Of a stretch of 64,000 nucleotides of DNA, positions 1 to 64,000 are shown in pieces. Position 1 is the stretch's first letter. Every line of letters begins with the position of its first letter. Origin of the DNA: Streptomyces yatensis (GTDB lineage Bacteria; Actinomycetota; Actinomycetes; Streptomycetales; Streptomycetaceae); assembly GCF_018069625.1 (NCBI RefSeq), contig NZ_CP072941.1:5704001-5768000 (forward strand), written 5' to 3'. The translations under genes and the position numbers were made by a program. A model generated the notes under the pieces. The model worked only from the letters and a program-made list of their open reading frames with translations. It made no database searches and was not told where the DNA came from.

Positions 1-1
1 C

Positions 2-385
2 TACTTGGTGCTGAAGGTCGCTCAGGGTGACCTGACGGTTCGTGTGCCGGCGGACAATGCGGAGTTCGTCGGTGTGCGTGATGTGGTCGGCCAGGACGGG
101 CTGGATCGGGTCTTCGAGGTGCTGCGTGCACCGTATGCGGAAGAACCGACGAACTGGTCCCGTCGTTACAAGGCAAATCTCGAGAAGCTCGCCTCCGGCG
201 ATGTGATCAAGGTGGCCGAGGTCGTGCGCGATCTGTGGCGCCGAGAGCGTGAGCGCGGACTCTCCGCCGGTGAGAAGCGCATGCTCGCCAAGGCCCGCCA
301 GATCCTGGTGAGCGAGCTCGCTCTCGCCGAGAGCACCAATGAGGACAAGGCCGAGGCTCTGCTCGACGAGGTTCTCGCGTCCTGA
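2..385 (+). CDS. carD: CarD-family transcriptional regulator (3' part; 5' end outside window)
   Basis: This is the C-terminal part of CarD, an RNA-polymerase-binding regulator that stabilises open promoter complexes. About 127 residues are visible, starting inside the N-terminal RNAP-interaction domain. The C-terminal helical DNA-binding domain is complete, with the signatures [15 protein letters not shown] and [12 protein letters not shown]. CarD proteins of Streptomyces are about 160 residues, so roughly 30 residues lie left of the window. The reading frame is open from base 2, and the TTG at base 5 is an internal Leu codon, not a start. The gene ends in TGA at 383-385. Its position directly before ispD-ispF is the usual one in actinomycetes. 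The identification is secure. Confidence 0.95.
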
Positions 386-713
386 ATATCAATGCCGTGG
401 TGCCCGAGTGACTCAGACCTCTTATTCCCGCTAAGTCGTCTGTCGCCGGGCGCTGCGGCATGCGTACGCACCGGACGCCGTGATCCCCATGCGGTGATCC
501 CTTGGATCTCCACGTGGTGATCTCTGACGAGCCCCCGGTCGTCGCACTCTGTGCCGGTGCGCTCAGCCACGCCACGGTGCGCGGTACAAGGTGTGCCGGG
601 CCCGGGCAGCTGACTCGACCGGACGTCACGGAAGGGGCCGGTCGGGCCATCGCGCCCGGCACGCTGTGGCCATACCCATCTCGGCTGAGGAAGCAAACCT
701 GAACGCCAACTCA
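386..713. other. carD-ispD intergenic region
   Basis: This 328-base gap shows no convincing coding sequence. Between 478 and 525 the heptamer GGTGATC, or close variants, occurs three times in direct orientation. The ispD promoter presumably lies here, but I see no clear -35/-10 pair. Confidence 0.5.
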
Positions 714-1508
714 ATGTCCGCGACCCCGGATCACGGCGGCTCCGGCGCGTCCGGCCGACCCGCCCGCACCGCCGCCGTGATCCCCGCCGCGGGCCGCGGC
801 GTGCGGCTGGGCCCGGGCGCCCCCAAGGCGCTGCGTCCGCTGAGCGGCACACCCATGCTCGTCCACGCCGTACGGGCGATGGCCGGATCCCGCTCCGTCT
901 CCCTCGTCGTCGTGGTCGCCCCGCCGGACGGCGCCGACGAGGTACGGCGGCTGCTGGACGCGTATCCGCTGAGCGGCAGCCTCAGCGACACCACCGAGGT
1001 GGTGGTCGTGCCCGGCGGCGAGACCCGCCAGGAGTCGGTGCGCAAGGGGCTGGCCGCCGTCCCCGAGACCGTCACCACCGTGCTGGTGCACGACGCGGCG
1101 CGGCCGCTGGTGCCGGTGGACACGGTGGACGCGGTCGCCGCCGCCGTACGGGACGGATCGCCCGCCGTCGTCCCGGCGCTGCCGCTGGCCGACACCGTCA
1201 AGCAGGTCGAGCCGCGCACCGGGGAGCGGGCCGGCGAGCCCGAACCGGTCGTCGGCACCCCCGAGCGCGCCCTGCTGCGCGCCGTCCAGACCCCGCAGGG
1301 CTTCGACCGCGCCACGCTCGTGGCCGCCCACGAGAAGATCGCCCTGGAGGGCGAGGGCGCGACGGACGACGCGGGCATGGTGGAGCGGCTCGGCGTCGAG
1401 GTCGTGGTCGTCCCCGGCCATGAGGAGGCGTTCAAGGTGACCCGGCCGCTGGACCTGGTGCTGGCCGAGGCGGTTCTGGCGCGCAGGAGGGCGAACGATG
1501 GCTTCTGA
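714..1508 (+). CDS. ispD: 2-C-methyl-D-erythritol 4-phosphate cytidylyltransferase
   Basis: IspD transfers CMP from CTP to methylerythritol phosphate, the third step of the MEP isoprenoid pathway in the cytosol. The nucleotide-binding signature PAAGRG lies at residues 24-29, with the following conserved Lys at 38. Further on are the [11 protein letters not shown] motif and, near the C-terminus, TDDAGMVE. I chose the ATG at 714 because homology begins just after it; the open frame runs further upstream but is compositionally unlike protein. That gives 264 residues, slightly longer than the usual 230-250, mostly from a Gly/Ala-rich N-terminal tail. The last 11 bases overlap the start of ispF, so the two are probably translated together. 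Confidence 0.93.
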
Positions 1509-1998
1509 CCCGGTAGCGCTCCCCCTGGTGGGCATCGGCACGGATGTGCACGCCTTCGAGAAGGGCCGTGAGCTGTGGTGCGCGGGGCTGCTGTGGGACG
1601 GTGAGGAGTACGGAGAGTACGGACTGGCCGGCCACTCCGACGGCGATGTGGCCGCGCACGCCGCCTGTGACGCGCTGTTCTCCGCCGCCGGGCTCGGCGA
1701 TCTCGGCGCCCACTTCGGCACCGACCGCCCCGAGTGGTCCGGCGCCGCGGGCACCACGCTGCTCGCCGAGGCGGCCCGGATCGTGCGGGACGCGGGCTTC
1801 GAGATCGGCAATGTGGCGATCCAGGTGATCGGCGTGCGACCCAAGATCGGCAAGCGGCGCGAAGAAGCGACGAAGGCGCTGACGGCGGCGGTGGGCGCCC
1901 CCGTCTCGGTGTCCGGTACGACCACGGACGGCCTGGGCCTGACCGGCCGCGCCGAGGGCCTCGCGGCGATCGCCACGGCGCTGGTGGTCCGGCGGTAG
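1498..1998 (+). CDS. ispF: 2-C-methyl-D-erythritol 2,4-cyclodiphosphate synthase
   Basis: IspF cyclises CDP-methylerythritol 2-phosphate to the cyclodiphosphate with release of CMP, downstream of IspD in the MEP pathway. The metal-binding residues appear in GTDVHAF near the N-terminus and in [10 protein letters not shown] near residue 45. The C-terminal [11 protein letters not shown] motif lines the CDP pocket. At 166 residues it is of normal length. It starts inside the end of ispD, overlapping by 11 bases. Oddly, the last 19 bases of the gene, including the TAG stop, are repeated twice more downstream in a 26-bp tandem array. Confidence 0.95.
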
Positions 1999-2057
1999 CG
2001 GGGGCGCTGGTGGTCCGGCGGTAGTGGGGACGCTGGTGGTCCGGCGGTAGCGGGGCG
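1980..2057 (+). repeat. 26-bp tandem repeat x3 containing the ispF stop codon
   Basis: Three units start at 1980, 2006 and 2032, each beginning GCTGGTGGTCCGGCGGTAG. The first unit encodes the last residues of IspF and its TAG stop; the other two follow it. Differences between units are confined to the few bases after the stop. Confidence 0.9.
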
Positions 2058-2165
2058 GGGACGTTCGGCTGCCGCCCACGCGTCCCACGCCCCCGGTTTC
2101 GTCCCGAGTGTCACGCTTCTGTGTCCCCGCCGGGGAAGCCGCACAGGGCACCGTTCACTTCCCAC

Positions 2166-2171
2166 TACCCT
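2166..2171 (+). promoter_or_regulatory. putative -10 element of a leaderless cysS transcript
   Basis: TACCCT fits the actinobacterial TANNNT -10 pattern and sits six bases before the GTG start of cysS. No ribosome binding site lies between. I cannot see a good -35 element. Confidence 0.45.
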
Positions 2172-2177
2172 TGATGC

Positions 2178-3575
<1,398 letters not shown>

Positions 3576-3630
3576 GGCCCTGACCTCCGGTGCGGCCCTG
3601 GGCTTCCGTGAGGCCCTGACCTCCTGTGTT

Positions 3631-3656
3631 GTGCCGCCCGGCGCCCCGGGCGGCAC
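3631..3656 (+). terminator. hairpin after cysS
   Basis: Perfect 11-bp arms at 3631-3641 (GTGCCGCCCGG) and 3646-3656 enclose a 4-base loop. It lies 56 bases after the cysS stop and is followed by only a short T-containing stretch, as is usual for Streptomyces terminators. Confidence 0.65.
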
Positions 3657-3771
3657 ACTTGTGACCGTACAAATGACCGCACAGACGCCTTTGACCTCAC
3701 AGACGGGTGACGTTCGGCGTCCGAGCCGCTTGCTGAGCAGCGCTGAGCAGTGAAGAGACAGGTGACCATTC

Positions 3772-4722
3772 ATGGCCGGCAACAGCCAGCGCAGGAACCG
3801 CCGTACCAGCAACAAGAAGGGTGCGACGGTCGGCAGCGGAGGTAAGCGGCGCCGCTCCCTCGAGGGCAAGGGGCCGACCCCGCCCGCCGAGATGCGCAAG
3901 GGACACGCCAAGCAGCGGATCGCCAACGCGCGGACCCGCCAGGCGGCCAAGCGCCCCGTCGCGCGCCGCGGCGGCAAGGGCTCGAGCGAGCTGGTGGTGG
4001 GCCGTAACCCGGTGGTCGAGGCGCTGCGCGAGGGCGTTCCGGCGAACACCCTGTATGTGCAGCAGTTCATCGACAGCGACGACCGGGTGCGCGAGGCGCT
4101 GAAGCTGGCCGCCGACCGCGGCGGCATCCACCTCATGGAGGCGCCCAAGCCCGAGCTCGACCGGATGACGAACGGCCTGAACCACCAGGGTGTGGTGCTC
4201 CAGGTCCCGCCGTACGAGTACGCCCACCCCGAGGACCTGAGCGCGGCCGCCTTCGACGAGGGCGAGGACCCGCTGATCGTCGCCCTCGACGGCGTCACCG
4301 ACCCGCGCAACCTGGGCGCGGTGGTCCGCTCGGTGTCCGCCTTCGGCGGCCATGGCGTGGTCGTACCGGAGCGGCGCGCGGCCGGGATGACCGCGGGCGC
4401 CTGGAAGACCTCCGCGGGCACCGCCGCCCGCACCCCGGTCGCCCGCGCGACCAACCTCACCCGGACGCTGGAGGCCTACCAGAAGGCGGGCCTGACGGTG
4501 GTCGGGCTGGCCGCGGACGGCGAGCTCGAACTGCAGGACGTCGAGGCGCTGGACGGCCCGCTCGTGATCGTCGTCGGCAGCGAGGGGAAGGGGCTCTCGC
4601 GGCTGGTGGGCGAGACCTGCGATCTGCGGGTGCGGATTCCGATGCCGGGCGGCGCGGAGTCGCTCAACGCGGGGGTGGCGGCGGGGGTCGTCCTGTACGA
4701 GGCGGCTCGGCGGCGGGCGTAG
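3772..4722 (+). CDS. rlmB: 23S rRNA (guanosine-2251-2'-O)-methyltransferase, SpoU family
   Basis: This is a SpoU/TrmH-type 2'-O-methyltransferase of the RlmB group, which methylates G2251 in the peptidyl-transferase P loop of 23S rRNA. Residues 1-80 form a very basic Arg/Lys-rich tail, typical of actinobacterial members. The substrate-binding domain follows, from [14 protein letters not shown]. The SPOUT knot motifs are [28 protein letters not shown] and [18 protein letters not shown]. The length of 316 residues is normal for the group. The start ATG at 3772 is preceded by AGACAGGTGACC, a modest ribosome binding site. Confidence 0.92.
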
Positions 4723-4878
4723 GTGTTCGGGTCTTTGGCGCGGGGCCTTGGGCGGGGGCCTTGGGCGCGGGGGCGTTGGCCGGCGGCAGGTCTGTTTGAT
4801 CCGGTGGGCCCCTGGCAGGGGTGCCGTCGGCTGGCTCCGGTCGTGGAGCAGGCTCGGTGCGGTTGACCGGGCCCCCGG

Positions 4879-4926
4879 CTGGGGCTCCGCCCCAGACCCC
4901 GCTCCTCAATCGCCGGAGGGGCTGGG
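4879..4926 (+). repeat. dispersed Streptomyces intergenic element (GGGGCTCCGCCCC type)
   Basis: The segment begins with the small hairpin CTGGGGCTCCGCCCCAG (4879-4895) and continues with CCCGCTCCTCAATCGCCGG. From memory this sentence-like string recurs between genes throughout many Streptomyces genomes. A degenerate second copy follows at about 4932-4960. Whether it acts as a terminator or is a small repetitive element is not settled by the sequence. Confidence 0.6.
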
Positions 4927-5082
4927 TTGGGCCCCTCGACCGCCGGAGGCGCTGAGTTGGCCGACGGCGGCCGCCCCCAGGGCCTGCGTGGCGGCTGCCC
5001 CCGGTCCGGACCGAGAGCCGCTGTCGGCTGTCCGCCGGACCAGGGCCGACTTCGCCGGGTCCGCCAGGCGCCCCGCGACCGA

Positions 5083-5446
5083 GCGGGCCCGGGGCGGTTG
5101 TGGTGCGGGTCCGGGTTGGTCGTGGTGTGGGTCCGGCCGGGCCGAGGCCAGTGCGGTTAGGCCGTGGTGCGGGCCCGGTGCGGGCGCAAGGCGTGCACGG
5201 TGCGGTTGTGGCGTGGGCCAGGGGCGGGCGCAGTGCGGGTCCGGCCGGGCCGAGGCCGGTGCGGTTAGGCCGTGGTGCGGGCCCGGGGCGGTCGTATGGC
5301 GCGCGCGGCGCGGTCGTGGTGTGGGCCGGGTGTGACCGTAAGGCGGGCCCGAGGCGGTTGTGGTGCGGGTCCGGGTTGGTCGTGGTGTGGGTCCGGCCGG
5401 GCCGAGGCCAGTGCGGTTAGGCCGTGGTGCGGGCCCGGGGCGGGCG
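5083..5446 (+). repeat. long direct repeats, offset 260 bp, with a third partial copy
   Basis: Bases 5083-5186 recur at 5343-5446 with only two differences that I can see. A core of about 50 bases, starting GGGTCCGGCCGGGCCGAGG, appears a third time from 5237. Core copies start at 5129, 5237 and 5389. No coding potential or terminal inverted repeats are visible. Confidence 0.8.
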
Positions 5447-5583
5447 TATGGCGTGCACGGTTCGGCCGTGGGCCGGGGTGTGGGTGGCCTGGCCCGGGCT
5501 GGTCCCGTGGCCGATGATCTTGACGGGCCTCGGACAGATCGGGACGTCCCCGGCAGTGTCTTTCCCGTCCGTCACTCGGTTAG

Positions 5584-7368
5584 TTGGGCGTGGAGACCAG
5601 AAAAGCCCGCATGCCTTCGCCCCTGGCGGGAAGCGCGCGGGGATTCGACGACGAGCCACAGCTGACCATGGCCAAGGTGCCATGCGATCCCGCGCAGGTC
5701 GCCGTCAACGCCCCGAGCTTCCGGGTGCAGCTCAGCGCCCCGGTCGTCAGCAGCGCGCTGACGAACACGGCCCGGCTCACCCGCGTCCCGGCCCCGGGCC
5801 GGCGTCGGCCGCCCGTGGTGTGGAGCGGCCGCACCCGCCCCGGCGGGGACACCGCGGCGACCCGGCTGCTGCAGGCCGTGCGGTACTCCGCCGAGGGGTT
5901 GACCGACAGTCTGTCCGACGGCCTCTCGGACCGGCTGTCCGACGGCCTGTCGGATGGCCTGTCCGATGGCCTGGGCCGTTCCCGGGCCGGGGAGGGCGCC
6001 GAGGACGTGGGCGCCACGCAGGTGCTGCCGCGGATCGCCTTCGACGACGACGCCCCCACGGTCATCGGCCCGCGCAGCTCCCGTACGGAGAACGCGCCCC
6101 GGTCGTCCGGCGGGCGGCGCCGTCCGGGCGCGGACGGCCCGGCCGGGGCGAGCGGGGCGAGCGGGGCGAGCGCGGCGGCCCGGGCGGCCGGGGCGGAGCG
6201 GCGCGGCGCGGCCTCCGGACGACCGGGCGCCATCGACGGCGACGACGGGTCCGAGCCGCGGAGCGCCACCGTGCCGCGTCCGCGCCGCCACTCCGAGTCC
6301 GTACGCCACGCCTACCACCCCGGGCGCCGGATGAACCTCGGCGTCGTCCTGCTCCCGCTGCGCATCTTCCTCGGCTTCATCTCCGTCTACGCGGGGATGG
6401 GCAAGCTCTCCGACCCCGTCTACTTCGACGGCGGCGAGCGCGGTTCGATGGTCACCTGGCTGCGCACGCTGCACCCCTGGCCGATCGCGGAGCCGCTGCG
6501 CGACCTGGCGCTGGAGCATCCGGTGGGCGCCGGGCTGACCGTGGCGTTCCTGCAGATCGTGGTCGGGGTGCTCACCGTGCTCGGGCTGTGGCAGCGGCTG
6601 GCCGCCTCGTTCGGGGCGCTGCTGTCCGCCGCGCTGATCCTCACCGTGAGCTGGCGTACGGTGCCGGTCTACGACGCGCCCGACATCATCTACCTCGCCG
6701 CCTGGAGCCCGCTGGTCATCGCGGGCGCTCCGGTCTACTCGGCGGACGCCCGGCTCGCCGGCGAGGCATGGCGGCGGCTCGGCCCCCGGGCCGAGCTGTG
6801 GGAGCTGCGGCGCCGGGTGCTGCGCCGCGGGGGTGTGATGGCGATGGTGGTCGCCGGGCTGACGCTGCTGATGGGCTCGATGCTGGGCACCGCCGTACGG
6901 TCCTCGGAGGTCGTGAAGGCGCCGGAGCCGAGCGATCTGCCGACGAACAACCTGCCCGGCTCGCCGCTGCCCAGCAAGTCCGTGGAGAGCCCGCGCGGCG
7001 GGCAGCGCGGGCCGATGGGCACGGGCGGCGGATCGGCCGGTGCGCCGTCGCCGCGCGAGCGGCTGCCGCACCGCGCCAAGCCGTCCGCCTCGGCGTCGGC
7101 GTCCTCCTCCGGGGTGCCGAGTGCGACGGGGCCCGCGTCCGGTACGTCCGACCGCCCCAGCAACGGATCGCGGTCGCGCCCGGGCCTGGGCACCACCCCC
7201 CGCTCTCCGCGCCACCCCCTGGCCCCGACGGCGGGCCCGTCGTCGCTGGGCGGCGCCGGGGGCGGGATGTCGGCGGGCGGCCCGGAGGGCGGCCCGCCGG
7301 AGGACAACACGTCCAGCTACAGCGACCCGGCCACCGACGAGGCCGCCTTGGGCGGCCTCCTCGGCTGA
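5584..7368 (+). CDS. DoxX-family membrane protein with long disordered termini
   Basis: The central part (about residues 250-410) is a DoxX-like four-helix membrane domain, with LRIFLGFISVYAGMGKLSDP, LEHPVGAGLTVAFLQIVVG and the later ASFGALLSAALILTVSW helix. A fifth hydrophobic segment follows at about residue 420. DoxX proteins are small inner-membrane proteins linked to thiosulfate or thiol redox chemistry, but the substrate of this one is unknown. The N-terminal 240 residues and the last 160 are low-complexity and presumably disordered. Residues around 109-128 consist of the tetrapeptide LSDG/LSDR repeated five times, encoded by a 12-bp repeat. At 594 residues it is far longer than a minimal DoxX (about 150). 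The start is uncertain; in-frame ATGs downstream, such as the one before AKVPCDPAQ, are plausible. Confidence 0.75.
   Translation: MGVETRKARMPSPLAGSARGFDDEPQLTMAKVPCDPAQVAVNAPSFRVQLSAPVVSSALTNTARLTRVPAPGRRRPPVVWSGRTRPGGDTAATRLLQAVRYSAEGLTDSLSDGLSDRLSDGLSDGLSDGLGRSRAGEGAEDVGATQVLPRIAFDDDAPTVIGPRSSRTENAPRSSGGRRRPGADGPAGASGASGASAAARAAGAERRGAASGRPGAIDGDDGSEPRSATVPRPRRHSESVRHAYHPGRRMNLGVVLLPLRIFLGFISVYAGMGKLSDPVYFDGGERGSMVTWLRTLHPWPIAEPLRDLALEHPVGAGLTVAFLQIVVGVLTVLGLWQRLAASFGALLSAALILTVSWRTVPVYDAPDIIYLAAWSPLVIAGAPVYSADARLAGEAWRRLGPRAELWELRRRVLRRGGVMAMVVAGLTLLMGSMLGTAVRSSEVVKAPEPSDLPTNNLPGSPLPSKSVESPRGGQRGPMGTGGGSAGAPSPRERLPHRAKPSASASASSSGVPSATGPASGTSDRPSNGSRSRPGLGTTPRSPRHPLAPTAGPSSLGGAGGGMSAGGPEGGPPEDNTSSYSDPATDEAALGGLLG
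5908..5970 (+). repeat. in-frame 12-bp minisatellite in the DoxX gene
   Basis: About five copies of a 12-bp unit of the type CTGTCCGACGGC encode consecutive Leu-Ser-Asp-Gly/Arg tetrapeptides in the disordered N-terminal region of the DoxX-family protein. The reading frame is preserved through all copies. Confidence 0.8.
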
Positions 7369-7754
7369 GCCGGGCCAGGACCAACGGGGCACCGCCCCGG
7401 GGGAGCCCGAGGAGCCCGAGGAGCCCGAGGGGCCGGAGGAGTCCGAGGCGGACGAGGCGGACGAGGCGGGCGAGGCGGGCGAGGGCCCAGCGGGTGGGCG
7501 GCGGCCGGTGCCCGCGCTCACCAACCCGCCTCGCCCGTGAGCGGACAGCGAGTCCGCAGGCGGACGAGGGATCAACGGGCGGGTGACGCCTGTTGAGGCG
7601 CTCAACACCGCCCCGCCCGCGGGCGGGCGACGAGCCAGGCCGGCACCGCCCGAGCCCCCGAGCACCGAGGCACTCAAGCCCCCGGCCATCGAAGCCCCCG
7701 GCACCGGGAACGGGGAGCCCCCGCCTCCACGCACAGTCGCCCGCGCGCAGCCGC
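7369..7754. other. intergenic region with GAGGAGCCC-type repeats
   Basis: This lies between two converging stop codons. Bases 7399-7485 are built of 9-bp repeats (GAGGAGCCC, then GAGGCGGAC and GAGGCGGGC). I see no gene. Confidence 0.6.
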
Positions 7755-8555
7755 TCAGCCGTGTGGCACCGGGGCTGTGTCGAAGGAGCCGTGGCCCTGT
7801 GGGGCTGGGCCCGAGGCGAGTTCCTTCGCGGCCTCGGTCAGATCCTTCGCGGTGTCGATGGCCCGCCAGTACGCGCCCTGGGGCAGCGGGAACCCCGCCA
7901 GCCGCCGCTCCCGTGCCAGGCGCGGGAACGTGGTGCGCTCATGGTCGCCCCGGTCGGGCAGCAGCGCGGTGAAGGCGGCGGAGAAGACGTAGACGCCCGC
8001 GTTGATGAGATACGGCGAGGGCGGCGACTCGATGAAGTCCAGGACGTGCCCGAACTCATTGGTCTCCACCGCGCCCCACGGAATCCGCGGCCGGGCGAGG
8101 GCGAGCGTGGCGGTGGCCCCGCGTTCGTCGTGGAAGTCCGCCATGTCGCGGAGCGAGAAGCGGGTCCAGATGTCGCCGTTGGTGGCGTACCAGGGCTGGT
8201 CGGGCTCGGGGAGCCTGGCGGCGGCGAACTTCAGGCCGCCGCCGCGCCCCAGCGGCTCCTTCTCGACGACGGTCCGAACCCGCAGCGGCAGGTCCGCCGT
8301 CTCGAGCCAGTCCTGGAGGACGGCGGCGAGGTGGCCGCAGGAGACCACGGCGTCGGTGACGCCCTCGGCGGCCAGCCAGGCCAGCTGATGGCCGATGATC
8401 GGGGTCCCGGTGCCCGGGATCTCGACCATCGGCTTGGGGCGGTCGTCGGTGTACGGACGCAGCCGTGAGCCCTGGCCTCCGGCCAGGACGACGGCTTGTG
8501 TGGGGCGCGCGGTCTGGTGGGGATGCCCGGGTCTGCGCTCGTCGTCATCGCTCAT
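7755..8555 (-). CDS. NDP-sugar nucleotidyltransferase (GlmU/RmlA-like pyrophosphorylase fold)
   Basis: This protein has the nucleotidyltransferase fold that joins a sugar 1-phosphate to an NTP. The signature VVLAGGQGSRLRPYTDDRPKPM lies near residues 22-43 and holds the NTP-binding loop and catalytic Lys. The motif YATNGDIWT corresponds to the metal-binding Asp. There is no C-terminal left-handed helix domain, so it resembles RmlA/ManC-type enzymes of about 240-290 residues. The substrate cannot be told from sequence. I use the ATG at 8555 (MSDDDERR); the upstream ATG at 8567 is also possible. It stands alone, with no sugar-biosynthesis genes nearby. Confidence 0.8.
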   Translation of the reverse strand: MSDDDERRPGHPHQTARPTQAVVLAGGQGSRLRPYTDDRPKPMVEIPGTGTPIIGHQLAWLAAEGVTDAVVSCGHLAAVLQDWLETADLPLRVRTVVEKEPLGRGGGLKFAAARLPEPDQPWYATNGDIWTRFSLRDMADFHDERGATATLALARPRIPWGAVETNEFGHVLDFIESPPSPYLINAGVYVFSAAFTALLPDRGDHERTTFPRLARERRLAGFPLPQGAYWRAIDTAKDLTEAAKELASGPAPQGHGSFDTAPVPHG

Positions 8556-8687
8556 GAACCGCACCATATGCGGTGGGAGGACCGCCGCAGGCGGAGCCGG
8601 AGCGGGAACGGCGGCAAGAGCGGGAAGAGCACGGGCGGTACGGGCCGCGGCGGGAGCCGCGCGGCCTCGGCGGGACGGGTGACGCGG

Positions 8688-9107
8688 TCAGCGGTACGCC
8701 TGGGTGATACCGGAGGCGAACGAGGTGTCGCAGACGGGCCGGGCGTACGCCTGGGCGCGGCTCACACCGCCGTACTTGGCGACCGCGGCGCGGCCCAGCG
8801 CACGGGCGATGGAGGCGCAGTGCTGGGCGAGCGAGGGCCGTTCGGCGGTCGCGGCCTGGAGGTGGGTGAGCGCCACGGAGGGGTTCTTCTCCTGGAGCTC
8901 GGCCAGCAGCCGGTCGCGCAGCAGCTCGTGCGGGGCCCGGTGGGTGGCGTGGGTGGACGCCCGGTCGGAGGAGGCGGTGAGGATCTGCGACTCGGCGCTC
9001 GGCGAGGCCCAGGGGACGCGGGTGACCGCGAGGGTGCCGGAGAGGACGAGCACGACGGGGAGGACGAGAGCGAGTGTTCTGCCGATGCGGCGGGCTGCGG
9101 TGTTCAC
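8688..9107 (-). CDS. small exported hypothetical protein
   Basis: The protein has 139 residues. An N-terminal basic stretch followed by a hydrophobic segment (ALVLPVVLVLSGTLAV, about residues 12-27) indicates a signal peptide or membrane anchor. The mature part has two Cys (in LAQHCASIAR and PVCDTS) that could form a disulfide. I recognise no family. I chose the GTG at 9107 because GAGGAAC lies a few bases upstream; a longer frame reaches 9185 but lacks such a site. Confidence 0.7.
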   Translation of the reverse strand: MNTAARRIGRTLALVLPVVLVLSGTLAVTRVPWASPSAESQILTASSDRASTHATHRAPHELLRDRLLAELQEKNPSVALTHLQAATAERPSLAQHCASIARALGRAAVAKYGGVSRAQAYARPVCDTSFASGITQAYR

Positions 9108-9412
9108 GGGGTAGTTCCTCGCGGGTGGGTGGTACGGGACTGCGGTACGCGGCGATCGTAGCGAGGAGCGACGATTTGGCGACATTCCGTCACCAGGCTG
9201 GGTGATGGAAAACCACCCTTGGCGATCGGGAGGTTGACGCTCGGGGCCGAAATGGTCGAAATGTCGGGGAATTTATCGACAACGCAACAACGCAACAACG
9301 CGACGGCCGCCCCGCACAACCCAACAGCCGCCCCCGCACAACGCGACGGCGCCGCCCGTCCGCGTGCAGCGGACGAACGGCGCCGTCGGAACGACTACCT
9401 GGCCAAGCGGCC
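9108..9412. other. region between the exported protein gene and msiK
   Basis: The 305 bases include the promoter side of the small exported protein and, at 9281-9304, three copies of an 8-bp unit (AACGCAAC). The msiK terminator lies at its right end. No gene is evident. Confidence 0.55.
9344..9388 (-). terminator. msiK terminator
   Basis: The arms are CGACGGCGCCG-CC-CGTCCGC (9344-9363) and its complement with an AA internal mismatch (9369-9388), giving an 18-bp paired stem with a 5-base loop. It starts 25 bases after the msiK stop. Confidence 0.75.
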
Positions 9413-10549
<1,137 letters not shown>

Positions 10550-10600
10550 GGTGATCTGTCCCTTCACCGGCAGGAACGTGCCGGACGATCCGAGTAAAGG

Positions 10601-10616
10601 AGGGGTCTAGTCCACC
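10601..10616 (-). promoter_or_regulatory. DasR-responsive element (dre)-like operator of msiK
   Basis: The 16-mer AGGGGTCTAGTCCACC matches 13 of 16 positions of the dre consensus as I remember it (AGTGGTCTAGACCACT), centred on CTAG. It lies 52-67 bases upstream of the msiK ATG. It overlaps the inverted repeat TCCACC-GGA-GGTGGA (10611-10625). On the msiK strand a -10-like TATAGC lies further upstream at 10636-10641, which would place the operator just after the transcription start. Confidence 0.6.
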
Positions 10617-10725
10617 GGAGGTGGATTGGCGTGACGCTATACCGCAGAGGGCGGCCATGTCTCTAGGCAGGCCACGAGAATTTTCGAACGGATCATGTCC
10701 CGGGGGCGGGTACACTGCTGGGGAT

Positions 10726-10798
10726 GCCGACTTAGCTCAGCTGGTAGAGCACCGCTCTTGTAAAGCGAAGGTCGTCGGTTCGAACCCGACAGTCGGCT
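10726..10798 (+). tRNA. tRNA-Thr (anticodon UGU)
   Basis: The sequence folds as a complete cloverleaf. The acceptor arms GCCGACT and AGTCGGC pair fully, the D arm carries AGCTCAGCTGGTAGAGC, and the anticodon loop reads CTTGTAA. The T arm is GTCGG-TTCGAAC-CCGAC, and the discriminator base is T. No CCA is encoded. A -10-like TACACT lies at 10711-10716. No integrase or attachment duplicate is seen next to it. Confidence 0.95.
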
Positions 10799-11102
10799 CT
10801 GCGAAACCGCAGATCACACACGTGATTCTGCGGTTTTTCCTTGCCGCGGCGCTCTCGGCGGCATCTTCCGGAGCCGGAGCCGTGGGCCGTGGGCCCGCTG
10901 GCCCGCGGCCCGCCGCCAGCCGGTGGCGCGGGTCGAGCGGGACCGGGGCCGCCGGGCCGGGGCCGCGGGGCCGGGTTCATGGGCCGGGCGTCGCCCGGAC
11001 GGCGGCGTCGGATGATGTTGCCACTTGCAGCTTCCTGCATCCGCTGTTGCCGAACGGGATTCGATCCGTTGATATGGCCTGGACGCGGATAAGGGGGAAG
11101 AA

Positions 11103-11360
11103 ATGCATGAGCGTGAGGTTCGTGCCTTCGTATCCATCGCCGAGATCGGACGCATGGATGAGGCGGCAAAGGCGCTGGATTATTCACAGCCGGCCATCAG
11201 CTACCAGATCAAATGCCTTGAACAGGCTTTGGGTGTGCGGCTTTTTACGCGTGACTCCACCGGTACTCAGTTGACCAAGGCGGGGCGCGCGATTCTTCCG
11301 TCCGCGCGGGCAGTGCTGGCCCTCATCGACGACATGAAGGACGCGTGTGCGGCGGCCTGA
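11103..11360 (+). CDS. LysR-type DNA-binding domain without effector domain
   Basis: The whole 85-residue product is the N-terminal winged helix-turn-helix of a LysR regulator: VRAFVSIAEIGRMDEAAKALDYSQPAISYQIKCLEQALG, then the wing VRLFTRDSTGTQLTKAGR and the start of the linker helix. The usual 200-residue substrate-binding domain is absent and the frame closes cleanly with TGA. The ATG at 11103 has a good ribosome binding site (GGGGGAAG). It may be a free-standing DNA-binding protein or the head of a decayed gene; the following 280 bases show no remnant of the missing domain. It precedes two tandem LuxR-type regulators, which suggests a regulatory cassette. Confidence 0.8.
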   Translation: MHEREVRAFVSIAEIGRMDEAAKALDYSQPAISYQIKCLEQALGVRLFTRDSTGTQLTKAGRAILPSARAVLALIDDMKDACAAA

Positions 11361-12107
11361 GGGGCGTGTCACCGGAAGTCCCACAGTGGGCCCGGTGCAC
11401 CGGTCTCGACCGGTACAGTCCGGATCGCACCCTTGCGGCATATCCGCGCCCATGCATGGACAGCGCTGTCATCACTGTAAAGTGCGTCACCTTCGGGGTG
11501 CGGCGGCTCTGCGCAGACCTTGCTTTCGGTCCGGTGAACACCTGATTGACCTGCGGTTTCGCGACGTTGGCCGGTGGTCGGCGAAGTTAGCGGGTCGTAT
11601 CGAGGCCGACGTCGGCGGATAGCTGACAGCAAGCGGTCATCGGGCCCTGTCTTGATAGCTCACCGTTTCCCTCCGACTGCGCTCTGCGTCCGGAGCGCGA
11701 TCGTCCGAGCCGCGCTTCCCGGCAGATGTGCAACTTGATGTCAATCCCGGGGCCCGGGAACGGAGCGGGATCAGTTTCCGTTCGAGGGGTGACCGATTTA
11801 TCTGAACGTTATCAACTATGATGCATTGACTGAGGTGCGGCCAGCGAACTAATCTCGCCGCCGCACGGCTTAGGGGGCGGCCTTCTGGGGAGAGCGCACG
11901 CAAGTTAACCCGCACTTGAACGTATGTGAATGTATGTGAATGTGCGGGGGTGCAAGGGGGAGTGGGCAGTTCCGATGCCCGAGTCATTCGGGGATGAGAA
12001 CACTGGGGAATGCGTCGGCGTCATACGGCTGAGCCCCGGCCGTCCGGCCGCTCGGCGTTTCATCGACGGGTACGCGGCAGGGATGTCGCGTACCGCATGG
12101 GGGAGTC
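11361..12107. other. long regulatory leader region before the LuxR pair
   Basis: No convincing gene lies in these 747 bases. It holds a strong promoter candidate at 11826-11855 and a direct repeat of GTATGTGAAT near 11922-11940. Base composition is less GC-rich than the surroundings (AT-rich patches near 11790-11825), in keeping with a regulatory region. Confidence 0.6.
11826..11855 (+). promoter_or_regulatory. putative sigma-70-type promoter of the LuxR pair
   Basis: TTGACT at 11826-11831 and TAATCT at 11850-11855 are separated by 18 bases. A start near 11862 would give a 5' leader of about 245 bases before the first LuxR gene. Confidence 0.55.
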
Positions 12108-12896
12108 ATGTCAGAACTGTCGAATTCAAGTGGAAGATCCGACGGCGTAGAAGAGACGCTCCAGCAGGTATGTGAGCTCATCGAATCGGCGGTGACCCTG
12201 CACCGCAGCATTCCGCCGCAGCCCTCGCCCATGGTGCTCGTCACCGACGGAGTGGCGGTCGCGCAGTCCGTCGGGCGGTTGCTGGCCGGTGCCAAGTACA
12301 GCGTCAGCGTGATCGTTCCGGGCGCGCTGGAGCGGGCCAGGCCGATGCTCGCGCTGATGGGACGGTTCGCCGCGGTGGCCAAGTCCGGTGTCACCGTCCG
12401 GCTGCTGTGCACCCCGCAGGTGCTCGCGGTCCCCCACGGCGTCCTCGCCGCGGCGCGCGGCGGCCAGCTGGGCTTCGACGTCCGGGTCACCGACGCCGAT
12501 CTGCACGGGACCGTCATCGTCGACGGCAAGGCGGCGTTCGGGCGTTCGGGGCCCGAGCGCGACGGTCGCTACGCCACGGTCAACACCGATCTCGCCTCCG
12601 TGCGCGCGCTCTACCTGATGTTCGCCGGGGTCTGGGGCAGCGCGATGCCGGTGCATGAACATCTGAGGCTGGCCGAGCGGCTCCGCTCGGACTCCATGCG
12701 GGTGATCCTCGAGCGGCTCAGCGAGGGGCACACCGACGACGTCGCGGCCAAGAAGATCCAGATCTCGCTGCGAACCTATCGCCGCCATGTGGCGACCATC
12801 ATGCGGGACGTGGGCGCGAGCTCACGCTTCCAGGCAGGGGTGCGCGCGGTCGAGCTCGGGCTGCTCACCCCATCGGGCAGCGAGCTGGTGGATTGA
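12108..12896 (+). CDS. LuxR-type HTH regulator with PLD/TrmB-like sensor domain (first of tandem pair)
   Basis: The C-terminal 65 residues form a LuxR/GerE helix-turn-helix (ILERLSEGHTDDVAAKK, then ISLRTYRRHVATIMRDVGASSRFQAGVRA). The N-terminal 190 residues lack a receiver or AAA domain. The stretch LHGTVIVDGKAAFGRS resembles the degenerate H-x-K region of phospholipase-D/TrmB-like sensor domains, so I infer a small-ligand sensor. The 262-residue product begins at the ATG 12108, with GGGGGAG as ribosome binding site. A related gene follows 23 bases after its stop. The target and ligand are unknown. Confidence 0.75.
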   Translation: MSELSNSSGRSDGVEETLQQVCELIESAVTLHRSIPPQPSPMVLVTDGVAVAQSVGRLLAGAKYSVSVIVPGALERARPMLALMGRFAAVAKSGVTVRLLCTPQVLAVPHGVLAAARGGQLGFDVRVTDADLHGTVIVDGKAAFGRSGPERDGRYATVNTDLASVRALYLMFAGVWGSAMPVHEHLRLAERLRSDSMRVILERLSEGHTDDVAAKKIQISLRTYRRHVATIMRDVGASSRFQAGVRAVELGLLTPSGSELVD

Positions 12897-12919
12897 GCGA
12901 ATTCACGGGGGTGAGGGCA

Positions 12920-13765
12920 ATGAGGGTTCCTACGCCAAAGGGGGCCGGAGTCCAGCGACAGCACGAGGACGGCGACGGCGACGGTGACGACGAGCACCCC
13001 GGGGACGACATCACCCAGGAACTCCTGGCGGTCCAGGCGCTCATCGAATCCACGGTGGTCAAGCACCGCGACCGGCAGCTGCGGAACTCGTGGGTGGCGG
13101 CCGTCGAGGCGGACGACAAGGAAGTGCACGCCGCCGCGCAGGACCTGCTGCGAACGGCCACCGACCGGGTGGACGTGGTGCTGGCGGCGGAGGCCGCACA
13201 TGTGCACGTTCTGCACGGCGTCCTCGACCACTGGCTGCGGTCGGGCGGCGACACCGTACCCACCCGGATGCTGTGTGCCCGGAACACCGTGGACTGGGGC
13301 TTCGTACAGCGGCATGTGAGGGACGGGAACTCCCTGGAGGTGCGGGTGGCGCGCATCCCGCTGCTCGCCGCCCTCATCGTGGACGGCCAAGCCGCGTTGG
13401 TGTGCGCGGACTCGGCCGCGGGCCGACGCGCCTCCACCCTTCGCGACTCGGGGGTCATCGAGACGCTCCAGACGCTCTTCGACGGCATCTGGCGGACCGC
13501 GCTGTCGGCCGGCGAGCGCATCGAGCTGGGCGAGAGATCGCGCGGGGAGATGGTGCGGCCGATCCTGGAGCGGCTGCGGCTGGGGGCCACCGATGAGGTC
13601 GCGGCCCGCGAGTTGGCGGTCTCCGTCCGCACATACCGCCGCTATGTGGCTGAAATCATGGACCTGCTGGGCGCCAACTCACGGTTTCAGGCCGGGGTAC
13701 GGGCGGCGGAATTGGGCCTGCTGCCCATGACGCCGTCCCAGGACGCTCCGAAGCCCTCGAGATGA
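12920..13765 (+). CDS. LuxR-type HTH regulator with PLD/TrmB-like sensor domain (second of tandem pair)
   Basis: This is a paralogue of the preceding gene, with the same architecture and a near-identical HTH (ILERLRLGATDEVAARELAVS, YRRYVAEIMDLLGANSRFQAGVRAAELGLL). In the sensor part the equivalent of the H-x-K loop reads LAALIVDGQAALV, so the His and Lys are lost. Residues 14-31 are an acidic Asp/Gly run encoded by GGCGAC repeats. I chose the ATG at 12920 because GTGAGGG precedes it at good spacing. A TTG at 12893 overlapping the upstream stop is the longest alternative. The pair is probably one transcription unit, perhaps acting as a heteromer. Confidence 0.72.
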   Translation: MRVPTPKGAGVQRQHEDGDGDGDDEHPGDDITQELLAVQALIESTVVKHRDRQLRNSWVAAVEADDKEVHAAAQDLLRTATDRVDVVLAAEAAHVHVLHGVLDHWLRSGGDTVPTRMLCARNTVDWGFVQRHVRDGNSLEVRVARIPLLAALIVDGQAALVCADSAAGRRASTLRDSGVIETLQTLFDGIWRTALSAGERIELGERSRGEMVRPILERLRLGATDEVAARELAVSVRTYRRYVAEIMDLLGANSRFQAGVRAAELGLLPMTPSQDAPKPSR

Positions 13766-13786
13766 TGGCCGGAAACGGCGAGCGGA

Positions 13787-13832
13787 GCAGGGCCTCCGGA
13801 GGCCGGAAAGGCCGGTGACCGGGAGGCCCTGC
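13787..13832 (+). terminator. hairpin after the LuxR pair
   Basis: Perfect 11-bp arms GCAGGGCCTCC (13787-13797) and its complement (13822-13832) enclose a 24-base loop that can pair further (GGCCGG/CCGGTG). It begins 22 bases after the second LuxR stop. Confidence 0.6.
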
Positions 13833-14029
13833 CCGGGTCTGGCAGCTTCCTGTAGTGCCCTTTGCGGAGGGTTCTCGGCGGTCGATACATATGGCGGCGA
13901 GGGAATTCAGCCCCCGTGCCGCGGCGCGGGGGAGAGTTCCCACCGGCGGCATTCAACCCCCGAGAACGCTGCCGGAGCGGAGGTTCGGCGACGGATTCCA
14001 GCCGCACCGGACCTCCGCTGAATCGCTGC

Positions 14030-14130
14030 TTCACGGGGCTGAATCGACGCTTCACGGGGCCGTGCCGCACCTCACGGGGCCGTGCCGCACCTCACGGGCC
14101 CGCGCCGCACCTCACGGAGCCGCGCAGCGC
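14030..14130. repeat. 20-bp tandem repeat ending at a stop codon
   Basis: Four exact-length 20-bp units start at 14051, 14071, 14091 and 14111 (type TTCACGGGGCCGTGCCGCAC). A fifth, diverged copy runs from 14030. The array ends one base before the stop codon of the minus-strand hypothetical gene. Confidence 0.88.
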
Positions 14131-14131
14131 C

Positions 14132-14629
14132 TTATACGCGCGGGAAGCGCGACTGCAGATCCCACACCACGGGGTTGTCGCCGAGCCCCTCGTGCATGTC
14201 GATGAGGTCGGCGGTCAGATCGTGCAGGAAGTCGCGGGCCTCGCGGCGCAGCGCCGCGTGGTTGAAGGTCAGCGGCGCTTCCTCCAGCGGCACCCAGTCC
14301 GCGGTGATGTCCACCCATCCGAAGCGGCGCTCGAAGAGCATCCGGTCCGTCGACTCGGTGAAGTCCAGCTCGGCGTGGACCACGGTGGCCGAGCGGCTGC
14401 CGCGCGGATCCCGGTCGAGCCGTTCCACGATGTCGCACAGCGCCCAGGCGAAGTCGAGCACCGGCACCCATCCCCAGGCTGTGGACAATTCGCGGTCCGT
14501 GTCCGTATCGGCGATGTACACGTCCCCGCAGAACAGGTCGTGCCGCAGGGCGCGCACATCCGCGGTCCGGTAGTCCGTCTGCGGGGGATCCGGGAAGCGG
14601 CGCGAAAGGGAGTAGCCCAGGTCGATCAC
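14132..14629 (-). CDS. conserved hypothetical protein, acidic, 165 aa
   Basis: I do not recognise the family. The protein is soluble, rich in Asp and Trp, and has no signal peptide or membrane segment. Notable stretches are DVYIADTDTDREL, WGWVPVLDFAWALCDIVERL and FGWVDITADWVPLEEAPLTF; the regular Trp/Asp pattern suggests a compact folded domain. Codon use is typical of a real Streptomyces gene. The ATG at 14629 is the longest start. It runs in the same direction as the MBL-fold and mycothiol dehydrogenase genes, 62 bases after the former, and could be the last gene of that unit. Confidence 0.72.
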   Translation of the reverse strand: MIDLGYSLSRRFPDPPQTDYRTADVRALRHDLFCGDVYIADTDTDRELSTAWGWVPVLDFAWALCDIVERLDRDPRGSRSATVVHAELDFTESTDRMLFERRFGWVDITADWVPLEEAPLTFNHAALRREARDFLHDLTADLIDMHEGLGDNPVVWDLQSRFPRV

Positions 14630-14690
14630 GCGGTCGATGGTGTCATGGAGCGCGGGACCGCCCGGGAGAGGGCGGTCCCGCGCACACCGC

Positions 14691-15329
14691 TCAGTGCCCC
14701 CGCGCGATCCACGCGTCGAGGTGCGGGGCCTCGTCCGCGATGACCGTGGAGTCGCCGTGGCCGGTGCGGACCAGCGTTTCGGCGGGCAGGGTCAGCAGCC
14801 GCTCCCGGATCGACTCGATGATCGTCGGGAAGGACGAGTAGGAGCGCCCGGTCGCGCCCGGGCCGCCCTGGAAGAGGGTGTCCCCGGAGAAGACCGTGGT
14901 CAGCGCCGGGGCGTGCAGACAGACCGCACCGGGGGAGTGGCCGGGGGTGTGCAGCACCCGCAGCTCGGTCCCCGCGACGGTGAGGACGTCGCCGTCGGCC
15001 AGCGGCTTGTCCGGGGCGCGGTCCGGGTGGCGCATCCGCCACAGCACCTCGTCCTCCGGGTGCAGCAGGATCGGCGCGCCGGTGCGCTCGGCGAGGGCCG
15101 GGGCCGCGTCGATGTGGTCGTCGTGGCCGTGGGTGCAGATGATGCCGAGCAGCCGGCGGTCGCCGATGGCGTGCGCGATGGCGTCGGCGTCATGTGCGGC
15201 GTCGATCACGTACACCTCGTGGTCGTCGCCGATCAGCCACACGTTGTTGTCCACCTCCCAGGTGCCGCCGTCCAGCGAGAAGGTGCCGGAGGTGACGAGG
15301 TGGTCGACGCGTACGGGCGGAGGGGTCAT
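14691..15329 (-). CDS. metallo-beta-lactamase-fold hydrolase coupled to mycothiol dehydrogenase
   Basis: This 212-residue hydrolase has the metal signature THGHDDHID with His67, His69, Asp71 and His72, then TPGHSPG and FSGDTLF for the remaining ligands. It belongs to the glyoxalase-II-like branch. Its ATG overlaps the stop of the mycothiol-dependent formaldehyde dehydrogenase by one base (TGATG), so the two are translationally coupled. The natural role is therefore thioesterase action on an S-acyl-mycothiol such as S-formylmycothiol, releasing formate and mycothiol. That substrate is inferred from context. Confidence 0.88.
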   Translation of the reverse strand: MTPPPVRVDHLVTSGTFSLDGGTWEVDNNVWLIGDDHEVYVIDAAHDADAIAHAIGDRRLLGIICTHGHDDHIDAAPALAERTGAPILLHPEDEVLWRMRHPDRAPDKPLADGDVLTVAGTELRVLHTPGHSPGAVCLHAPALTTVFSGDTLFQGGPGATGRSYSSFPTIIESIRERLLTLPAETLVRTGHGDSTVIADEAPHLDAWIARGH

Positions 15330-16414
15330 CAGAACATCACCACCGAGCGGAGCACCTCTCCGCGGTGCATCTTGGCGAACGCCTCCTCGATGTCCTCCAG
15401 CCCGATCGTCTCGCTGACGAACGTGTCGAGGTCGAGGCGGCCCTGCTGGTAGAGGTCGATCAGCATGGGGAAGTCGCGGGACGGCAGACAGTCCCCGTAC
15501 CAGGAGGACTTGAGCGCCCCGCCGCGTCCGAAGACGTCCAGGAGCGGCAGCTCCAGCTTCATCTCGGGGGTGGGGACGCCGACCAGGACGACCGTGCCGG
15601 CCAGATCGCGGGCGTAGAACGCCTGCCGGTACGTCTCGGGGCGGCCCACCGCCTCGATGACGACGTCGGCGCCGTTGCCGTCGGTCAGCTCCCGGACGGC
15701 CTCGACGACGTCCACACTGCCCGCGTGGAGGGTGTGGGTGGCGCCCAGCGAACGGGCCCAATCCAGCTTCCGCTCGTCCAGGTCCACCGCGATGATCTTC
15801 GCGGCCCCGGCCAGCCGTGCCCCGGCGACCGAGGCGGCGCCGACACCGCCGCAGCCGATCACGGCGACCGAGTCACCGCGCTGGACGTTGCCGGTGTTGA
15901 GCGCGGCGCCGATGCCGGCCATCACGCCGCAGCCGAGCAGCCCGGCCGCGGCGGGCGAGGCCGAGGGGTCGACCTTGGTGCACTGCCCGGCGGCCACCAG
16001 GGTCTTCTCGGCGAACGCGCCGATGCCGAGCGCCGGGGTCAGCGCGGTGCCGTCGGTCAGCGTCATGGGCTGCTTCGCGTTGTGGGTGTTGAAGCAGTAC
16101 CAGGGGCGGCCGCGGCGGCAGGCCCGGCACTCGTGGCAGACGGCCCGCCAGTTGAGGATCACGAAGTCGCCGGGGGCCACCTCCGTGACGCCCTCGCCCA
16201 CGGACTCCACGGTGCCCGCCGCCTCATGGCCGAGCAGGAAGGGGAACTCATCGTTGATCCCGCCCTCCCGGTAGTGCAGATCGGTGTGGCAGACGCCGCA
16301 CGCCTGGACCCGCACCACCGCTTCGCCGGGGCCGGCGTCCGGCACCACGATCGTCTCGATCCTGACCTTCTCGCCCTTGCCGGGGGCTACCACGCCGCGT
16401 ACCTGTTGAGTCAT
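15329..16414 (-). CDS. mscR: S-(hydroxymethyl)mycothiol dehydrogenase (mycothiol-dependent formaldehyde dehydrogenase)
   Basis: This class III-type zinc alcohol dehydrogenase oxidises the formaldehyde-mycothiol adduct with NAD and can reduce S-nitrosomycothiol. The catalytic zinc region is CGVCHTD (Cys42) with GHEAAG, and the structural zinc site is [15 protein letters not shown]. The Rossmann motif is IGCGGVG. The opening [18 protein letters not shown] and the [18 protein letters not shown] stretch are typical of the actinobacterial mycothiol enzymes. Length (361 residues) is normal. It is followed by a coupled MBL-fold hydrolase, completing a formaldehyde detoxification unit. Confidence 0.92.
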
Positions 16415-16471
16415 GACAGCAGCGTAAGTGCCGACCAGCGGCTACGACAGGGATGACGGGGCACGCCCGGA

Positions 16472-16505
16472 ACGGGCCGCACCGGTGTTCCCCGGTGCGG
16501 CCCGT
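16472..16505 (-). terminator. terminator between the mycothiol dehydrogenase and M4 protease genes
   Basis: Perfect 14-bp arms (ACGGGCCGCACCGG at 16472-16485 and its complement at 16492-16505) enclose a 6-base loop. It lies 20 bases after the stop of the M4 protease on the minus strand. Confidence 0.8.
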
Positions 16506-16524
16506 CACCGCTTGGGCGGACCGC

Positions 16525-18144
16525 TTACTTCACGTTGATCGCGGTCCAGGCGGCGGCGACCGCCTTGTACTCGGTGGAGTTGGCCCCGTAGAGGTCGGAC
16601 GCGGCACTGAGGGTGCCGGTGCGGGCGCCCGCGTACTTGGTCGTCGAGGTCCAGTACGTGGTCAGGGCCCGGTACCAGATCTTGATGGCCTTGTCCCGGC
16701 CGATCCCGGTGACGGTCGAGCCGTCGTAGGTCGGGCTGTTGTAGCTCACGCCGTTGATGACCTTCGCGCCGCTGCCCTCGGACAGCAGGTAGAAGAAGTG
16801 GTTGGCGGGACCGGAGGAGTAGTGGACGTCGATGTTGCCGAGCGTCGAGGACCAGTAGTCCTTGGACGCCCCGTCCTTGCTGGGCTTGTCCTGGTAGCGC
16901 AGCGGGGTGCCGTTCCCATTGATGTTGATCTTCTCGCCGATGAGGTAGTCACCGACGTCCGCGGAGTTGCCGGCGTAGAACTCCACCGCGGTGGCCATGA
17001 TGTCGGAGGTGGCCTCGTTGAGACCGCCGGGCTCACCGGCGTAGTTGAGGTTGGCGGTGGCCGCCGTCACGCCGTGGCTCATCTCATGGCCGGCCACGTC
17101 CATCGAGGTCAGCGCGTTGGCGTTGCCCGAGCCGTCGCCGTAGGTCATGCAGAAGCAGGAGTCCTGCCAGAAGGCGTTCACGTAGTTGTTGCCGTAGTGG
17201 ACGCGGGAGTACGAGCCCACGCCGTTGTTCTTGATGCCGTTGCGGCCCAGGAACTCCTTGTAGAAGTCCCAGGTCTCGGCCGCGCCGTAGTGCGCGTCGA
17301 CGCCGGCGGTCTGGCGCCCGCCGCCCCATACGTCGTCCGCGTCGGTGAACAGGGTGCCGGTTCCCGAGCTGCCCTGGTTCAGGTCATAGGTCTTGTGGTT
17401 GCCCCGGGCGGAGTCCGTGAGGCTGTAGGTGGAGCCGCTCTTGGTGGTGCCCAGGGGCACCGTGCCGCTGTACTTGCTGGTGCCGGTGCCGGTCTCGACA
17501 CCCTCCCACTGGGACAGCTTCGCGCCCGTGGTGGCATCGGTGACGACGTGCAGCTCGCTCGGGGTGCCGTCGGCCTGCGTCCCGGTGACGACGGTCTCCC
17601 AGGCCAGGACGGGCTTGCCGGTGGCCGCCCAGACCACCTTCCGCGGCGACTTGGCCTTCTCGCCGGTGGTCGCCTTCGGCGCGGCCTTCAGGGCGGTGCC
17701 GGAGGCGGCCTGCGGGGCCACGGCGGCGTCGGTGGTCTTGACGGCTATCCGCGCGCCGGTGGCCTTGTTGACGGAGCGCGCGCCGCCGGCCTTCTCGTGG
17801 ACGACCAGGTCGCCACCGAGGACCGGCAGCCCCGCGTAGGTGCGCTCGTAGCGGGTGTGAACGGTTCCGTCCGCGTCCTTGATGACGTCGCGGACGAGGA
17901 GCTTCTCCTTGGCCCCGAGTCCGAGGGACTCGGCCTGCGCGGAGGCGTCGGCCTGGGCCGCCTTGATCGCGGTGGCGCGCTCACCGGCGGTCAGCGGAAG
18001 CGCCGTGGCGCCCGCCTCGCGGGAGCGCTCCGGCTGGGCGCTGGCCTGGCCGGACTGCACACCGATGACGACCATGGCGGCGGAGGCGACGAGCGCCGCC
18101 ACGCGGACGGTCTTCTTACGGGGGGAGGAAGCGATGGGTCTCAC
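16525..18144 (-). CDS. secreted thermolysin-like M4 metalloprotease, preproenzyme
   Basis: This is an exported neutral zinc protease. A signal peptide occupies about residues 1-36 (KKTVRVAALVASAAMVVIG), followed by an FTP/PepSY-type propeptide to about residue 215 that acts as intramolecular chaperone and inhibitor. The catalytic domain carries HEMSH at 353-357 and GGLNEATSD, with the third zinc ligand Glu377. The C-terminal M4 helical domain is present, ending VAAAWTAINVK. Total length (539 residues) is normal. I take the GTG at 18144 as start, since AAGGAGA lies five bases upstream. It is a single-gene unit with its own terminator. Confidence 0.92.
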   Translation of the reverse strand: MRPIASSPRKKTVRVAALVASAAMVVIGVQSGQASAQPERSREAGATALPLTAGERATAIKAAQADASAQAESLGLGAKEKLLVRDVIKDADGTVHTRYERTYAGLPVLGGDLVVHEKAGGARSVNKATGARIAVKTTDAAVAPQAASGTALKAAPKATTGEKAKSPRKVVWAATGKPVLAWETVVTGTQADGTPSELHVVTDATTGAKLSQWEGVETGTGTSKYSGTVPLGTTKSGSTYSLTDSARGNHKTYDLNQGSSGTGTLFTDADDVWGGGRQTAGVDAHYGAAETWDFYKEFLGRNGIKNNGVGSYSRVHYGNNYVNAFWQDSCFCMTYGDGSGNANALTSMDVAGHEMSHGVTAATANLNYAGEPGGLNEATSDIMATAVEFYAGNSADVGDYLIGEKININGNGTPLRYQDKPSKDGASKDYWSSTLGNIDVHYSSGPANHFFYLLSEGSGAKVINGVSYNSPTYDGSTVTGIGRDKAIKIWYRALTTYWTSTTKYAGARTGTLSAASDLYGANSTEYKAVAAAWTAINVK

Positions 18145-18845
18145 TCGGTCTCCTTGCCTTGGGGCCGCCGGGTCGCGGCCCTGTGTAGGGGGTACGGACG
18201 GCTATGGGTGGGCCGTCCGGTCGAGCAGGAGTGGTGCGAGTGGTGCACATTGCGGTGCGAGAGGGCCCTACCGCGGAGTCAGAGGACGCGCAGCGGGCCG
18301 ACCAGAGATTGTCATCGAACGATCGATTCGGGTAGGCGCGTAACAAGAATTTGACTCGACGTTGTTCAAGTGGGGGCGAATTCGGTCAGCGAGGCATGAG
18401 ACAACAACAGTTGTTTGATGCCGACTTATGGCGCTACGTCATGCCCCTGTTGGATCGGCGCCCCCGGCCGCTCCGGGGGCGGGTACCGGCCGATCGCCCA
18501 GGTGGCGAGCCCGGCGGGCCGCTCGGTGGCCCCGGAGGGCGGCGTCGCCGCGTACGCGACGAGAAGACGATCTGTGTGCCGAACGGCGCGCAGCCGCGCC
18601 TTCCGCGGCGGGATTCCGCCGTCCTGGTGGGCCCGTTCGGGGCGAGCTGCCTCCTGCCGGCGGCGAGCAGCGGCCCCGGCGCGGCGGGCACCCGGGCCGG
18701 CGTCGCCGGCGGCCCCTACCCGCACCGTCCCGCCACTCGACGGTGGCCTCCGCCAACACGACAGGCCCTAGCGGCGGCGGGGACGGGCGCGACCCCGCTT
18801 CGGGGAGGTGCGCGGCCCGGCGTCCGGGAGGCGTGCGGCCCCGGC
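18145..18845. other. 701-base region without a convincing gene
   Basis: The first 250 bases are the promoter side of the M4 protease and contain AT-richer sequence with ACAACAACAGTTGTTT near 18402-18417. Beyond 18420 several frames are open on both strands, but none shows a family signature. A short protein-like run, MRQQQLFDADLWRYVMPLL, starts at 18396 and then degenerates into Arg/Gly/Pro. It may be a decayed gene. Confidence 0.5.
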
Positions 18846-19856
18846 TCAGAACTCCAACACGGCGCGGTAGCGGGCGCGTCCGCGGCGGACATGGTCGAGC
18901 GCCTCGTCGATGCCCGCCACCGGGAAGGTCTCGACGGCCGGGCGAATGCCGTGCCGCGCCGCGAAGTCCAGCATCTGCCGGTTCTCCGCCGGTGACCCCA
19001 CGAGGCCGCCGACCAGGCGCTTCTCGCCCAGCAGCAGGCTCAGCGGGTGGAAGGTGAACGGCCCGTGGGGAACGCCGACCACGCACAGCGTCCCCTGCGG
19101 GCGCAGCGCCGCGAGATACGCGTCCCACGGCAGATCGGCCGAGACGGTCGAGAGGATGAAGTCGAACGAGCCCGAGACCCGCTCGAGCCCCTCCTCCGCG
19201 GCGACGAACTCATGGGCGCCGAACCGGCGGCTGTCCTCCGCCTTCGCCGCCGTCGAGGAGATGGCGGTCACATGGCAGCCCCATTTGGTGAGGAACTGGA
19301 TCGCGAGGTGGCCCAGGCCGCCCACCCCCACCACGGCGACCCGGTCGGTGGGCCGGACGCCGTTCCGCGTGATCGCCGAGAACACGGTGATCCCGGCACA
19401 CAGGAGCGGCGCCGCGTGCTCGGAGGCGAGGGAGTCGGGGATCGGCTGGGCATAGCGCCAGTCGCTCGCCCGCACCCGGGTGGCGAACCCGCCGCGGTGG
19501 CCGCGCAGCACCGTGTCGTCCTTGTCCGCGCACAGATACTGCCGACCGCTGAGGCACCACTCGCAGGCGAAGCACGCCCCCGCCACCGCGCCGACGCCCA
19601 CCCGCCGGCCGACGGCAAGCTGCCCGCCGTCGACGGCGCTGCCCACGGCCTCGATCACGCCGACCGCCTCATGGCCCGCGACCAGCGGGAACCGGGAGTA
19701 GCCGTGTGCGTCGTCGACCATGCCGACGTCGGTCTGGCAGACGCCGCAGTGCGTCACGGCGACGTCGACCTCCAGGGGCCCCAGGGGCTCCGGCTCGTAC
19801 TCGAGCCGCTGAACAGGGCCACCGGCCCGCTCCACCGCGTAGGCGCGCACGGTCAT
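18846..19856 (-). CDS. zinc-dependent NAD(P) alcohol dehydrogenase (YahK/cinnamyl-alcohol type)
   Basis: This medium-chain dehydrogenase (336 residues) probably reduces aldehydes with NADPH. The catalytic zinc site is HCGVCQTDVG with GHEAVG, and the structural zinc site has four Cys in CFACEWCLSGRQYLC. The Rossmann motif is VGVGGLGHLAIQF, with ISSTAAKAED after the second beta strand, as in the YahK/CAD group. It is divergent from a TetR gene with 100 bases between starts, and two matching operators lie in that gap. It is therefore very likely the regulated target. The physiological substrate is unknown. Confidence 0.88.
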   Translation of the reverse strand: MTVRAYAVERAGGPVQRLEYEPEPLGPLEVDVAVTHCGVCQTDVGMVDDAHGYSRFPLVAGHEAVGVIEAVGSAVDGGQLAVGRRVGVGAVAGACFACEWCLSGRQYLCADKDDTVLRGHRGGFATRVRASDWRYAQPIPDSLASEHAAPLLCAGITVFSAITRNGVRPTDRVAVVGVGGLGHLAIQFLTKWGCHVTAISSTAAKAEDSRRFGAHEFVAAEEGLERVSGSFDFILSTVSADLPWDAYLAALRPQGTLCVVGVPHGPFTFHPLSLLLGEKRLVGGLVGSPAENRQMLDFAARHGIRPAVETFPVAGIDEALDHVRRGRARYRAVLEF

Positions 19857-19875
19857 GCGTCCCCACCTCGTTTCT

Positions 19876-19891
19876 AACTAACTAGTTGGTT
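19876..19891. promoter_or_regulatory. TetR operator copy 1 (dehydrogenase side)
   Basis: AACTAACTAGTTGGTT is a near-perfect palindrome located 20 bases upstream of the alcohol dehydrogenase start. The same half-sites recur in copy 2 at 19930-19945. Confidence 0.75.
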
Positions 19892-19929
19892 GGTTTTCGG
19901 TACGCTACGCGGCCGTGCCCGCGTAGCGC

Positions 19930-19945
19930 AACTAACCAGTTGGTA
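19930..19945. promoter_or_regulatory. TetR operator copy 2 (autoregulatory side)
   Basis: AACTAACCAGTTGGTA shares 14 of 16 bases with copy 1. It runs into the -10-like TAATCT (19944-19949) of the tetR gene, seven bases before the GTG start, so binding would block its own leaderless promoter. Confidence 0.75.
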
Positions 19946-19956
19946 ATCTGAGCCCC

Positions 19957-20538
19957 GTGTCTCCCCGGAAAAGCGATGCCACCCGCCGCCGCCTGCTCGA
20001 CGCGGCCACCGCCGACTTCGCCGCCCATGGCATCGCGGGCGCCCGGGTCGACCGCATCGCCGCCGCCGCGGGCATCAACAAGGCGCAGCTCTACGCCTAC
20101 TTCGGGGACAAGCTCGGCCTCTTCCGCGCCGTCTTCCGCCTCCACGCCGATGTCGTCGTCGACTCCGTGCCGTTCACGGCCGACGACCTCCCCCAGTACG
20201 CCGTGCGGCTCTACGACACCGCCATGGAACGGCCGGAGCTGATCCGCCTGGCCACCTGGGCGAGGCTCGAAGGAGTGGCCACCGACAACCTGGTGACCGA
20301 GTCATCGGCCACCGTCGCCACCAAACTCCAGGCGATCGCCGATGCCCAGCGCGAGGGCCGGGTCACCGACTCGATGGACCCTCAGGACGTCCTCGCGCTG
20401 GTGCTCGCCATGGCCCTGACCTGGTCCGCCTCCGGCCTCTCCGCCACAGCCGCCCCGGACGACCCGCCCGCGGCCCACGACCGCCGCAAGCAGGCCCTCT
20501 CCCGGGCGGTCTCGGGCGCCTTCGGCACGCGGGGCTGA
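19957..20538 (+). CDS. TetR-family transcriptional repressor
   Basis: The N-terminal helix-turn-helix is typical of TetR: TRRRLLDAATADFAAHGIAGARVDRIAAAAGINKAQLYAYFGDKLGLF. The C-terminal ligand-binding domain (about residues 60-193) is diverged. The start is GTG at 19957. A -10-like TAATCT seven bases upstream and no ribosome binding site suggest a leaderless message. It is divergent from the alcohol dehydrogenase and faces two palindromic operators in the gap. It most likely represses both itself and the dehydrogenase until an aldehyde or alcohol ligand appears. Confidence 0.9.
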   Translation: MSPRKSDATRRRLLDAATADFAAHGIAGARVDRIAAAAGINKAQLYAYFGDKLGLFRAVFRLHADVVVDSVPFTADDLPQYAVRLYDTAMERPELIRLATWARLEGVATDNLVTESSATVATKLQAIADAQREGRVTDSMDPQDVLALVLAMALTWSASGLSATAAPDDPPAAHDRRKQALSRAVSGAFGTRG

Positions 20539-20626
20539 TCGTCCTCCGAAAGGGTGACTACGGGCCGGACCGCCCGGGACCGCTCGCCTACGCTGGAAGC
20601 ATCGCTCCGTACGAAGGAGGTCCACC

Positions 20627-21223
20627 GTGGTACTGACGGCCCCCGAGCGCGAGGCGCGCGCGGACAGTGGCGAGAGCACCGCTTCATCGGTCGAGGAAGC
20701 CTTCGTGGCGTTGAGCGCGGCAGCCCCCGAGGGATGGCGCGTGGAACTGATCGAAGGAGAAATCCACGTGGTGCCTCCCGCTAACGGTGAGCACGAAGAG
20801 ATTGTGTCCGAGGTCGCGGACCAGGTGACCAGCCGTCGTACGAACAAGGAATTGCGGACACGTACCGGGCTTGGGCTCCTCGTTCCTGGAGCTTCGGCCA
20901 CCGGCAAGGTGGTCCCGGATATCGTCATCGCGCCCAAGGGGAGCTTTGACGACTCCTTGGAGTATCACGACCCCGGCGCGGTGATGCTCGTCGGAGAGGT
21001 CACCTCGCATGCGACCGCCGATAACGACCGGGGGCCCAAGCTGCGGGGCTACGCGGCGGCGGGCATTCCGTTCTACCTGCTGATCGACCGGGAGCGGAAG
21101 CAGGCCGTGCTGCACTCCCTGCCCGCCGGGAAGAGGTACACCCGCAAGGTCGAGGTCGACATCTCCCAGCCGCTGTCGCTGCCGGAACCGCTCGGGTTCG
21201 ACCTGGACACCAGCGAGTTCTGA
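20627..21223 (+). CDS. Uma2-family (DUF820) restriction-endonuclease-like protein
   Basis: This 198-residue protein has the PD-(D/E)XK nuclease-like fold of the Uma2 family. Recognisable elements are VELIEGEIHVVPPANGEHEEIVSEV near the N-terminus, VVPDIVIA with the family Asp, and VMLVGEVTS with the acidic strand, followed by KLRGYAAAGIPFYLLID. The GTG start at 20627 has a strong AAGGAGG eight bases upstream. Uma2 proteins are abundant in Streptomyces as stand-alone genes. Their cellular role is not established, and nothing nearby suggests a restriction-modification system. Confidence 0.88.
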   Translation: MVLTAPEREARADSGESTASSVEEAFVALSAAAPEGWRVELIEGEIHVVPPANGEHEEIVSEVADQVTSRRTNKELRTRTGLGLLVPGASATGKVVPDIVIAPKGSFDDSLEYHDPGAVMLVGEVTSHATADNDRGPKLRGYAAAGIPFYLLIDRERKQAVLHSLPAGKRYTRKVEVDISQPLSLPEPLGFDLDTSEF

Positions 21224-21286
21224 CCCCGTTCTCCTTTGAGCGCCTCAGAAGCGTCTCCATAGGTGCCTTATGGGCGCCGATATGGC

Positions 21287-21316
21287 GAGGGCCGCCCCTG
21301 GTATGGGGCGGCCCTC
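21287..21316. terminator. bidirectional terminator between Uma2 and TerD genes
   Basis: Arms GAGGGCCGCCCC (21287-21298) and the perfect complement (21305-21316) enclose a 6-base loop. It lies between two converging genes. Confidence 0.8.
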
Positions 21317-21339
21317 AGTGTTGTCGCGCCGGTGAAACC

Positions 21340-21915
21340 TCAGACGTTGACGCCGAAGTCCTGGGCGATGCCCACCAGACCGGCGGCGTAGCCCTGGCCC
21401 ACGGCACGGAACTTCCACTCCGCGCCGTTGCGGTACAACTCGCCGAAGACCATGGCGGTCTCGGTCGCGGCGTCCTCGCTCAGGTCGTAGCGGGCGATCT
21501 CGGTGCCGCCGGCCTGGTTGACGATGCGGATGAACGCGTTCCGCACCTGGCCGAAGTTCTGGCTGCGGGACTCGGCGTCGTAGATCGAGACCGGGAAGAC
21601 GATCTTCTCCACGTCGGCCGGCAGACCGGCCAGGTTGACGTTGATCTGCTCGTCGTCGCCCTCGCCCTGGCCGGTGACGTTGTCACCGGTGTGGACGATG
21701 GTCTGGTCCGGCGTGGACTTGTTGTTGAAGAACACGAAGTGCTGGTCGGAGTAGACCTTGCCGTTCGCGTTCACGGCGATGGCACTCGCGTCGAGGTCGA
21801 AGTCGGTGCCCGTGGTGGTGCGGACGTCCCAGCCGAGGCCGACCGTGACGGCGGTCAGGCCCGGTGCCTCCTTGGTGAGCGAGACGTTGCCGCCCTTGGA
21901 CAGGCTTACAGCCAT
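21340..21915 (-). CDS. terD: TerD-family calcium-binding stress protein
   Basis: This 191-residue protein is a TerD/CABP-type domain over its whole length. It starts [20 protein letters not shown] and contains [10 protein letters not shown] and DFDLDASAI. The middle motif [17 protein letters not shown] carries the Asp/Glu calcium ligands. TerD proteins are linked to tellurite and general envelope stress, and in Streptomyces to development. I place the start at 21915, preceded by GAAAGGGACTCCCC; the frame extends upstream without TerD similarity. It is a single gene here without other ter genes. Confidence 0.92.
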
Positions 21916-22097
21916 GGGGAGTCCCTTTCGTGGTCTCGATGATTCGAGGCGACGGGCGAAGCCGTCGTCACCCTCCACAACGCCACGAACGGCCCGACAG
22001 GTTCCAGCTCCCTTTACTTTCTTTGCCAAACCCTGATGCGGCGGTGTGACGAGATAACCGGATGACGCCGCCGGGGTCGGCAGGCGACCATGGACAC

Positions 22098-22526
22098 ATG
22101 CCCGCGCCCTATGTCATCCGAGGTTCTGTCTCCTTGCCGGAGGCCGAGCTGGTGTGGCGTTTTTCGCGGTCCTCCGGGCCCGGAGGACAGCACGTCAACA
22201 CCAGCGACAGCCGGGTCGAGCTGCGCTTCGACCTCGCCCGCACCGAGGCGCTGCCGCCGGTATGGAAGGAGCGCGCGCTGGAGCGGCTGGCCGGCCGGCT
22301 GGTGGACGGGGTGGTGAGCGTACGGGCCTCCGAGCACCGTTCGCAGTGGCGCAACCGCGAGACGGCCGCCGTAAGGCTCGCATCGCTGCTCGCGGAGGCG
22401 ACCGCGCCACCGCCCAAGCCGCGCCGCCCCACCCGGATCCCCCGGGGCCTCAACGAGCGGCGGCTGCGGGAGAAGAAGCAGCGCAGTGACGTCAAGCGGG
22501 GGCGTACGGGGCGGGGCTGGACGTAG
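22098..22526 (+). CDS. arfB: ArfB/YaeJ-like peptidyl-tRNA hydrolase for ribosome rescue
   Basis: The 142-residue product is a codon-independent release factor. The catalytic GGQ is at residues 29-31 in [19 protein letters not shown]. The C-terminal tail is basic ([19 protein letters not shown]) and in this family enters the empty mRNA channel of stalled ribosomes. Codon-recognition domains are absent, which separates it from RF1/RF2. I use the ATG at 22098, where homology starts. It frees non-stop ribosomes as a backup to tmRNA. Confidence 0.88.
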
Positions 22527-22597
22527 GACGTAGGACGCGGCACCGGGCCTGGGCCGACCGGACTCTTCGGCCGCCGTCCCTGCCGCCCCCGCCGCCC

Positions 22598-23155
22598 TCA
22601 CCCCAGCGCCCGGTAGCGCCCCCTGAAGTACGTCAGCGGTCCGCCCTCCGCGGCCGGTGTCGCCGCGTCCAGCACCCGTGCCACCACCAGTGTGTGGTCC
22701 CCGGCCGTCACCCGCTGCTCGGTGCGGCACTCCAGCGTCGCCAGCGCGCCCACCGCGAGCGGGGCGTCCGTGTGCTCGCCCCGCACCACGGACATGTCCT
22801 CGAACAGCAACCTGTCGCTGATACGCCCCTTCATGGCGAATCGTCCCGCGATGTGTCGCTGACCTTCCGACAGGACCGATACCGCCCAATGCGGCTGTCG
22901 CTCCAGCAGCTCATCCATCCGCGAACCGTTGCGAACGCTCACCATCACCAGCGGCGGGTCAAGTGACACTGACATGAACGCGGTGGCCGTCATGCCGACG
23001 TCCTCGCCGCGCGGCCCCTCCTCCGGATCATGTGCGGTCACCAGCACCACGCCCGCGGTGAGCCGTGACAGCGCGGCACGGAACTCGTCCTCACTCACCC
23101 CACCAGCATGGGGGACGGCGGGCTCGGCTGGACTGGAAGGAGTCGTCGGGAACAC
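22598..23155 (-). CDS. flavin reductase-like FMN-binding protein
   Basis: This 185-residue protein belongs to the short-chain flavin reductase family that supplies reduced FMN/FAD to two-component monooxygenases. Typical segments are FRAALSRLTAGVVLVTA, GMTATAFMSVSLDPPLVMVSV, the WAVSVLSEGQRHIAGRFA stretch, and LATLECRTEQRVTAGDHTLVVARV. No partner monooxygenase is adjacent, so its physiological electron acceptor is unknown. It is divergent from cdgB, and the 347-base gap holds two notable palindromes. Confidence 0.87.
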   Translation of the reverse strand: MFPTTPSSPAEPAVPHAGGVSEDEFRAALSRLTAGVVLVTAHDPEEGPRGEDVGMTATAFMSVSLDPPLVMVSVRNGSRMDELLERQPHWAVSVLSEGQRHIAGRFAMKGRISDRLLFEDMSVVRGEHTDAPLAVGALATLECRTEQRVTAGDHTLVVARVLDAATPAAEGGPLTYFRGRYRALG

Positions 23156-23323
23156 CCTTCGACGCTAACCGCCCCCGCCCCCTCCCCGCATCGGGCCCGG
23201 GGACCACGGCGGGCTTAGGTCATCGGCCGTAGGCCGGGCGCCGGGCGGAAGGCGCCCGGGCTATTCGGGCGGCCGCCTTGCATGGCCAGGTATCTGCGTT
23301 CCGGAATTTGCGTTCACAAAAAC

Positions 23324-23337
23324 TAGGAGCGCTCCCA
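23324..23337. promoter_or_regulatory. CebR/LacI-type operator-like palindrome upstream of cdgB
   Basis: TAGGAGCGCTCCCA differs at one base from TGGGAGCGCTCCCA, which I recall as the box bound by the cello-oligosaccharide repressor CebR. It is centred 170 bases before the cdgB start. Confidence 0.5.
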
Positions 23338-23365
23338 CCCCCTTTGTTAAAGAAGTGAATACGTT

Positions 23366-23383
23366 CTGTGACATGAGTCACAG
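23366..23383. promoter_or_regulatory. Crp-type palindrome upstream of cdgB
   Basis: CTGTGACATGAGTCACAG is a perfect inverted repeat with 7-base arms and matches TGTGA-N6-TCACA exactly. It lies about 120 bases before the cdgB start and just upstream of a -35-like TTGACC. Confidence 0.55.
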
Positions 23384-23502
23384 CAGGCAGTAATTGTTGA
23401 CCCTGTGTACCGAGTGAACAGCTCGCTGTGATTCAGTGGCCGTGGCAATCGGACGACAAGACGCCAGGAGTTTGCTGTCGAGGTCTCGGGGGAGTGCGAT
23501 CG

Positions 23503-25191
23503 ATGGAGACCGAGTCGGAGCCGTACATCCGCCTTGCGACACTGCGGCAGCTGCACCAGGTAGTCGCCGATCTGAACACCGCCCGCAGCCTCGCCGACAC
23601 GCTTCAGGCCGTCGCCGACGGCGTCATCAAGGGACTCGGGTTCGAGCTGTCGGCCGTCAACCTCGTCCGCCCCGACGGAGACCTTGTCGTCGCCGCCGTC
23701 GGCGGCAGCGCCGGGGCCGAGGCGCTGATGGCCGGGCGGGTCGGCTCCCGCTGCTCCTGGGAGCGCCGGCTGTCCATGGGGGACCGCTGGGGCGATCTGC
23801 GCTTCATCCCGTACAGCGAGGGCTGGGTCCTCGACGACGACGATGTCCCGCAGTGGCACACCCCCGGCCCCGCGCCCCGCTTTCCCGACGAATGGCACCC
23901 CATGGACCGCCTGTTCGCCCCGCTCTACGCGGCGGGCGCCTCCGGCGGCGAGCTCATCGGCGTCATCTCCGTCGACAAACCGCGCAACGGCCGCCGCCCC
24001 GGCGCCTGGGGCCGCGAGGCGCTTCAGATGTACGCCTTCCACGCCGCCGTCGCGATCGGCAACGCCCGGCTGCGCGGCAATATGCAGCGCGCCCTGCTGC
24101 GCCTGGAGCGCGAGCAGCAGGCGCTGCGCGCCAGCGAGGAGTCCTTCCGGCAGGCGTTCGAGTACGCGCCCAGCGGTATGGCCATCGCCGAGATGGGCGG
24201 CGATCAGCACGGCCGGCTGCTGCGCACCAACGACGCCCTGTGCCGGCTGCTGGGCCGCCCCGCCTCCGCGATGCGCCGCTTCTCCTTCTCCGACCTCGTC
24301 CACCCCGAGGACATCGGCACCCTGCTGCGCACCTCCGCCGAGGGCGGCCGCGCCGAGCTGCGCCTGGCCCGCCGCGACGGTTCGTACGTCTGGGTCTCGC
24401 TGCGCAACTCGGTGGTGGCCGACGCCGCCGACGGCCCGCGCTTCCTGCTCACCCATGTCGAGGACATCGAGGAGCGCAAGCGCCATGAGCTGCAGCTCGC
24501 CCACCGCGCCAGCCATGACTCCCTGACCGGGCTGCCCAACAGCGCCGAGCTGCGCGCCCGGCTCGCCGCCCGGCTGTGCGCCACCCCTCCCCGGCCGGGC
24601 GGGGGCTATGACGAGGAGGCCGTCTCGCCCGACGGCGCGGGCGCCGGCGGGGTCTATGTGGACGCGGCGGGGCATCTGCACGGCTTCGACGACTTCGAGT
24701 GCTTCGGCACCCCGCCCCCCGCCGAGAGCGTCCCGTTCGACGGCCATGTGCACACCATCCCGCCGAATGAGGACTCCAACGCCGACGACGGCCACAAGGG
24801 GCTCGCGGTGCTCTTCTGCGACCTCGACGGCTTCAAGTCCATCAACGACCGCTTCGGGCACCATGCGGGCGACGCCGTGCTGATCGAGGTCGCCCGCCGG
24901 CTGACCAACGGGGTGCGCGAGGGGGACACGGTCGCCCGCCTCGGCGGTGACGAGTTCGTCGTCCTCGCCGACGGCCTCGGCCGGGCCGACGCCCAGGACC
25001 TGGCGGTGCGGCTGCGCAACGCGATCACCCCGCCGATCCGGGTCGACGGCCGGGCCGTGAGGGTGGGCGCCAGCTTCGGCATCGGCTGGGCGGGCTGCGG
25101 AATGTCGGCCGAAGAGGTGCTGCACTCCGCTGACCAGCGGATGTACATCGAGAAGCGGTCCCGCTCCAAGGAGCGCCGCCGGGCCGGGTAG
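23503..25191 (+). CDS. cdgB: GAF-PAS-GGDEF diguanylate cyclase (CdgB type)
   Basis: CdgB makes cyclic di-GMP from GTP; in Streptomyces this messenger controls development through BldD. Domains in order are GAF (about residues 12-195, with WERRLSMGDRWGDLRFIPY), a short linker helix, PAS/PAC (about 205-330, ESFRQAFEYAPSGMAIAEM to HVEDIEERKRHELQL), and GGDEF (about 335-560). The active site is GGDEF at 481-485 and the inhibitory I-site RxxD is REGD at 472-475 with the canonical five-residue spacing. There are no membrane segments. A ~75-residue loop interrupts the GGDEF domain between SLTGLPNSAELRARL and LAVLFCDLDGFKSIN. The ATG at 23503 has GGAG eight bases upstream. Confidence 0.92.
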   Translation: METESEPYIRLATLRQLHQVVADLNTARSLADTLQAVADGVIKGLGFELSAVNLVRPDGDLVVAAVGGSAGAEALMAGRVGSRCSWERRLSMGDRWGDLRFIPYSEGWVLDDDDVPQWHTPGPAPRFPDEWHPMDRLFAPLYAAGASGGELIGVISVDKPRNGRRPGAWGREALQMYAFHAAVAIGNARLRGNMQRALLRLEREQQALRASEESFRQAFEYAPSGMAIAEMGGDQHGRLLRTNDALCRLLGRPASAMRRFSFSDLVHPEDIGTLLRTSAEGGRAELRLARRDGSYVWVSLRNSVVADAADGPRFLLTHVEDIEERKRHELQLAHRASHDSLTGLPNSAELRARLAARLCATPPRPGGGYDEEAVSPDGAGAGGVYVDAAGHLHGFDDFECFGTPPPAESVPFDGHVHTIPPNEDSNADDGHKGLAVLFCDLDGFKSINDRFGHHAGDAVLIEVARRLTNGVREGDTVARLGGDEFVVLADGLGRADAQDLAVRLRNAITPPIRVDGRAVRVGASFGIGWAGCGMSAEEVLHSADQRMYIEKRSRSKERRRAG

Positions 25192-25442
25192 CGGTGCCGG
25201 TGGATGGTTGTGAGATATGTCGGGGGGTAGGAGGGGTGCACCGACCGGCCGAATGAGGTGTGGGAGCGGTCGGTCGCGGTAGGCTGCGCCGATGCGGCCC
25301 TGCCGCCGACAGTGAACCGATCGTGAATATTGGCCATCCGGACAGCACACGCCCTGTTGAGGCCCTCTCGACCCTGATATGAGCTGTCGTGGCGCGTTCT
25401 GATCCTGCGCCGATGGCCATATGCATAGGGGAGTGACGAGGG

Positions 25443-26429
25443 ATGACGGCCGGCAACAACGGCTCGGGCACACCGGAGAACGACGACCCGTTCGCCTACC
25501 TGTACCGCTCGGAAGGCGACCAGGGGGACCAGGGCGGTCAGTCGGGTCAGCCGGGTGCCGCCCCCCGCACCGGTGGCTACGGCTACCCGGGTCCGGCCCA
25601 GCCAGGGGTCCCGCGCACCTCCTACAACCAGGTCCGTGCGGTGGGCGAGCGCAACTACGGCCAGCAGATCCCCAACCAGCAGCCGCAGGGGTACGGCCAG
25701 CAGGGCGGCTACGGCCGGCAGAACGCCCACTACGCCGCCCCCGAGACCCTGCCCGGCGGGGCACCCCGCCAGCCCGGTGCGGACGCCCCGCGCGGCGGCC
25801 ATGGGGGAGGCGGCCGCGGCCCCAACAACAGGGGGCTGCTGATCGGTGCGATCGCGGTGGTCGCGGTGGTCCTCGTGGGCATCGGCGTCGCCATGATCAC
25901 CAACGGTGACGACAAGAAGGACGACCAGGCCGATCCGACGAACCAGCCCACGGCGGGCTCCAGCGTCGAGCCCGGCGAGTCCTCCGGACCCTCCAAGGCC
26001 CCGGACGAGAACCTGCCCACCGAGGACGCCGCCAAGATGCGGCTGACCGGCGGCGCGGCCCCCGCGAGCGCCATCCAGGGCGCCAAGGCCGACGGCGGCT
26101 CCTACGTCGGCGTCAACGCCCCGGGCGCGTCCGCGACCTGGAGCGTGGACGTGGCCAAGGCGAAGTCGTACCGGCTGTACGTCACGTACGGCGTGCCCGG
26201 CGAGGATCAGAGCATGTCGCTGACGATCAACGGCAAGAAGGAGGCGCGGCCGCTCAACATGAAGAACTTCGCGGGCGCGCCGAAGGGTGACTTCGAGAAG
26301 GGCTGGACGGAGACCTGGTCGATCGTCCAGCTCAGCAAGGGCACCAACACGATCACCGTGTCGTGTGAGAGCGGCGACAAGTGCAACGCCAACATCGACC
26401 AGATGTGGCTGGCCAAGGCCAAGGGCTAG
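25443..26429 (+). CDS. membrane-anchored protein with extracellular carbohydrate-binding (CBM35-like) domain
   Basis: The first 128 residues form a Gly/Gln/Tyr-rich cytosolic tail. A single transmembrane helix follows (about 131-153, LLIGAIAVVAVVLVGIGVAMI), then a Pro/Ser-rich stalk. The C-terminal 135 residues form a beta-sandwich like CBM6/35 domains (YVGVNAPGASATWSVDVAKAKSYRLYVTYGV to GTNTITVSCESGDKCNANIDQMWLAKAKG). No catalytic domain is present. It probably senses or tethers a cell-surface or environmental glycan. It follows cdgB by 250 bases and faces the PfkB gene across a short gap. Confidence 0.8.
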   Translation: MTAGNNGSGTPENDDPFAYLYRSEGDQGDQGGQSGQPGAAPRTGGYGYPGPAQPGVPRTSYNQVRAVGERNYGQQIPNQQPQGYGQQGGYGRQNAHYAAPETLPGGAPRQPGADAPRGGHGGGGRGPNNRGLLIGAIAVVAVVLVGIGVAMITNGDDKKDDQADPTNQPTAGSSVEPGESSGPSKAPDENLPTEDAAKMRLTGGAAPASAIQGAKADGGSYVGVNAPGASATWSVDVAKAKSYRLYVTYGVPGEDQSMSLTINGKKEARPLNMKNFAGAPKGDFEKGWTETWSIVQLSKGTNTITVSCESGDKCNANIDQMWLAKAKG

Positions 26430-26542
26430 GCAAGACCGAGGGCCAGGCGGGGGCGACCGCCGAGGGCCGGGGTCCCGGAGAGGCCGCCGGGGTCCCGCGA
26501 GGGTGCGGGGCTCCTGAACGTGCGGAGGTGCCCGCGGCGGCC

Positions 26543-27505
26543 TCATGCCGCCGCCGGGTGCTCCGTCACCTCGACGCCCGCCAGCACCTCGTCGTAGACC
26601 GCCCGGTCGAACTCGCCCGCCACCGGGGCCCGTACGGCCGCCGCCGACAGGGCCACCGCGCGGGCGAGCCGGTCCGGCCAGGGTGCCTCCTCGACCAGCC
26701 CGGACAGCAGCCCGGCGACCGCCGCGTCCCCGGCCCCGGTCGGATTGCCCGCCAGCCGGCGCGGCGGGGCGGCGCGCCAGGCGCCGTGGGCGGTGACCGC
26801 GAGCATGCCGTGCGGGCCGAGCGAGGCGGCCACCGCTCGGGCCCCGCGCCGCCGGGCGTCGCGCGCGGCGCGCAGCGGGTCGGTGGAGCCGGTGAGCCCG
26901 GCGAGCTCATCGATATTGGGCTTGACGAGATGGGGGCGGGCGGCGATGCCCCGGCGCAGCGGTTCGCCGCTGGTGTCCAGCAGGGTGGGCACGCCCGCCG
27001 CATGCGCCTCCCGGATGAGCTGGGCGTACGTCCCGACCGGGACCCCGGGTGGCAGGCTGCCGCACAGCGCGACCGCCGACGCCTCGCGCAGCAGCCGGCC
27101 GTAAGCGTCCATGAAGGTGGACCACTCGGGGGTGGTGACGATCGGGCCGGGCTCGTTGAGCTGGGTGGTGTCGCCCGTGGTGGCGTCCACGACGCCGATG
27201 GTGCGCCGGGTGGTGCCGGCGATGGGGACCAGTGCGTCGGTGATCGTTCCGTGCGGTGCCCCGGGGCCGGTGCCGGGTACGGCGATTCCGCCGAGCAGTT
27301 GCCGCAGCACCCCGCCGGTGACCCCGCCGACGAGGCCGGTGACGACGGTGTCGTGGCCCAGGGCGGCCAGCACCCGGGCCACGTTGAGGCCCTTGCCGCC
27401 GGGCCGTTCGGTGACCTCGGTGACGCGGTGGGTGGCGTGCGGACGCAGTTCCGGCACCCGGTAGGTGACGTCGAGGGCGGTGTTGAGCGTGACCGTGAGG
27501 ATCAC
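26543..27505 (-). CDS. PfkB-family hexose/1-phosphofructokinase-type sugar kinase
   Basis: This PfkB kinase is of the FruK/LacC branch. It opens ILTVTLNTALDVTY and has RPGGKGLNVARVLAALG as sugar-binding signature. The C-terminal signature NPTGAGDAAVAGLLSGL holds the anion hole and catalytic Asp. The start is GTG at 27505, with GAGAGGGG upstream, giving 320 residues. It is downstream of nagA on the same strand with a 219-base gap. FruK proper phosphorylates fructose 1-phosphate and LacC tagatose 6-phosphate. With no PTS gene nearby, a role in amino-sugar or tagatose metabolism is equally possible. Confidence 0.85.
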   Translation of the reverse strand: MILTVTLNTALDVTYRVPELRPHATHRVTEVTERPGGKGLNVARVLAALGHDTVVTGLVGGVTGGVLRQLLGGIAVPGTGPGAPHGTITDALVPIAGTTRRTIGVVDATTGDTTQLNEPGPIVTTPEWSTFMDAYGRLLREASAVALCGSLPPGVPVGTYAQLIREAHAAGVPTLLDTSGEPLRRGIAARPHLVKPNIDELAGLTGSTDPLRAARDARRRGARAVAASLGPHGMLAVTAHGAWRAAPPRRLAGNPTGAGDAAVAGLLSGLVEEAPWPDRLARAVALSAAAVRAPVAGEFDRAVYDEVLAGVEVTEHPAAA

Positions 27506-27724
27506 CCTGGCATCCCCTCTCCCGTCCCCCCGCCGGACGGAGATTCCTGTGCTGAACGCGACTGTGTGCCGAGCCGTGCGTACGCGTGCCCGAGTCCGTA
27601 GCCGTGCCCGAGCGCGTGCCCGTACCTGAGCCCGTGCCCGAGCGATCATGCCAAAACGAGTGGCTTCGGCCCAGACCTCCGTGTCGTTCTGGACACCGTC
27701 ATCGCCCCCCGGAATCAGGGCACT

Positions 27725-28909
27725 TCAGCCCAGTTCGGGATGGACCACCCAACCGCCCCGGTGCATCACGCCCCGCAGCCGGAAGTCGTCGTCGAGCACG
27801 ACGAGATCCGCGTCCTTGCCCACCTCGAGCGAGCCCACCCGGTCGGCGATGCCCAGCAGCCGGGCCGGGGTCGCGGACAGCGCCCGCACGGTCTGCTCCA
27901 CGCCGAGCCCGTCGATCGTGACGGCCCGCCGGAAGGCCCGGTCCAGGGTGAGGGTGGAGCCCGCGATGGAGCCGGCCGTCGGTCCGTCGCTGATCCGCGC
28001 GACGCCGTCCTTGACCTCGACCTCCATGGGGCCGAGCGGATAGCGCCCGTCGTTCATGCCCGCCGCGCCCATCGCGTCGGTGATGAAGGCGACCCGGTCC
28101 GCGCCCGCCCGGTGGAACGCCAGCTCCAGCATGGCGGGGTGCAGATGGGTGCCGTCGTTGATCAGCTCGATGGTGACCCGTTCGTCCTCCAGCAGCGCGG
28201 CGATCGGGCCGGGGGCGCGGTGCAGCAGCGACGGCATCGCGTTGAACAGGTGGGTCGCCACGGTCGCGCCCGCCTCCACGGCCTCCCGCGTCGCCTCGTA
28301 CGTCGAGTCGGTGTGGCCGACGGCCGCGAGGACGCCGCTGTCGGCCAGCAGCCGTACGGACTCCAGCCCGCCCGGCAGTTCGGGCGCGAGGGTCATCATC
28401 CGCGCGGTGCCGCGCGCCGCGTCCACCAGCTTGCGCACATCCGCCGGATCGGGCGCGCGCAGCAGCGATGGCTGGTGGGCGCCGCAGCGGTGGGGGGAGA
28501 TGAACGGCCCCTCGAAGTGGATGCCCGCCAACTCGCCCTGCTCCACCAGCTCCGAGAGGGCGGCGGCCTGCCGGGCGAGGTCGTCCAGGTCGCCGGTGAC
28601 GGTGGAGGCGAGCATCGTGGTGGTGCCGTGCTGCCGGTGCGTACGGATGGCGGTCAGCGACTCCTCGGGGGTGCCCGCCGAGAACGAGGCGCCGCCGCCG
28701 CCGTGCACATGCAGGTCCACGAAGCCGGGGACGATCCAGCGGCCCGGCAGGTCGAGCGCCTCCACCGCCTCCCCGCCCCGGCCGGCCGCGGGGTCGGCCG
28801 GCGGTCCGGCCGCGGTGATGCGCGTGCCCTCGACCGTCACCCGCCCGTTGTCGACCACGCCTCCCGGCAGGACCACCCGGGCGCCTGTGAGAACCGTTCG
28901 CTGGACCAT
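27725..28909 (-). CDS. nagA: N-acetylglucosamine-6-phosphate deacetylase
   Basis: NagA removes the acetyl group from GlcNAc-6-phosphate, giving glucosamine 6-phosphate in chitin and cell-wall recycling. It is an amidohydrolase-superfamily TIM barrel with HVHGGGG (His67, His69), the metal Glu in IHFEGPFISP, the His ligands in GHTDST and THLFNAM, and the catalytic Asp in FITDAMGAAGM. The 394-residue length is normal. Its ATG overlaps the stop of nagK by one base (TGATG), so the genes are co-translated as nagKA under a DasR-type operator. Confidence 0.95.
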   Translation of the reverse strand: MVQRTVLTGARVVLPGGVVDNGRVTVEGTRITAAGPPADPAAGRGGEAVEALDLPGRWIVPGFVDLHVHGGGGASFSAGTPEESLTAIRTHRQHGTTTMLASTVTGDLDDLARQAAALSELVEQGELAGIHFEGPFISPHRCGAHQPSLLRAPDPADVRKLVDAARGTARMMTLAPELPGGLESVRLLADSGVLAAVGHTDSTYEATREAVEAGATVATHLFNAMPSLLHRAPGPIAALLEDERVTIELINDGTHLHPAMLELAFHRAGADRVAFITDAMGAAGMNDGRYPLGPMEVEVKDGVARISDGPTAGSIAGSTLTLDRAFRRAVTIDGLGVEQTVRALSATPARLLGIADRVGSLEVGKDADLVVLDDDFRLRGVMHRGGWVVHPELG

Positions 28910-29841
28910 CAGGCGGTTACCTCCGTGGAGAGTCGATCCCAGGCGAGCAGTCCCGCGCCCAGGCAGCCGGCGGTGTCCCCGAGGGCCGCCGGGACGATAC
29001 GGGGAAGCTGCTGGAAGGTGAGCCGCTCCTCGACCGCGGTGCGCAGCGGCGCGAACAGGGTCTCCCCGGCCTCGGCCAGCCCACCGCCGACGATCAGCAC
29101 ACCGGGGTCCAGCAGGGTGAGGCCGGTCACCAGGCCGTCGGCGAGCGCGCTCACCATCTCCCCCCATACGGCCGCGGCCCGCGGTTCGCCGGACCGGACG
29201 GCCTTGGCGCAGTCGGCGGCGTCGGCCGCCGGATCGCCGCTCGCAGCGGCCCAGGCGCGGCCGACCGCCGCCGCCGAGGCGAGCGTCTCCAGGCAGCCGG
29301 ACTGGCCGCAGCCGCAGGCGGGGCCGCCGGGCCGGACGACGATATGGCCGATCTCGCCGGAGGAGCCGTGCGCTCCGGGGTCGATCCGCCCGTCGATGCC
29401 GATGGCGCCCGCGATGCCGGTGCCGACGGAGACGAACAGGAAGCGCCGCGCGCCCTCGCCCGCTCCCATCCGCCCCTCGGCCAGCCCGCCCATCCGGACG
29501 TCGTGGCCGAGCGCGACCGGGATCCCGCCCAGCCGCTCGGTGAGCAGCGCGCGCAGCGGGATGTCGCTCCAGCCGAGGTTGGCGGCGAAGACGGCCACCC
29601 CGCGGTCCTCGTCCAGGACCCCGGGCACGCCGACGCCCGCGGCCACCGGGGGCCCGCCGAACCGCCGCTCGCCGATCTCGCGCAGCTCGGCGGCGAAGTC
29701 GAGGATCGCGGCGACGACCGCCTCGGGTCCGCGCTCCCGCTCGGTGGGCCTCCGGGCCTCGTGGAGGAGTGTGGTGTCCGCCCCGATCAGGGCGGCCTTC
29801 ATACCGGTGCCGCCCACATCCAGGGCGATGACGTGTTTCAC
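28909..29841 (-). CDS. nagK: N-acetylglucosamine kinase, ROK family
   Basis: NagK phosphorylates intracellular GlcNAc (from chitobiose or turnover) to GlcNAc-6-phosphate for NagA. It has the ROK ATP loop ALDVGGTGMKAAL at the N-terminus, the sugar-contact EIGHIVV segment, and the ROK zinc motif CGCGQSGCLET. Length from the GTG at 29841 is 310 residues, normal for the family. An ATG at 29868 in the same frame would add nine residues, but its upstream region is occupied by the DasR-type operator. It is the first gene of nagKA. Confidence 0.93.
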   Translation of the reverse strand: MKHVIALDVGGTGMKAALIGADTTLLHEARRPTERERGPEAVVAAILDFAAELREIGERRFGGPPVAAGVGVPGVLDEDRGVAVFAANLGWSDIPLRALLTERLGGIPVALGHDVRMGGLAEGRMGAGEGARRFLFVSVGTGIAGAIGIDGRIDPGAHGSSGEIGHIVVRPGGPACGCGQSGCLETLASAAAVGRAWAAASGDPAADAADCAKAVRSGEPRAAAVWGEMVSALADGLVTGLTLLDPGVLIVGGGLAEAGETLFAPLRTAVEERLTFQQLPRIVPAALGDTAGCLGAGLLAWDRLSTEVTA

Positions 29842-29869
29842 ATGGAACAGTCTCGCGCGATCCACCATG

Positions 29870-29885
29870 AGAGGTCTAGTCCACT
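29870..29885 (-). promoter_or_regulatory. DasR-responsive element (dre) of nagKA
   Basis: AGAGGTCTAGTCCACT matches 14 of 16 positions of the dre consensus I remember (AGTGGTCTAGACCACT). It lies 29 bases upstream of the nagK GTG. DasR, a GntR repressor released by glucosamine-6-phosphate, is known to control nagKA in Streptomyces. Confidence 0.85.
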
Positions 29886-30036
29886 CGCCGCTTCTCGTCA
29901 GGAGATCACGCCGTTGCCGGTAAGGGAGTTGGTATGAACCTACTCCTCCGCTTGTGAGTGGGTGACACATCGCACTTTGGCGTGTAACAACCCGCTCACC
30001 TGGGAAAGTGAACCGCCGATATCGAAGCGATATGCC

Positions 30037-30052
30037 CATGGTGTAGACCTTG
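30037..30052 (+). promoter_or_regulatory. possible second dre upstream of the sugar-binding lipoprotein
   Basis: The core TGGTGTAGACC matches 10 of 11 central dre positions, but the outer bases do not match. It lies 82-97 bases before the lipoprotein start. Confidence 0.35.
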
Positions 30053-30133
30053 TGGAGGTTTGCAAGGCAGACTCGCTCGACCTCGGGGGAGGACCCTGGA
30101 GGATGAAACAAGCCATAGGGTGGGAAAACAGCG

Positions 30134-31417
30134 GTGCAGCGGCGACGGTTCTTGGGTCTGACAACGGCGGGTGTCGCGGCGGTGACGACGGCACCGGGGC
30201 TCACGGCCTGTGGCAGCGACAGCTCCGGCTCGGACGGTGACACCACGCTGAAGGTGGTCGCGGCCGACTACGGCGACAGCACCGCCAACAGCTCCCAGAA
30301 GTACTGGAACAAGCTGGCCCGGGCCTTCGAGGCCAAGAACAGCGGGACCAAGGTCGACGTCAAGGTCTACAGCTGGACCGAAGTGGACCGGCGCGTCGCC
30401 GACATGGTCAAGAGCGGTCAGGCCCCGGACATCGCGCAGATCGGCGCGTACGCCGACTACGCCGCGCAGGGCAAGCTCTACCGCGCCGACGAGATGCTCG
30501 CCATCCCCACCCAGGCCGGTTTCATCACCTCGATCGCCCATGCGGGCGAGGTGCGGCGGGTGCAGTACGGGGTGCCGTTCGTGGCCAGCGCCCGGCTGCT
30601 CTTCTACAACAAGAAGCTCTTCGACCAGGCCGGCATATCCTCCGCCCCCACCAGCTGGGACGAGCTCAAGGAGGCGGCCGCCCGGCTCAAGGCCGGCGGG
30701 GTGAAGATCCCGTACGCGCTGCCGCTCGGCCCCGAGGAGTGCCAGGCCGAGACCATGATGTGGATGCTCAGCGGCGGTGGCGGCTACACCGACGCCAACG
30801 GCAGCTACACCATCGACTCCACCGAGAACATCGAGACCTTCGAATGGCTGCGGGACGAGCTGGTCGGCGCGGACCTCACCGGCCCCGGCTCCCCGGCCCG
30901 CACCAACCGGCAGGACGCCTTCGACGCCTTCACCCGCGGCGAGGTCGGCATGCTCAACGGCCACCCGACCCTGATGCAGCAGGCGTCCGGCCACGGCATC
31001 AGCTACGGCACCGCGCCGCTCCCCGGCCGCAGGGGCAAGTCCCCGTCGACGATGGGCGTCGCCGACTGGCTGATGGCCTTCAAGCAGAACGGCCACCGCA
31101 CGCAGATCGGGAAGTTCCTCGACTTCGTCTACACCGAGAAGAACGTGCTGGACTTCGTCACCGAGTACGACCTGCTGCCGGTGACCACCGCCGTCGAGCA
31201 GACGATGCTCGGCGACCGCGAGTACAAGCGGCTGTGGCGGTTCCTCGACGAACTGGAGAGTGCCGAGTTCTACCCGGCCGACAAGACCTCCTGGGCGGAG
31301 GTCAGCAAGCTGATCAAGCAGAAGATCGGCTCGACGGTGACCAAGGGCGGCGACCCGACGAGCGTGCTGGGCCAGATCCAGCGCGAGGCCGACGCCATGG
31401 AGAATGCGGGGGCATGA
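30134..31417 (+). CDS. ABC-type sugar-binding lipoprotein (Tat-exported), orphan
   Basis: This is a solute-binding protein of the carbohydrate (CUT1) class. The N-terminus has a twin-arginine signal (QRRRFLGLT) and a lipobox LTAC with Cys26, so it is probably folded before export and then lipid-anchored. The mature part shows the family features: TKVDVKVYSWTEVDRRVADM, DIAQIGAYADYAAQGKL and VPFVASARLLFYNKKLF. At 427 residues the length is normal. The start is GTG at 30134. No permease or ATPase genes follow; the ATPase could be MsiK, encoded 20 kb away. It is divergent from nagKA, suggesting an amino-sugar or related ligand. It overlaps the next gene by ATGA. Confidence 0.9.
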   Translation: MQRRRFLGLTTAGVAAVTTAPGLTACGSDSSGSDGDTTLKVVAADYGDSTANSSQKYWNKLARAFEAKNSGTKVDVKVYSWTEVDRRVADMVKSGQAPDIAQIGAYADYAAQGKLYRADEMLAIPTQAGFITSIAHAGEVRRVQYGVPFVASARLLFYNKKLFDQAGISSAPTSWDELKEAAARLKAGGVKIPYALPLGPEECQAETMMWMLSGGGGYTDANGSYTIDSTENIETFEWLRDELVGADLTGPGSPARTNRQDAFDAFTRGEVGMLNGHPTLMQQASGHGISYGTAPLPGRRGKSPSTMGVADWLMAFKQNGHRTQIGKFLDFVYTEKNVLDFVTEYDLLPVTTAVEQTMLGDREYKRLWRFLDELESAEFYPADKTSWAEVSKLIKQKIGSTVTKGGDPTSVLGQIQREADAMENAGA

Positions 31418-31716
31418 CAGTGGACACGCCCGGCCCCGGCCCCGACCCTTCCGAAGACCCCGCCGGCCAGGAGCGGGATGAGGGCCCGGAGGCCGGGCTG
31501 TCCGACCGCGACCAGGCCGTGCTCGCCGTGGAGCGCCGCGGCTGGCCGGGCCCCGGCGCCAAGGAGCGGGCGATACGGGAGCGGCTGGGCATCTCCCCGA
31601 CCCGCTACTATCAGCTGCTGAACGCGCTGTTGGACGACCCCAGGGCCCTGGAGCACGACCCGGTGACCGTCAACCGGCTGCGGCGGGTCAGGGACGAGCG
31701 CCGCGAACGCCGCTGA
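31414..31716 (+). CDS. DUF3263 small HTH-like protein
   Basis: The 100-residue protein has an acidic Pro-rich N-terminal third. The actinobacterial DUF3263 domain follows: LSDRDQAVLAVERRGWPGPGAKERAIRERLGISPTRYYQLLNALLDDP. The segment RERLGISPTRYYQLLN looks like a helix-turn-helix, so DNA binding is plausible, though function is unproven. Its ATG overlaps the stop of the lipoprotein gene (ATGA), so it is co-translated. Its stop is followed by a 24-bp tandem array. Confidence 0.88.
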   Translation: MTVDTPGPGPDPSEDPAGQERDEGPEAGLSDRDQAVLAVERRGWPGPGAKERAIRERLGISPTRYYQLLNALLDDPRALEHDPVTVNRLRRVRDERRERR

Positions 31717-31728
31717 GGCGGACCTCCC

Positions 31729-31955
31729 CGGGCGGTTCACCGGGACTCTCCCGGGCGGTTCGCCGGGGCCATGCCCGGGCGGGACCTCCCCGGACCGTTC
31801 GCCGGGACCTCCCCGGGCCGTTGACGGGTACCCTCCCGGGCCGTCCGCCGGGGGACGCCCGGGCGGTTCACCGGTGGGATGTCCGAGCCGTTCACCGGTG
31901 GGACGCCCGAGCCGTTCAGCGGTGGGCCGTCCGGGCCGTTCACCGGGGGGACGTC
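31729..31955. repeat. 24-bp tandem repeat after the DUF3263 gene
   Basis: Four 24-bp units in exact register start at 31860, 31884, 31908 and 31932 (type CGAGCCGTTCACCGGTGGGA). More diverged copies fill 31729-31859. The array occupies nearly the whole gap before otsB. Confidence 0.85.
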
Positions 31956-31999
31956 CGGGGGAAGCCCGTGGGGCCGCCGGGCCCGGTAGGGTCACCGGC

Positions 32000-32884
32000 A
32001 TGGGCAGCGCTATGGGCAGTCACCCCCTCCCCGTACCTACCACCGCCGCCGGCCGCGAGGGCCTCGCCGCCCTCCTCGAACGGCCCGGCCGCGCCGTTGT
32101 CGGACTCGACTTCGACGGCACCCTCGCCGAGATCGTCCCCGACCCCGACCAGGCCCGCGCCCACCCCGGCGCCGTCCCCGCGCTCTCCCGGCTGGCCCCG
32201 CGGCTGCGCTCCGTCGCGGTGATCACCGGCCGTCCGGCCGAGGTCGCCGTCCGGTACGGCGGCTTCGCCGGGGCCGAGGGGCTGAACGGGCTCGTCGTCC
32301 TCGGTCTCTACGGCGCCGAGCGCTGGGACGCGGCGAGTGGCGCCGTCCAGGCGCCCGAACCGCACCCCGGCGTCGCCGCCGTCCAGGCCGAACTCCCCGC
32401 CGTCCTCGCGGAGTACGGCGCCTCGCGGGGCACCTGGATCGAGGACAAGGGCCGCGCCGTCGCCGTCCACACCCGCCGTGCCGAGGACCCGCAGGCCACG
32501 TTCGAGCTGCTGCGCGCGCCGCTGCACGCCCTGGCCGAGCGCCATGGGCTGATCGTCGAGCCCGGCCGGCTGGTGCTGGAGCTGCGGCCGCCGGGCATGG
32601 ACAAGGGCGTCGCCCTCACGGAGTACGTACGGCGCACCGGCGCGGAGGCCGTTCTCTACGCGGGCGACGACCTGGGCGACCTGGCCGCGTTCGGGGCGGT
32701 GGAGCGGCTGCGCGAGGAGGGTGTGCCGGGGGTGCTGGTGTGCAGTGGCAGCACGGAGGTGACCGAACTCGCCCAGCGGGCCGACCTGGTGGTCGACGGC
32801 CCGGCGGGCGTGGTGGAGCTGCTGTCGTCCCTGGCCGACGCGGTCGGCGGCGCCAACGCGGTCGGCGGCGCCAACGCCTCGTAA
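32000..32884 (+). CDS. otsB: trehalose-6-phosphate phosphatase
   Basis: OtsB dephosphorylates trehalose 6-phosphate to the osmolyte trehalose. The HAD nucleophile motif is LDFDGTLAEI (Asp37, Asp39), with motif II in VAVITGRP and motifs III/IV in MDKGVALTEY and YAGDDLGDLAAF. Length is 294 residues. A -10-like TAGGGT at 31987-31992 sits eight bases before the ATG, which suggests a leaderless transcript. The C-terminus ends in a duplicated AVGGAN. It converges on otsA with only five bases between stops. Confidence 0.92.
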   Translation: MGSAMGSHPLPVPTTAAGREGLAALLERPGRAVVGLDFDGTLAEIVPDPDQARAHPGAVPALSRLAPRLRSVAVITGRPAEVAVRYGGFAGAEGLNGLVVLGLYGAERWDAASGAVQAPEPHPGVAAVQAELPAVLAEYGASRGTWIEDKGRAVAVHTRRAEDPQATFELLRAPLHALAERHGLIVEPGRLVLELRPPGMDKGVALTEYVRRTGAEAVLYAGDDLGDLAAFGAVERLREEGVPGVLVCSGSTEVTELAQRADLVVDGPAGVVELLSSLADAVGGANAVGGANAS

Positions 32885-32889
32885 GAGCC

Positions 32890-34374
32890 CTACAGCGCCC
32901 GCAGCTGCGCCAGGAACCATGCCTGGGGCGGCAGCGCGGTCGCGGCGGCGGCGAGTCGCTTCGTACGGTCCGCGCGCTCGCCGTCGCTCATGCGCAGCGC
33001 CTCGTCCAGTGCCCGGGCGGTGGCCTCCACGTCGTACGGGTTCACCACCAGCGCGTCGTCGCCCAGCTCGGCGTGGGCCCCCGCCTCCCGTGACAGCACC
33101 AGCGCACATCCCCGCTCGGAGACCACCGGGACCTCCTTGGCCACCAGGTTCATCCCGTCCCGGATGGGGTTGACCAGCGCCACGTCCGCCAGTCGGTAGG
33201 CCGCGAGCGACCGTGCGAAGTCGTCCTTCACATGCAGGGCGACCGGGGTCCAGCCCTCCGTGCCGTACTCGGCGTTGATCTCCTCCGCGATCCGCCGCAC
33301 CCGCTCGGTGTAGTCGCGGTAGACCGCGAGGTCCTGGCGGGAGGGGTAGGCGAAGGCCACGTGCACCACGCGCTCCCGCCACTCGGGGTGGGTCTCCAGC
33401 AGCCGCCGGTAGGCCAGCAGCCCGCGCACGATGTTCTTGGACAGCTCGGTGCGGTCCACCCGGACGATCGACTTCCGGTCCGGCCCGATCTGCGCCCGCA
33501 GACTGGTCAGCCGTTCGTCCACATCCTCCTGCCGCGACCGCTGCCGCAGGAAGTCCGCGTCCGCGCCCAGGCCGTGGACGCCCAGCCGGGTCTCCCGCCC
33601 CTCGAAGCGCACGGCCGTCGCCGCGCCCTCGCCGTTCCCGTCACCGTCACTGTCGCCGTCGCCGTCGCGGACGATCTCCGCGCCCAGCACGGCCGCGCAG
33701 CAGTCGGCGAAGGCACCGGCCCAGCGCTCGGTGAGGAACGCGGCGCGGTCGCCGCCGAGGATGCCGCGCAGCACACCCGCCGCGACGTCGTCCGGCAGCA
33801 GCCGGTAGTAGTCCGGCGGGGCCCAGGGGGTGTGCGAGAAGTGACCGATCCGCAGATCGGGGCGCCGCTCGCGGAGCATCGCGGGCACCAGCGCCAGGTG
33901 GTAGTCCTGCACCAGGACGACGGCCTCGTCCACCGCCTCCTCGGCGAGCGCGTCCGCGAAGGCCGCGTTATACGCCTCGTAGGCCGCCCACTGGTCGGCG
34001 AACTCCGCGTCGAAGACCGGCTCGACCGGGGTCTGGTAGAGCAGATGGTGGATGAACCACAGCACCGAATTGGCGATGCCGTTGTACGCGGCGGCGAAGA
34101 CATCCGGCGCGATGTCGAGCATCCGCACCTGCTGGCCGCCGGTGTCACCGGGGTTCAGATGGCTGTCCCCGGCGCGCCGGGCCGCCTCGCGGTCATCCTC
34201 CCCGAGCGCCGCGCACACCCACACCGCGTTCGCGTCGGGGCCGATGGCGCTGAGGCCGGAGACCAGCCCGCCACCGCCGCGCCGGGCGGTGAGCGAGCCG
34301 TCCTCGCCCAGGGTGTACGAGACCGGACCGCGGTTGGAGGCGACCAGGATCGGAGCGGTGCGCGGAACTGCCAT
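32890..34374 (-). CDS. otsA: trehalose-6-phosphate synthase (GT20), diverged
   Basis: OtsA joins UDP- or GDP-glucose to glucose 6-phosphate. The GT20 hallmarks are ILVASNRGPVSY, the glycine loop GGGGLVSGL, VQDYHLALVPAML, HTPWAPPDYYRLLP, VRVDRTELSKN (donor-phosphate Arg and Lys kept) and NPIRDGMNLVAKE. Several motifs are more diverged than in E. coli OtsA, so donor specificity may differ. A low-complexity loop of Asp/Gly (about residues 237-251, DGDGDSDGDGNGEG) is encoded by a 6-bp repeat. Total length is 494 residues. The gene converges with otsB and is followed upstream by gpgS on the same strand. Confidence 0.88.
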   Translation of the reverse strand: MAVPRTAPILVASNRGPVSYTLGEDGSLTARRGGGGLVSGLSAIGPDANAVWVCAALGEDDREAARRAGDSHLNPGDTGGQQVRMLDIAPDVFAAAYNGIANSVLWFIHHLLYQTPVEPVFDAEFADQWAAYEAYNAAFADALAEEAVDEAVVLVQDYHLALVPAMLRERRPDLRIGHFSHTPWAPPDYYRLLPDDVAAGVLRGILGGDRAAFLTERWAGAFADCCAAVLGAEIVRDGDGDSDGDGNGEGAATAVRFEGRETRLGVHGLGADADFLRQRSRQEDVDERLTSLRAQIGPDRKSIVRVDRTELSKNIVRGLLAYRRLLETHPEWRERVVHVAFAYPSRQDLAVYRDYTERVRRIAEEINAEYGTEGWTPVALHVKDDFARSLAAYRLADVALVNPIRDGMNLVAKEVPVVSERGCALVLSREAGAHAELGDDALVVNPYDVEATARALDEALRMSDGERADRTKRLAAAATALPPQAWFLAQLRAL

Positions 34375-34492
34375 GTCGCGAGCCTAGCCAGCCACGACCC
34401 CGCGCAAACGTACGTACGGTTTCTTGCCCCGTAGGCGGTAGGGGGCGGCCTGTTTCCGACCAGTGGCCGCTATCCCGCGCCGCCCGGGTGCG

Positions 34493-35440
34493 TCACGCCG
34501 CGCGCCGCTCCGCGTACTCCGGTATCTCGATCATCGGCGGCCGTTCCTCGGTGTCCACGTCCGTGGTGCGCGGCTCGAAGCCGGTCTCGCCCCGGTCGAA
34601 CTGGGTCAGCCGCGGCCGCACCAAATGGCCCCGGGCCAGCCGCAGCTGCGCGGTGCGGTAGATCGCGGCGGCCATCCGGCCCAGCGCCAGCCCGTCCTGG
34701 TGGCGGTGTTTGCGCACCCCGATGTCCACCTGGCCGAGCGCGTCGAGGCCCACCGTGTGCAGCGCGTCGACCAGCAGCCCCAGCTCGACCCCGTAGCCGA
34801 CCGGGAAGGGCAGCCGCTCCAGCAGCGTGCGGCGGGCCGCGTACTCACCGCCCAGCGGCTGGACGAATCCGGCCAGCTGGGGCCAGTGCAGATTCAGCAG
34901 CGGGCGGGCGACCAGTTCGGTGACCCGTCCGCCCTGGCCCGCCACATCGCCGAGCGGGCGGTCGTACATGCCCTTCACCAGCTGCAGCGCGGGGTCGGTC
35001 AGCAGCGGCCCGACGATCCCGGAGACAAAGCGCGGATCGAATTCCCGCAGGTCGGCGTCGATGAAGCAGATGATGTCGCCGCGCGTGGCCAGCAGGGACC
35101 GCCACAGCACCTCGCCCTTGCCGGGCAGCGCGGGCAGCCGGGGCAGCAGCGAGTCGCGGGGGACGACGGTGGCGCCCGCCGCCGCGGCGACCTCGGCGGT
35201 GCGGTCCGTCGAGCCGGAGTCCAGCACCACCAGCTCGTCCACCAGCGGCGCCGCCTCGCCCATCAGCTCCCGGCGGATGATCGCGGCGATCTCGCCGACC
35301 GTGGCCTCCTCGTTCAGGGCGGGCAGGACCACGCTCAGGGTCGTCGCCGAGCCCCGCTTCGCGTCGAGCAGGCGGTCCAGCGGCCGGTCGTCGGCCGACC
35401 AGGAGCGGTGCTTCAGCCAGTGCTCCACCTCTTCCAGCAC
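34493..35440 (-). CDS. gpgS: glucosyl-3-phosphoglycerate synthase
   Basis: This GT81-type retaining glycosyltransferase makes glucosyl-3-phosphoglycerate, precursor of the osmolyte glucosylglycerate and, in mycobacteria, of methylglucose lipopolysaccharide. Key motifs are LSVVLPALNEEATVGEI, VVLDSGSTDRT, the metal-binding CFIDADLREFDPRF and VKGMYDRP. The acceptor-side segment QPLGGEYAARR is also present. The 315-residue length is normal. Its neighbours otsA and otsB make another glucosyl osmolyte, so this is a compatible-solute locus. No GpgP phosphatase gene is adjacent. Confidence 0.9.
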   Translation of the reverse strand: MLEEVEHWLKHRSWSADDRPLDRLLDAKRGSATTLSVVLPALNEEATVGEIAAIIRRELMGEAAPLVDELVVLDSGSTDRTAEVAAAAGATVVPRDSLLPRLPALPGKGEVLWRSLLATRGDIICFIDADLREFDPRFVSGIVGPLLTDPALQLVKGMYDRPLGDVAGQGGRVTELVARPLLNLHWPQLAGFVQPLGGEYAARRTLLERLPFPVGYGVELGLLVDALHTVGLDALGQVDIGVRKHRHQDGLALGRMAAAIYRTAQLRLARGHLVRPRLTQFDRGETGFEPRTTDVDTEERPPMIEIPEYAERRAA

Positions 35441-35633
35441 CTGTGTCTCTCCCTGCCGTGGTCGCTGTGATCCATCTCGCGCTTCGGACGGCTAGCTCAA
35501 CCATCCGGGCCTTCGGTTACAGTCTTGAACAACGCACGTGACCGTCGTATGTCGGGGTCGACCTCGGTGTTTACCGAGGAAGCCCGTGATGATGCCGTGC
35601 TGACAAACGCCCGGGTCCGCCCGGTGCCATACC
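35441..35633. promoter_or_regulatory. promoter region of gpgS and of the SAM-riboswitch operon
   Basis: On the plus strand TTGAAC (35525-35530) and TATGTC (35548-35553) are spaced by 17 bases and could start the riboswitch transcript. No reading frame of note is present. Confidence 0.4.
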
Positions 35634-35773
35634 GCTCATCCAGAGGGGCAGAGGGAACGGCCCGTTGAAGCCCCGGCAACCCTCCAGCTGATCTCGCATT
35701 CCGCAGCGAGGCTCCCAGCTCGGGAAGGTGCCAATTCCGTCTCGTGGCGAAATGCGTCGCGAGGAAGATGAGG
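35634..35773 (+). ncRNA. SAM-I (S-box) riboswitch
   Basis: The conserved S-box core is readable: CTCATCCAGAGGGG, then GAGGGAACGGCCC, GAAGCCCCGGCAACC, a variable hairpin (35690-35740) and GGTGCCAATTCC. The P1 stem closes CTCATC (35635-35640) with GATGAG (35767-35772). It binds S-adenosylmethionine and shuts down downstream expression. The P1 3' strand runs directly into the ribosome binding site AGGAGAAAGG of the next gene, with the ATG at 35793. The control is therefore probably on translation rather than by a terminator, of which I see none. Confidence 0.93.
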
Positions 35774-35792
35774 AGAAAGGGCCTCGCCATCC

Positions 35793-37103
35793 ATGGCTGT
35801 GCAGTCAGTAGAAAGCTCAACTGTTTCCTCCGCGTCCTCCGCCTCCGACGCCTCCGGTGCCTTCGGTCCCGCCATCGCATTGTCCTGCCGGGAGTGCGGT
35901 GAGCGGTTCGATCTGGGCCCGATCTTCGCGTGTGAGGTCTGTTTCGGGCCGCTCGAGGTCGCGTACGAGCTGCCGGCCGGCGACCCGGAGGGGCTGCGCC
36001 GGCGGATCGAGGCCGGTCCGAACAGCATCTGGCGCTATGCCCCGCTGCTGCCCGTCCCGGCGGACGTGGCGGACCTGCCCAGCCTGCACCCGGGCTTCAC
36101 CCAGCTGGTCAAGGCCGACAACCTCGCCCGTGAGCTCGGCGTCACCGGTGAGCTGCACATCAAGGACGACTCCGGCAACCCGACCCACTCCTTCAAGGAC
36201 CGGGTCGTCGCCATCGCCGTCCAGGCCGCCCGCACCTTCGGCTTCACCACCCTCTCCTGCTCCTCCACCGGCAACCTCGCCGGCGCGGTCGGTGCCGCGG
36301 CCGCCCGGGCGGGCTTCCGCTCCTGCGTCTTCATCCCGCACGACCTGGAGGCGGGCAAGGTCGTCATGGCCGCGGTCTACGGCGGTGAGCTGGTCGGCAT
36401 CGAGGGCACCTACGACGACGTCAACCGCTTCTGCAGCGAGCTGATCGGCGACCCGGTCGGCGAGGGCTGGGGCTTCGTCAACGTCAATCTGCGGCCGTAC
36501 TACGGCGAGGGCTCCAAGACCCTGGCCTACGAGATCTGCGAGCAGCTCGGCTGGCGGCTGCCGGACCAGATCGTCATCCCGATCGCCTCCGGCTCCCAGC
36601 TCACCAAGATCGACAAGGGGCTGAAGGAGCTGATCGCGATCGGGCTGGTCGAGGACAAGCCCTACAAGATCTTCGGCGCCCAGGCCGAGGGCTGCTCCCC
36701 GGTCTCCGCCGCCTTCAAGGCCGGCCATGACGTCGTGCGGCCGCAGAAGCCGCAGACCATCGCCAAGTCACTGGCCATCGGCAACCCCGCGGACGGCCCG
36801 TACGTCCTGGACATCGCCCGCCGCACGGGCGGCGCGGTGGAGGACGTGAACGACGAGCAGATCGTCGACGCGATCAAGCTGCTCGCCCGCACCGAGGGGA
36901 TCTTCGCGGAGACCGCGGGCGGGGTGACCGTCGGCGTGACCAAGAAGCTGATCGAGGACGGTCTGCTCGACCCGTCCCTGACGACCGTCGTGCTCAACAC
37001 CGGCGACGGCCTCAAGACCCTCGACGCGGTGGCCCCCACCACGGGTCCCTCCGCCATCATCCGCCCCACCCTTGACTCGTTCCGAGAGGCTGGTCTCGCA
37101 TGA
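35793..37103 (+). CDS. thrC: threonine synthase-like PLP enzyme under a SAM riboswitch (probable homocysteine synthase, MetM type)
   Basis: By similarity this is threonine synthase: PLP Lys135 in NPTHSFKDR, the phosphate loop SCSSTGNLAGAVGAAAARAG, and the O-phosphohomoserine-type fold, 436 residues. Residues 31-50 form a zinc-ribbon (CRECG ... CEVC) as in class II archaeal-like enzymes. Two facts argue for another role: a SAM-I riboswitch precedes it, which regulates sulfur amino acid genes, and its stop overlaps the start of a ThiS/MoaD-like sulfur carrier (ATGA). I infer that it replaces the phosphate of O-phosphohomoserine with sulfur from the carrier thiocarboxylate, giving homocysteine. 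I recall a reported Streptomyces route of this kind (MetM/MetO) but cannot check it. True threonine synthase is the fallback. Confidence 0.85.
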   Translation: MAVQSVESSTVSSASSASDASGAFGPAIALSCRECGERFDLGPIFACEVCFGPLEVAYELPAGDPEGLRRRIEAGPNSIWRYAPLLPVPADVADLPSLHPGFTQLVKADNLARELGVTGELHIKDDSGNPTHSFKDRVVAIAVQAARTFGFTTLSCSSTGNLAGAVGAAAARAGFRSCVFIPHDLEAGKVVMAAVYGGELVGIEGTYDDVNRFCSELIGDPVGEGWGFVNVNLRPYYGEGSKTLAYEICEQLGWRLPDQIVIPIASGSQLTKIDKGLKELIAIGLVEDKPYKIFGAQAEGCSPVSAAFKAGHDVVRPQKPQTIAKSLAIGNPADGPYVLDIARRTGGAVEDVNDEQIVDAIKLLARTEGIFAETAGGVTVGVTKKLIEDGLLDPSLTTVVLNTGDGLKTLDAVAPTTGPSAIIRPTLDSFREAGLA

Positions 37104-37378
37104 GCGTCAACGTCCGAATCCCGACCATCCTGCGCACGTACACCGCCGGTCAGGCCGAGGTTCCCGCCGAGGGTGCGACCCTCGCCGAGGTCCTGGCGGA
37201 TCTGGAGAAGAACCACCAGGGCATCGCGGCCCGCGTGCTGGACGACACCGGCAAGCTCCGCCGCTTCGTCAACGTCTACGTCAACGACGACGACGTCCGC
37301 TTCGCCGACGGCCTGGCCACGGCGACCCCGGACGGTGCCGGGATCTCGATCATCCCGGCGGTCGCGGGCGGCTGCTGA
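37100..37378 (+). CDS. ThiS/MoaD-family sulfur carrier protein ending Gly-Gly-Cys
   Basis: This 92-residue ubiquitin-like (beta-grasp) protein resembles CysO/MoaD: SVNVRIPTILRTYTAGQAEV, LAEVLADLEKNHQGIAARV and VNVYVNDDDVRFADGLAT. The tail is IIPAVAGGC. In this family the C-terminal Gly-Gly is adenylated and converted to a thiocarboxylate that donates sulfur. Here one extra Cys follows, so a protease of the JAMM/Mec type must first remove it. The gene starts within the stop of the threonine-synthase-like gene (ATGA) and shares its SAM riboswitch. It is probably the sulfur donor for that enzyme; a CysO-like role in cysteine synthesis is the alternative. Confidence 0.88.
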   Translation: MSVNVRIPTILRTYTAGQAEVPAEGATLAEVLADLEKNHQGIAARVLDDTGKLRRFVNVYVNDDDVRFADGLATATPDGAGISIIPAVAGGC

Positions 37379-37787
37379 CCCCGCGCCCACCCTCCTCACC
37401 TTTGGCATCGCCCCGTCCGGGGACAACCGGACGGGGCGATTCCGTGTGTGGAATCGCGATACAGTTGCCCGGATTCCCCGATGGCCCCCGGGCCGGAACC
37501 ACATATGAGAACTCGTCAAGTTGTGCGTAAAGTGTGAGCACGAATTGTCGGGTTGGTTCCCTATGTCCCGCCCGGCTTGCCCGGACTTCACATAATTTCT
37601 CACTTTTAACCGTTCGACCGCGCCCAGAATTCTCGTCCGATTGACCTGTTGCAGAGGGCGTTGGGACGGATACATTCAGCGGCGGTCGACGCGTTCCGGC
37701 GCACACCCCCCACATCCGGGGGGTGAGGTCTGACCCGGGTCCGCGGAGTGCGGTCCTGCGCAAGGGCCAGCAATAGGGGAGTTAGGA
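37379..37787. other. region between the sulfur carrier and cold-shock genes
   Basis: The 409 bases hold the operon terminator, then AT-richer sequence around 37500-37680 that probably contains the cold-shock promoter and a long 5' leader, as is common for csp genes. I see no gene. Confidence 0.55.
37407..37440 (+). terminator. terminator of the riboswitch operon
   Basis: Perfect 14-bp arms (ATCGCCCCGTCCGG at 37407-37420 and its complement at 37427-37440) enclose a 6-base loop and are followed by TCC. It lies 29 bases after the stop of the sulfur carrier gene. Confidence 0.88.
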
Positions 37788-37994
37788 ATGGCTCAGGGCA
37801 CCGTCAAGTGGTTCAACGCGGAGAAGGGGTACGGCTTCATCGCGGTCGACGGTGGTGCGGACGTGTTCGTCCACTACAGCGCGATCCAGATGGACGGGTA
37901 CCGCACCCTCGAGGAAGGCCAGCGGGTCGAGTTCGAGATCTCGCAGGGTCAGAAGGGCCCGCAGGCCGACATGGTCCGCGTGGCCGTAGGCTGA
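37788..37994 (+). CDS. cold-shock protein, CspA family
   Basis: The 68-residue product is a single cold-shock (OB-fold) domain. The RNA-binding motifs RNP1 KGYGFIAV and RNP2 DVFVHYSAI are intact, with [15 protein letters not shown] at the N-terminus. Such proteins melt RNA secondary structure and act as RNA chaperones. The ATG at 37788 has GGGGAGTTAGGA upstream. It is monocistronic, with terminators on both sides. Confidence 0.95.
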
Positions 37995-38026
37995 CGCGCC
38001 GACGCGACGCAGCTGAACAGTACAGT

Positions 38027-38066
38027 CCGAAGGGTCCGTGTCCCGGCCAGGGTACGGACCCTTCGG
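38027..38066 (+). terminator. terminator of the cold-shock gene
   Basis: Perfect 13-bp arms (CCGAAGGGTCCGT at 38027-38039 and its complement at 38054-38066) enclose a 14-base loop, 32 bases after the stop. Confidence 0.88.
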
Positions 38067-38163
38067 CGTGTCCGCGCTGATCATTACGGGGTTGGCGCGG
38101 GGGTTGATGCGGACGGGAGCGCTTGTGCCCACCCGTCACGGCCGCTTGCACTCTATAGGCCCG

Positions 38164-38208
38164 AGTGCTAATCATTGGCGTTAGCACTCTGACGTTGAGA
38201 GTGACAGA
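38164..38208 (+). promoter_or_regulatory. CIRCE element with an extra upstream half-site
   Basis: The HrcA operator reads TTAGCACTC (38182-38190), nine bases, then GAGTGACAG (38200-38208); the right half is imperfect. Nine bases upstream lies a further perfect half-site GAGTGCTAA (38164-38172). That copy overlaps the likely -10 region. Confidence 0.85.
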
Positions 38209-38224
38209 AGGACCGGGTCGGTGA

Positions 38225-39958
<1,734 letters not shown>

Positions 39959-40002
39959 TCGACTCGGCGCGTTCGTTCGCCGGTCGGTCGTACCGTCCAG
40001 GA

Positions 40003-40042
40003 CGTCGGGGCGGCACCCTCTCCCAGGGGTGCCGCCCCGACG
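40003..40042. terminator. bidirectional terminator between groEL and murQ
   Basis: Perfect 16-bp arms (CGTCGGGGCGGCACCC at 40003-40018 and its complement at 40027-40042) enclose an 8-base loop. It serves two converging genes. Confidence 0.92.
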
Positions 40043-40089
40043 GCGTTCTGGGGGCCGGGCCCCGGCTGCGGGAGCAGGCGTATCCGGGC

Positions 40090-41061
40090 TTACCGCTCAG
40101 CCGCATCGAGGGCGGCGCGCAGATGGCCGTGTGCCTCGGCGAGCAGCTTCTCGGCGGTCGGGGCGTCCACCTCGCCCAGGATGGTGAGGATCGCGTTCTT
40201 CACCTCGCCGTCCGTGGCCGCCAGCGCGCTCTCGATCCGCTGGTCGGAGGCGCCGGTCGCCAGGAAGACGATCCTCCGCGAGCGGGCGCGCAGCTTGTCG
40301 TTGGAGGCGCGCACATCGACCATCAGATTTCCGAAGGTCTTGCCCAGCCGGATCATGGTGATGGTCGAGATCATGTTGAGCACCAGCTTCTGAGCCGTGC
40401 CCGCCTTCAGCCGGGTCGAGCCGGTGAGCAGCTCCGGTCCCACGACGATCTCGATGCCGTGGTCGGCCGCGGCGGCGAGCGCCGAGCCGGCGTTGCAGGA
40501 CAGCCCGACGGTGAGCGCGCCGAGCCGTCGGCCGTGTTCGACCGCGCCCACGGCGTACGGGGTGCGGCCGGAGGCCGAGACGCCGACCACCGTGTCGTCG
40601 GGGCCGACCCCGAGCAGGTCGAGGTCCCGGGCGGCCAGTTCCGCGCTGTCCTCCGCGCCCTCGACCGAGGTCACCACGGCGTCCGGGCCGCCCGCGATCA
40701 CCCCGACGACCTGCTCGGGCCGGGTGTTGAAGGTGGGCGGGCATTCGCTCGCGTCGAGCACCCCGAGCCGTCCGGCGGTGCCCGCGCCCGTATAGAGGAG
40801 ACGGCCGCCGCGGGACATCCGCGCGGCGATGGCGTCGATGGCGGCGGCGATGCGGGGGAGCTGGAGGGCGACGGCGGTGGGGACGCCGGCGTCCTCCGCG
40901 TTCATGATCCGGGCGATCTCGAGGGTTTCCAGCCGGTCGATCTCGGCGAGTTCGGGGCGGAACGCCTCGGTGGTCAGGGTGTCGAGCTGGGCGCGGAGCC
41001 GGGTGGAGTCCTGGTCGGCCGCGGAGTCGGTGGGGTCGGCTGCGAAGTCGGCGGAAGTCAT
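40090..41061 (-). CDS. murQ: N-acetylmuramic acid 6-phosphate etherase
   Basis: MurQ cleaves the lactyl ether of MurNAc-6-phosphate to give GlcNAc-6-phosphate, feeding peptidoglycan recycling into NagA. The SIS-fold signatures are GRLLYTGAGTAGRLGVLDASECPPTF, VSASGRTPYAVGAVEHGR and GSTRLKAGTAQKLVLNMIST, all diagnostic. The 323-residue length is normal. It lies 97 bases downstream of an RpiR-type regulator on the same strand. The product is the substrate of NagA, encoded 12 kb away. Confidence 0.95.
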   Translation of the reverse strand: MTSADFAADPTDSAADQDSTRLRAQLDTLTTEAFRPELAEIDRLETLEIARIMNAEDAGVPTAVALQLPRIAAAIDAIAARMSRGGRLLYTGAGTAGRLGVLDASECPPTFNTRPEQVVGVIAGGPDAVVTSVEGAEDSAELAARDLDLLGVGPDDTVVGVSASGRTPYAVGAVEHGRRLGALTVGLSCNAGSALAAAADHGIEIVVGPELLTGSTRLKAGTAQKLVLNMISTITMIRLGKTFGNLMVDVRASNDKLRARSRRIVFLATGASDQRIESALAATDGEVKNAILTILGEVDAPTAEKLLAEAHGHLRAALDAAER

Positions 41062-41158
41062 GGCGAAGCGGCTCTTTCCGGTACGTCAGGGCGGGGGTGG
41101 GGGTGACGGTGACTGACTGGCGGGCAGCCACCGGGCGAAGCGATGATCGGTGCCCGGC

Positions 41159-42070
41159 TCAGCGATGCCCGGGACGCGGGTCGTGGCGGTGCGCGAGGGC
41201 CTCGTACGACGCGGAGAGAGCGGGCGCGGCCGATTCGTACGTCCGCTGGGCGACCCCTATGAACAGGCAGTCCACCACCAGCAGCTGGCTGGTGCGGCTG
41301 GACATGGCCGCCGGGCGCAGCTCGCTCTCCCGGGCGGTGGAGGTGGTGAGCACCAGGTCCGCGTACTGCGCGACCTCGCCGTCCGGCCGTCCGGTGATCG
41401 CGACGGTGGTGGCGCCGCGCTCGAAGGCCACCCGCAGCGGCTCGATGACATCCGTCGTACGCCCGGAGTGGGTGATCGCGATGGCGACGTCGCCGGAATG
41501 GAGCTGGACCGCGTTGGTGACCGCGAGATGCGGATCGGCGTGGGCATGGGCTATCAGCCCGATCCGCAGCAGCTTCTGGACCAGGTCCTGGCCGACGAGG
41601 CTGGACGCCCCCACCCCGTACACATCGATCCGGCGGGCCGTGGCCAGCGCCGATACGGCGGCCTCGACCTGGCTGGTGTCCAGGACGGCGGCGGTGTCGG
41701 CCAGACACTGCTGCTCCTCGCGCGCCAGCTTGGTGACCACATCGGCGATCGGATCGTCGACCGCGATGTCCGCGGTGACGGCCGGGGCCCGCCCGGCCGC
41801 CTGGTGTGCGGCGAGCGCGGCGAGCGCGATGCGCAGATCGCGATATCCGGGGTAGCCGAGCAGCCGGGAGGTGCGGACGACCGTGGCCTCGCTGGTGCCG
41901 GTCCGCTCGGCGAGCCCGGTGACGGTGAGCGCCGCGCATCCGGCCGGATCCCCCGCCACGGCCTCGGCCACGCGCTGCATGGAGCGGGTCATGGAGGGGC
42001 CTAACGTGCGCACCTTCGCGGCGAGGGCTGCCGGAGCGGGCGGGGTGGGATCGGATTGCGGAGGTGGCAT
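41159..42070 (-). CDS. MurR/RpiR-family regulator with SIS domain
   Basis: An N-terminal RpiR helix-turn-helix (about residues 20-95, SMQRVAEAVAGDPAGCAALTVTGLAERTGTSEATVVRTSRLLGYPGYRDLRIAL) precedes a SIS sugar-phosphate-binding domain (about 125-260, RIDVYGVGASSLVGQDL, ITHSGRTTDVIEPL). It probably senses MurNAc-6-phosphate and represses the adjacent murQ and itself. The ATG at 42070 has GAAGGA at good spacing; nine further upstream codons are possible. A/T-rich GAAA/TTTC palindromes at its start are likely its operators. Confidence 0.9.
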   Translation of the reverse strand: MPPPQSDPTPPAPAALAAKVRTLGPSMTRSMQRVAEAVAGDPAGCAALTVTGLAERTGTSEATVVRTSRLLGYPGYRDLRIALAALAAHQAAGRAPAVTADIAVDDPIADVVTKLAREEQQCLADTAAVLDTSQVEAAVSALATARRIDVYGVGASSLVGQDLVQKLLRIGLIAHAHADPHLAVTNAVQLHSGDVAIAITHSGRTTDVIEPLRVAFERGATTVAITGRPDGEVAQYADLVLTTSTARESELRPAAMSSRTSQLLVVDCLFIGVAQRTYESAAPALSASYEALAHRHDPRPGHR

Positions 42071-42113
42071 GAAAGTTTCCTTCAGGTCGCTTCTCATTCG
42101 CGAAAACTATTTC
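42070..42113. promoter_or_regulatory. candidate RpiR operators (GAAA...TTTC palindromes)
   Basis: TGAAAGTTTCCTTCA (42070-42084) overlaps the regulator start and GAAAACTATTTC (42102-42113) lies just upstream. Such GAAA/TTTC palindromes are common for RpiR-family regulators, so autoregulation is likely. Confidence 0.5.
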
Positions 42114-42138
42114 CGGCCACTGGGCTCGTCAACCCTCC

Positions 42139-42178
42139 GTGCGGCGGTGCGGCGGTGCGGCGGTGCGGCGGTGCGGCG
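42139..42178. repeat. octanucleotide repeat GTGCGGCG x5
   Basis: Five perfect 8-bp units run without interruption from 42139 to 42178, between the RpiR promoter side and the start of the next plus-strand gene. Confidence 0.92.
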
Positions 42179-42227
42179 GGGCGAGCAGAGCGAGGACGAA
42201 GCAAACAGGCGCCAGGAGGAAGCAAAG

Positions 42228-42599
42228 GTGACAATGGGACCCATGAAGCTCGAACACGCACTGCACGCGGCCCGTGCCCTCGTCCTGGCCGACCTCGCGG
42301 CGGGCGAGGTCGCCCGGGCCGATATCGTCTCGCTGGTCGAAGACGCGATCGCGCACCGCCGGTGGTGGGTCGAGCAGTGGCCGGAAGGCGTTGCGTACGT
42401 GGCCGGTCTGGTCGCCCAGGACGTCCAGGACGCCCTGCTGGAGCGGTACGGCCGATGGCCGCTGTGCCCCGTCTGCACCCAGGGCGGCGACCTCCACGCC
42501 CTCGACGTGGAACCCGAGTTGGGCCCCGACCCGCACTGGGTCTGCGGCAAGACGGCGGTCGCGGTGGCGCCCGTGGGTTCGCTGGGCACCACCCTCTGA
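42228..42599 (+). CDS. hypothetical protein with CPVC motif
   Basis: I do not recognise a named family for this 123-residue protein. It has an N-terminal helical part (LEHALHAARALVLADLAAGEVARADIVSLVEDAIAHRRWWVEQWPEG) and a C-terminal part with CPVC and a later single Cys in WVCGK, which could bind a metal. The GTG at 42228 follows AGGAGGA by seven bases, an ideal site; ATGs at 42234 and 42243 are alternatives. Its stop overlaps the start of the next gene (TGATG), so both are co-translated. Confidence 0.75.
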   Translation: MTMGPMKLEHALHAARALVLADLAAGEVARADIVSLVEDAIAHRRWWVEQWPEGVAYVAGLVAQDVQDALLERYGRWPLCPVCTQGGDLHALDVEPELGPDPHWVCGKTAVAVAPVGSLGTTL

Positions 42600-42871
42600 T
42601 GGCCGTACTGATCGACCCGCCTTCGTGGCCGGGCCACGGCCGTCTGTGGTCCCACCTGGTCAGCGATGTCTCCTACGCCGAACTCCACGCCTTCGCCGCC
42701 CGCATCGGCGCCCCGCGCCGAGGCTTCGACCGTGACCACTACGACCTGCCGAGCGAGCTGTACGCGAAGGCGGTGGGGGCGGGCGCGGAGGAGGTCGGCA
42801 GCAAGGAACTCCTCCGCCGTCTGAAGTCCGCGGGCCTCCGCCGCCGCAAGCGGGGCGCGAACGCGGACTGA
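42599..42871 (+). CDS. DUF4031 protein
   Basis: This 90-residue protein matches the small DUF4031 family: AVLIDPPSWPGHGRLWSHLVSDVSYAELHAFAARIGAPRRGFDRDHYDLP, then a basic C-terminus (LLRRLKSAGLRRRKRG). The family has conserved Asp/His residues but no established role. It starts by one-base overlap with the preceding stop and is the second gene of a two-gene unit. Confidence 0.85.
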   Translation: MAVLIDPPSWPGHGRLWSHLVSDVSYAELHAFAARIGAPRRGFDRDHYDLPSELYAKAVGAGAEEVGSKELLRRLKSAGLRRRKRGANAD

Positions 42872-43077
42872 CCGGTGCGGGCGGGCCCGCGGCGGGCCCT
42901 GTCCACCGGCCGCCCGGTACGGCCGCCGCGTCCTCGCCGCGCGTAGGTCTGGGCGCGCTGCCGCGCCGTCGCTCGTGACCCCGGGGGCGGCCGCACCGCG
43001 GTGGTATGGCGGGCATCAAGCCCAGCTTTGGGGCCAAGGTGAGTGCCCCGCGCGGGCGGCGGCGTCGCCGCGACCGG

Positions 43078-44355
43078 TTAGTGCGTTGTGCGCGACGGGT
43101 CGGGGGCCGCTTCCGTATCCGCCAGGTCGTACGTCGCCGACGTGGCGATGACGCGCGAGGCCCCCGCCGCCCGGTGCAGCCGCATCGCGGCGACCGTCGT
43201 CACCGCGCCCGTACCGGCGAGCGCCGCGCCCGTCCAGGCGACGGCCGGGTAGCCCCAGCCCAGGTCGATGACGAGGCCGCCGAGCCACGGGCCCACCGTG
43301 TTGCCGATGTTGAAGGCCGAGGTGTTCGTCGCGCCCGCGAGCGTGGGCGCGGCGTTGGCGAGGTTGAACATCCGGGCGTTGAGCGCGGGCGCGGTGAAGA
43401 AGGCGGTGAAGCCGAGCAGCAGCGCCAAGGTCACGGCCGCGACCGCGCTGTGCGCGGTCAGCGCCAGTGCGCTCAGCACGACCGTCGAGGCGGAGATGCC
43501 CCCGAGCATCGTGCCGAACAGATGCGCGTCCGCGATCCGCCCGCCGAGCACCGTCCCCAGCAGCGCGCCGACCCCGAACAGCGCGAGCACGGTGGGCACC
43601 CAGCTCTCGTCCAGCCCCGCCACATCGGTCAGCAGCGGCCCGAGGTAGGAGAACAGGCAGAAGACCGCGCCACCGCTCAGCGCGGTGGCGGCCAGCGCCA
43701 GCCACACCTGCCGGTCGCGGTAGATGCGCAACTCGGCCCGCAGCCGCGGCCGGTCGTCCCCGGTCGGCACCTCCGTACGCGGTACGAGCGCGACGACCCC
43801 GACCAGCCCGAGCGCAGACAGCCCGGCCACCGCCCAGAAGGCGGCCCGCCACCCCGCGTGCTGCCCGAGCAGCGCCCCGGCGGGGACCCCGGCGATGTTC
43901 GCGATGCTCAGCCCGCCGACCATCACCGCCATCGCCTTCGCCCGCGCGTTCACCGGCACCAGCGATACGGCCACCGCGGCGCCCACCGCCCAGAACCCGG
44001 CGCACGCGAGCGCGCTGAGGACCCGCGAGGCGAACAGCACTCCGTACGACGGCGCCAGCGCCCCGGCGATCTGCCCGAGCCCGAACACCGCCAGCAGCGC
44101 CATCAGCGTCGTCCGCCGCGGCAACCGCAGCGTGGCCGCCGCCAGCACCGGCGCCCCGACCACCATCCCGATCGCGAAGGCCGATATCAGCAATCCGGCC
44201 GTGGGGATGGACACGCCCATGTCGCGCGCGACGGGTTGCAGCAGCCCGGACAGCATGAACTCGGAGGTACCGAGGGCGAAGACGGACAGCCCGAGGACAT
44301 AGACCGCCAGGGGCATGCGGGAGCGAGCGGAATCCGCTGGGGAGGAGGAGGGCAT
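43078..44355 (-). CDS. MFS drug efflux transporter, Cmx/CmrA (chloramphenicol) type
   Basis: This is a 12-helix major facilitator, about 425 residues. The first helix MPLAVYVLGLSVFALGTSEFMLSGLL and the following VARDMGVSIPTAGLLISAFAIGMVVGAP are characteristic of the Cmx/CmrA chloramphenicol-efflux branch. The loop 2-3 signature is LRLPRRTTLMALL and helix 5 contains the NIAGVPAGALLGQ antiporter motif. Substrate range is inferred. The start is uncertain between 44355 and the ATG at 44316 directly before helix 1. No regulator is adjacent. Confidence 0.88.
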   Translation of the reverse strand: MPSSSPADSARSRMPLAVYVLGLSVFALGTSEFMLSGLLQPVARDMGVSIPTAGLLISAFAIGMVVGAPVLAAATLRLPRRTTLMALLAVFGLGQIAGALAPSYGVLFASRVLSALACAGFWAVGAAVAVSLVPVNARAKAMAVMVGGLSIANIAGVPAGALLGQHAGWRAAFWAVAGLSALGLVGVVALVPRTEVPTGDDRPRLRAELRIYRDRQVWLALAATALSGGAVFCLFSYLGPLLTDVAGLDESWVPTVLALFGVGALLGTVLGGRIADAHLFGTMLGGISASTVVLSALALTAHSAVAAVTLALLLGFTAFFTAPALNARMFNLANAAPTLAGATNTSAFNIGNTVGPWLGGLVIDLGWGYPAVAWTGAALAGTGAVTTVAAMRLHRAAGASRVIATSATYDLADTEAAPDPSRTTH

Positions 44356-44402
44356 GCCAGGCTCAACACCATGGCCTGACCTCGGCATTCCTTCAACGGC
44401 GG

Positions 44403-45074
44403 TTACGCACCGAGCAGCTCCAGCTCCGTGGCCATGTTGCGGCGCGCGGCCTCCTCCCAGCGGTCGTGGCCCTCCGGCGTACGGAAGAGGCGGGACAGGC
44501 CCAGCAGGTGGCGGAGGACGTTCGCGCGGCCCTCGCGGAAGGCGTCGTCGGGGACGAAGCCGTACTCCTCGCGGACCGCCGCCGCGTAGGCGCCGTAGGC
44601 CGCCGGGGAGCCGGCCAGCACGGCGAGGTCGGCGTCGCAGAGGACTTCGCCGTTGGTGTCGCCCTCGGCGGGGTCGTGGTCGCGGGTGACGAGGACGAGG
44701 CGGACGGTTTCGGCCGTGCGGGGCGCCGGGACGGCCGCCTCGGTGAGGGCGCGTTCGGCGAGGCGGGCGCTGCGTTCCTCGTTGGTGGAGCGGTCGGGGA
44801 GGTAGACGGCGTCGTGGAACCAGGCGGCGAGCCGGATGGCGGCGGGGTCGGGTGCCTGGACGTGGGGGAGCAGCTCGTCCACCCGGTCCAGGACCGCGAG
44901 CAGGTGATCGGTGGTGTGGTAGCGGCGCTGGGGTTCGGCCCAGCGGGTCAGCAGGTCCTCGCCGTAGGGCAGGGGAGAGGGATCCGTTGCTTCGCGGGCG
45001 CTGGTGAGGAGGTCCGTCCAGCGGGTGAGCAGGGCGTCATGGGCCGGATGGCGGGCGGGCGCGGGTGCGGGCAT
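44403..45074 (-). CDS. HD-domain metal-dependent phosphohydrolase
   Basis: This 223-residue protein shows the HD superfamily pattern: His in RYHTTDHL, the HD pair in AAWFHDAVY, and the C-terminal Asp in CDADLAVLAG. Actinobacterial members of this length are annotated as predicted metal-dependent HD phosphohydrolases, presumably acting on nucleotides; the substrate is not known. It is divergent from cutC with a 56-base gap between starts. The longest start, ATG 45074, fits. Confidence 0.85.
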   Translation of the reverse strand: MPAPAPARHPAHDALLTRWTDLLTSAREATDPSPLPYGEDLLTRWAEPQRRYHTTDHLLAVLDRVDELLPHVQAPDPAAIRLAAWFHDAVYLPDRSTNEERSARLAERALTEAAVPAPRTAETVRLVLVTRDHDPAEGDTNGEVLCDADLAVLAGSPAAYGAYAAAVREEYGFVPDDAFREGRANVLRHLLGLSRLFRTPEGHDRWEEAARRNMATELELLGA

Positions 45075-45130
45075 GGGCCAATTGTGGGGTAGCGGTTTGC
45101 CCTCTTGCGCGGTGTGGCAAGCTGTGGAGC

Positions 45131-45859
45131 ATGTCTAGACCAATTCTCGAGGTGATCGCCCTGAACCCGGCGGACGCGATCGCCGCACAGGCCGGAGGGG
45201 CGGACCGCCTCGAACTGGTCACCGACATGGCCGCCGACGGGCTCACCCCCTCCCGTGAGACCTTCGCCGCCGTCCGTTCGGCCGTGGACCTGCCGGTGCG
45301 GGTGATGCTCCGCGCCGCCGACGGCTTCGCGGCCGGGGACCCCGTCGCGTTCGACGCGCTGTGCGAGGCCGCGGCCGCGCTGCACTCGGAGGGCGCGGAC
45401 GAGTTCGTCCTGGGCTTCCTGACCGACGACGGCGGGGTCGACCTGGCCGCCGTGACCGCGCTGGCCGAGGTCGTACGGGCGGGTGGCGGGGTGGACGAGA
45501 GCCGCTGGACCTTCCACCGGGCCATCGATCGTGCCGCGGATCGCGACGGGCTGCGCAAGCGGCTCGCCGACCTCCCCGGCCTCGACACGTATCTCACCGC
45601 CGGGTCCGCGCACGGCGTCGACGACGGTCTGCCGACCTTGGCCGAGGAGGCGGCGCGGATCGGTACGCCGGGCTATGAGCCGCGCGTCATGGCCGGTGGC
45701 GGGCTGCGCCTCGACCATCTGCCCGCCCTGCGCGCCGCCGGGATCGACGCCTTCCACATCGGCGGCGCGGCCCGTCCGGCGGGATGGGCCGGTCCGGTGG
45801 ACGCGGCGGCGGTCGGCCGGTGGCGTACGGCCCTGGACGCGCCCGTTCCGGTCGCCTGA
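45131..45859 (+). CDS. cutC: CutC family protein (copper homeostasis)
   Basis: CutC is a cytosolic TIM-barrel protein linked to copper tolerance, although its catalytic activity is unsettled. The N-terminal LEVIALNPADAIAAQAGGADRLELV and the barrel segments FHRAIDRA and RVMAGGGLRLDHL are typical. The length is 242 residues from the ATG at 45131. No copper regulator or efflux gene is nearby. Confidence 0.9.
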   Translation: MSRPILEVIALNPADAIAAQAGGADRLELVTDMAADGLTPSRETFAAVRSAVDLPVRVMLRAADGFAAGDPVAFDALCEAAAALHSEGADEFVLGFLTDDGGVDLAAVTALAEVVRAGGGVDESRWTFHRAIDRAADRDGLRKRLADLPGLDTYLTAGSAHGVDDGLPTLAEEAARIGTPGYEPRVMAGGGLRLDHLPALRAAGIDAFHIGGAARPAGWAGPVDAAAVGRWRTALDAPVPVA

Positions 45860-45999
45860 AGGGCGGCCGCGCGGCGCTGAGGCGGTCTGCGTGGCGATGA
45901 GATCGGGGTGCGCGGCGCTGAGGCGGCCTGCGCGGCGGCTGTGCCGACAAGCTCCTGTGGGGTGCCGGGCCTGCACACCGGGCCGGAAACCGGGCCCGT

Positions 46000-46041
46000 T
46001 TCCCGCCCCGGAAACCGGCCCCGGAAACCGGCCCCGGAAAC
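46000..46041. repeat. CCGGAAACCGGCC-type tandem repeat
   Basis: Three consecutive copies of a 13-bp unit (CCCGGAAACCGGC-like) lie upstream of the VOC gene. A related GGAAACCGG occurs just before at about 45980. Confidence 0.6.
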
Positions 46042-46048
46042 CCGTGAT

Positions 46049-46077
46049 CGATACCGGGCGGCTTCTGCCCGGTATCG
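46049..46077. promoter_or_regulatory. perfect inverted repeat upstream of the VOC gene
   Basis: Arms CGATACCGGGC (46049-46059) and its exact complement (46067-46077) are separated by seven bases. It ends 47 bases before the ATG and could be an operator or a hairpin in the leader. Confidence 0.5.
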
Positions 46078-46124
46078 ACCGTACGGTCATCCGCACGGCA
46101 CACAACACCTCACGGGAGCCTGCC

Positions 46125-46544
46125 ATGCACTTCGCCTCGATCCGCATCATCACCGAGGACGTCGCCCGGATCACCGACTTCTACGAGCGGGCCACGGGCC
46201 TGACCGCGAAGCGGTACACGGACGACTTCGCCGAGTTCATGACATCGCGCGGAACCCTCGCCCTGGCGAGCACCCGCACGGTGCGGGGGCTCGGTGAGCA
46301 GGCCCCCAGGCCCGCGGCGAACCAGAGCGTGATCGTGGAGTTCCACGTCGCCGATGTCGACGGCGAGTACGAGCGGCTCAAGGAGCTCGACATCGAGATC
46401 GTGAACGAGCCCACCACCCACCCCTGGGGCAACCGTTCGCTGCTGTTCAAGGACCCCGACGGCAATCTCGTCAACTTCTTCACGCCCGTCACCCCGGAGG
46501 CCCTCAAGCGATTCGAACAGCAGACCGCCGAAGCCAACGCATAA
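46125..46544 (+). CDS. VOC (glyoxalase/bleomycin-resistance) family protein
   Basis: This 139-residue protein has the two beta-alpha-beta-beta-beta units of the vicinal oxygen chelate fold. It opens MHFASIRIITEDVARITDFYERATGLTA and closes with NRSLLFKDPDGNLVNFF, which carries the usual C-terminal metal-site motif. The family includes glyoxalase I, dioxygenases and antibiotic-binding proteins; nothing here defines the substrate. The ATG at 46125 follows CGGGAGCC. An unusual perfect inverted repeat lies just upstream. Confidence 0.88.
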   Translation: MHFASIRIITEDVARITDFYERATGLTAKRYTDDFAEFMTSRGTLALASTRTVRGLGEQAPRPAANQSVIVEFHVADVDGEYERLKELDIEIVNEPTTHPWGNRSLLFKDPDGNLVNFFTPVTPEALKRFEQQTAEANA

Positions 46545-46562
46545 CGGTCACGTCACGCCGGC

Positions 46563-48683
46563 TCAGCTCAGCCGCTCCGGCAGCGCCGCCCCGTGGACGA
46601 CCGTCAGCCCCGAGACCGCACGGGTCAGGGCGACATACAGGCGGCGCAGCCCGGTGCGTTCGTCCGGCTCGCCGTCGACCACGGCGGCCGGTTCGTCCAG
46701 CACCACGTAGTCGTACTCCAGCCCCTTGGCCAGGGTCGCCGGGACGAGGGTGAGCCGGGCCTCGGCGCTGGTCTCCTCGCCGGGGGAGAGAGGGGTCAGG
46801 CCCGCCGCGTCCAGGGCCTCGGCCAGGGCCGGGACGCGGGCGTCGGCCGCGATGAGGCCGACCGAACCCTCGTGGGTCAGCGCGTCCCGGCACGCGGCGA
46901 TGACGGCCGCGTCCAGCTCCGCCGGGTCCACGGCCCGTACGGAGAAGTCGCCCGCCGCCTCGCGGATCGAGGTGGCCTCCGTCAGACCGGGGGCGATGGC
47001 GGGCAGCAGCCGTGAGGCGTACGCGATCACCTCGCGCGGCACCCGGAACCCCTGGGTCAGCTCCTCGATCGCCGCCCCGTCCTTGCCCAGATGGGTCAGC
47101 GCCTCCTCCCAACTGGCGGTCGCCCATGGCGTGGTGCCCTGGGCGATGTCGCCGAGCACGGTCGCCGAGCCGGTGCTGCAGCGGCGGCCGACCGCGCGGT
47201 ACTGCATGGGCGACAGGTCCTGCGCCTCGTCCAGGACCACATGTCCGAGGGACGGGGTGCGCTCGATCAGGTCGGCGGCCTCGTCGATCAGCACCAGGTC
47301 CGCCGGGGACCACTTCGCGGACTTCACACCGCGCCCGGGCTTCGCCCACAGGACGGTCTTCTGCTCGTCGGCGTCGAGGACGCCCTCCGCGTGCTCGGCC
47401 AGGAAGCCGGCGTCGGAGAGCAGCCGCAGCACCAGCTTGGCCGGGTCGACCGGCGGCCAGACCGCCTTGACCGCCGCCTTGACGGCCGCGTTGCGCGCGA
47501 CCGCGTCCTGGACCCGGTCGTCGGGCGCCTCGCCCGCCTGCTCCATCCGGACGAGCACGGCGTGCGCGATGCGCTGCGGAAGCGCCTCGCGGGCCGCGCC
47601 GTAGCGGATGTCGCGGGTCAGCAACTCCTCGACCATCTCCTCCAGTTCATACGCGGGCACCCGCCAGCGGCGTGAACCGCGCACCACCACACAGGGTTCG
47701 GTGGGGGCGGTGACATACGAGCGCAGGGCGCGGCGCAGCACCTCGGCCAGCCGTGCGTCGCCCTTGATGCGCGCCGCGTCGGCGGAGTCGGTGCCCCGCG
47801 CCTCCGCGCCCAGGGCCGGGCGGGTCACCAGGTCCTCGACGGTCGCCTGGGCCACCTGCAACTCGCCGAGGGCGGGCAGGACCTGCTCGATGTAGTGGAG
47901 GAACGAGCGGTTCGGGCCGATGACGAGGGTGCCGGAGCGGGCCAGCCGCTCGCGGTGCGCGTACAGCAGATACGCCACCCGGTGCAGCCCCACGGCCGTC
48001 TTACCGGTGCCCGGCGCCCCCTGGACGCAGATGGTGCCGCCGATCCCCTGGCGGACGATCTCGTCCTGCTCCGGCTGGATCGTCGCGACGATGTCCCGCA
48101 TCGGGCCGACGCGCGGGCGCTCGATCTCGGACTGGAGCAGCTTGCTGGTCTGCTCCGCCTCGCCGGGGTCGGAGAGCCGTTCGTCCTCGTACGCCGTCAA
48201 CTCGCCGCCCGTGTAGCCGAAGCGGCGGCGCAGCGCGATATCCATCGGCGCGGTCTTGGACGCCTGGTAGAAGGGCTGGGAGACGGGGGCACGCCAGTCG
48301 ATGACCATGGGGTCGCCGTCCGCGTCGTGCACATGGCGGCGGCCGATGTAGAAGCGCTCGCCCTCCGCGCCCTCGGCCGTCTCCGCGCCCGGCGCGTGCA
48401 GATAGTCCAGCCGGCCGAAGAAGAGCGGGGTGTCGGCGAGGTCGGCGAGGGCCTTGATGCGCTCGCTGACCTGGTGGTGCAGCGCCGCGGCGTTGACCCA
48501 GTTCGCGGCGACGTCCCGGAGGTCGAGGGCCTCGACGTCGGCGCGCATGGCGCGCAGCGCGGCGCGGGAGTCGGTCAGATGGGCGCGCTCCCGCGCGAGG
48601 GGGTCTGCCGCCTGGGGGGCCGGAAGAGGGTCTGCGTGAGGGGTTGAGAGGGGATCTGCGTGGTCAGGGGCGTGCGAGGGCAC
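46563..48683 (-). CDS. HelD/HelR-like superfamily 1 helicase associated with RNA polymerase
   Basis: This 706-residue protein is a UvrD-like NTPase of the HelD/HelR class that dislodges stalled RNA polymerase from DNA; the HelR branch also displaces rifamycins. An N-terminal coiled-coil arm (about residues 20-70) is followed by the FYIGRRHVHDADGDPMVIDWRAPVSQPFY segment. The Walker A is GAPGTGKTAVGLHR, the Walker B VLDEAQDLSP, and motifs near the end are LAKGLEYDYVVL and YVALTRA. I choose the GTG at 48683, with GGAGG eight bases upstream. The leader holds three TGTG(T/C)ACTCG repeats. Which of HelD or HelR it is cannot be decided here. Confidence 0.85.
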   Translation of the reverse strand: MPSHAPDHADPLSTPHADPLPAPQAADPLARERAHLTDSRAALRAMRADVEALDLRDVAANWVNAAALHHQVSERIKALADLADTPLFFGRLDYLHAPGAETAEGAEGERFYIGRRHVHDADGDPMVIDWRAPVSQPFYQASKTAPMDIALRRRFGYTGGELTAYEDERLSDPGEAEQTSKLLQSEIERPRVGPMRDIVATIQPEQDEIVRQGIGGTICVQGAPGTGKTAVGLHRVAYLLYAHRERLARSGTLVIGPNRSFLHYIEQVLPALGELQVAQATVEDLVTRPALGAEARGTDSADAARIKGDARLAEVLRRALRSYVTAPTEPCVVVRGSRRWRVPAYELEEMVEELLTRDIRYGAAREALPQRIAHAVLVRMEQAGEAPDDRVQDAVARNAAVKAAVKAVWPPVDPAKLVLRLLSDAGFLAEHAEGVLDADEQKTVLWAKPGRGVKSAKWSPADLVLIDEAADLIERTPSLGHVVLDEAQDLSPMQYRAVGRRCSTGSATVLGDIAQGTTPWATASWEEALTHLGKDGAAIEELTQGFRVPREVIAYASRLLPAIAPGLTEATSIREAAGDFSVRAVDPAELDAAVIAACRDALTHEGSVGLIAADARVPALAEALDAAGLTPLSPGEETSAEARLTLVPATLAKGLEYDYVVLDEPAAVVDGEPDERTGLRRLYVALTRAVSGLTVVHGAALPERLS

Positions 48684-48700
48684 GGCGTAGCCTCCGGCGA

Positions 48701-48736
48701 GCGAGTACACAACGAGTGCACAGAGCGAGTACACAA
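48701..48736. repeat. short direct repeats in the helicase leader
   Basis: CGAGTACACAA, CGAGTGCACA and CGAGTACACAA follow each other within 36 bases immediately upstream of the HelD-like gene. They could be part of its promoter or an operator. Confidence 0.55.
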
Positions 48737-48947
48737 AGCGGGTGCGCGGTACGGATGCGCGGTCAGAGATGCCGACCGGTTTCCGTCCGGACGGCGGCTC
48801 TCCCGTTCGGGAACGCGGGAGGCGGCAAGACCGGCGATTGTAGCCAGGGCATGTCCGGGAGGCGAATGAATTATGGCGGGCCTGGTGTGGGCTGGGCTGG
48901 GCCCCCGTGCGGGCCCCGTCCTTGCCTCAGGCGAGCCGCGGGGCGTC

Positions 48948-49376
48948 TCAGGCGAGCCGCAGGGCGCGGAAGGTCACGCGCTGGTTGAACCACAGCAGCG
49001 TCACCGTCGTCGCGCCCATCAGGACCGCGACGGTCAGATGCCCGGCGACCGAGGTGACCGGGGCGCCGAGGGCGGCGAGGACGAGATGGAGGCCGACGCG
49101 GAGCACGAGCAGCCCGATGGCGATCTTCCGGGTGTGGGCGTTCTTGAGCATCGCCCGCATCAGCTTCACCCGGCGGCGCAGCACGGTCGCCCCGACGACG
49201 ACGTTCACCAAGGCGATCGCGATGAGCACCATCCAGGCGTCGTCCCACGCCTTGGTCAGGTCGTACGCGGCACCCATGACGCCCTCGAAGCCGAAGAACC
49301 ACAGCGGCAGCGGCTTGATGTCGCTCAGGTCGATGTCGGTGGTCGCGGTCGTGCGTTTGCGGATGCTGATGCCCAT
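48948..49376 (-). CDS. small multi-pass membrane protein, unknown function
   Basis: The 142-residue product has four predicted membrane segments: LPLWFFGFEGVMGAAYDL (amphipathic), WMVLIAIALVNVVVGATVL, IAIGLLVLRVGLHLVLAAL and AGHLTVAVLMGATTVTLLWF. I recognise no named family. The ATG at 49376 follows GAAGGGGCGGGGAC. It is separated from the HelD-like gene by more than 250 bases and appears monocistronic. Confidence 0.75.
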   Translation of the reverse strand: MGISIRKRTTATTDIDLSDIKPLPLWFFGFEGVMGAAYDLTKAWDDAWMVLIAIALVNVVVGATVLRRRVKLMRAMLKNAHTRKIAIGLLVLRVGLHLVLAALGAPVTSVAGHLTVAVLMGATTVTLLWFNQRVTFRALRLA

Positions 49377-49502
49377 GTCCCCGCCCCTTCGGCGTCGTGG
49401 TGCCGTGTCCTGCTGACACTCACGATCCTTCCGGGCGGGGAACGCCCCGGGCAGAGTCGGCGATCACCGGTCACCCATGACACATGTCATGGCCATGGGA
49501 GC

Positions 49503-49583
49503 GTGCCCAACGGCCGTGGGTGCCCAACGGCCGTGGGAGACCGGCGACCGGGTGACCGGCGACCGGGTGATCGGCGACCGGGC
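49503..49583. repeat. tandem repeats downstream of the XPB helicase gene
   Basis: Two copies of GTGCCCAACGGCCGTGGG (49503-49537) are followed by three 15-bp units GACCGGCGACCGGGT (49539, 49554, 49569). They lie within 30 bases of the helicase stop. Confidence 0.85.
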
Positions 49584-49611
49584 GGCCGGGTGACTCGTGG
49601 TGGGCCGAACG

Positions 49612-51261
49612 TCAGACGTCCTCGTCCGCGAGCAGCTCGCTCGCGTCCACGATCCGGTACGCGTACCCCTGCTCGGCCAGGAACCGCTGCCGGTGCGCCG
49701 CGAAGTCCTGGTCGATCGTGTCGCGCGCGACCACCGAGTAGAAGACCGCCGGGTGGCCGTCGGCCTTCGGGCGCAGCACCCGGCCGAGCCGCTGGGCCTC
49801 CTCCTGGCGGGAGCCGAAGGTGCCGGAGACCTGGATGGCGACCGTGGCCTCGGGGAGGTCGATGGAGAAGTTGGCGACCTTCGAGACGACGAGCACCGAC
49901 AGCTCGCCCTCCCGGAAGGCGTCGAAGAGCTTCTCCCGCTGGGCGTTGGTGGTCTCGCCCTTGATGACGGGCGCGTCCAGATGCTCGCCGAGCTCGTCGA
50001 GCTGGTCGATGTACTGGCCGATGACCAGGGTCTGCTGCCCCTTGTGCCGGGCGACCAGCGCCTCGGTGACCTTCCGCTTGGAGTCGGTGGTGGCGCAGTA
50101 GCGGTACTTCTCGTCGGTCTCGGCGGTCGCGTACGTCAGCCGCTCGGCCTCGGTCAGGTTGACCCGGACCTCGACACAGTCGGCGGGCGCGATATAGCCC
50201 TGCGCCTCGATCTCCTTCCAGGGCGCGTCGAAGCGCTTGGGCCCGATGAGCGAGAAGACATCGGACTCCCGGCCGTCCTCGCGGACGAGCGTCGCGGTGA
50301 GCCCGAGCCGCCGCCGGGCCTGCAGATCGGCGGTGAACTTGAAGACGGGCGCCGGCAGCAGATGCACCTCGTCGTAGACGATCAGGCCCCAGTCGCGGGA
50401 GTCGAACAGCTCCAGATGCGGGTAGATGCCCTTCCGCTTGGTGGTCAGCACCTGGTACGTGGCGATGGTGATCGGGCGGATCTCCTTCCGCGTACCGCTG
50501 TACTCACCGATCTCCTCCTCGGTGAGCGAGGTGCGGCGCACCAGCTCGTGCTTCCACTGCCGGGCGGAGACGGTGTTGGTGACCAGGATCAGCGTGGTCG
50601 ACTTGGCGGTGGCCATCGCACCCGCCCCGACCAGCGTCTTTCCGGCGCCACAGGGCAGCACGACGACACCGGAGCCGCCGTGCCAGAAGCCCTCCACGGC
50701 CTGCGTCTGATACGGCCGCAGCGCCCAGCCGTCCTCGTGCAGCTCGATGGGGTGGGCCTCGCCGTCCACATACCCGGCCAGGTCCTCGGCGGGCCAGCCC
50801 AGCTTCAGCAGGGTCTGCTTGATCTGTCCGCGCTCGGAGGGGTGGACGACGACGGTCTCCGGGTCGATCCGGGCGCCGACCAGCGGCTGGATCTTCTTCG
50901 ACCGCAGGATCTCCTCGAGGATCGGGCGGTCGCTGGTCTCCAGGACCAGACCGTGGGTGGGGTGCTTGAGCAGCCGCAGCCGCCCGTAGCGCGCCATGGT
51001 CTCCGCGACGTCGACGAGGAGGGCGTGCGGGACGGGGTAGCGGGAGTACGCGACGAGGGCGTCGACCACCTGCTCGGCGTCGTGCCCGGCGGCGCGGGCG
51101 TTCCACAGCCCCAGCGGGGTCACCCGGTAGGTGTGGATGTGCTCGGGCGCCCGCTCCAGCTCGGCGAAGGGCGCGATGGCGCGGCGGCAGGCGCCGGCCT
51201 GCTCGTGGTCCACCTCGAGCAGGAGCGTCTTGTCGCTTTGGACGATGAGGGGTCCATTCAC
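49612..51261 (-). CDS. XPB/RAD25-type DNA helicase (DEAH family)
   Basis: Bacterial XPB is an ATP-dependent 3'-5' DNA helicase of superfamily 2, probably acting in repair. The N-terminal 170 residues form the XPB damage-recognition-like domain. Walker A is PCGAGKTLVGAG, the DExH box is VYDEVHLLP, and the characteristic RED motif appears in LVREDGRES. Helicase motif VI is QRLGRVLRPK. There are 549 residues from the GTG at 51261 (VNGPLIVQSDKT). A large helicase-associated protein is encoded 1.2 kb upstream on the same strand and is a plausible partner. Confidence 0.92.
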   Translation of the reverse strand: MNGPLIVQSDKTLLLEVDHEQAGACRRAIAPFAELERAPEHIHTYRVTPLGLWNARAAGHDAEQVVDALVAYSRYPVPHALLVDVAETMARYGRLRLLKHPTHGLVLETSDRPILEEILRSKKIQPLVGARIDPETVVVHPSERGQIKQTLLKLGWPAEDLAGYVDGEAHPIELHEDGWALRPYQTQAVEGFWHGGSGVVVLPCGAGKTLVGAGAMATAKSTTLILVTNTVSARQWKHELVRRTSLTEEEIGEYSGTRKEIRPITIATYQVLTTKRKGIYPHLELFDSRDWGLIVYDEVHLLPAPVFKFTADLQARRRLGLTATLVREDGRESDVFSLIGPKRFDAPWKEIEAQGYIAPADCVEVRVNLTEAERLTYATAETDEKYRYCATTDSKRKVTEALVARHKGQQTLVIGQYIDQLDELGEHLDAPVIKGETTNAQREKLFDAFREGELSVLVVSKVANFSIDLPEATVAIQVSGTFGSRQEEAQRLGRVLRPKADGHPAVFYSVVARDTIDQDFAAHRQRFLAEQGYAYRIVDASELLADEDV

Positions 51262-51439
51262 GCGCCTGGGTCCTTTCGTGCTGCCGGCCAAAGAACCAGT
51301 GTCCCCCATCGAGGAGGCGTGGCGGAGAGCCGCAGGGATACAACCGGCGGCTACGGGCAAGCGGCGAAGACGAACACGGACCGACGGAACCGCGACGACA
51401 GCGCCGCGACAACAGAGCCATGGGCGGGAGGGAGTCCCT

Positions 51440-52375
51440 GTGATCAGCATCGCTGGATGGGAGATCCGGCGGACGGCGGACAAGAGGACGACGGTAAAGC
51501 GGGCGGCGGAGAAGCGGTCGGGGGAGAAGAAGCCGGGGGAGGGCTCCCGGACGACGGGCGGCCAGAAGACGGCGAGCGGCGAGAAGCGGGTGAGCGGCCA
51601 GAAGAAGGGGCCGCGGGCGGGTGGGGCTCTGACGAAGGGGGCCCGGACGACGAAGCCGCGGACCGCGAAGTCGCCGACCGCGAAGGCTCAGTCCACGAAG
51701 CCGCAGTCCACGAAGCCGCAGTCCACGAAGCCGCGGACCGCGAAGGCCCAGGCCGCGAAGCCCGAGTCCGCGAAGGCCGCGTCGACGAAGGCCCGGACCG
51801 CGAAGCCCGCAAAGCCCGTGGAGCCCATGGAGCCCGAGGGCACGCCGGAGACGGCGCTGCTGCAGCGCAAGTCGTTCGGCGCGCGCGCCGCACGGTTGCT
51901 GGTGCTGCTCGTGGCGTTCGTCTGCATGGTCGGCTTCGCGGCGGCGCTCGCCAAGGCCACGCTCGTGCCCTCGCCCGGCTCCGTCGACCTCGTCCACACC
52001 AATCTGCATCCGGGGCGGTCGCTGCGCGCGTACATCGACCAGCCCGCCTTCCGGGACACGGTGAAGCAGATCGGCGGCAATGTGCTGCTCGGTGCCCCCT
52101 TCGGGGTGCTGCTGCCGATGCTGTTCCCCAAGGCGCGGGGCGCGGTGCGGGTGGTCGTCGTGACGGCCTTGGTGATGGTGGCCGTCGAGACCGTTCAGGG
52201 GCTCATCGTCGAGGGCCGGGCCTTCGACATCGACGACGTCATCCTCAACACCACGGGTGCGCTGCTCGGCTACGTCGTGGTCGGCCGCTGGCTCGGCCAC
52301 GCCCTGCACCCCCGGCGCCGCCACTGGTGGCACCGCTGGACCCGACGGGGGACCGAGGTACCGCCCACGGCATGA
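51440..52375 (+). CDS. VanZ-like membrane protein with long basic N-terminal tail
   Basis: Residues 1-140 are a Lys/Ala/Thr/Pro-rich, histone-H1-like tail with the repeated pentapeptide STKPQ (encoded by a 15-bp repeat at 51689-51735). The rest is a VanZ-like domain with three or four membrane helices (LLVLLVAFVCMVGFAAALA, the NVLLGAPFGVLLPMLFP signature, VVVVTALVMVAVETVQGL and DIDDVILNTTGALLGYVVV). VanZ-like proteins are linked to teicoplanin tolerance but most are of unknown function. The GTG at 51440 has GGGAGGGAG upstream. The fusion of a polybasic tail to VanZ is unusual. Confidence 0.83.
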   Translation: MISIAGWEIRRTADKRTTVKRAAEKRSGEKKPGEGSRTTGGQKTASGEKRVSGQKKGPRAGGALTKGARTTKPRTAKSPTAKAQSTKPQSTKPQSTKPRTAKAQAAKPESAKAASTKARTAKPAKPVEPMEPEGTPETALLQRKSFGARAARLLVLLVAFVCMVGFAAALAKATLVPSPGSVDLVHTNLHPGRSLRAYIDQPAFRDTVKQIGGNVLLGAPFGVLLPMLFPKARGAVRVVVVTALVMVAVETVQGLIVEGRAFDIDDVILNTTGALLGYVVVGRWLGHALHPRRRHWWHRWTRRGTEVPPTA

Positions 52376-52397
52376 ATCAGCCCGTCCGGCGCGTGAG

Positions 52398-52425
52398 GAC
52401 CGGGGTCCGGGGCGGAGCCCCGGTC
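52398..52425. terminator. hairpin between VanZ-like and helicase-associated genes
   Basis: GACCGGGG and CCCCGGTC arms with an inner GGGGCGGAGCCCC pairing form a stem between converging stops. This is the common Streptomyces GGGGCGGAGCCCC motif. Confidence 0.6.
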
Positions 52426-52438
52426 ACCGGCCGTAGTC

Positions 52439-55315
52439 CTACGTCGCGTCCTCGGCCAGTTCGGCGGCGCCCGTGATGCGGTGCAGAGGGTACGTACGGA
52501 CCTCGTCCGCCGTGTGGTCGTACGCCGTGACGAAGCCGCCCTCGACCCGGACCGGGGCGATCACCCGCTGGGTGGCCGCGCCGTTGGCGTTGACATAGCC
52601 GATCCAGACGTTGGAGCCGGTCAGGGCCGCGGCCTGCATGGTGGCGAGGGTGTCGGCGGAGGTGGTGCGGGGCAGCCGGTCGCCGGTGGCGGCGGACCCC
52701 GCGGCCCCCGAACGGGCCCCGGAGCCGGGCCGAGAACCGGCCCCGGAACCGGCATCCGGCACCGACCCGGCCTCCGACGCGACAGCCGGTTTGTGGGGCG
52801 CGGTCGCGGCCAGGTCCCCGGCGCGGATGGCGCGTACCGCCGCGCCCAGCAGGGTGGCGTCGGCCACCGGCGGGCCCTCCGGCACCGGGACGGGCGGTGT
52901 ACGGGGCGGGGTGCGCTGGGCTTCGCGGCGGCTGACCAGCACATCGCCCTCGGCGGACTCGGCGGCCGGGGCGTACCCCATCGCCCGCAGCCCCTCCAGC
53001 AGCGTGTCCGGCGGCGCCTGGGCGGCCAGGACGGTGGGGGCGAGGCGGCGCAGCCGCAGCCCCGCCGAGCGGCGGTCGGCCAGGATCTCGGCGAGCAGCG
53101 CGTCGTCGTCGCAGCGCAGATAGGCGGAGGCGGCGCCGATGCGCAGCCGCCCGTGCTTACGGGCCACATCGTTGACGAGGTAGCTGAGCGGCTGGGGCAC
53201 CGGGGTGCGGGAGTGGGCGGCGAGGAAGGTGTGCACGTCGTCGGCGGTCCGCCCGGCGTCCAGCGCACGGCGCACGGACTCGGGCGTGAAGCGGTACACG
53301 GTCGCGCCGCCCTTGGACTCCACGTCGGCGAGGATGCCCAGCGTCTCGGCGAGCGGCCGTTCCAGCGGGCCGGGCGCGACGGCGGTCAGGTCGGCCTGGA
53401 GCAGGACGTGGTCGAGGGGTTCGGGGAGCAGCGGCGCGAGCAGCCGCGCGGCGTGTGCGGACGCGGTCCCGATCCTGGCGGCCGGGGGCTCGTCCGGGTG
53501 GGGTTCCAGCAGGGCGCGGCCGTGGGAGGAGAGCGCGCCCCGGCCGGTGATCCCGAGCATTTCGGCCTCGGCCACGGCCCAGCGAGCCAGCCGCGAGCGC
53601 AGGTCCTCCCTGGTGGGGGAGGCGGCCCCGATGGGGGAGGCGGCGGCGCTGGGGGCGGCACCGGCCGTGGCCGCGGCGGGGGTGCCGCGGTGGCTGGTCG
53701 GCCGCTCCCACCGCAGCCGACGCAGCAGGACGTCGGGGGTGGCCGTGGTACCGGGTGGGAGGGTGGCCAGGAGTTCGAGGACCCGGCGGCGGACCTCGGG
53801 GGCCGGGGAGCGGTCCAGGTCCGGGCCGAGCGCGGCGAGGGTGCGGCCCCGGTTGTCCCGGCCGCCGATCAGCCCCGCCGTACGGGTCGCGGGCAGCCAG
53901 GCGGCGGCGAGCCGCGCCCAGCGCTCCTCGGCGGGCAGCCGCAGCCAGTCGTCGTAGGCGGGGGTGGGGGCGTAGCGCTCGTCGGTCTCGCCGTCGGAGG
54001 CCACCAGCCCGGCCGCGTAGGCCAGCTCGATCCAGAAGGCGGCCACCGGTTCGGACACATCGAGTGCCACGGCGGCCCGCTTGAGGTCGCGGACGCTCAG
54101 CCCGCCCGCGCGCAACACGGGCGGTCCGGCGCTCTCCCACTGCCCCAGCAACTCCTCGACGGTGGCCAGGGCGGTGAAGGTCTGGCCCGCGGCGGTGTTA
54201 TCCACAACCTGTGGATCGTGTTCGGTGACGGGCGAGAGCGGCGGGGCCAGCGGCTCGGGGGCGCGGTGCGCCCGGCCGTGGCGCAGATGCAGGGCGACCT
54301 CGCGGGGCAGCACCACGTTGCGCGGCCCGGACGGGAGCAGCAGTCCGCGGTCCAGCAGCCAGCCGACGGGCGGGGTGGGCGAGGCGACGGACGCCTCCCC
54401 GTACGGCGGTCCCCAGGTCAGCTTGGCCAGCACGGCCGCCGCGCCCGCCGGAGCCCCGTCCAGCAGCGCCGCCATCCGGGTGCGGTCCTGGAACAGCTCG
54501 GCCAGGGCCGCCACCGCCGTGACCGGGTCGTGGGTGGGCGGCAGCCCGGCGCCCGCCAGCAACTCCTGCAGCCGGCCCGGCGACATCCCGGACGTGGCCT
54601 CCTGGACGGTCGGGCCGAGACCGGTCGGGGAGGGGGAGGTGGAGGAGGGCGCGAGCAGTTCGCGGGCGGTGCGGACCAGGCGGAGCCGGTCGTCACCGCC
54701 CCAGACCAGGGCCAGGTCGCGCAGGGTGGCCATGGCGCGCGGCAGCTCGGCCGCGATCGCGGCACGTTCCTCGGCGCCCAGGGCGGCGTCGGTGCCGGAT
54801 GCGGGGCTGGAGGAGGAGCCGGGGCTGAGGGGTGCCGCGGGCGAGCCACTCCCGGGGCCCTGAAGAGCAGCCCCCGTACCGTCGGCCTCCGCCGCGCCCT
54901 CATCACCCGTCAGCAGATCCCGCAGGGTTGCGTACGCGCACGGGTCGGGCGCGACCGCCAGGGCCTCCGCGGTCTGCAGCGCGAACCGGTCGAGCCGCTC
55001 CACGGCCCGTACCACCGAGGCGCGGGTGCCGGCCCGGGTGGCGAGCTGGGTGAGGTCGTTCGGGACCGGGGAGAGCAGATCGGGGCGGGCGCGCAGCAGG
55101 GCGGCGAGGGCGTCGTCGGGCCGGGTCCGCAGCTCCTCGGCGAGTGTGCGCGGCACCGCGCGGCCGCGGTTGCCGTGGCCGCCGTCCCCTGGGCCGGTGC
55201 CCCGTGGGCCGCCGTCCCCGTGGCCGGTGTCCCCACGGCCGGTGTCTGCGGGCAACTCATGCCTCCCGGTTGCGCGAGCTGGTCTCTTCGGGCATTTCAG
55301 CCCTCCCGATTCCAT
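52439..55315 (-). CDS. large helicase-associated (XPB/Ssl2-like C-terminal domain) protein
   Basis: This is a large actinobacterial protein annotated in relatives as helicase C-terminal or XPB/Ssl2-like domain protein. I see no Walker A or DExH motif, so it is not a helicase by itself. Its C-terminal third (PLSYLVNDVARKHGRLRIGAASAYLRCDDDALLAEILADRRSAGLRLRRLAPTVL) mirrors the N-terminal domain of the XPB protein encoded nearby, where ARYGRLRLL and LEEILRSKKIQPL occur at equivalent places. A role as XPB partner is inferred. The final 80 residues (NVWIGYVNANGAATQRVIAPVRVEGGFVTAYDH) look like a WYL-type fold. The start at 55315 is uncertain: the first 53 residues are repeat-encoded Gly/Asp/Arg, and a GTG at 55156 (VPRTLAEELR) is a good alternative. 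Confidence 0.82.
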   Translation of the reverse strand: MESGGLKCPKRPARATGRHELPADTGRGDTGHGDGGPRGTGPGDGGHGNRGRAVPRTLAEELRTRPDDALAALLRARPDLLSPVPNDLTQLATRAGTRASVVRAVERLDRFALQTAEALAVAPDPCAYATLRDLLTGDEGAAEADGTGAALQGPGSGSPAAPLSPGSSSSPASGTDAALGAEERAAIAAELPRAMATLRDLALVWGGDDRLRLVRTARELLAPSSTSPSPTGLGPTVQEATSGMSPGRLQELLAGAGLPPTHDPVTAVAALAELFQDRTRMAALLDGAPAGAAAVLAKLTWGPPYGEASVASPTPPVGWLLDRGLLLPSGPRNVVLPREVALHLRHGRAHRAPEPLAPPLSPVTEHDPQVVDNTAAGQTFTALATVEELLGQWESAGPPVLRAGGLSVRDLKRAAVALDVSEPVAAFWIELAYAAGLVASDGETDERYAPTPAYDDWLRLPAEERWARLAAAWLPATRTAGLIGGRDNRGRTLAALGPDLDRSPAPEVRRRVLELLATLPPGTTATPDVLLRRLRWERPTSHRGTPAAATAGAAPSAAASPIGAASPTREDLRSRLARWAVAEAEMLGITGRGALSSHGRALLEPHPDEPPAARIGTASAHAARLLAPLLPEPLDHVLLQADLTAVAPGPLERPLAETLGILADVESKGGATVYRFTPESVRRALDAGRTADDVHTFLAAHSRTPVPQPLSYLVNDVARKHGRLRIGAASAYLRCDDDALLAEILADRRSAGLRLRRLAPTVLAAQAPPDTLLEGLRAMGYAPAAESAEGDVLVSRREAQRTPPRTPPVPVPEGPPVADATLLGAAVRAIRAGDLAATAPHKPAVASEAGSVPDAGSGAGSRPGSGARSGAAGSAATGDRLPRTTSADTLATMQAAALTGSNVWIGYVNANGAATQRVIAPVRVEGGFVTAYDHTADEVRTYPLHRITGAAELAEDAT

Positions 55316-55441
55316 GAACTGCTCATTCGATCCACAGTACCCGCGGGGTGCGGGACGCAGGGGATGCGGCGGGACTCCGCTTCCGCGCGGTACGGTCGGA
55401 GCCGACTGATACGCCGACCGTGCGCATTCTCAGGGGTCTTG

Positions 55442-56719
55442 GTGGGGATCGAGAGCGAAAAGCTCGTCTACGACTATCTGAGCCGTGTCGGTGACCTGGC
55501 TCAGCAGCAGGGTCTGTCGTCCGGTGAACGCATGCGACTGGTCTCCGGGCTGCGTGCCGATATCGACCATCGCCGGACCACCGGAGGGGCGGACAGCCCG
55601 GCCGGGGTGAAGCGAATCCTGTCCAAGCTGGGTTCACCGGCCGACGTGGTGGCCGCCGCGGGCGGCCGGCCCCCCGACCCGGGCGCGGGAGCGGGCGCCG
55701 AGCCGGGCGCGGCGGGTGGTGGCGCGGTCGGCGGTGCGGGCAGTGGCGCGGGCGGCGGTGCGTCGTCGCGGGGAGCCGCCGGGGCGGCGCGGGCGGCCCG
55801 CGACAAGCTGGCCGGGCTCGCCAAGAGCAGCGGTCTCACCGGTAAGGTCCCCACCCCGCGCGAGGAGGACGCCCCGGGGGCGCCCGGCGCGGGCCGGAAC
55901 GGCGGCGGCCCGGGCGACGGTTCCCCCTCCCTGATCAAGCCGAGGCCCGCCACCCCGGCCACACCCCCGTCCAACGCCGCCTCGCCGCCGCATCTCGCGG
56001 GGGAGGACGAACTGAGCCCGCGCGAGTCCAACATGGACTGGTGGCATGTGGAGGCGGGCCCGTTCGCCCAGTCCGAGCGGCGCGACGCGCAGTACGGCTC
56101 GGTCGAGGGGTTCACCGGCGGAATCGAGATCCCCGAACTGCTCGGCCAGGGCAAGACGGCCGAGCAGGAACGCCAGGAGCGGCGGGAGGCCGAGGAGAAG
56201 GCGGCGGCGGAGGAGGCCGCCGCCGCCGAGGCCCAGGCCGCCGAGGAGGCGGAGGCCAAGGCCGCGGCCGGGGCCCGGGGCAAGCAGCGCGGTGGGCTGC
56301 GCCGGGTGCTCCTCGGGCCCGGTAAGGCGGCCGATCAGCCCGCGGGCGGGGGCGCGGGCGGCGTCGCCACTTGGCTGGCCGGGCTCGGCCCGGTGCTGCT
56401 GGTGGCGGTCGGACTCCTGGTGGCGGGCGCCGTCATGGGCAACATCATCCCGATCGCCTTCGGCTGGGTGATCGCGTACTACGGCACCTACCGCCACTCT
56501 CCGGCCGGGGCGAAGTGGGCCTCGCTGGGCATACCCGGTCTGGTCGCGGCCGGGGCCGGGGTCTGGCTGTGGGGCCGGGCCGCCCGCAAATGGGGTCAGC
56601 CGATCCCCGAGGACGGGTGGAAGGACGCGCTGACCGGCACCTGGCCGTTCGTCGTCCGGGGCGCGGCCATCGCCTCGGTGCTCTTCCTGCTGTGGCGCGC
56701 GAGGCGACGCAAGGGCTGA
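55442..56719 (+). CDS. integral membrane protein with HAAS-like N-terminal domain
   Basis: The first 75 residues resemble the HAAS helical domain that often neighbours PadR regulators: LVYDYLSRVGDLAQQQGLSSGERMRLVSGLRADIDHRR, then ILSKLGSPADVVAA. A long Gly/Ala/Pro-rich segment and an acidic Glu/Ala coiled-coil (about 235-280) follow. The last 125 residues hold four membrane helices (LGPVLLVAVGLLVAGAVMG, IPIAFGWVIAYYGTY, LGIPGLVAAGAGVWLWG and the C-terminal AIASVLFLLW). The GTG at 55442 has AGGGGT upstream. The 3' end including the stop is tandemly repeated. Confidence 0.78.
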   Translation: MGIESEKLVYDYLSRVGDLAQQQGLSSGERMRLVSGLRADIDHRRTTGGADSPAGVKRILSKLGSPADVVAAAGGRPPDPGAGAGAEPGAAGGGAVGGAGSGAGGGASSRGAAGAARAARDKLAGLAKSSGLTGKVPTPREEDAPGAPGAGRNGGGPGDGSPSLIKPRPATPATPPSNAASPPHLAGEDELSPRESNMDWWHVEAGPFAQSERRDAQYGSVEGFTGGIEIPELLGQGKTAEQERQERREAEEKAAAEEAAAAEAQAAEEAEAKAAAGARGKQRGGLRRVLLGPGKAADQPAGGGAGGVATWLAGLGPVLLVAVGLLVAGAVMGNIIPIAFGWVIAYYGTYRHSPAGAKWASLGIPGLVAAGAGVWLWGRAARKWGQPIPEDGWKDALTGTWPFVVRGAAIASVLFLLWRARRRKG

Positions 56720-56786
56720 CGCCGGCAGGGGCCTGACGCCGGCAGGGGCTGACGCAGGCAAGGGCTGACGCCGCCAAGGGCTGACC
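56711..56786 (+). repeat. 16-bp tandem repeat starting inside the HAAS-like membrane gene stop
   Basis: Units of AAGGGCTGACGCCGGC start at 56711, 56727 (17 bp), 56744, 56760 and 56776. The TGA of the first unit (56717-56719) is the gene's own stop codon. Confidence 0.9.
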
Positions 56787-56811
56787 CCGGGGGCGGGGCA
56801 CCCCGCCCTCC

Positions 56812-56859
56812 GCTCAGCCCGGCTCGGCCCGCGCCGCTCAGCCCGGCTCGGCCCGCGCC
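56812..56859 (-). repeat. 24-bp duplication containing the stop codon of the ABC ATPase gene
   Basis: Two exact 24-bp copies lie at 56812-56835 and 56836-56859. On the minus strand each ends in GAGCCGGGCTGAGC, and the TGA in the second copy (56838-56840) is the stop of the ATPase gene. A diverged third copy follows to 56881. Confidence 0.9.
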
Positions 56860-57719
56860 GCTCTGTCCCGCTCGGCCCGCCAAGGCGCGGCCGGGACGAC
56901 GAGGGGGCTGCCGGTGACCGGGTCGGGAACGACCACCGAGTCCAGGCCGAAGACCTCGTGCACCAGCTCCGCCGTGACGATCTCCGCCGGGCGGCCGCGG
57001 GCCACGATCCGGCCCGCCTTCATCGCGATCAGATGATCGGCGTAGCGGGCGGCCTGGTTGAGGTCGTGCAGGACGGCGACGACCGTACGGCCGCGTTCGT
57101 GGTTGAGCTGGCGCACCAGGTCCAGCACCTCCACCTGGTGGGAGATGTCCAGATACGTCGTCGGCTCGTCCAGCAGCAGCAGATCGGTCTCCTGCGCGAG
57201 CGCCATCGCGATCCATACGCGCTGCCGCTGCCCGCCGGACAGCTCGTCCACCGGGCGGTCGGCGAGCGCCGTCACGTCCGTACGCTCCATGGCGTCCGTG
57301 ACGGCTCGTTCGTCCTCCTCCGACCACTGCTGCCACCAGTGCTGATGCGGTTGGCGGCCACGGGAGACGAGATCGGCGACGGTGATCGCCTCGGGCGCGA
57401 CCGGGGTCTGCGGAAGCAGCCCCACGGCCCGGGCGATCTTCTTGGTGGGGATACGGGCGAGGTCAGTGCCGTCGAGGAGTACCGCGCCCCCGCGCGGCCG
57501 CAGCAGCCGCCCGAGGGCGCGCAGCAGGGTGGACTTGCCACAGGCGTTGGGGCCGACGATGACCGTGACTTCGCCGTCGGGTATCGCCAGGTCCAGCCCG
57601 TCCACGACGGTCCGGTCCTCGTAGGCGAGGGTCAGCTCACGCGCGGTGAGCCGGTTCGGGGCGGCGGGTGCCACCGGACCCGGTCCCGTCGTACCCGTTG
57701 TGGACGCCGAAGCGGTCAT
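56838..57719 (-). CDS. iron-siderophore ABC importer ATPase (FepC/FhuC type)
   Basis: This ATPase has Walker [16 protein letters not shown], signature [11 protein letters not shown] and Walker [13 protein letters not shown], with the TTYLD form typical of FepC/FhuC siderophore importers. The residue series [14 protein letters not shown] is also typical. The 293-residue length is usual. It is the last gene of a three-gene operon: its ATG overlaps the stop of the upstream permease (ATGA). The final residues RAARAEPG are encoded by a short duplicated block that includes the stop codon. Confidence 0.92.
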
Positions 57720-58891
57720 GCGGCGGTGCCTCCCTTACGGCCGCGTCCCCCGGAAGACAGCAGCAGGTGGATCAGATACGGGGCGCCGACCGCGGCGGTC
57801 AGCACGCCCACCGGCAGTTCGGTCGGCGCGAACAGCTTGCGGGCCAGCAGATCGGCGGTGACGACGATGAACGCCCCGGCCAGGGCCGAACACAGCAGCG
57901 GGATCTGGGCGGTCCGGGTCATCCGGCGGGCGATCTGCGGGGCGAGCAGCGCCACGAAGTCCACCGGGCCGGCCGCGCCCGTCGCCGTCGACGCGAGCAC
58001 GACGCCGAGGGAGACCAGGCCCAGCCGCACCCGGCCGAGCCGTACGCCCAGCGCCGTCGCCGTGTCGTCGTCCAGGGATACCGTGCGCTGCGCCCGCGCC
58101 GCCCACAGCACCCCGGGCAGCAGCACCAGCAGCGCCCAGCCGAGCGGACCGGCCTCGGCCCAGCCGCGTCCGTTGAGCGAACCGGTCATCCACACCTTCG
58201 CCTGCTGGGCCACGAGATAGTCGCCCTTGGTCAGGAAGAGATGGGTGATCGAGCGCAGGGCGACGGCGAAGCCGATGCCGATGAGCACGAAGCGGGTCGC
58301 CTGCAGCCCGCCGCGCCAGGCGAAGACGTAGACCAGCGCGGCGGCGGCGAGACCGCCCGCGACGGAGAGATAGGGCAGGACGGCGAAGGAGGTGACCCCG
58401 TAGGTCATCGCGCCCACGGTCACCGCGCTCGCGCCCTGGCTGACACCGATGATGTCCGGGCTCGCGAGGGGGTTGCGGGCCACCGTCTGGATCAGCGCGC
58501 CCGCGATGCCGAAGGCGGCGCCGACCATCAGACCGAGCGTCATCCGGGGAAGCCGCAGCGTGCCGACGACGAGATCGTTCGGGGTGGCCTGCCCGAGGCC
58601 CCACTGGGTGTGCAGGACGGCCTTCACGGCGTCGGCGGGGGCGATGAAGCTCTCGCCGACGCACAGATACGCCACACAGACGGCGACGGTGGCCAGGGCC
58701 AGCCCGAGCGCGACGAGGGCCGAGCGACGATGCAGCAGGAACGATCCGCCACGGCGGTCACGCAGGTCATGGCCGCTTCGTCCGCCGGGTCCGCCACGGC
58801 CGCGGCCCTTGACGCGGATGAGGCCGTATCCGGCGGGGCGGACACCCGCCCGGCCCCCCGGACGGCCGGTGCGGCTGTCGGTCGCGGTCAT
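57716..58891 (-). CDS. iron-siderophore ABC importer permease (FecCD type), second permease
   Basis: A FecCD/BtuC-family permease of about 390 residues with 9-10 membrane helices. Family motifs are [61 protein letters not shown] and [15 protein letters not shown]. The first 40 residues are a Gly/Arg-rich cytosolic tail. The ATG at 58891 overlaps the stop of the first permease gene (ATGA) and its stop overlaps the ATPase start. It pairs with the other permease to form the translocation channel. Confidence 0.92.
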
Positions 58892-59922
58892 GCGGCCACC
58901 GTCTTCCGGCGGACCAGCGTGACCAGGAAGGGCACCCCGATCAGCGCGGTCATCACGCCCGCCGGCACCTCGCTGGGCGGGAAGAGGATCCGGCCCACCA
59001 CATCCGAGACCAGCAGCATCACCGGGCCGATCAGGGCGGCCATCGGAAGGACCCAGCGGTGGTCGGTGCCGACGATCGCGCGGGCGATATGGGGGACCGC
59101 GAGGCCGACGAAGGCGAGCGGCCCCGCGGCGGCGACCCCGACCCCGGTGAGGATCGTGGCGCCGAGAGCGGCGACGACCCGTACGACCGCCACGTTCTGG
59201 CCGAGCCCCTTCGCGACGTCCTCGCCGAGCGCCAGCGCGTCCAGACCGCGTGCCACCGCGATCACCAACACCGTGCCGACCAGCAGGAACGGCCAGATCT
59301 GGCCGACGATCTCGGTGTCCCGCCCGGCGAGCGAGCCGATCTGCCAGAAGCGGAACTCGTCCAGGGCCGCCGCCTTCGTCGTCAGTACGCCCGTCGTCAC
59401 GGACACCAGCAGCGCGTTGATCGCGGCGCCGGAGAGGGCGAGTTTGACCGGGGTCGCGCCGCCCCGCCCGCTGCTGGCGATGGCGTAGACGGCCACCGAG
59501 GCCAGCCCCGCGCCCGCGAAGGCGAACCAGACATAGCCGCCCAGCGTGTGCACCCCGGCGAAGGCGATCGCGAGCACCACGCCCACCGAGGCCCCCTGGC
59601 TGACGCCGAGGATGCCCGGGTCGGCGATCGGATTGCGGGTGACGCCCTGCATCACGGTGCCCGCCATGGCGAGTGCCGCGCCGACCATCAGCCCGATGAC
59701 GGTGCGCGGCAGCCGCAGGGACCGCACGATGTCGGCGGCATCGCTCGAACCGCCGTGCAGCAGCGCGTCCAGCACCGCGCTCGGCGCGATCTGGCGGCTG
59801 CCCACGGCGAGGCTCAGCAGGGTGGCGAGCAGCAGGGCGACGACGGCGGTGGCCGTCCAGCCGAGGCGGCGGCGGACCAGTGAGGCTCTGGGAGGGCGGC
59901 TGCTGGTCCGGTCGGCGGTCAT
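58888..59922 (-). CDS. iron-siderophore ABC importer permease (FecCD type), first permease
   Basis: A FecCD permease of 344 residues that leads the operon. It shows SLRLPRTVIGLMVGAALAMAGTVMQGVTRNPIADPGILGVSQGAS, the helix-7/8 region SGAAINALLVSVTTG, and LAFVGLAVPHIARAIVG. I start at the ATG 59922; the frame stays open far upstream only as an antisense shadow of the HAD gene. An iron-box-like palindrome lies about 40 bases upstream. No siderophore-binding lipoprotein gene is in the window, so it must be encoded elsewhere. Confidence 0.92.
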   Translation of the reverse strand: MTADRTSSRPPRASLVRRRLGWTATAVVALLLATLLSLAVGSRQIAPSAVLDALLHGGSSDAADIVRSLRLPRTVIGLMVGAALAMAGTVMQGVTRNPIADPGILGVSQGASVGVVLAIAFAGVHTLGGYVWFAFAGAGLASVAVYAIASSGRGGATPVKLALSGAAINALLVSVTTGVLTTKAAALDEFRFWQIGSLAGRDTEIVGQIWPFLLVGTVLVIAVARGLDALALGEDVAKGLGQNVAVVRVVAALGATILTGVGVAAAGPLAFVGLAVPHIARAIVGTDHRWVLPMAALIGPVMLLVSDVVGRILFPPSEVPAGVMTALIGVPFLVTLVRRKTVAA

Positions 59923-59958
59923 CGCGTCCGTTCGTTCTTCTCGCTCGTCGGCTACGAA

Positions 59959-59976
59959 GTTAGGCGAGGCTAAGTG
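59959..59976. promoter_or_regulatory. iron box (DmdR/IdeR-type operator)
   Basis: GTTAGGCGAGGCTAAGTG fits the DtxR-family iron box as I remember it (TTAGGTTAGGCTAACCTAA) at most positions of TTAGG-N2-AGGCTAA. It lies between the divergent permease and HAD genes, 37 bases before the permease start. Confidence 0.7.
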
Positions 59977-60006
59977 TATGGGGTGGGTCGAGGCACAATG
60001 GCGGGC

Positions 60007-60696
60007 ATGTCTTCGTACTCCGCTCCGTCCCCCGCCCCCACCACCGACCCGGGCCTCGCCGCGGAGGCCGGTTCCCACACGGTGACCGTCGGCTTCGACC
60101 TCGACATGACCCTCATCGACTCCCGGCCGGGCATCAAGGCGGCGTACGAGGCGCTGTCGGCCCGGACCGGCACCTACATCGACTCCGACCTCGCCATCAC
60201 CCGGCTCGGCCCGCCGCTGGAGCAGGAGCTGGTGCAGTGGTTCCCCGACGAGCGCGTCGAGGAGATGGGCGAGCTCTACCGCGAGCTCTACCCGGAGTAC
60301 GCGATCGCGCCGACCCCCGCCATGGCCGGGGCCCGTGAGGCGATCGAGGCCGTGCGGCGGGCCGGGGGCCGGGCCATCGTCGTCACCGCGAAGCACGAGC
60401 CCAACGCCAAGCTGCACCTGAGCCACCTGGGCATCGAGGCCGACGCGGTCATCGGCTGGCTGTGGGCCGAGGCCAAGGCGGAGGCGCTGCGGGAGTACGG
60501 CGCGACGGTGTACGTGGGGGACCACACGGGTGACGTCCGGGGCGCCCGTACGGCCGGTGCGCTGTCCGTGGCGGTCGCCACCGGGCCCTGCCCGGCGGAT
60601 GAGCTGCTGGCGGCCGGCGCCGATGTCGTCCTGGACGATCTGACGGCGTTCCCGGCCTGGCTGGCGGGGCACATAGCGGGCCGATCGGCTCGGTGA
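60007..60696 (+). CDS. HAD-superfamily hydrolase
   Basis: This is a phosphoglycolate-phosphatase-like HAD hydrolase. Motif I is GFDLDMTLIDSRPG, with the nucleophile and general-acid Asp pair; motif II is VVTAKHEPN and motifs III/IV run to VGDHTGDVRGA. The cap domain (about residues 45-120) is helical, class I. The second Asp of motif I is followed by Met (DLDMT), a mild variant of DxDGT. I prefer the ATG at 60007, since CACAAT eight bases upstream could be a -10 for a leaderless message; 59998 is the alternative. Substrate is unknown. Confidence 0.85.
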   Translation: MSSYSAPSPAPTTDPGLAAEAGSHTVTVGFDLDMTLIDSRPGIKAAYEALSARTGTYIDSDLAITRLGPPLEQELVQWFPDERVEEMGELYRELYPEYAIAPTPAMAGAREAIEAVRRAGGRAIVVTAKHEPNAKLHLSHLGIEADAVIGWLWAEAKAEALREYGATVYVGDHTGDVRGARTAGALSVAVATGPCPADELLAAGADVVLDDLTAFPAWLAGHIAGRSAR

Positions 60697-60710
60697 CCGG
60701 CTCGCGGACG

Positions 60711-60782
60711 CGGATCCCGGGGGTGAAGCGGATCCCGGGGGTGAAGCGGCTCCCGGGGTTGAAACAGACCCCGGGCTGATTC
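60711..60782. repeat. 18-bp tandem repeat x4 between converging stop codons
   Basis: Units start at 60711, 60729, 60747 and 60765 (type CGGATCCCGGGGGTGAAG); the first two are identical and the last two diverged. The array fills the gap between the HAD gene and the converging membrane protein gene. Confidence 0.9.
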
Positions 60783-61086
60783 ACCCGTTCGGCGGTACGG
60801 CCGTCCGTGGTGCCCGGGTGGCCGCGGCCTGCCGCCGCTGCGCCGCGATGGAGCGCAGCAGCCCGGCCCCGGCGAGGGCGAAGCCGACGCCCATCAGCAT
60901 GCACATGAAGTACGCGACCGAGGGCAGCGGATCCGCGCCGAGGAAGAGCGGCGCGACGGTGACGAGCGTGGCCACCGCCCCGATGGCGAAGACGATGACG
61001 CCGGACCGGATGAGCCGGTCGCCGGGAAGGGGCGCCTCCCGGGGGGAGCGGGGGGAGCCGCCAGCGTGCGGGGTTTCATTACTCAC
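60781..61086 (-). CDS. small membrane protein, two helices
   Basis: The 101-residue protein has a hydrophilic N-terminus and two membrane segments (SGVIVFAIGAVATLVTVAPLFLGA and VAYFMCMLMGVGFALAGAGLL), ending in a basic tail. It resembles uncharacterised Streptomyces membrane proteins; I know no function. I place the start at the GTG 61086, because the -10-like TACCCT (complement of 61093-61098) lies six bases upstream and there is no ribosome binding site, as in cysS. An ATG at 61119 is the alternative. Confidence 0.75.
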   Translation of the reverse strand: MSNETPHAGGSPRSPREAPLPGDRLIRSGVIVFAIGAVATLVTVAPLFLGADPLPSVAYFMCMLMGVGFALAGAGLLRSIAAQRRQAAATRAPRTAVPPNG

Positions 61087-61254
61087 CGCACCAGGGTAGA
61101 TCCGTGCCAGAGCGCGCATAGGAACCACCCGGGTACGTCTTGTCACCAGGCTCGGGACCATTAGCCTTGGTGGTGGCGGGTCTTACGACCCGCTGTAGTG
61201 CTATCGAGAGCTGTTTTTCCGTGTTTTCCGACGAGCGACGAGGACGAGACAGAC

Positions 61255-61638
61255 GTGCCTACCGGCAAGGTCAAGTGGTTCAACAGTGAGAAGGGCTTCG
61301 GCTTTCTCTCCCGCGATGACGGTGGCGACGTCTTCGTTCACTCGTCGGTGCTTCCGGAAGGCGTCGACGCATTGAAGCCGGGGCAGCGCGTGGAATTCGG
61401 CGTGGTGGCCGGAAATCGCGGGGACCAGGCATTGTCCGTCACCGTTCTCGACCCGACCCCTTCCGTGGCGGCCGCCCAGCGGCGCAAGCCGGATGAGCTG
61501 GCGTCGATCGTCCAGGATCTGACCACTCTGCTGGAAAACGTGACGCAGCAGCTGGAGCGCGGCCGCTACCCGGACAAGGCGCACGGCCACAAGATCGCGG
61601 GCATGTTGCGAGCGGTGGCCGACCAGCTGGACGTATGA
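61255..61638 (+). CDS. cold-shock domain protein with C-terminal extension
   Basis: The first 68 residues are a cold-shock domain ([31 protein letters not shown], both RNP motifs intact). A 58-residue helical tail follows ([48 protein letters not shown]), absent from CspA-size proteins; it may mediate dimerisation. The GTG start at 61255 has GAGGACGAG upstream. This 127-residue form is a second type beside the 68-residue protein encoded at 37788. Confidence 0.92.
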
Positions 61639-61748
61639 CCTGACCGCCGATCCGATCGGCCGGCCTGATCGGCCCCGCACATACGACATCCCGTCAGGCG
61701 GAATTCCCTCAGCCGCATTCCATGGGAGCGCCGGAATCCGCCGGAACG

Positions 61749-62615
61749 TCAGACCGCGTCCAGCGCGCCGGGGCCGAGGGGCGGCACCAGCCCCTCGGCC
61801 GCCGCGCGGGTCAGCAGCCCGCGCACCGCGGCGTAGCCGTTCTCGCCCAGGTCGGCGGTGAACTCGTTCACGTACAGCCCGATGTGCTGATCGGCGACGG
61901 CCGGGTCCATCTCCTGGGCGTGCTCCAGGACATACGTCCGCGACGCCTCCGGGTCGTCCCAGGCCATCCGCACCGACGACCGGGCGGCGTCGGCGAGTTC
62001 CCGCAGCCGCTCCTCGCCCAGTGACCGCTTGGCGATGATCGCGCCGAGCGGGATCGGCAGACCGGTGGTCTGCTCCCAGTGCTCGCCCATGTCAGCCAGG
62101 CAGTGCAGCCCGTAATTCTGATAGGTGAACCGGGCTTCGTGGATGACGAGCCCGGCGTCGACCTCGCCGTCCCGCACCGCGGGCATGATCGCGTGGAACG
62201 GCAGCACCTTGATCTCGCCGACCCCGCCCGGCACCTCGGCGGCGGCCCACAGCCGGAAGAGCAGATACGCGGTCGAACGCTCGCTCGGCACCGCGACCGT
62301 CTTCCCCGCCAGGTCCTTGCCGGTGAGCTGCTGCCCCTCGCCGGGCTGCCGCGTGAGCACCAGCGGACCGCAGCCGCGCCCGAGCGCGCCGCCGCAGGGC
62401 AGCAGCGCGTAGTCGTCCAGCACCCACGGCAGTACGGCGTAGGACACCTTCAGCACATCGAACTCACCGCGCTCCGCCATCCCGTTGGTGATGTCGATGT
62501 CGGCGAAGGTGACATCGAGCGCGGGCGCGCCGGGGACCTGGCCGTGGGCCCAGGCGTGGAAGACGAAGGTGTCGTTGGGGCACGGGGAGTAGGCGATCTT
62601 CAGGGGCTCAGTCAC
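61749..62615 (-). CDS. mqnD: 1,4-dihydroxy-6-naphthoate synthase (futalosine menaquinone pathway)
   Basis: MqnD converts cyclic dehypoxanthine futalosine to 1,4-dihydroxy-6-naphthoate, a late step of menaquinone synthesis via futalosine. It opens LKIAYSPCPNDTFVFHAWAHG, with DITNGMAERGEFDVLKVSYA, VPSERSTAYLLF and DAGLVIHEARFTYQ including the catalytic His. Length (288 residues) is normal. The start is GTG at 62615, overlapping the stop of mqnB by four bases (GTGA), so the pair is co-translated. Confidence 0.94.
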   Translation of the reverse strand: MTEPLKIAYSPCPNDTFVFHAWAHGQVPGAPALDVTFADIDITNGMAERGEFDVLKVSYAVLPWVLDDYALLPCGGALGRGCGPLVLTRQPGEGQQLTGKDLAGKTVAVPSERSTAYLLFRLWAAAEVPGGVGEIKVLPFHAIMPAVRDGEVDAGLVIHEARFTYQNYGLHCLADMGEHWEQTTGLPIPLGAIIAKRSLGEERLRELADAARSSVRMAWDDPEASRTYVLEHAQEMDPAVADQHIGLYVNEFTADLGENGYAAVRGLLTRAAAEGLVPPLGPGALDAV

Positions 62616-63511
62616 TGCCGGGTTCCTTCCGGGTCCAAGGTCCAGGTGCCGAGGAGGGGGGCGATGGTTTCGAAGGTGCTGGTGAGCGCCTCGAGCGCCG
62701 CCCCGATCCGCCAGGCGGCGCGGTCGCGCGGCCCGACGGCGTTGGAGATCGCCCGTACCTCCAGGGCGGGTACCGACTGGGCCGCGGCGGCCTCCGCCAC
62801 GCCGAAGCCCTCCATGGCCTCGGCGGCGGCGTGCGGATGGCGGCGCAGCAGCTCCGCGGCCCGTTCGGCGCTCCCGGTCACGGTCGACACGGTGAGCACG
62901 GTGCCGCGCACGGCGTCCGTCGCCTCGGCGACGGCGGCGACGAGCGGGGCGGGCGGGAGGTGTTCGACGGTTCCGAAGCCCAGATCGGTGACGGCGGTGA
63001 AGCCGTCGGGGGTCTCGGCACCCAGGTCGGCGGCGACGATCGCGTCGGCGACGACGATGGAGCCGAGGCGCGCGGTGGCGGGCTGCTCGGTGGCGGGCTG
63101 CTCGGCGGCAGGCTGCTCGGCGGTGGGGAGCGCGGTCGGGTTGGGGCGCTCGGCGCCGTCGGGCCGCGCGGTGGCGTCGGGGAGCGCGGTCGGGTTGGGC
63201 CGCGCGGCGGCGTCGGGGAGCGCGGTGGTGAAGCCGCCGCCGATACCGGCCGATACGGCGAGGTCGTAGGGGGTACGGGCGACCGCGGCCGCGGTCAGGG
63301 CGGCGGCGGTGCCGGCCGCCGCGGCCGCCGGGCCGACCCCGGCTGCCAGGACGTCCACGGTGAGCGGCGGCCCGGCGGGCGGCACCGGGCTCAGCCGGTG
63401 GATCATCCCGCCGGGGACGGGGAGTTCGGCCACCTCGGGGGCCGTGCCGCCGACGCCCCGCACCACGGCGTCCCGCTCGGCGGGCACAGCCGTGACGATC
63501 AGTACGCGCAT
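62612..63511 (-). CDS. mqnB: futalosine hydrolase with internal repeat insertion
   Basis: MqnB removes hypoxanthine from futalosine. It belongs to the nucleoside phosphorylase/hydrolase fold: RVLIVTAVPAERDAVVRG at the N-terminus, VLAAGVGPAAAAAGTAAAL, the AVSAGIGGGF loop and the C-terminal MEGFGVAEAA and VRAISN motifs. An insertion of about 45 residues (about 106-150) separates GGGF from LGSIVVAD. It consists of repeats such as RPNPTALP (twice) and EQPA/EQPAT (three times), encoded by a 15-bp and a longer repeat (63070-63215). The protein is therefore 299 residues against roughly 230-250 in relatives. The core motifs flanking the insert are intact. Confidence 0.9.
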   Translation of the reverse strand: MRVLIVTAVPAERDAVVRGVGGTAPEVAELPVPGGMIHRLSPVPPAGPPLTVDVLAAGVGPAAAAAGTAAALTAAAVARTPYDLAVSAGIGGGFTTALPDAAARPNPTALPDATARPDGAERPNPTALPTAEQPAAEQPATEQPATARLGSIVVADAIVAADLGAETPDGFTAVTDLGFGTVEHLPPAPLVAAVAEATDAVRGTVLTVSTVTGSAERAAELLRRHPHAAAEAMEGFGVAEAAAAQSVPALEVRAISNAVGPRDRAAWRIGAALEALTSTFETIAPLLGTWTLDPEGTRQ

Positions 63512-63649
63512 GGACGATTCCCCCTTGTCACGGCGTGGCTGGTGCTCCTGGTGCGTCGGGCTCTCCCGACGTGCCCAGTCTTCCCCGTGCGGCCGGGCCC
63601 CGTCAGCGCGGCGCTTCGTCCTGCGGAGCCCCGTACGTCAGGAATCCTG

Positions 63650-64000
63650 TCAGGAGTCCCGTTCCAGCGTGAAGCGCCAGATGCCCTTGACGCCCTGGCT
63701 GCTCTTGCCGAGCTCGGCGATCGTGATGGTGACCTTCTTCTCGAGCGTGGTCTGGCCCGTCTGCGGGTTCTGCTTGGCGAAGAGCGTGTCGCTGTCGAAG
63801 CTGCGGTACGTCTCCTTGCTCGCCTCGGCCATGACCGGGTTGTTGGCGATCAGGCCCCAGCTCGACTTGGCGATCTCGGGGTCCACCCCGATCCGCACCT
63901 TGTCCCCGGGGGTCACCTTGATCGTCTTTTCGGGCTTGGCCGACAGGCACGCCTTGAACTTCGCCGAGCTCAGGTCCTTGCCGTCGCCGTAGCAGCCGTC
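63650..64000 (-). CDS. DUF2771-like exported protein (5' end outside window)
   Basis: Only the C-terminal 116 residues are present; the frame is open to base 64000. The visible part includes GCYGDGKDLSSAKFKACLSAKPEKTIKVTPGDKVRIGVDPEIA and ends KGIWRFTLERDS. It resembles the actinobacterial DUF2771 lipoproteins that often follow mqnB-mqnD, with an immunoglobulin-like beta pattern and two Cys that may be disulfide-bonded. The signal sequence would lie outside the window. The family assignment is moderately sure. Confidence 0.7.
   Translation of the reverse strand, partial: DGCYGDGKDLSSAKFKACLSAKPEKTIKVTPGDKVRIGVDPEIAKSSWGLIANNPVMAEASKETYRSFDSDTLFAKQNPQTGQTTLEKKVTITIAELGKSSQGVKGIWRFTLERDS

Follow-up and report, generated by a model that had tools for sequence, protein, structure and literature searches.

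A SAM-I riboswitch-associated metM–metO operon, predicted to make homocysteine from O-phosphohomoserine, in Streptomyces yatensis

Organisation of the metM–metO locus

The genome of Streptomyces yatensis is a single contig of 10.36 Mb. We analysed a stretch of 64,000 nucleotides from it, hereafter called the window. A predicted SAM-I (S-box) riboswitch aptamer lies on the forward strand at positions 35633–35774. When the whole 64 kb was scanned with Rfam models, the aptamer matched RF00162 with 80.2 bits (E 2.9e-17; gathering score 44.4). The prediction is based on this match, which is complete (model positions 1–108) and exceeds the gathering score. No RF00162 match was reported elsewhere in the 10.36 Mb genome, in a scan that scored 150 of 626 first-look candidates. 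The riboswitch is followed, after a gap of 18 nt, by a gene with an ATG start (35793–37103, +). The product is a 436 residue enzyme, here called MetM, which matches the PALP (221 bits) and TIGR00260 models and was aligned with 109 relatives. The stop of metM and the start of metO (37100–37378, +) overlap in the sequence ATGA. MetO is a ThiS/MoaD-type sulfur carrier of 92 residues, with a PF02597 (ThiS) score of 59.4 bits and the C-terminus IIPAVAGGC. A first-pass annotation had described a SAM-I riboswitch directly before a threonine-synthase-like gene that overlaps a carrier gene. Both descriptions hold, and the coordinates given there were correct to one base.

The arrangement is conserved among close relatives. 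Our named loci are the best 80 of 570 confirmed relatives, found with a single-protein query that reaches close relatives only. They come from Streptomyces, Streptantibioticus and Actinacidiphila, and their enzymes are 84–98% identical to the window enzyme. RF00162 was found upstream of the enzyme in all 80, and the carrier directly after the enzyme in 79; the exception (L155) ends 76 bases past the enzyme match. Hence, the combination of riboswitch and carrier is not due to chance. Among the matches listed, the nearest named protein relatives are from S. malaysiensis, S. violaceusniger and their kin. One protein (P0126) with 98% identity to the window enzyme carries the name Stenotrophomonas sp. 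NPDC087984; this looks like a mislabelled genome.

The aptamer runs into a Shine-Dalgarno-like sequence

The 3′ strand of P1, GATGAG (35767–35772), continues into the Shine-Dalgarno-like sequence GAGGAGAAAGGG, and the two together span 35767–35781 of the forward strand. GAGGAGAAAGGG lies 11–17 nt before the metM ATG. There are no runs of four or more T residues between positions 35633 and 35900. In 75 of the 80 named loci, GATGAGGA occurs in the 60 nt that precede the aligned start, most commonly at a distance of 17 nt. Five loci have no GATGAGGA in that span. According to the Rfam coordinates, the aptamer extends beyond the aligned start in L123, L141 and L163, and ends around 100 or more bases before it in L098 and L156. 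The aligned start may differ from the true one in these cases. We infer that control is likely translational, by means of a covered ribosome-binding site.

A second expression-platform hairpin, formed by the 3′ arm of P4 and a CCTCGC before the start, was also considered. It was dropped because the pairing, inspected by eye, was broken in several of 20 upstream sequences.

MetM departs from threonine synthase at five positions

The window enzyme scores 270.4 bits with the NCBIfam threonine synthase model TIGR00260, for which the cut-off is 167.1, and threonine synthase is the usual name of its named orthologs among the matches listed. We mapped the enzyme onto Thermus ThrC (chain 1uim) through a HMMER alignment. 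We also aligned it with the ThrC of the same genome and with 109 relatives, 87 of them of Streptomyces type and 22 of other kinds. By alignment, the Schiff-base lysine K135 and the STGN sequence are retained in MetM. Conversely, Thermus residues T88, N157, R160, Q164 and N188, which we take to touch substrate or cofactor, are replaced by L162, R234, Y237, S241 and S266, both in the window enzyme and in all 109 relatives. The window enzyme therefore lacks the ThrC-typical residue at each of these positions. The canonical letters are kept in all five ThrC sequences that make up the comparison set, namely the genome's own enzyme and the four PDB chains with printed alignments (2zsj, 6cgq, 1uim and 2d1f). 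Two N-terminal CxxC pairs (C32, C35, C47 and C50) are present in every one of the 109 MetM relatives and absent from the genome's own ThrC. Cys301 is likewise found in all 109.

The five-residue signature also holds in those distant loci (7 of the 22) that have no adjacent carrier. Hence, as judged against five ThrC sequences, it marks a predicted subfamily and is not proof of an activity. A literature search on the ThrC active site found no title on ThrC structure among the papers returned.

Threonine and homocysteine genes elsewhere in the genome

Searching the whole genome revealed two weaker relatives, one at 3.755 Mb with 36% identity and the other at 7.389 Mb with 33%. The former is flanked by hom and thrB, all three genes being on one strand, in a canonical hom–thrC–thrB cluster (L004; 9264–10586, 8086–9204 and 6771–7898). 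All three products exceed the cut-offs of their models: homoserine dehydrogenase (553 bits; cut-off 205), TIGR00260 threonine synthase (312.6; cut-off 167.1) and TIGR00191 homoserine kinase (215.4; cut-off 168.25). The first-pass annotation had staked its reading beforehand on the window enzyme not being the sole thrC of the genome, and it is not. The relative at 7.389 Mb is a third threonine-synthase-like PLP protein (L005, 6495–7793, −), which falls under the threonine synthase cut-offs shown.

For homoserine acetyltransferase (MetX; TIGR01392), this genome yielded nothing but two fragmentary matches (28 and 21 bits), and there was no match to the succinyltransferase family of MetA (PF04204). 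The genome encodes four strong Cys_Met_Meta_PP (PF01053) enzymes. L006 scores 679 bits with a cystathionine γ-synthase model (cut-off 513), and an Rfam scan found no SAM riboswitch within its 4.1 kb locus. L009 exceeds a cystathionine γ-lyase cut-off. For L007 and L008, 25 cut-offs each were shown, and neither protein reaches any of them.

Distribution of MetM, its carrier and MetX

We drew an even sample of 197 genomes across the phylum, and counted a match of E 1e-80 or better as a MetM relative. Such a relative occurs in 72 genomes, 64 of them from other genera. A listed carrier match lies on the same strand, within 600 bases downstream, in 53 of the 72. The other 19 were rechecked. Seven have no carrier in the locus and 11 have none at E 0.01 in the roughly 850–950 bases downstream; in G013 the contig ends too near metM to show a downstream carrier. 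Thus, at least 18 of the 72 MetM genomes are without an adjacent carrier. All 19 genomes have a carrier match somewhere (E 0.001 or better), so unpaired does not mean carrier-less. RF00162 was scored at the MetM loci of the 29 best-scoring of the other 71 genomes. It was found in 7 of 7 loci from the same genus and 10 of 22 from other genera. Hence, the riboswitch accompanies the pair beyond Streptomyces, if not always.

MetX was scored in the same sample at a threshold of E 1e-40, because the curated 500-bit cut-off was reached by no sample or control genome. Both MetM and MetX are found in 17 genomes, MetM only in 55, MetX only in 56 and neither in 69. The two enzymes tend mildly to stand in for one another, without being mutually exclusive (Fisher p 0.0035, or 0.0024 without the eight same-genus genomes, with kinship ignored in both). 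Among those eight genomes, three have a full-length TIGR01392 match; S. yatensis is one of the five that do not.

The C-terminal tail of MetO and its possible maturation

The best NCBIfam model for MetO is SAMP1, at a score slightly below the cut-off (57.3 of 60). The nearest solved relative is 3dwg_C (E 1e-29), listed as 9.5 kDa culture filtrate antigen cfp10A, which we take to be mycobacterial CysO. The S. yatensis protein ends in Gly-Gly-Cys. The 120 best listed database relatives comprise 100 ending in GGC, 18 in GG, one in GGA and one with a long tail. For the 80 named loci, the figures are 43 GGC, 35 GG, one GGAV and one locus without a carrier. On the MetM tree, the tail state changed at least 13 times (87 rows; 45 GGC, 41 GG and one not counted). 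Paired carriers from other genera in the phylum sample number 45; 27 end in plain GG and 18 have tails, from a single residue up to more than ten. A literature search on tailed carriers brought up no title on such carriers among the papers found.

Some capped Gly-Gly carriers, such as Wolinella HcyS and Pseudomonas QbsE, are trimmed by a JAMM-type protease. The S. yatensis genome has a single JAMM protease match (PF14464), whose neighbours are a cysteine synthase (347.3 bits; cut-off 344.15) and a CysO-type carrier. This JAMM–cysO–cysM trio forms a locus of its own (L017), separate from metM–metO. Its carrier (2213–2491, +) ends in Gly-Gly-Met-Val and not in Gly-Gly. The genome also encodes a MoeZ-type E1 (754 bits; cut-off 647). 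We expect the MetO tail to require removal, and the JAMM protease encoded next to cysO–cysM may be the enzyme that does this.

Across the phylum sample, PF14464 exceeds its cut-off in 71 of 72 MetM-bearing genomes and in 53 of the 125 others (Fisher p 5.8e-18, kinship ignored). JAMM was rejected as a marker of tailed carriers; among the paired carriers of other genera, a match over the cut-off accompanies 27 of 27 with plain GG and 17 of 18 with a tail. In G010, a genome that is 94% complete, the carrier has a GGAG tail and the JAMM match is sub-threshold only, which speaks against a strict rule linking tail and JAMM. The protease may be present for CysO alone.

A wider model, to which we give slightly less than an even chance of being right, joins these observations. 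MetO would often be masked by a capped Gly-Gly, and the Gly-Gly-Cys seen here would mimic a CysO–cysteine adduct. The sole JAMM protease, Mec, would mature both MetO and CysO, so that a single E1 (MoeZ) and a single trimming enzyme would serve the synthesis of both cysteine and homocysteine. In the same model, the residues Arg234, Tyr237, Ser241, Ser266 and Leu162 would mark the change from threonine synthase to sulfur-transfer enzyme. Through the carrier tail, a connection between the synthesis of cysteine and that of methionine can be put to the test.

A probable route to homocysteine

Taken together, the pairing of enzyme with riboswitch and carrier, the second thrC, the failure to find MetX or MetA in this genome, the departures from ThrC and the tendency of MetM to replace MetX support one reading. 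The gene pair is very probably the Streptomyces metM–metO operon, making homocysteine from O-phosphohomoserine. The first-pass annotation had proposed exactly such a route, with sulfur from a carrier thiocarboxylate. Its proposal gains support from the second thrC, from the MetX and MetA searches, from the presence of MoeZ and JAMM proteins and from the literature.

In the proposed route, Hom and ThrB would make O-phosphohomoserine for threonine, and MetM would draw on that pool. Using PLP chemistry, MetM would replace the phosphate of O-phosphohomoserine with sulfur from thiocarboxylated MetO to give homocysteine. MoeZ would adenylate and sulfurate the C-terminal glycine of MetO. For MetO with extra residues, such as the Gly-Gly-Cys protein of S. 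yatensis, a protease would first have to expose Gly-Gly. High SAM would close the riboswitch and lower translation of both metM and metO. The 2024 study by Hasebe and co-workers reportedly identified thiocarboxylated MetO as the sulfur donor.

The MetM/MetO system is already known, and is found here in another species. The pathway that the first-pass annotation could only recall is real: an article in mSystems (PMC12172450, 2025) credits MetM to a 2024 paper by Hasebe, Adachi, Maruyama and Hamano (doi 10.1128/aem.01247-24). In the excerpts of this article used here, Streptomyces MetM is a homocysteine synthase that converts O-phosphohomoserine to homocysteine, and MetM homologs occur among cyanobacteria. 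According to the same excerpts, metM of Streptomyces albulus is preceded by a SAM riboswitch, the species has a metO gene, and MetM prevents methionine auxotrophy there (PMC12172450). The S. yatensis locus resembles that of S. albulus, as described in these excerpts, in the threonine-synthase-like enzyme, the adjoining metO, the upstream SAM riboswitch and the genus; the species differs. The excerpts (PMC12172450) do not mention substitutions at ThrC positions, a P1 strand that runs into the ribosome-binding site, or the MetO tail, and the primary paper may discuss the tail and the signature. Neither of these two is put forward here as new to the literature. A literature search around the pathway revealed no apparent second paper that discusses MetM.

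Other carrier-dependent systems share parts of this arrangement. CysO–CysM–Mec of Mycobacterium has in common with it the closest solved relative of MetO (3dwg_C, presumably CysO) and MoeZ-type activation, and S. yatensis has its own JAMM–cysO–cysM locus. However, CysM makes cysteine there, whereas MetM would make homocysteine here, and metO is not encoded with cysM and mec. The Wolinella HcyS route reportedly also uses carrier-borne sulfur for homocysteine, and the carrier C-terminus is said to be trimmed by a metalloprotease. Unlike the S. yatensis system, it is said to employ a MetY enzyme of the O-acetylhomoserine type and no threonine synthase relative. ThrC itself is, like MetM, a PALP-family PLP enzyme that exceeds the TIGR00260 cut-off and would be expected to use the same substrate. 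It differs from MetM, which has the N-terminal CxxC pairs, the five substituted positions, SAM control and the carrier neighbour.

Several findings count against the metM–metO reading. The enzyme passes a curated threonine synthase cut-off, MetX is also found in three of eight same-genus genomes and 17 of 72 MetM-bearing genomes, at least 18 of these 72 lack an adjacent carrier, and L006 provides a cystathionine γ-synthase-type enzyme in this genome. In addition, a Microcystis homolog, which shares 51.6% identity with S. albulus MetM and has a metO-like gene beside it, converted O-phosphohomoserine to threonine in vitro and caused no rise in methionine when induced, according to the excerpts of PMC12172450.

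The MetM genomes without a carrier gene directly downstream would suit an enzyme that uses O-phosphohomoserine and free sulfide in the cell, with MetO dispensable or only stimulatory. Sulfide supplied to the Microcystis enzyme gave an unidentified peak (PMC12172450, excerpts). Conversely, metM and metO overlap in S. yatensis, their pairing is near-universal in the 80 named loci, and all 19 unpaired genomes retain a carrier match somewhere. We consider dependence on free sulfide improbable.

The Microcystis activity in vitro (PMC12172450, excerpts), the TIGR00260 score of 270.4 bits over 167.1 and the names of the listed orthologs would agree with a second threonine synthase, whose carrier serves thiolation or molybdopterin. 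Yet a canonical thrC already accompanies hom and thrB, and control by SAM would have no obvious logic for threonine. Moreover, the five ThrC positions, presumably ligand-contacting, are replaced in 109 of 109 relatives, and a second threonine synthase is very unlikely. That a plant-like cystathionine γ-synthase, L006, makes homocysteine from O-phosphohomoserine and leaves the operon a side role is barely credible, since its high model score and the failure to find an acyl-homoserine source (MetX and MetA models) in the genome are set against the only reported SAM riboswitch, which is at metM–metO and not in the L006 locus, and actinobacterial enzymes of the L006 type often work as γ-lyases.

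The metM–metO reading amounts to a genome-level confirmation of a recently found homocysteine route. It also suggests that MetM is the true identity of many Streptomyces genes annotated as threonine synthase, which neither the curated model nor the names of the listed orthologs yet reflect. The active-site signature would let annotators separate MetM from ThrC.

Neighbouring features in the window

Divergent from the metM operon is a gene for glucosyl-3-phosphoglycerate synthase (34493–35440, −; NF010496, 428 bits, cut-off 262). It adjoins a gene for a GT20 enzyme of the trehalose-phosphate-synthase type (32890–34374, −), which is below the OtsA cut-off (313 of 565). The genes after metO encode a cold-shock protein (37788–37994, +), GroEL (38315–39958, +) and N-acetylmuramic acid 6-phosphate etherase (40090–41061, −). 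Elsewhere in the window, an msiK RNA motif (RF01747, 52 bits; 10552–10609, −) lies near a tRNA-Thr (TGT) gene on the opposite strand (10726–10798, +).
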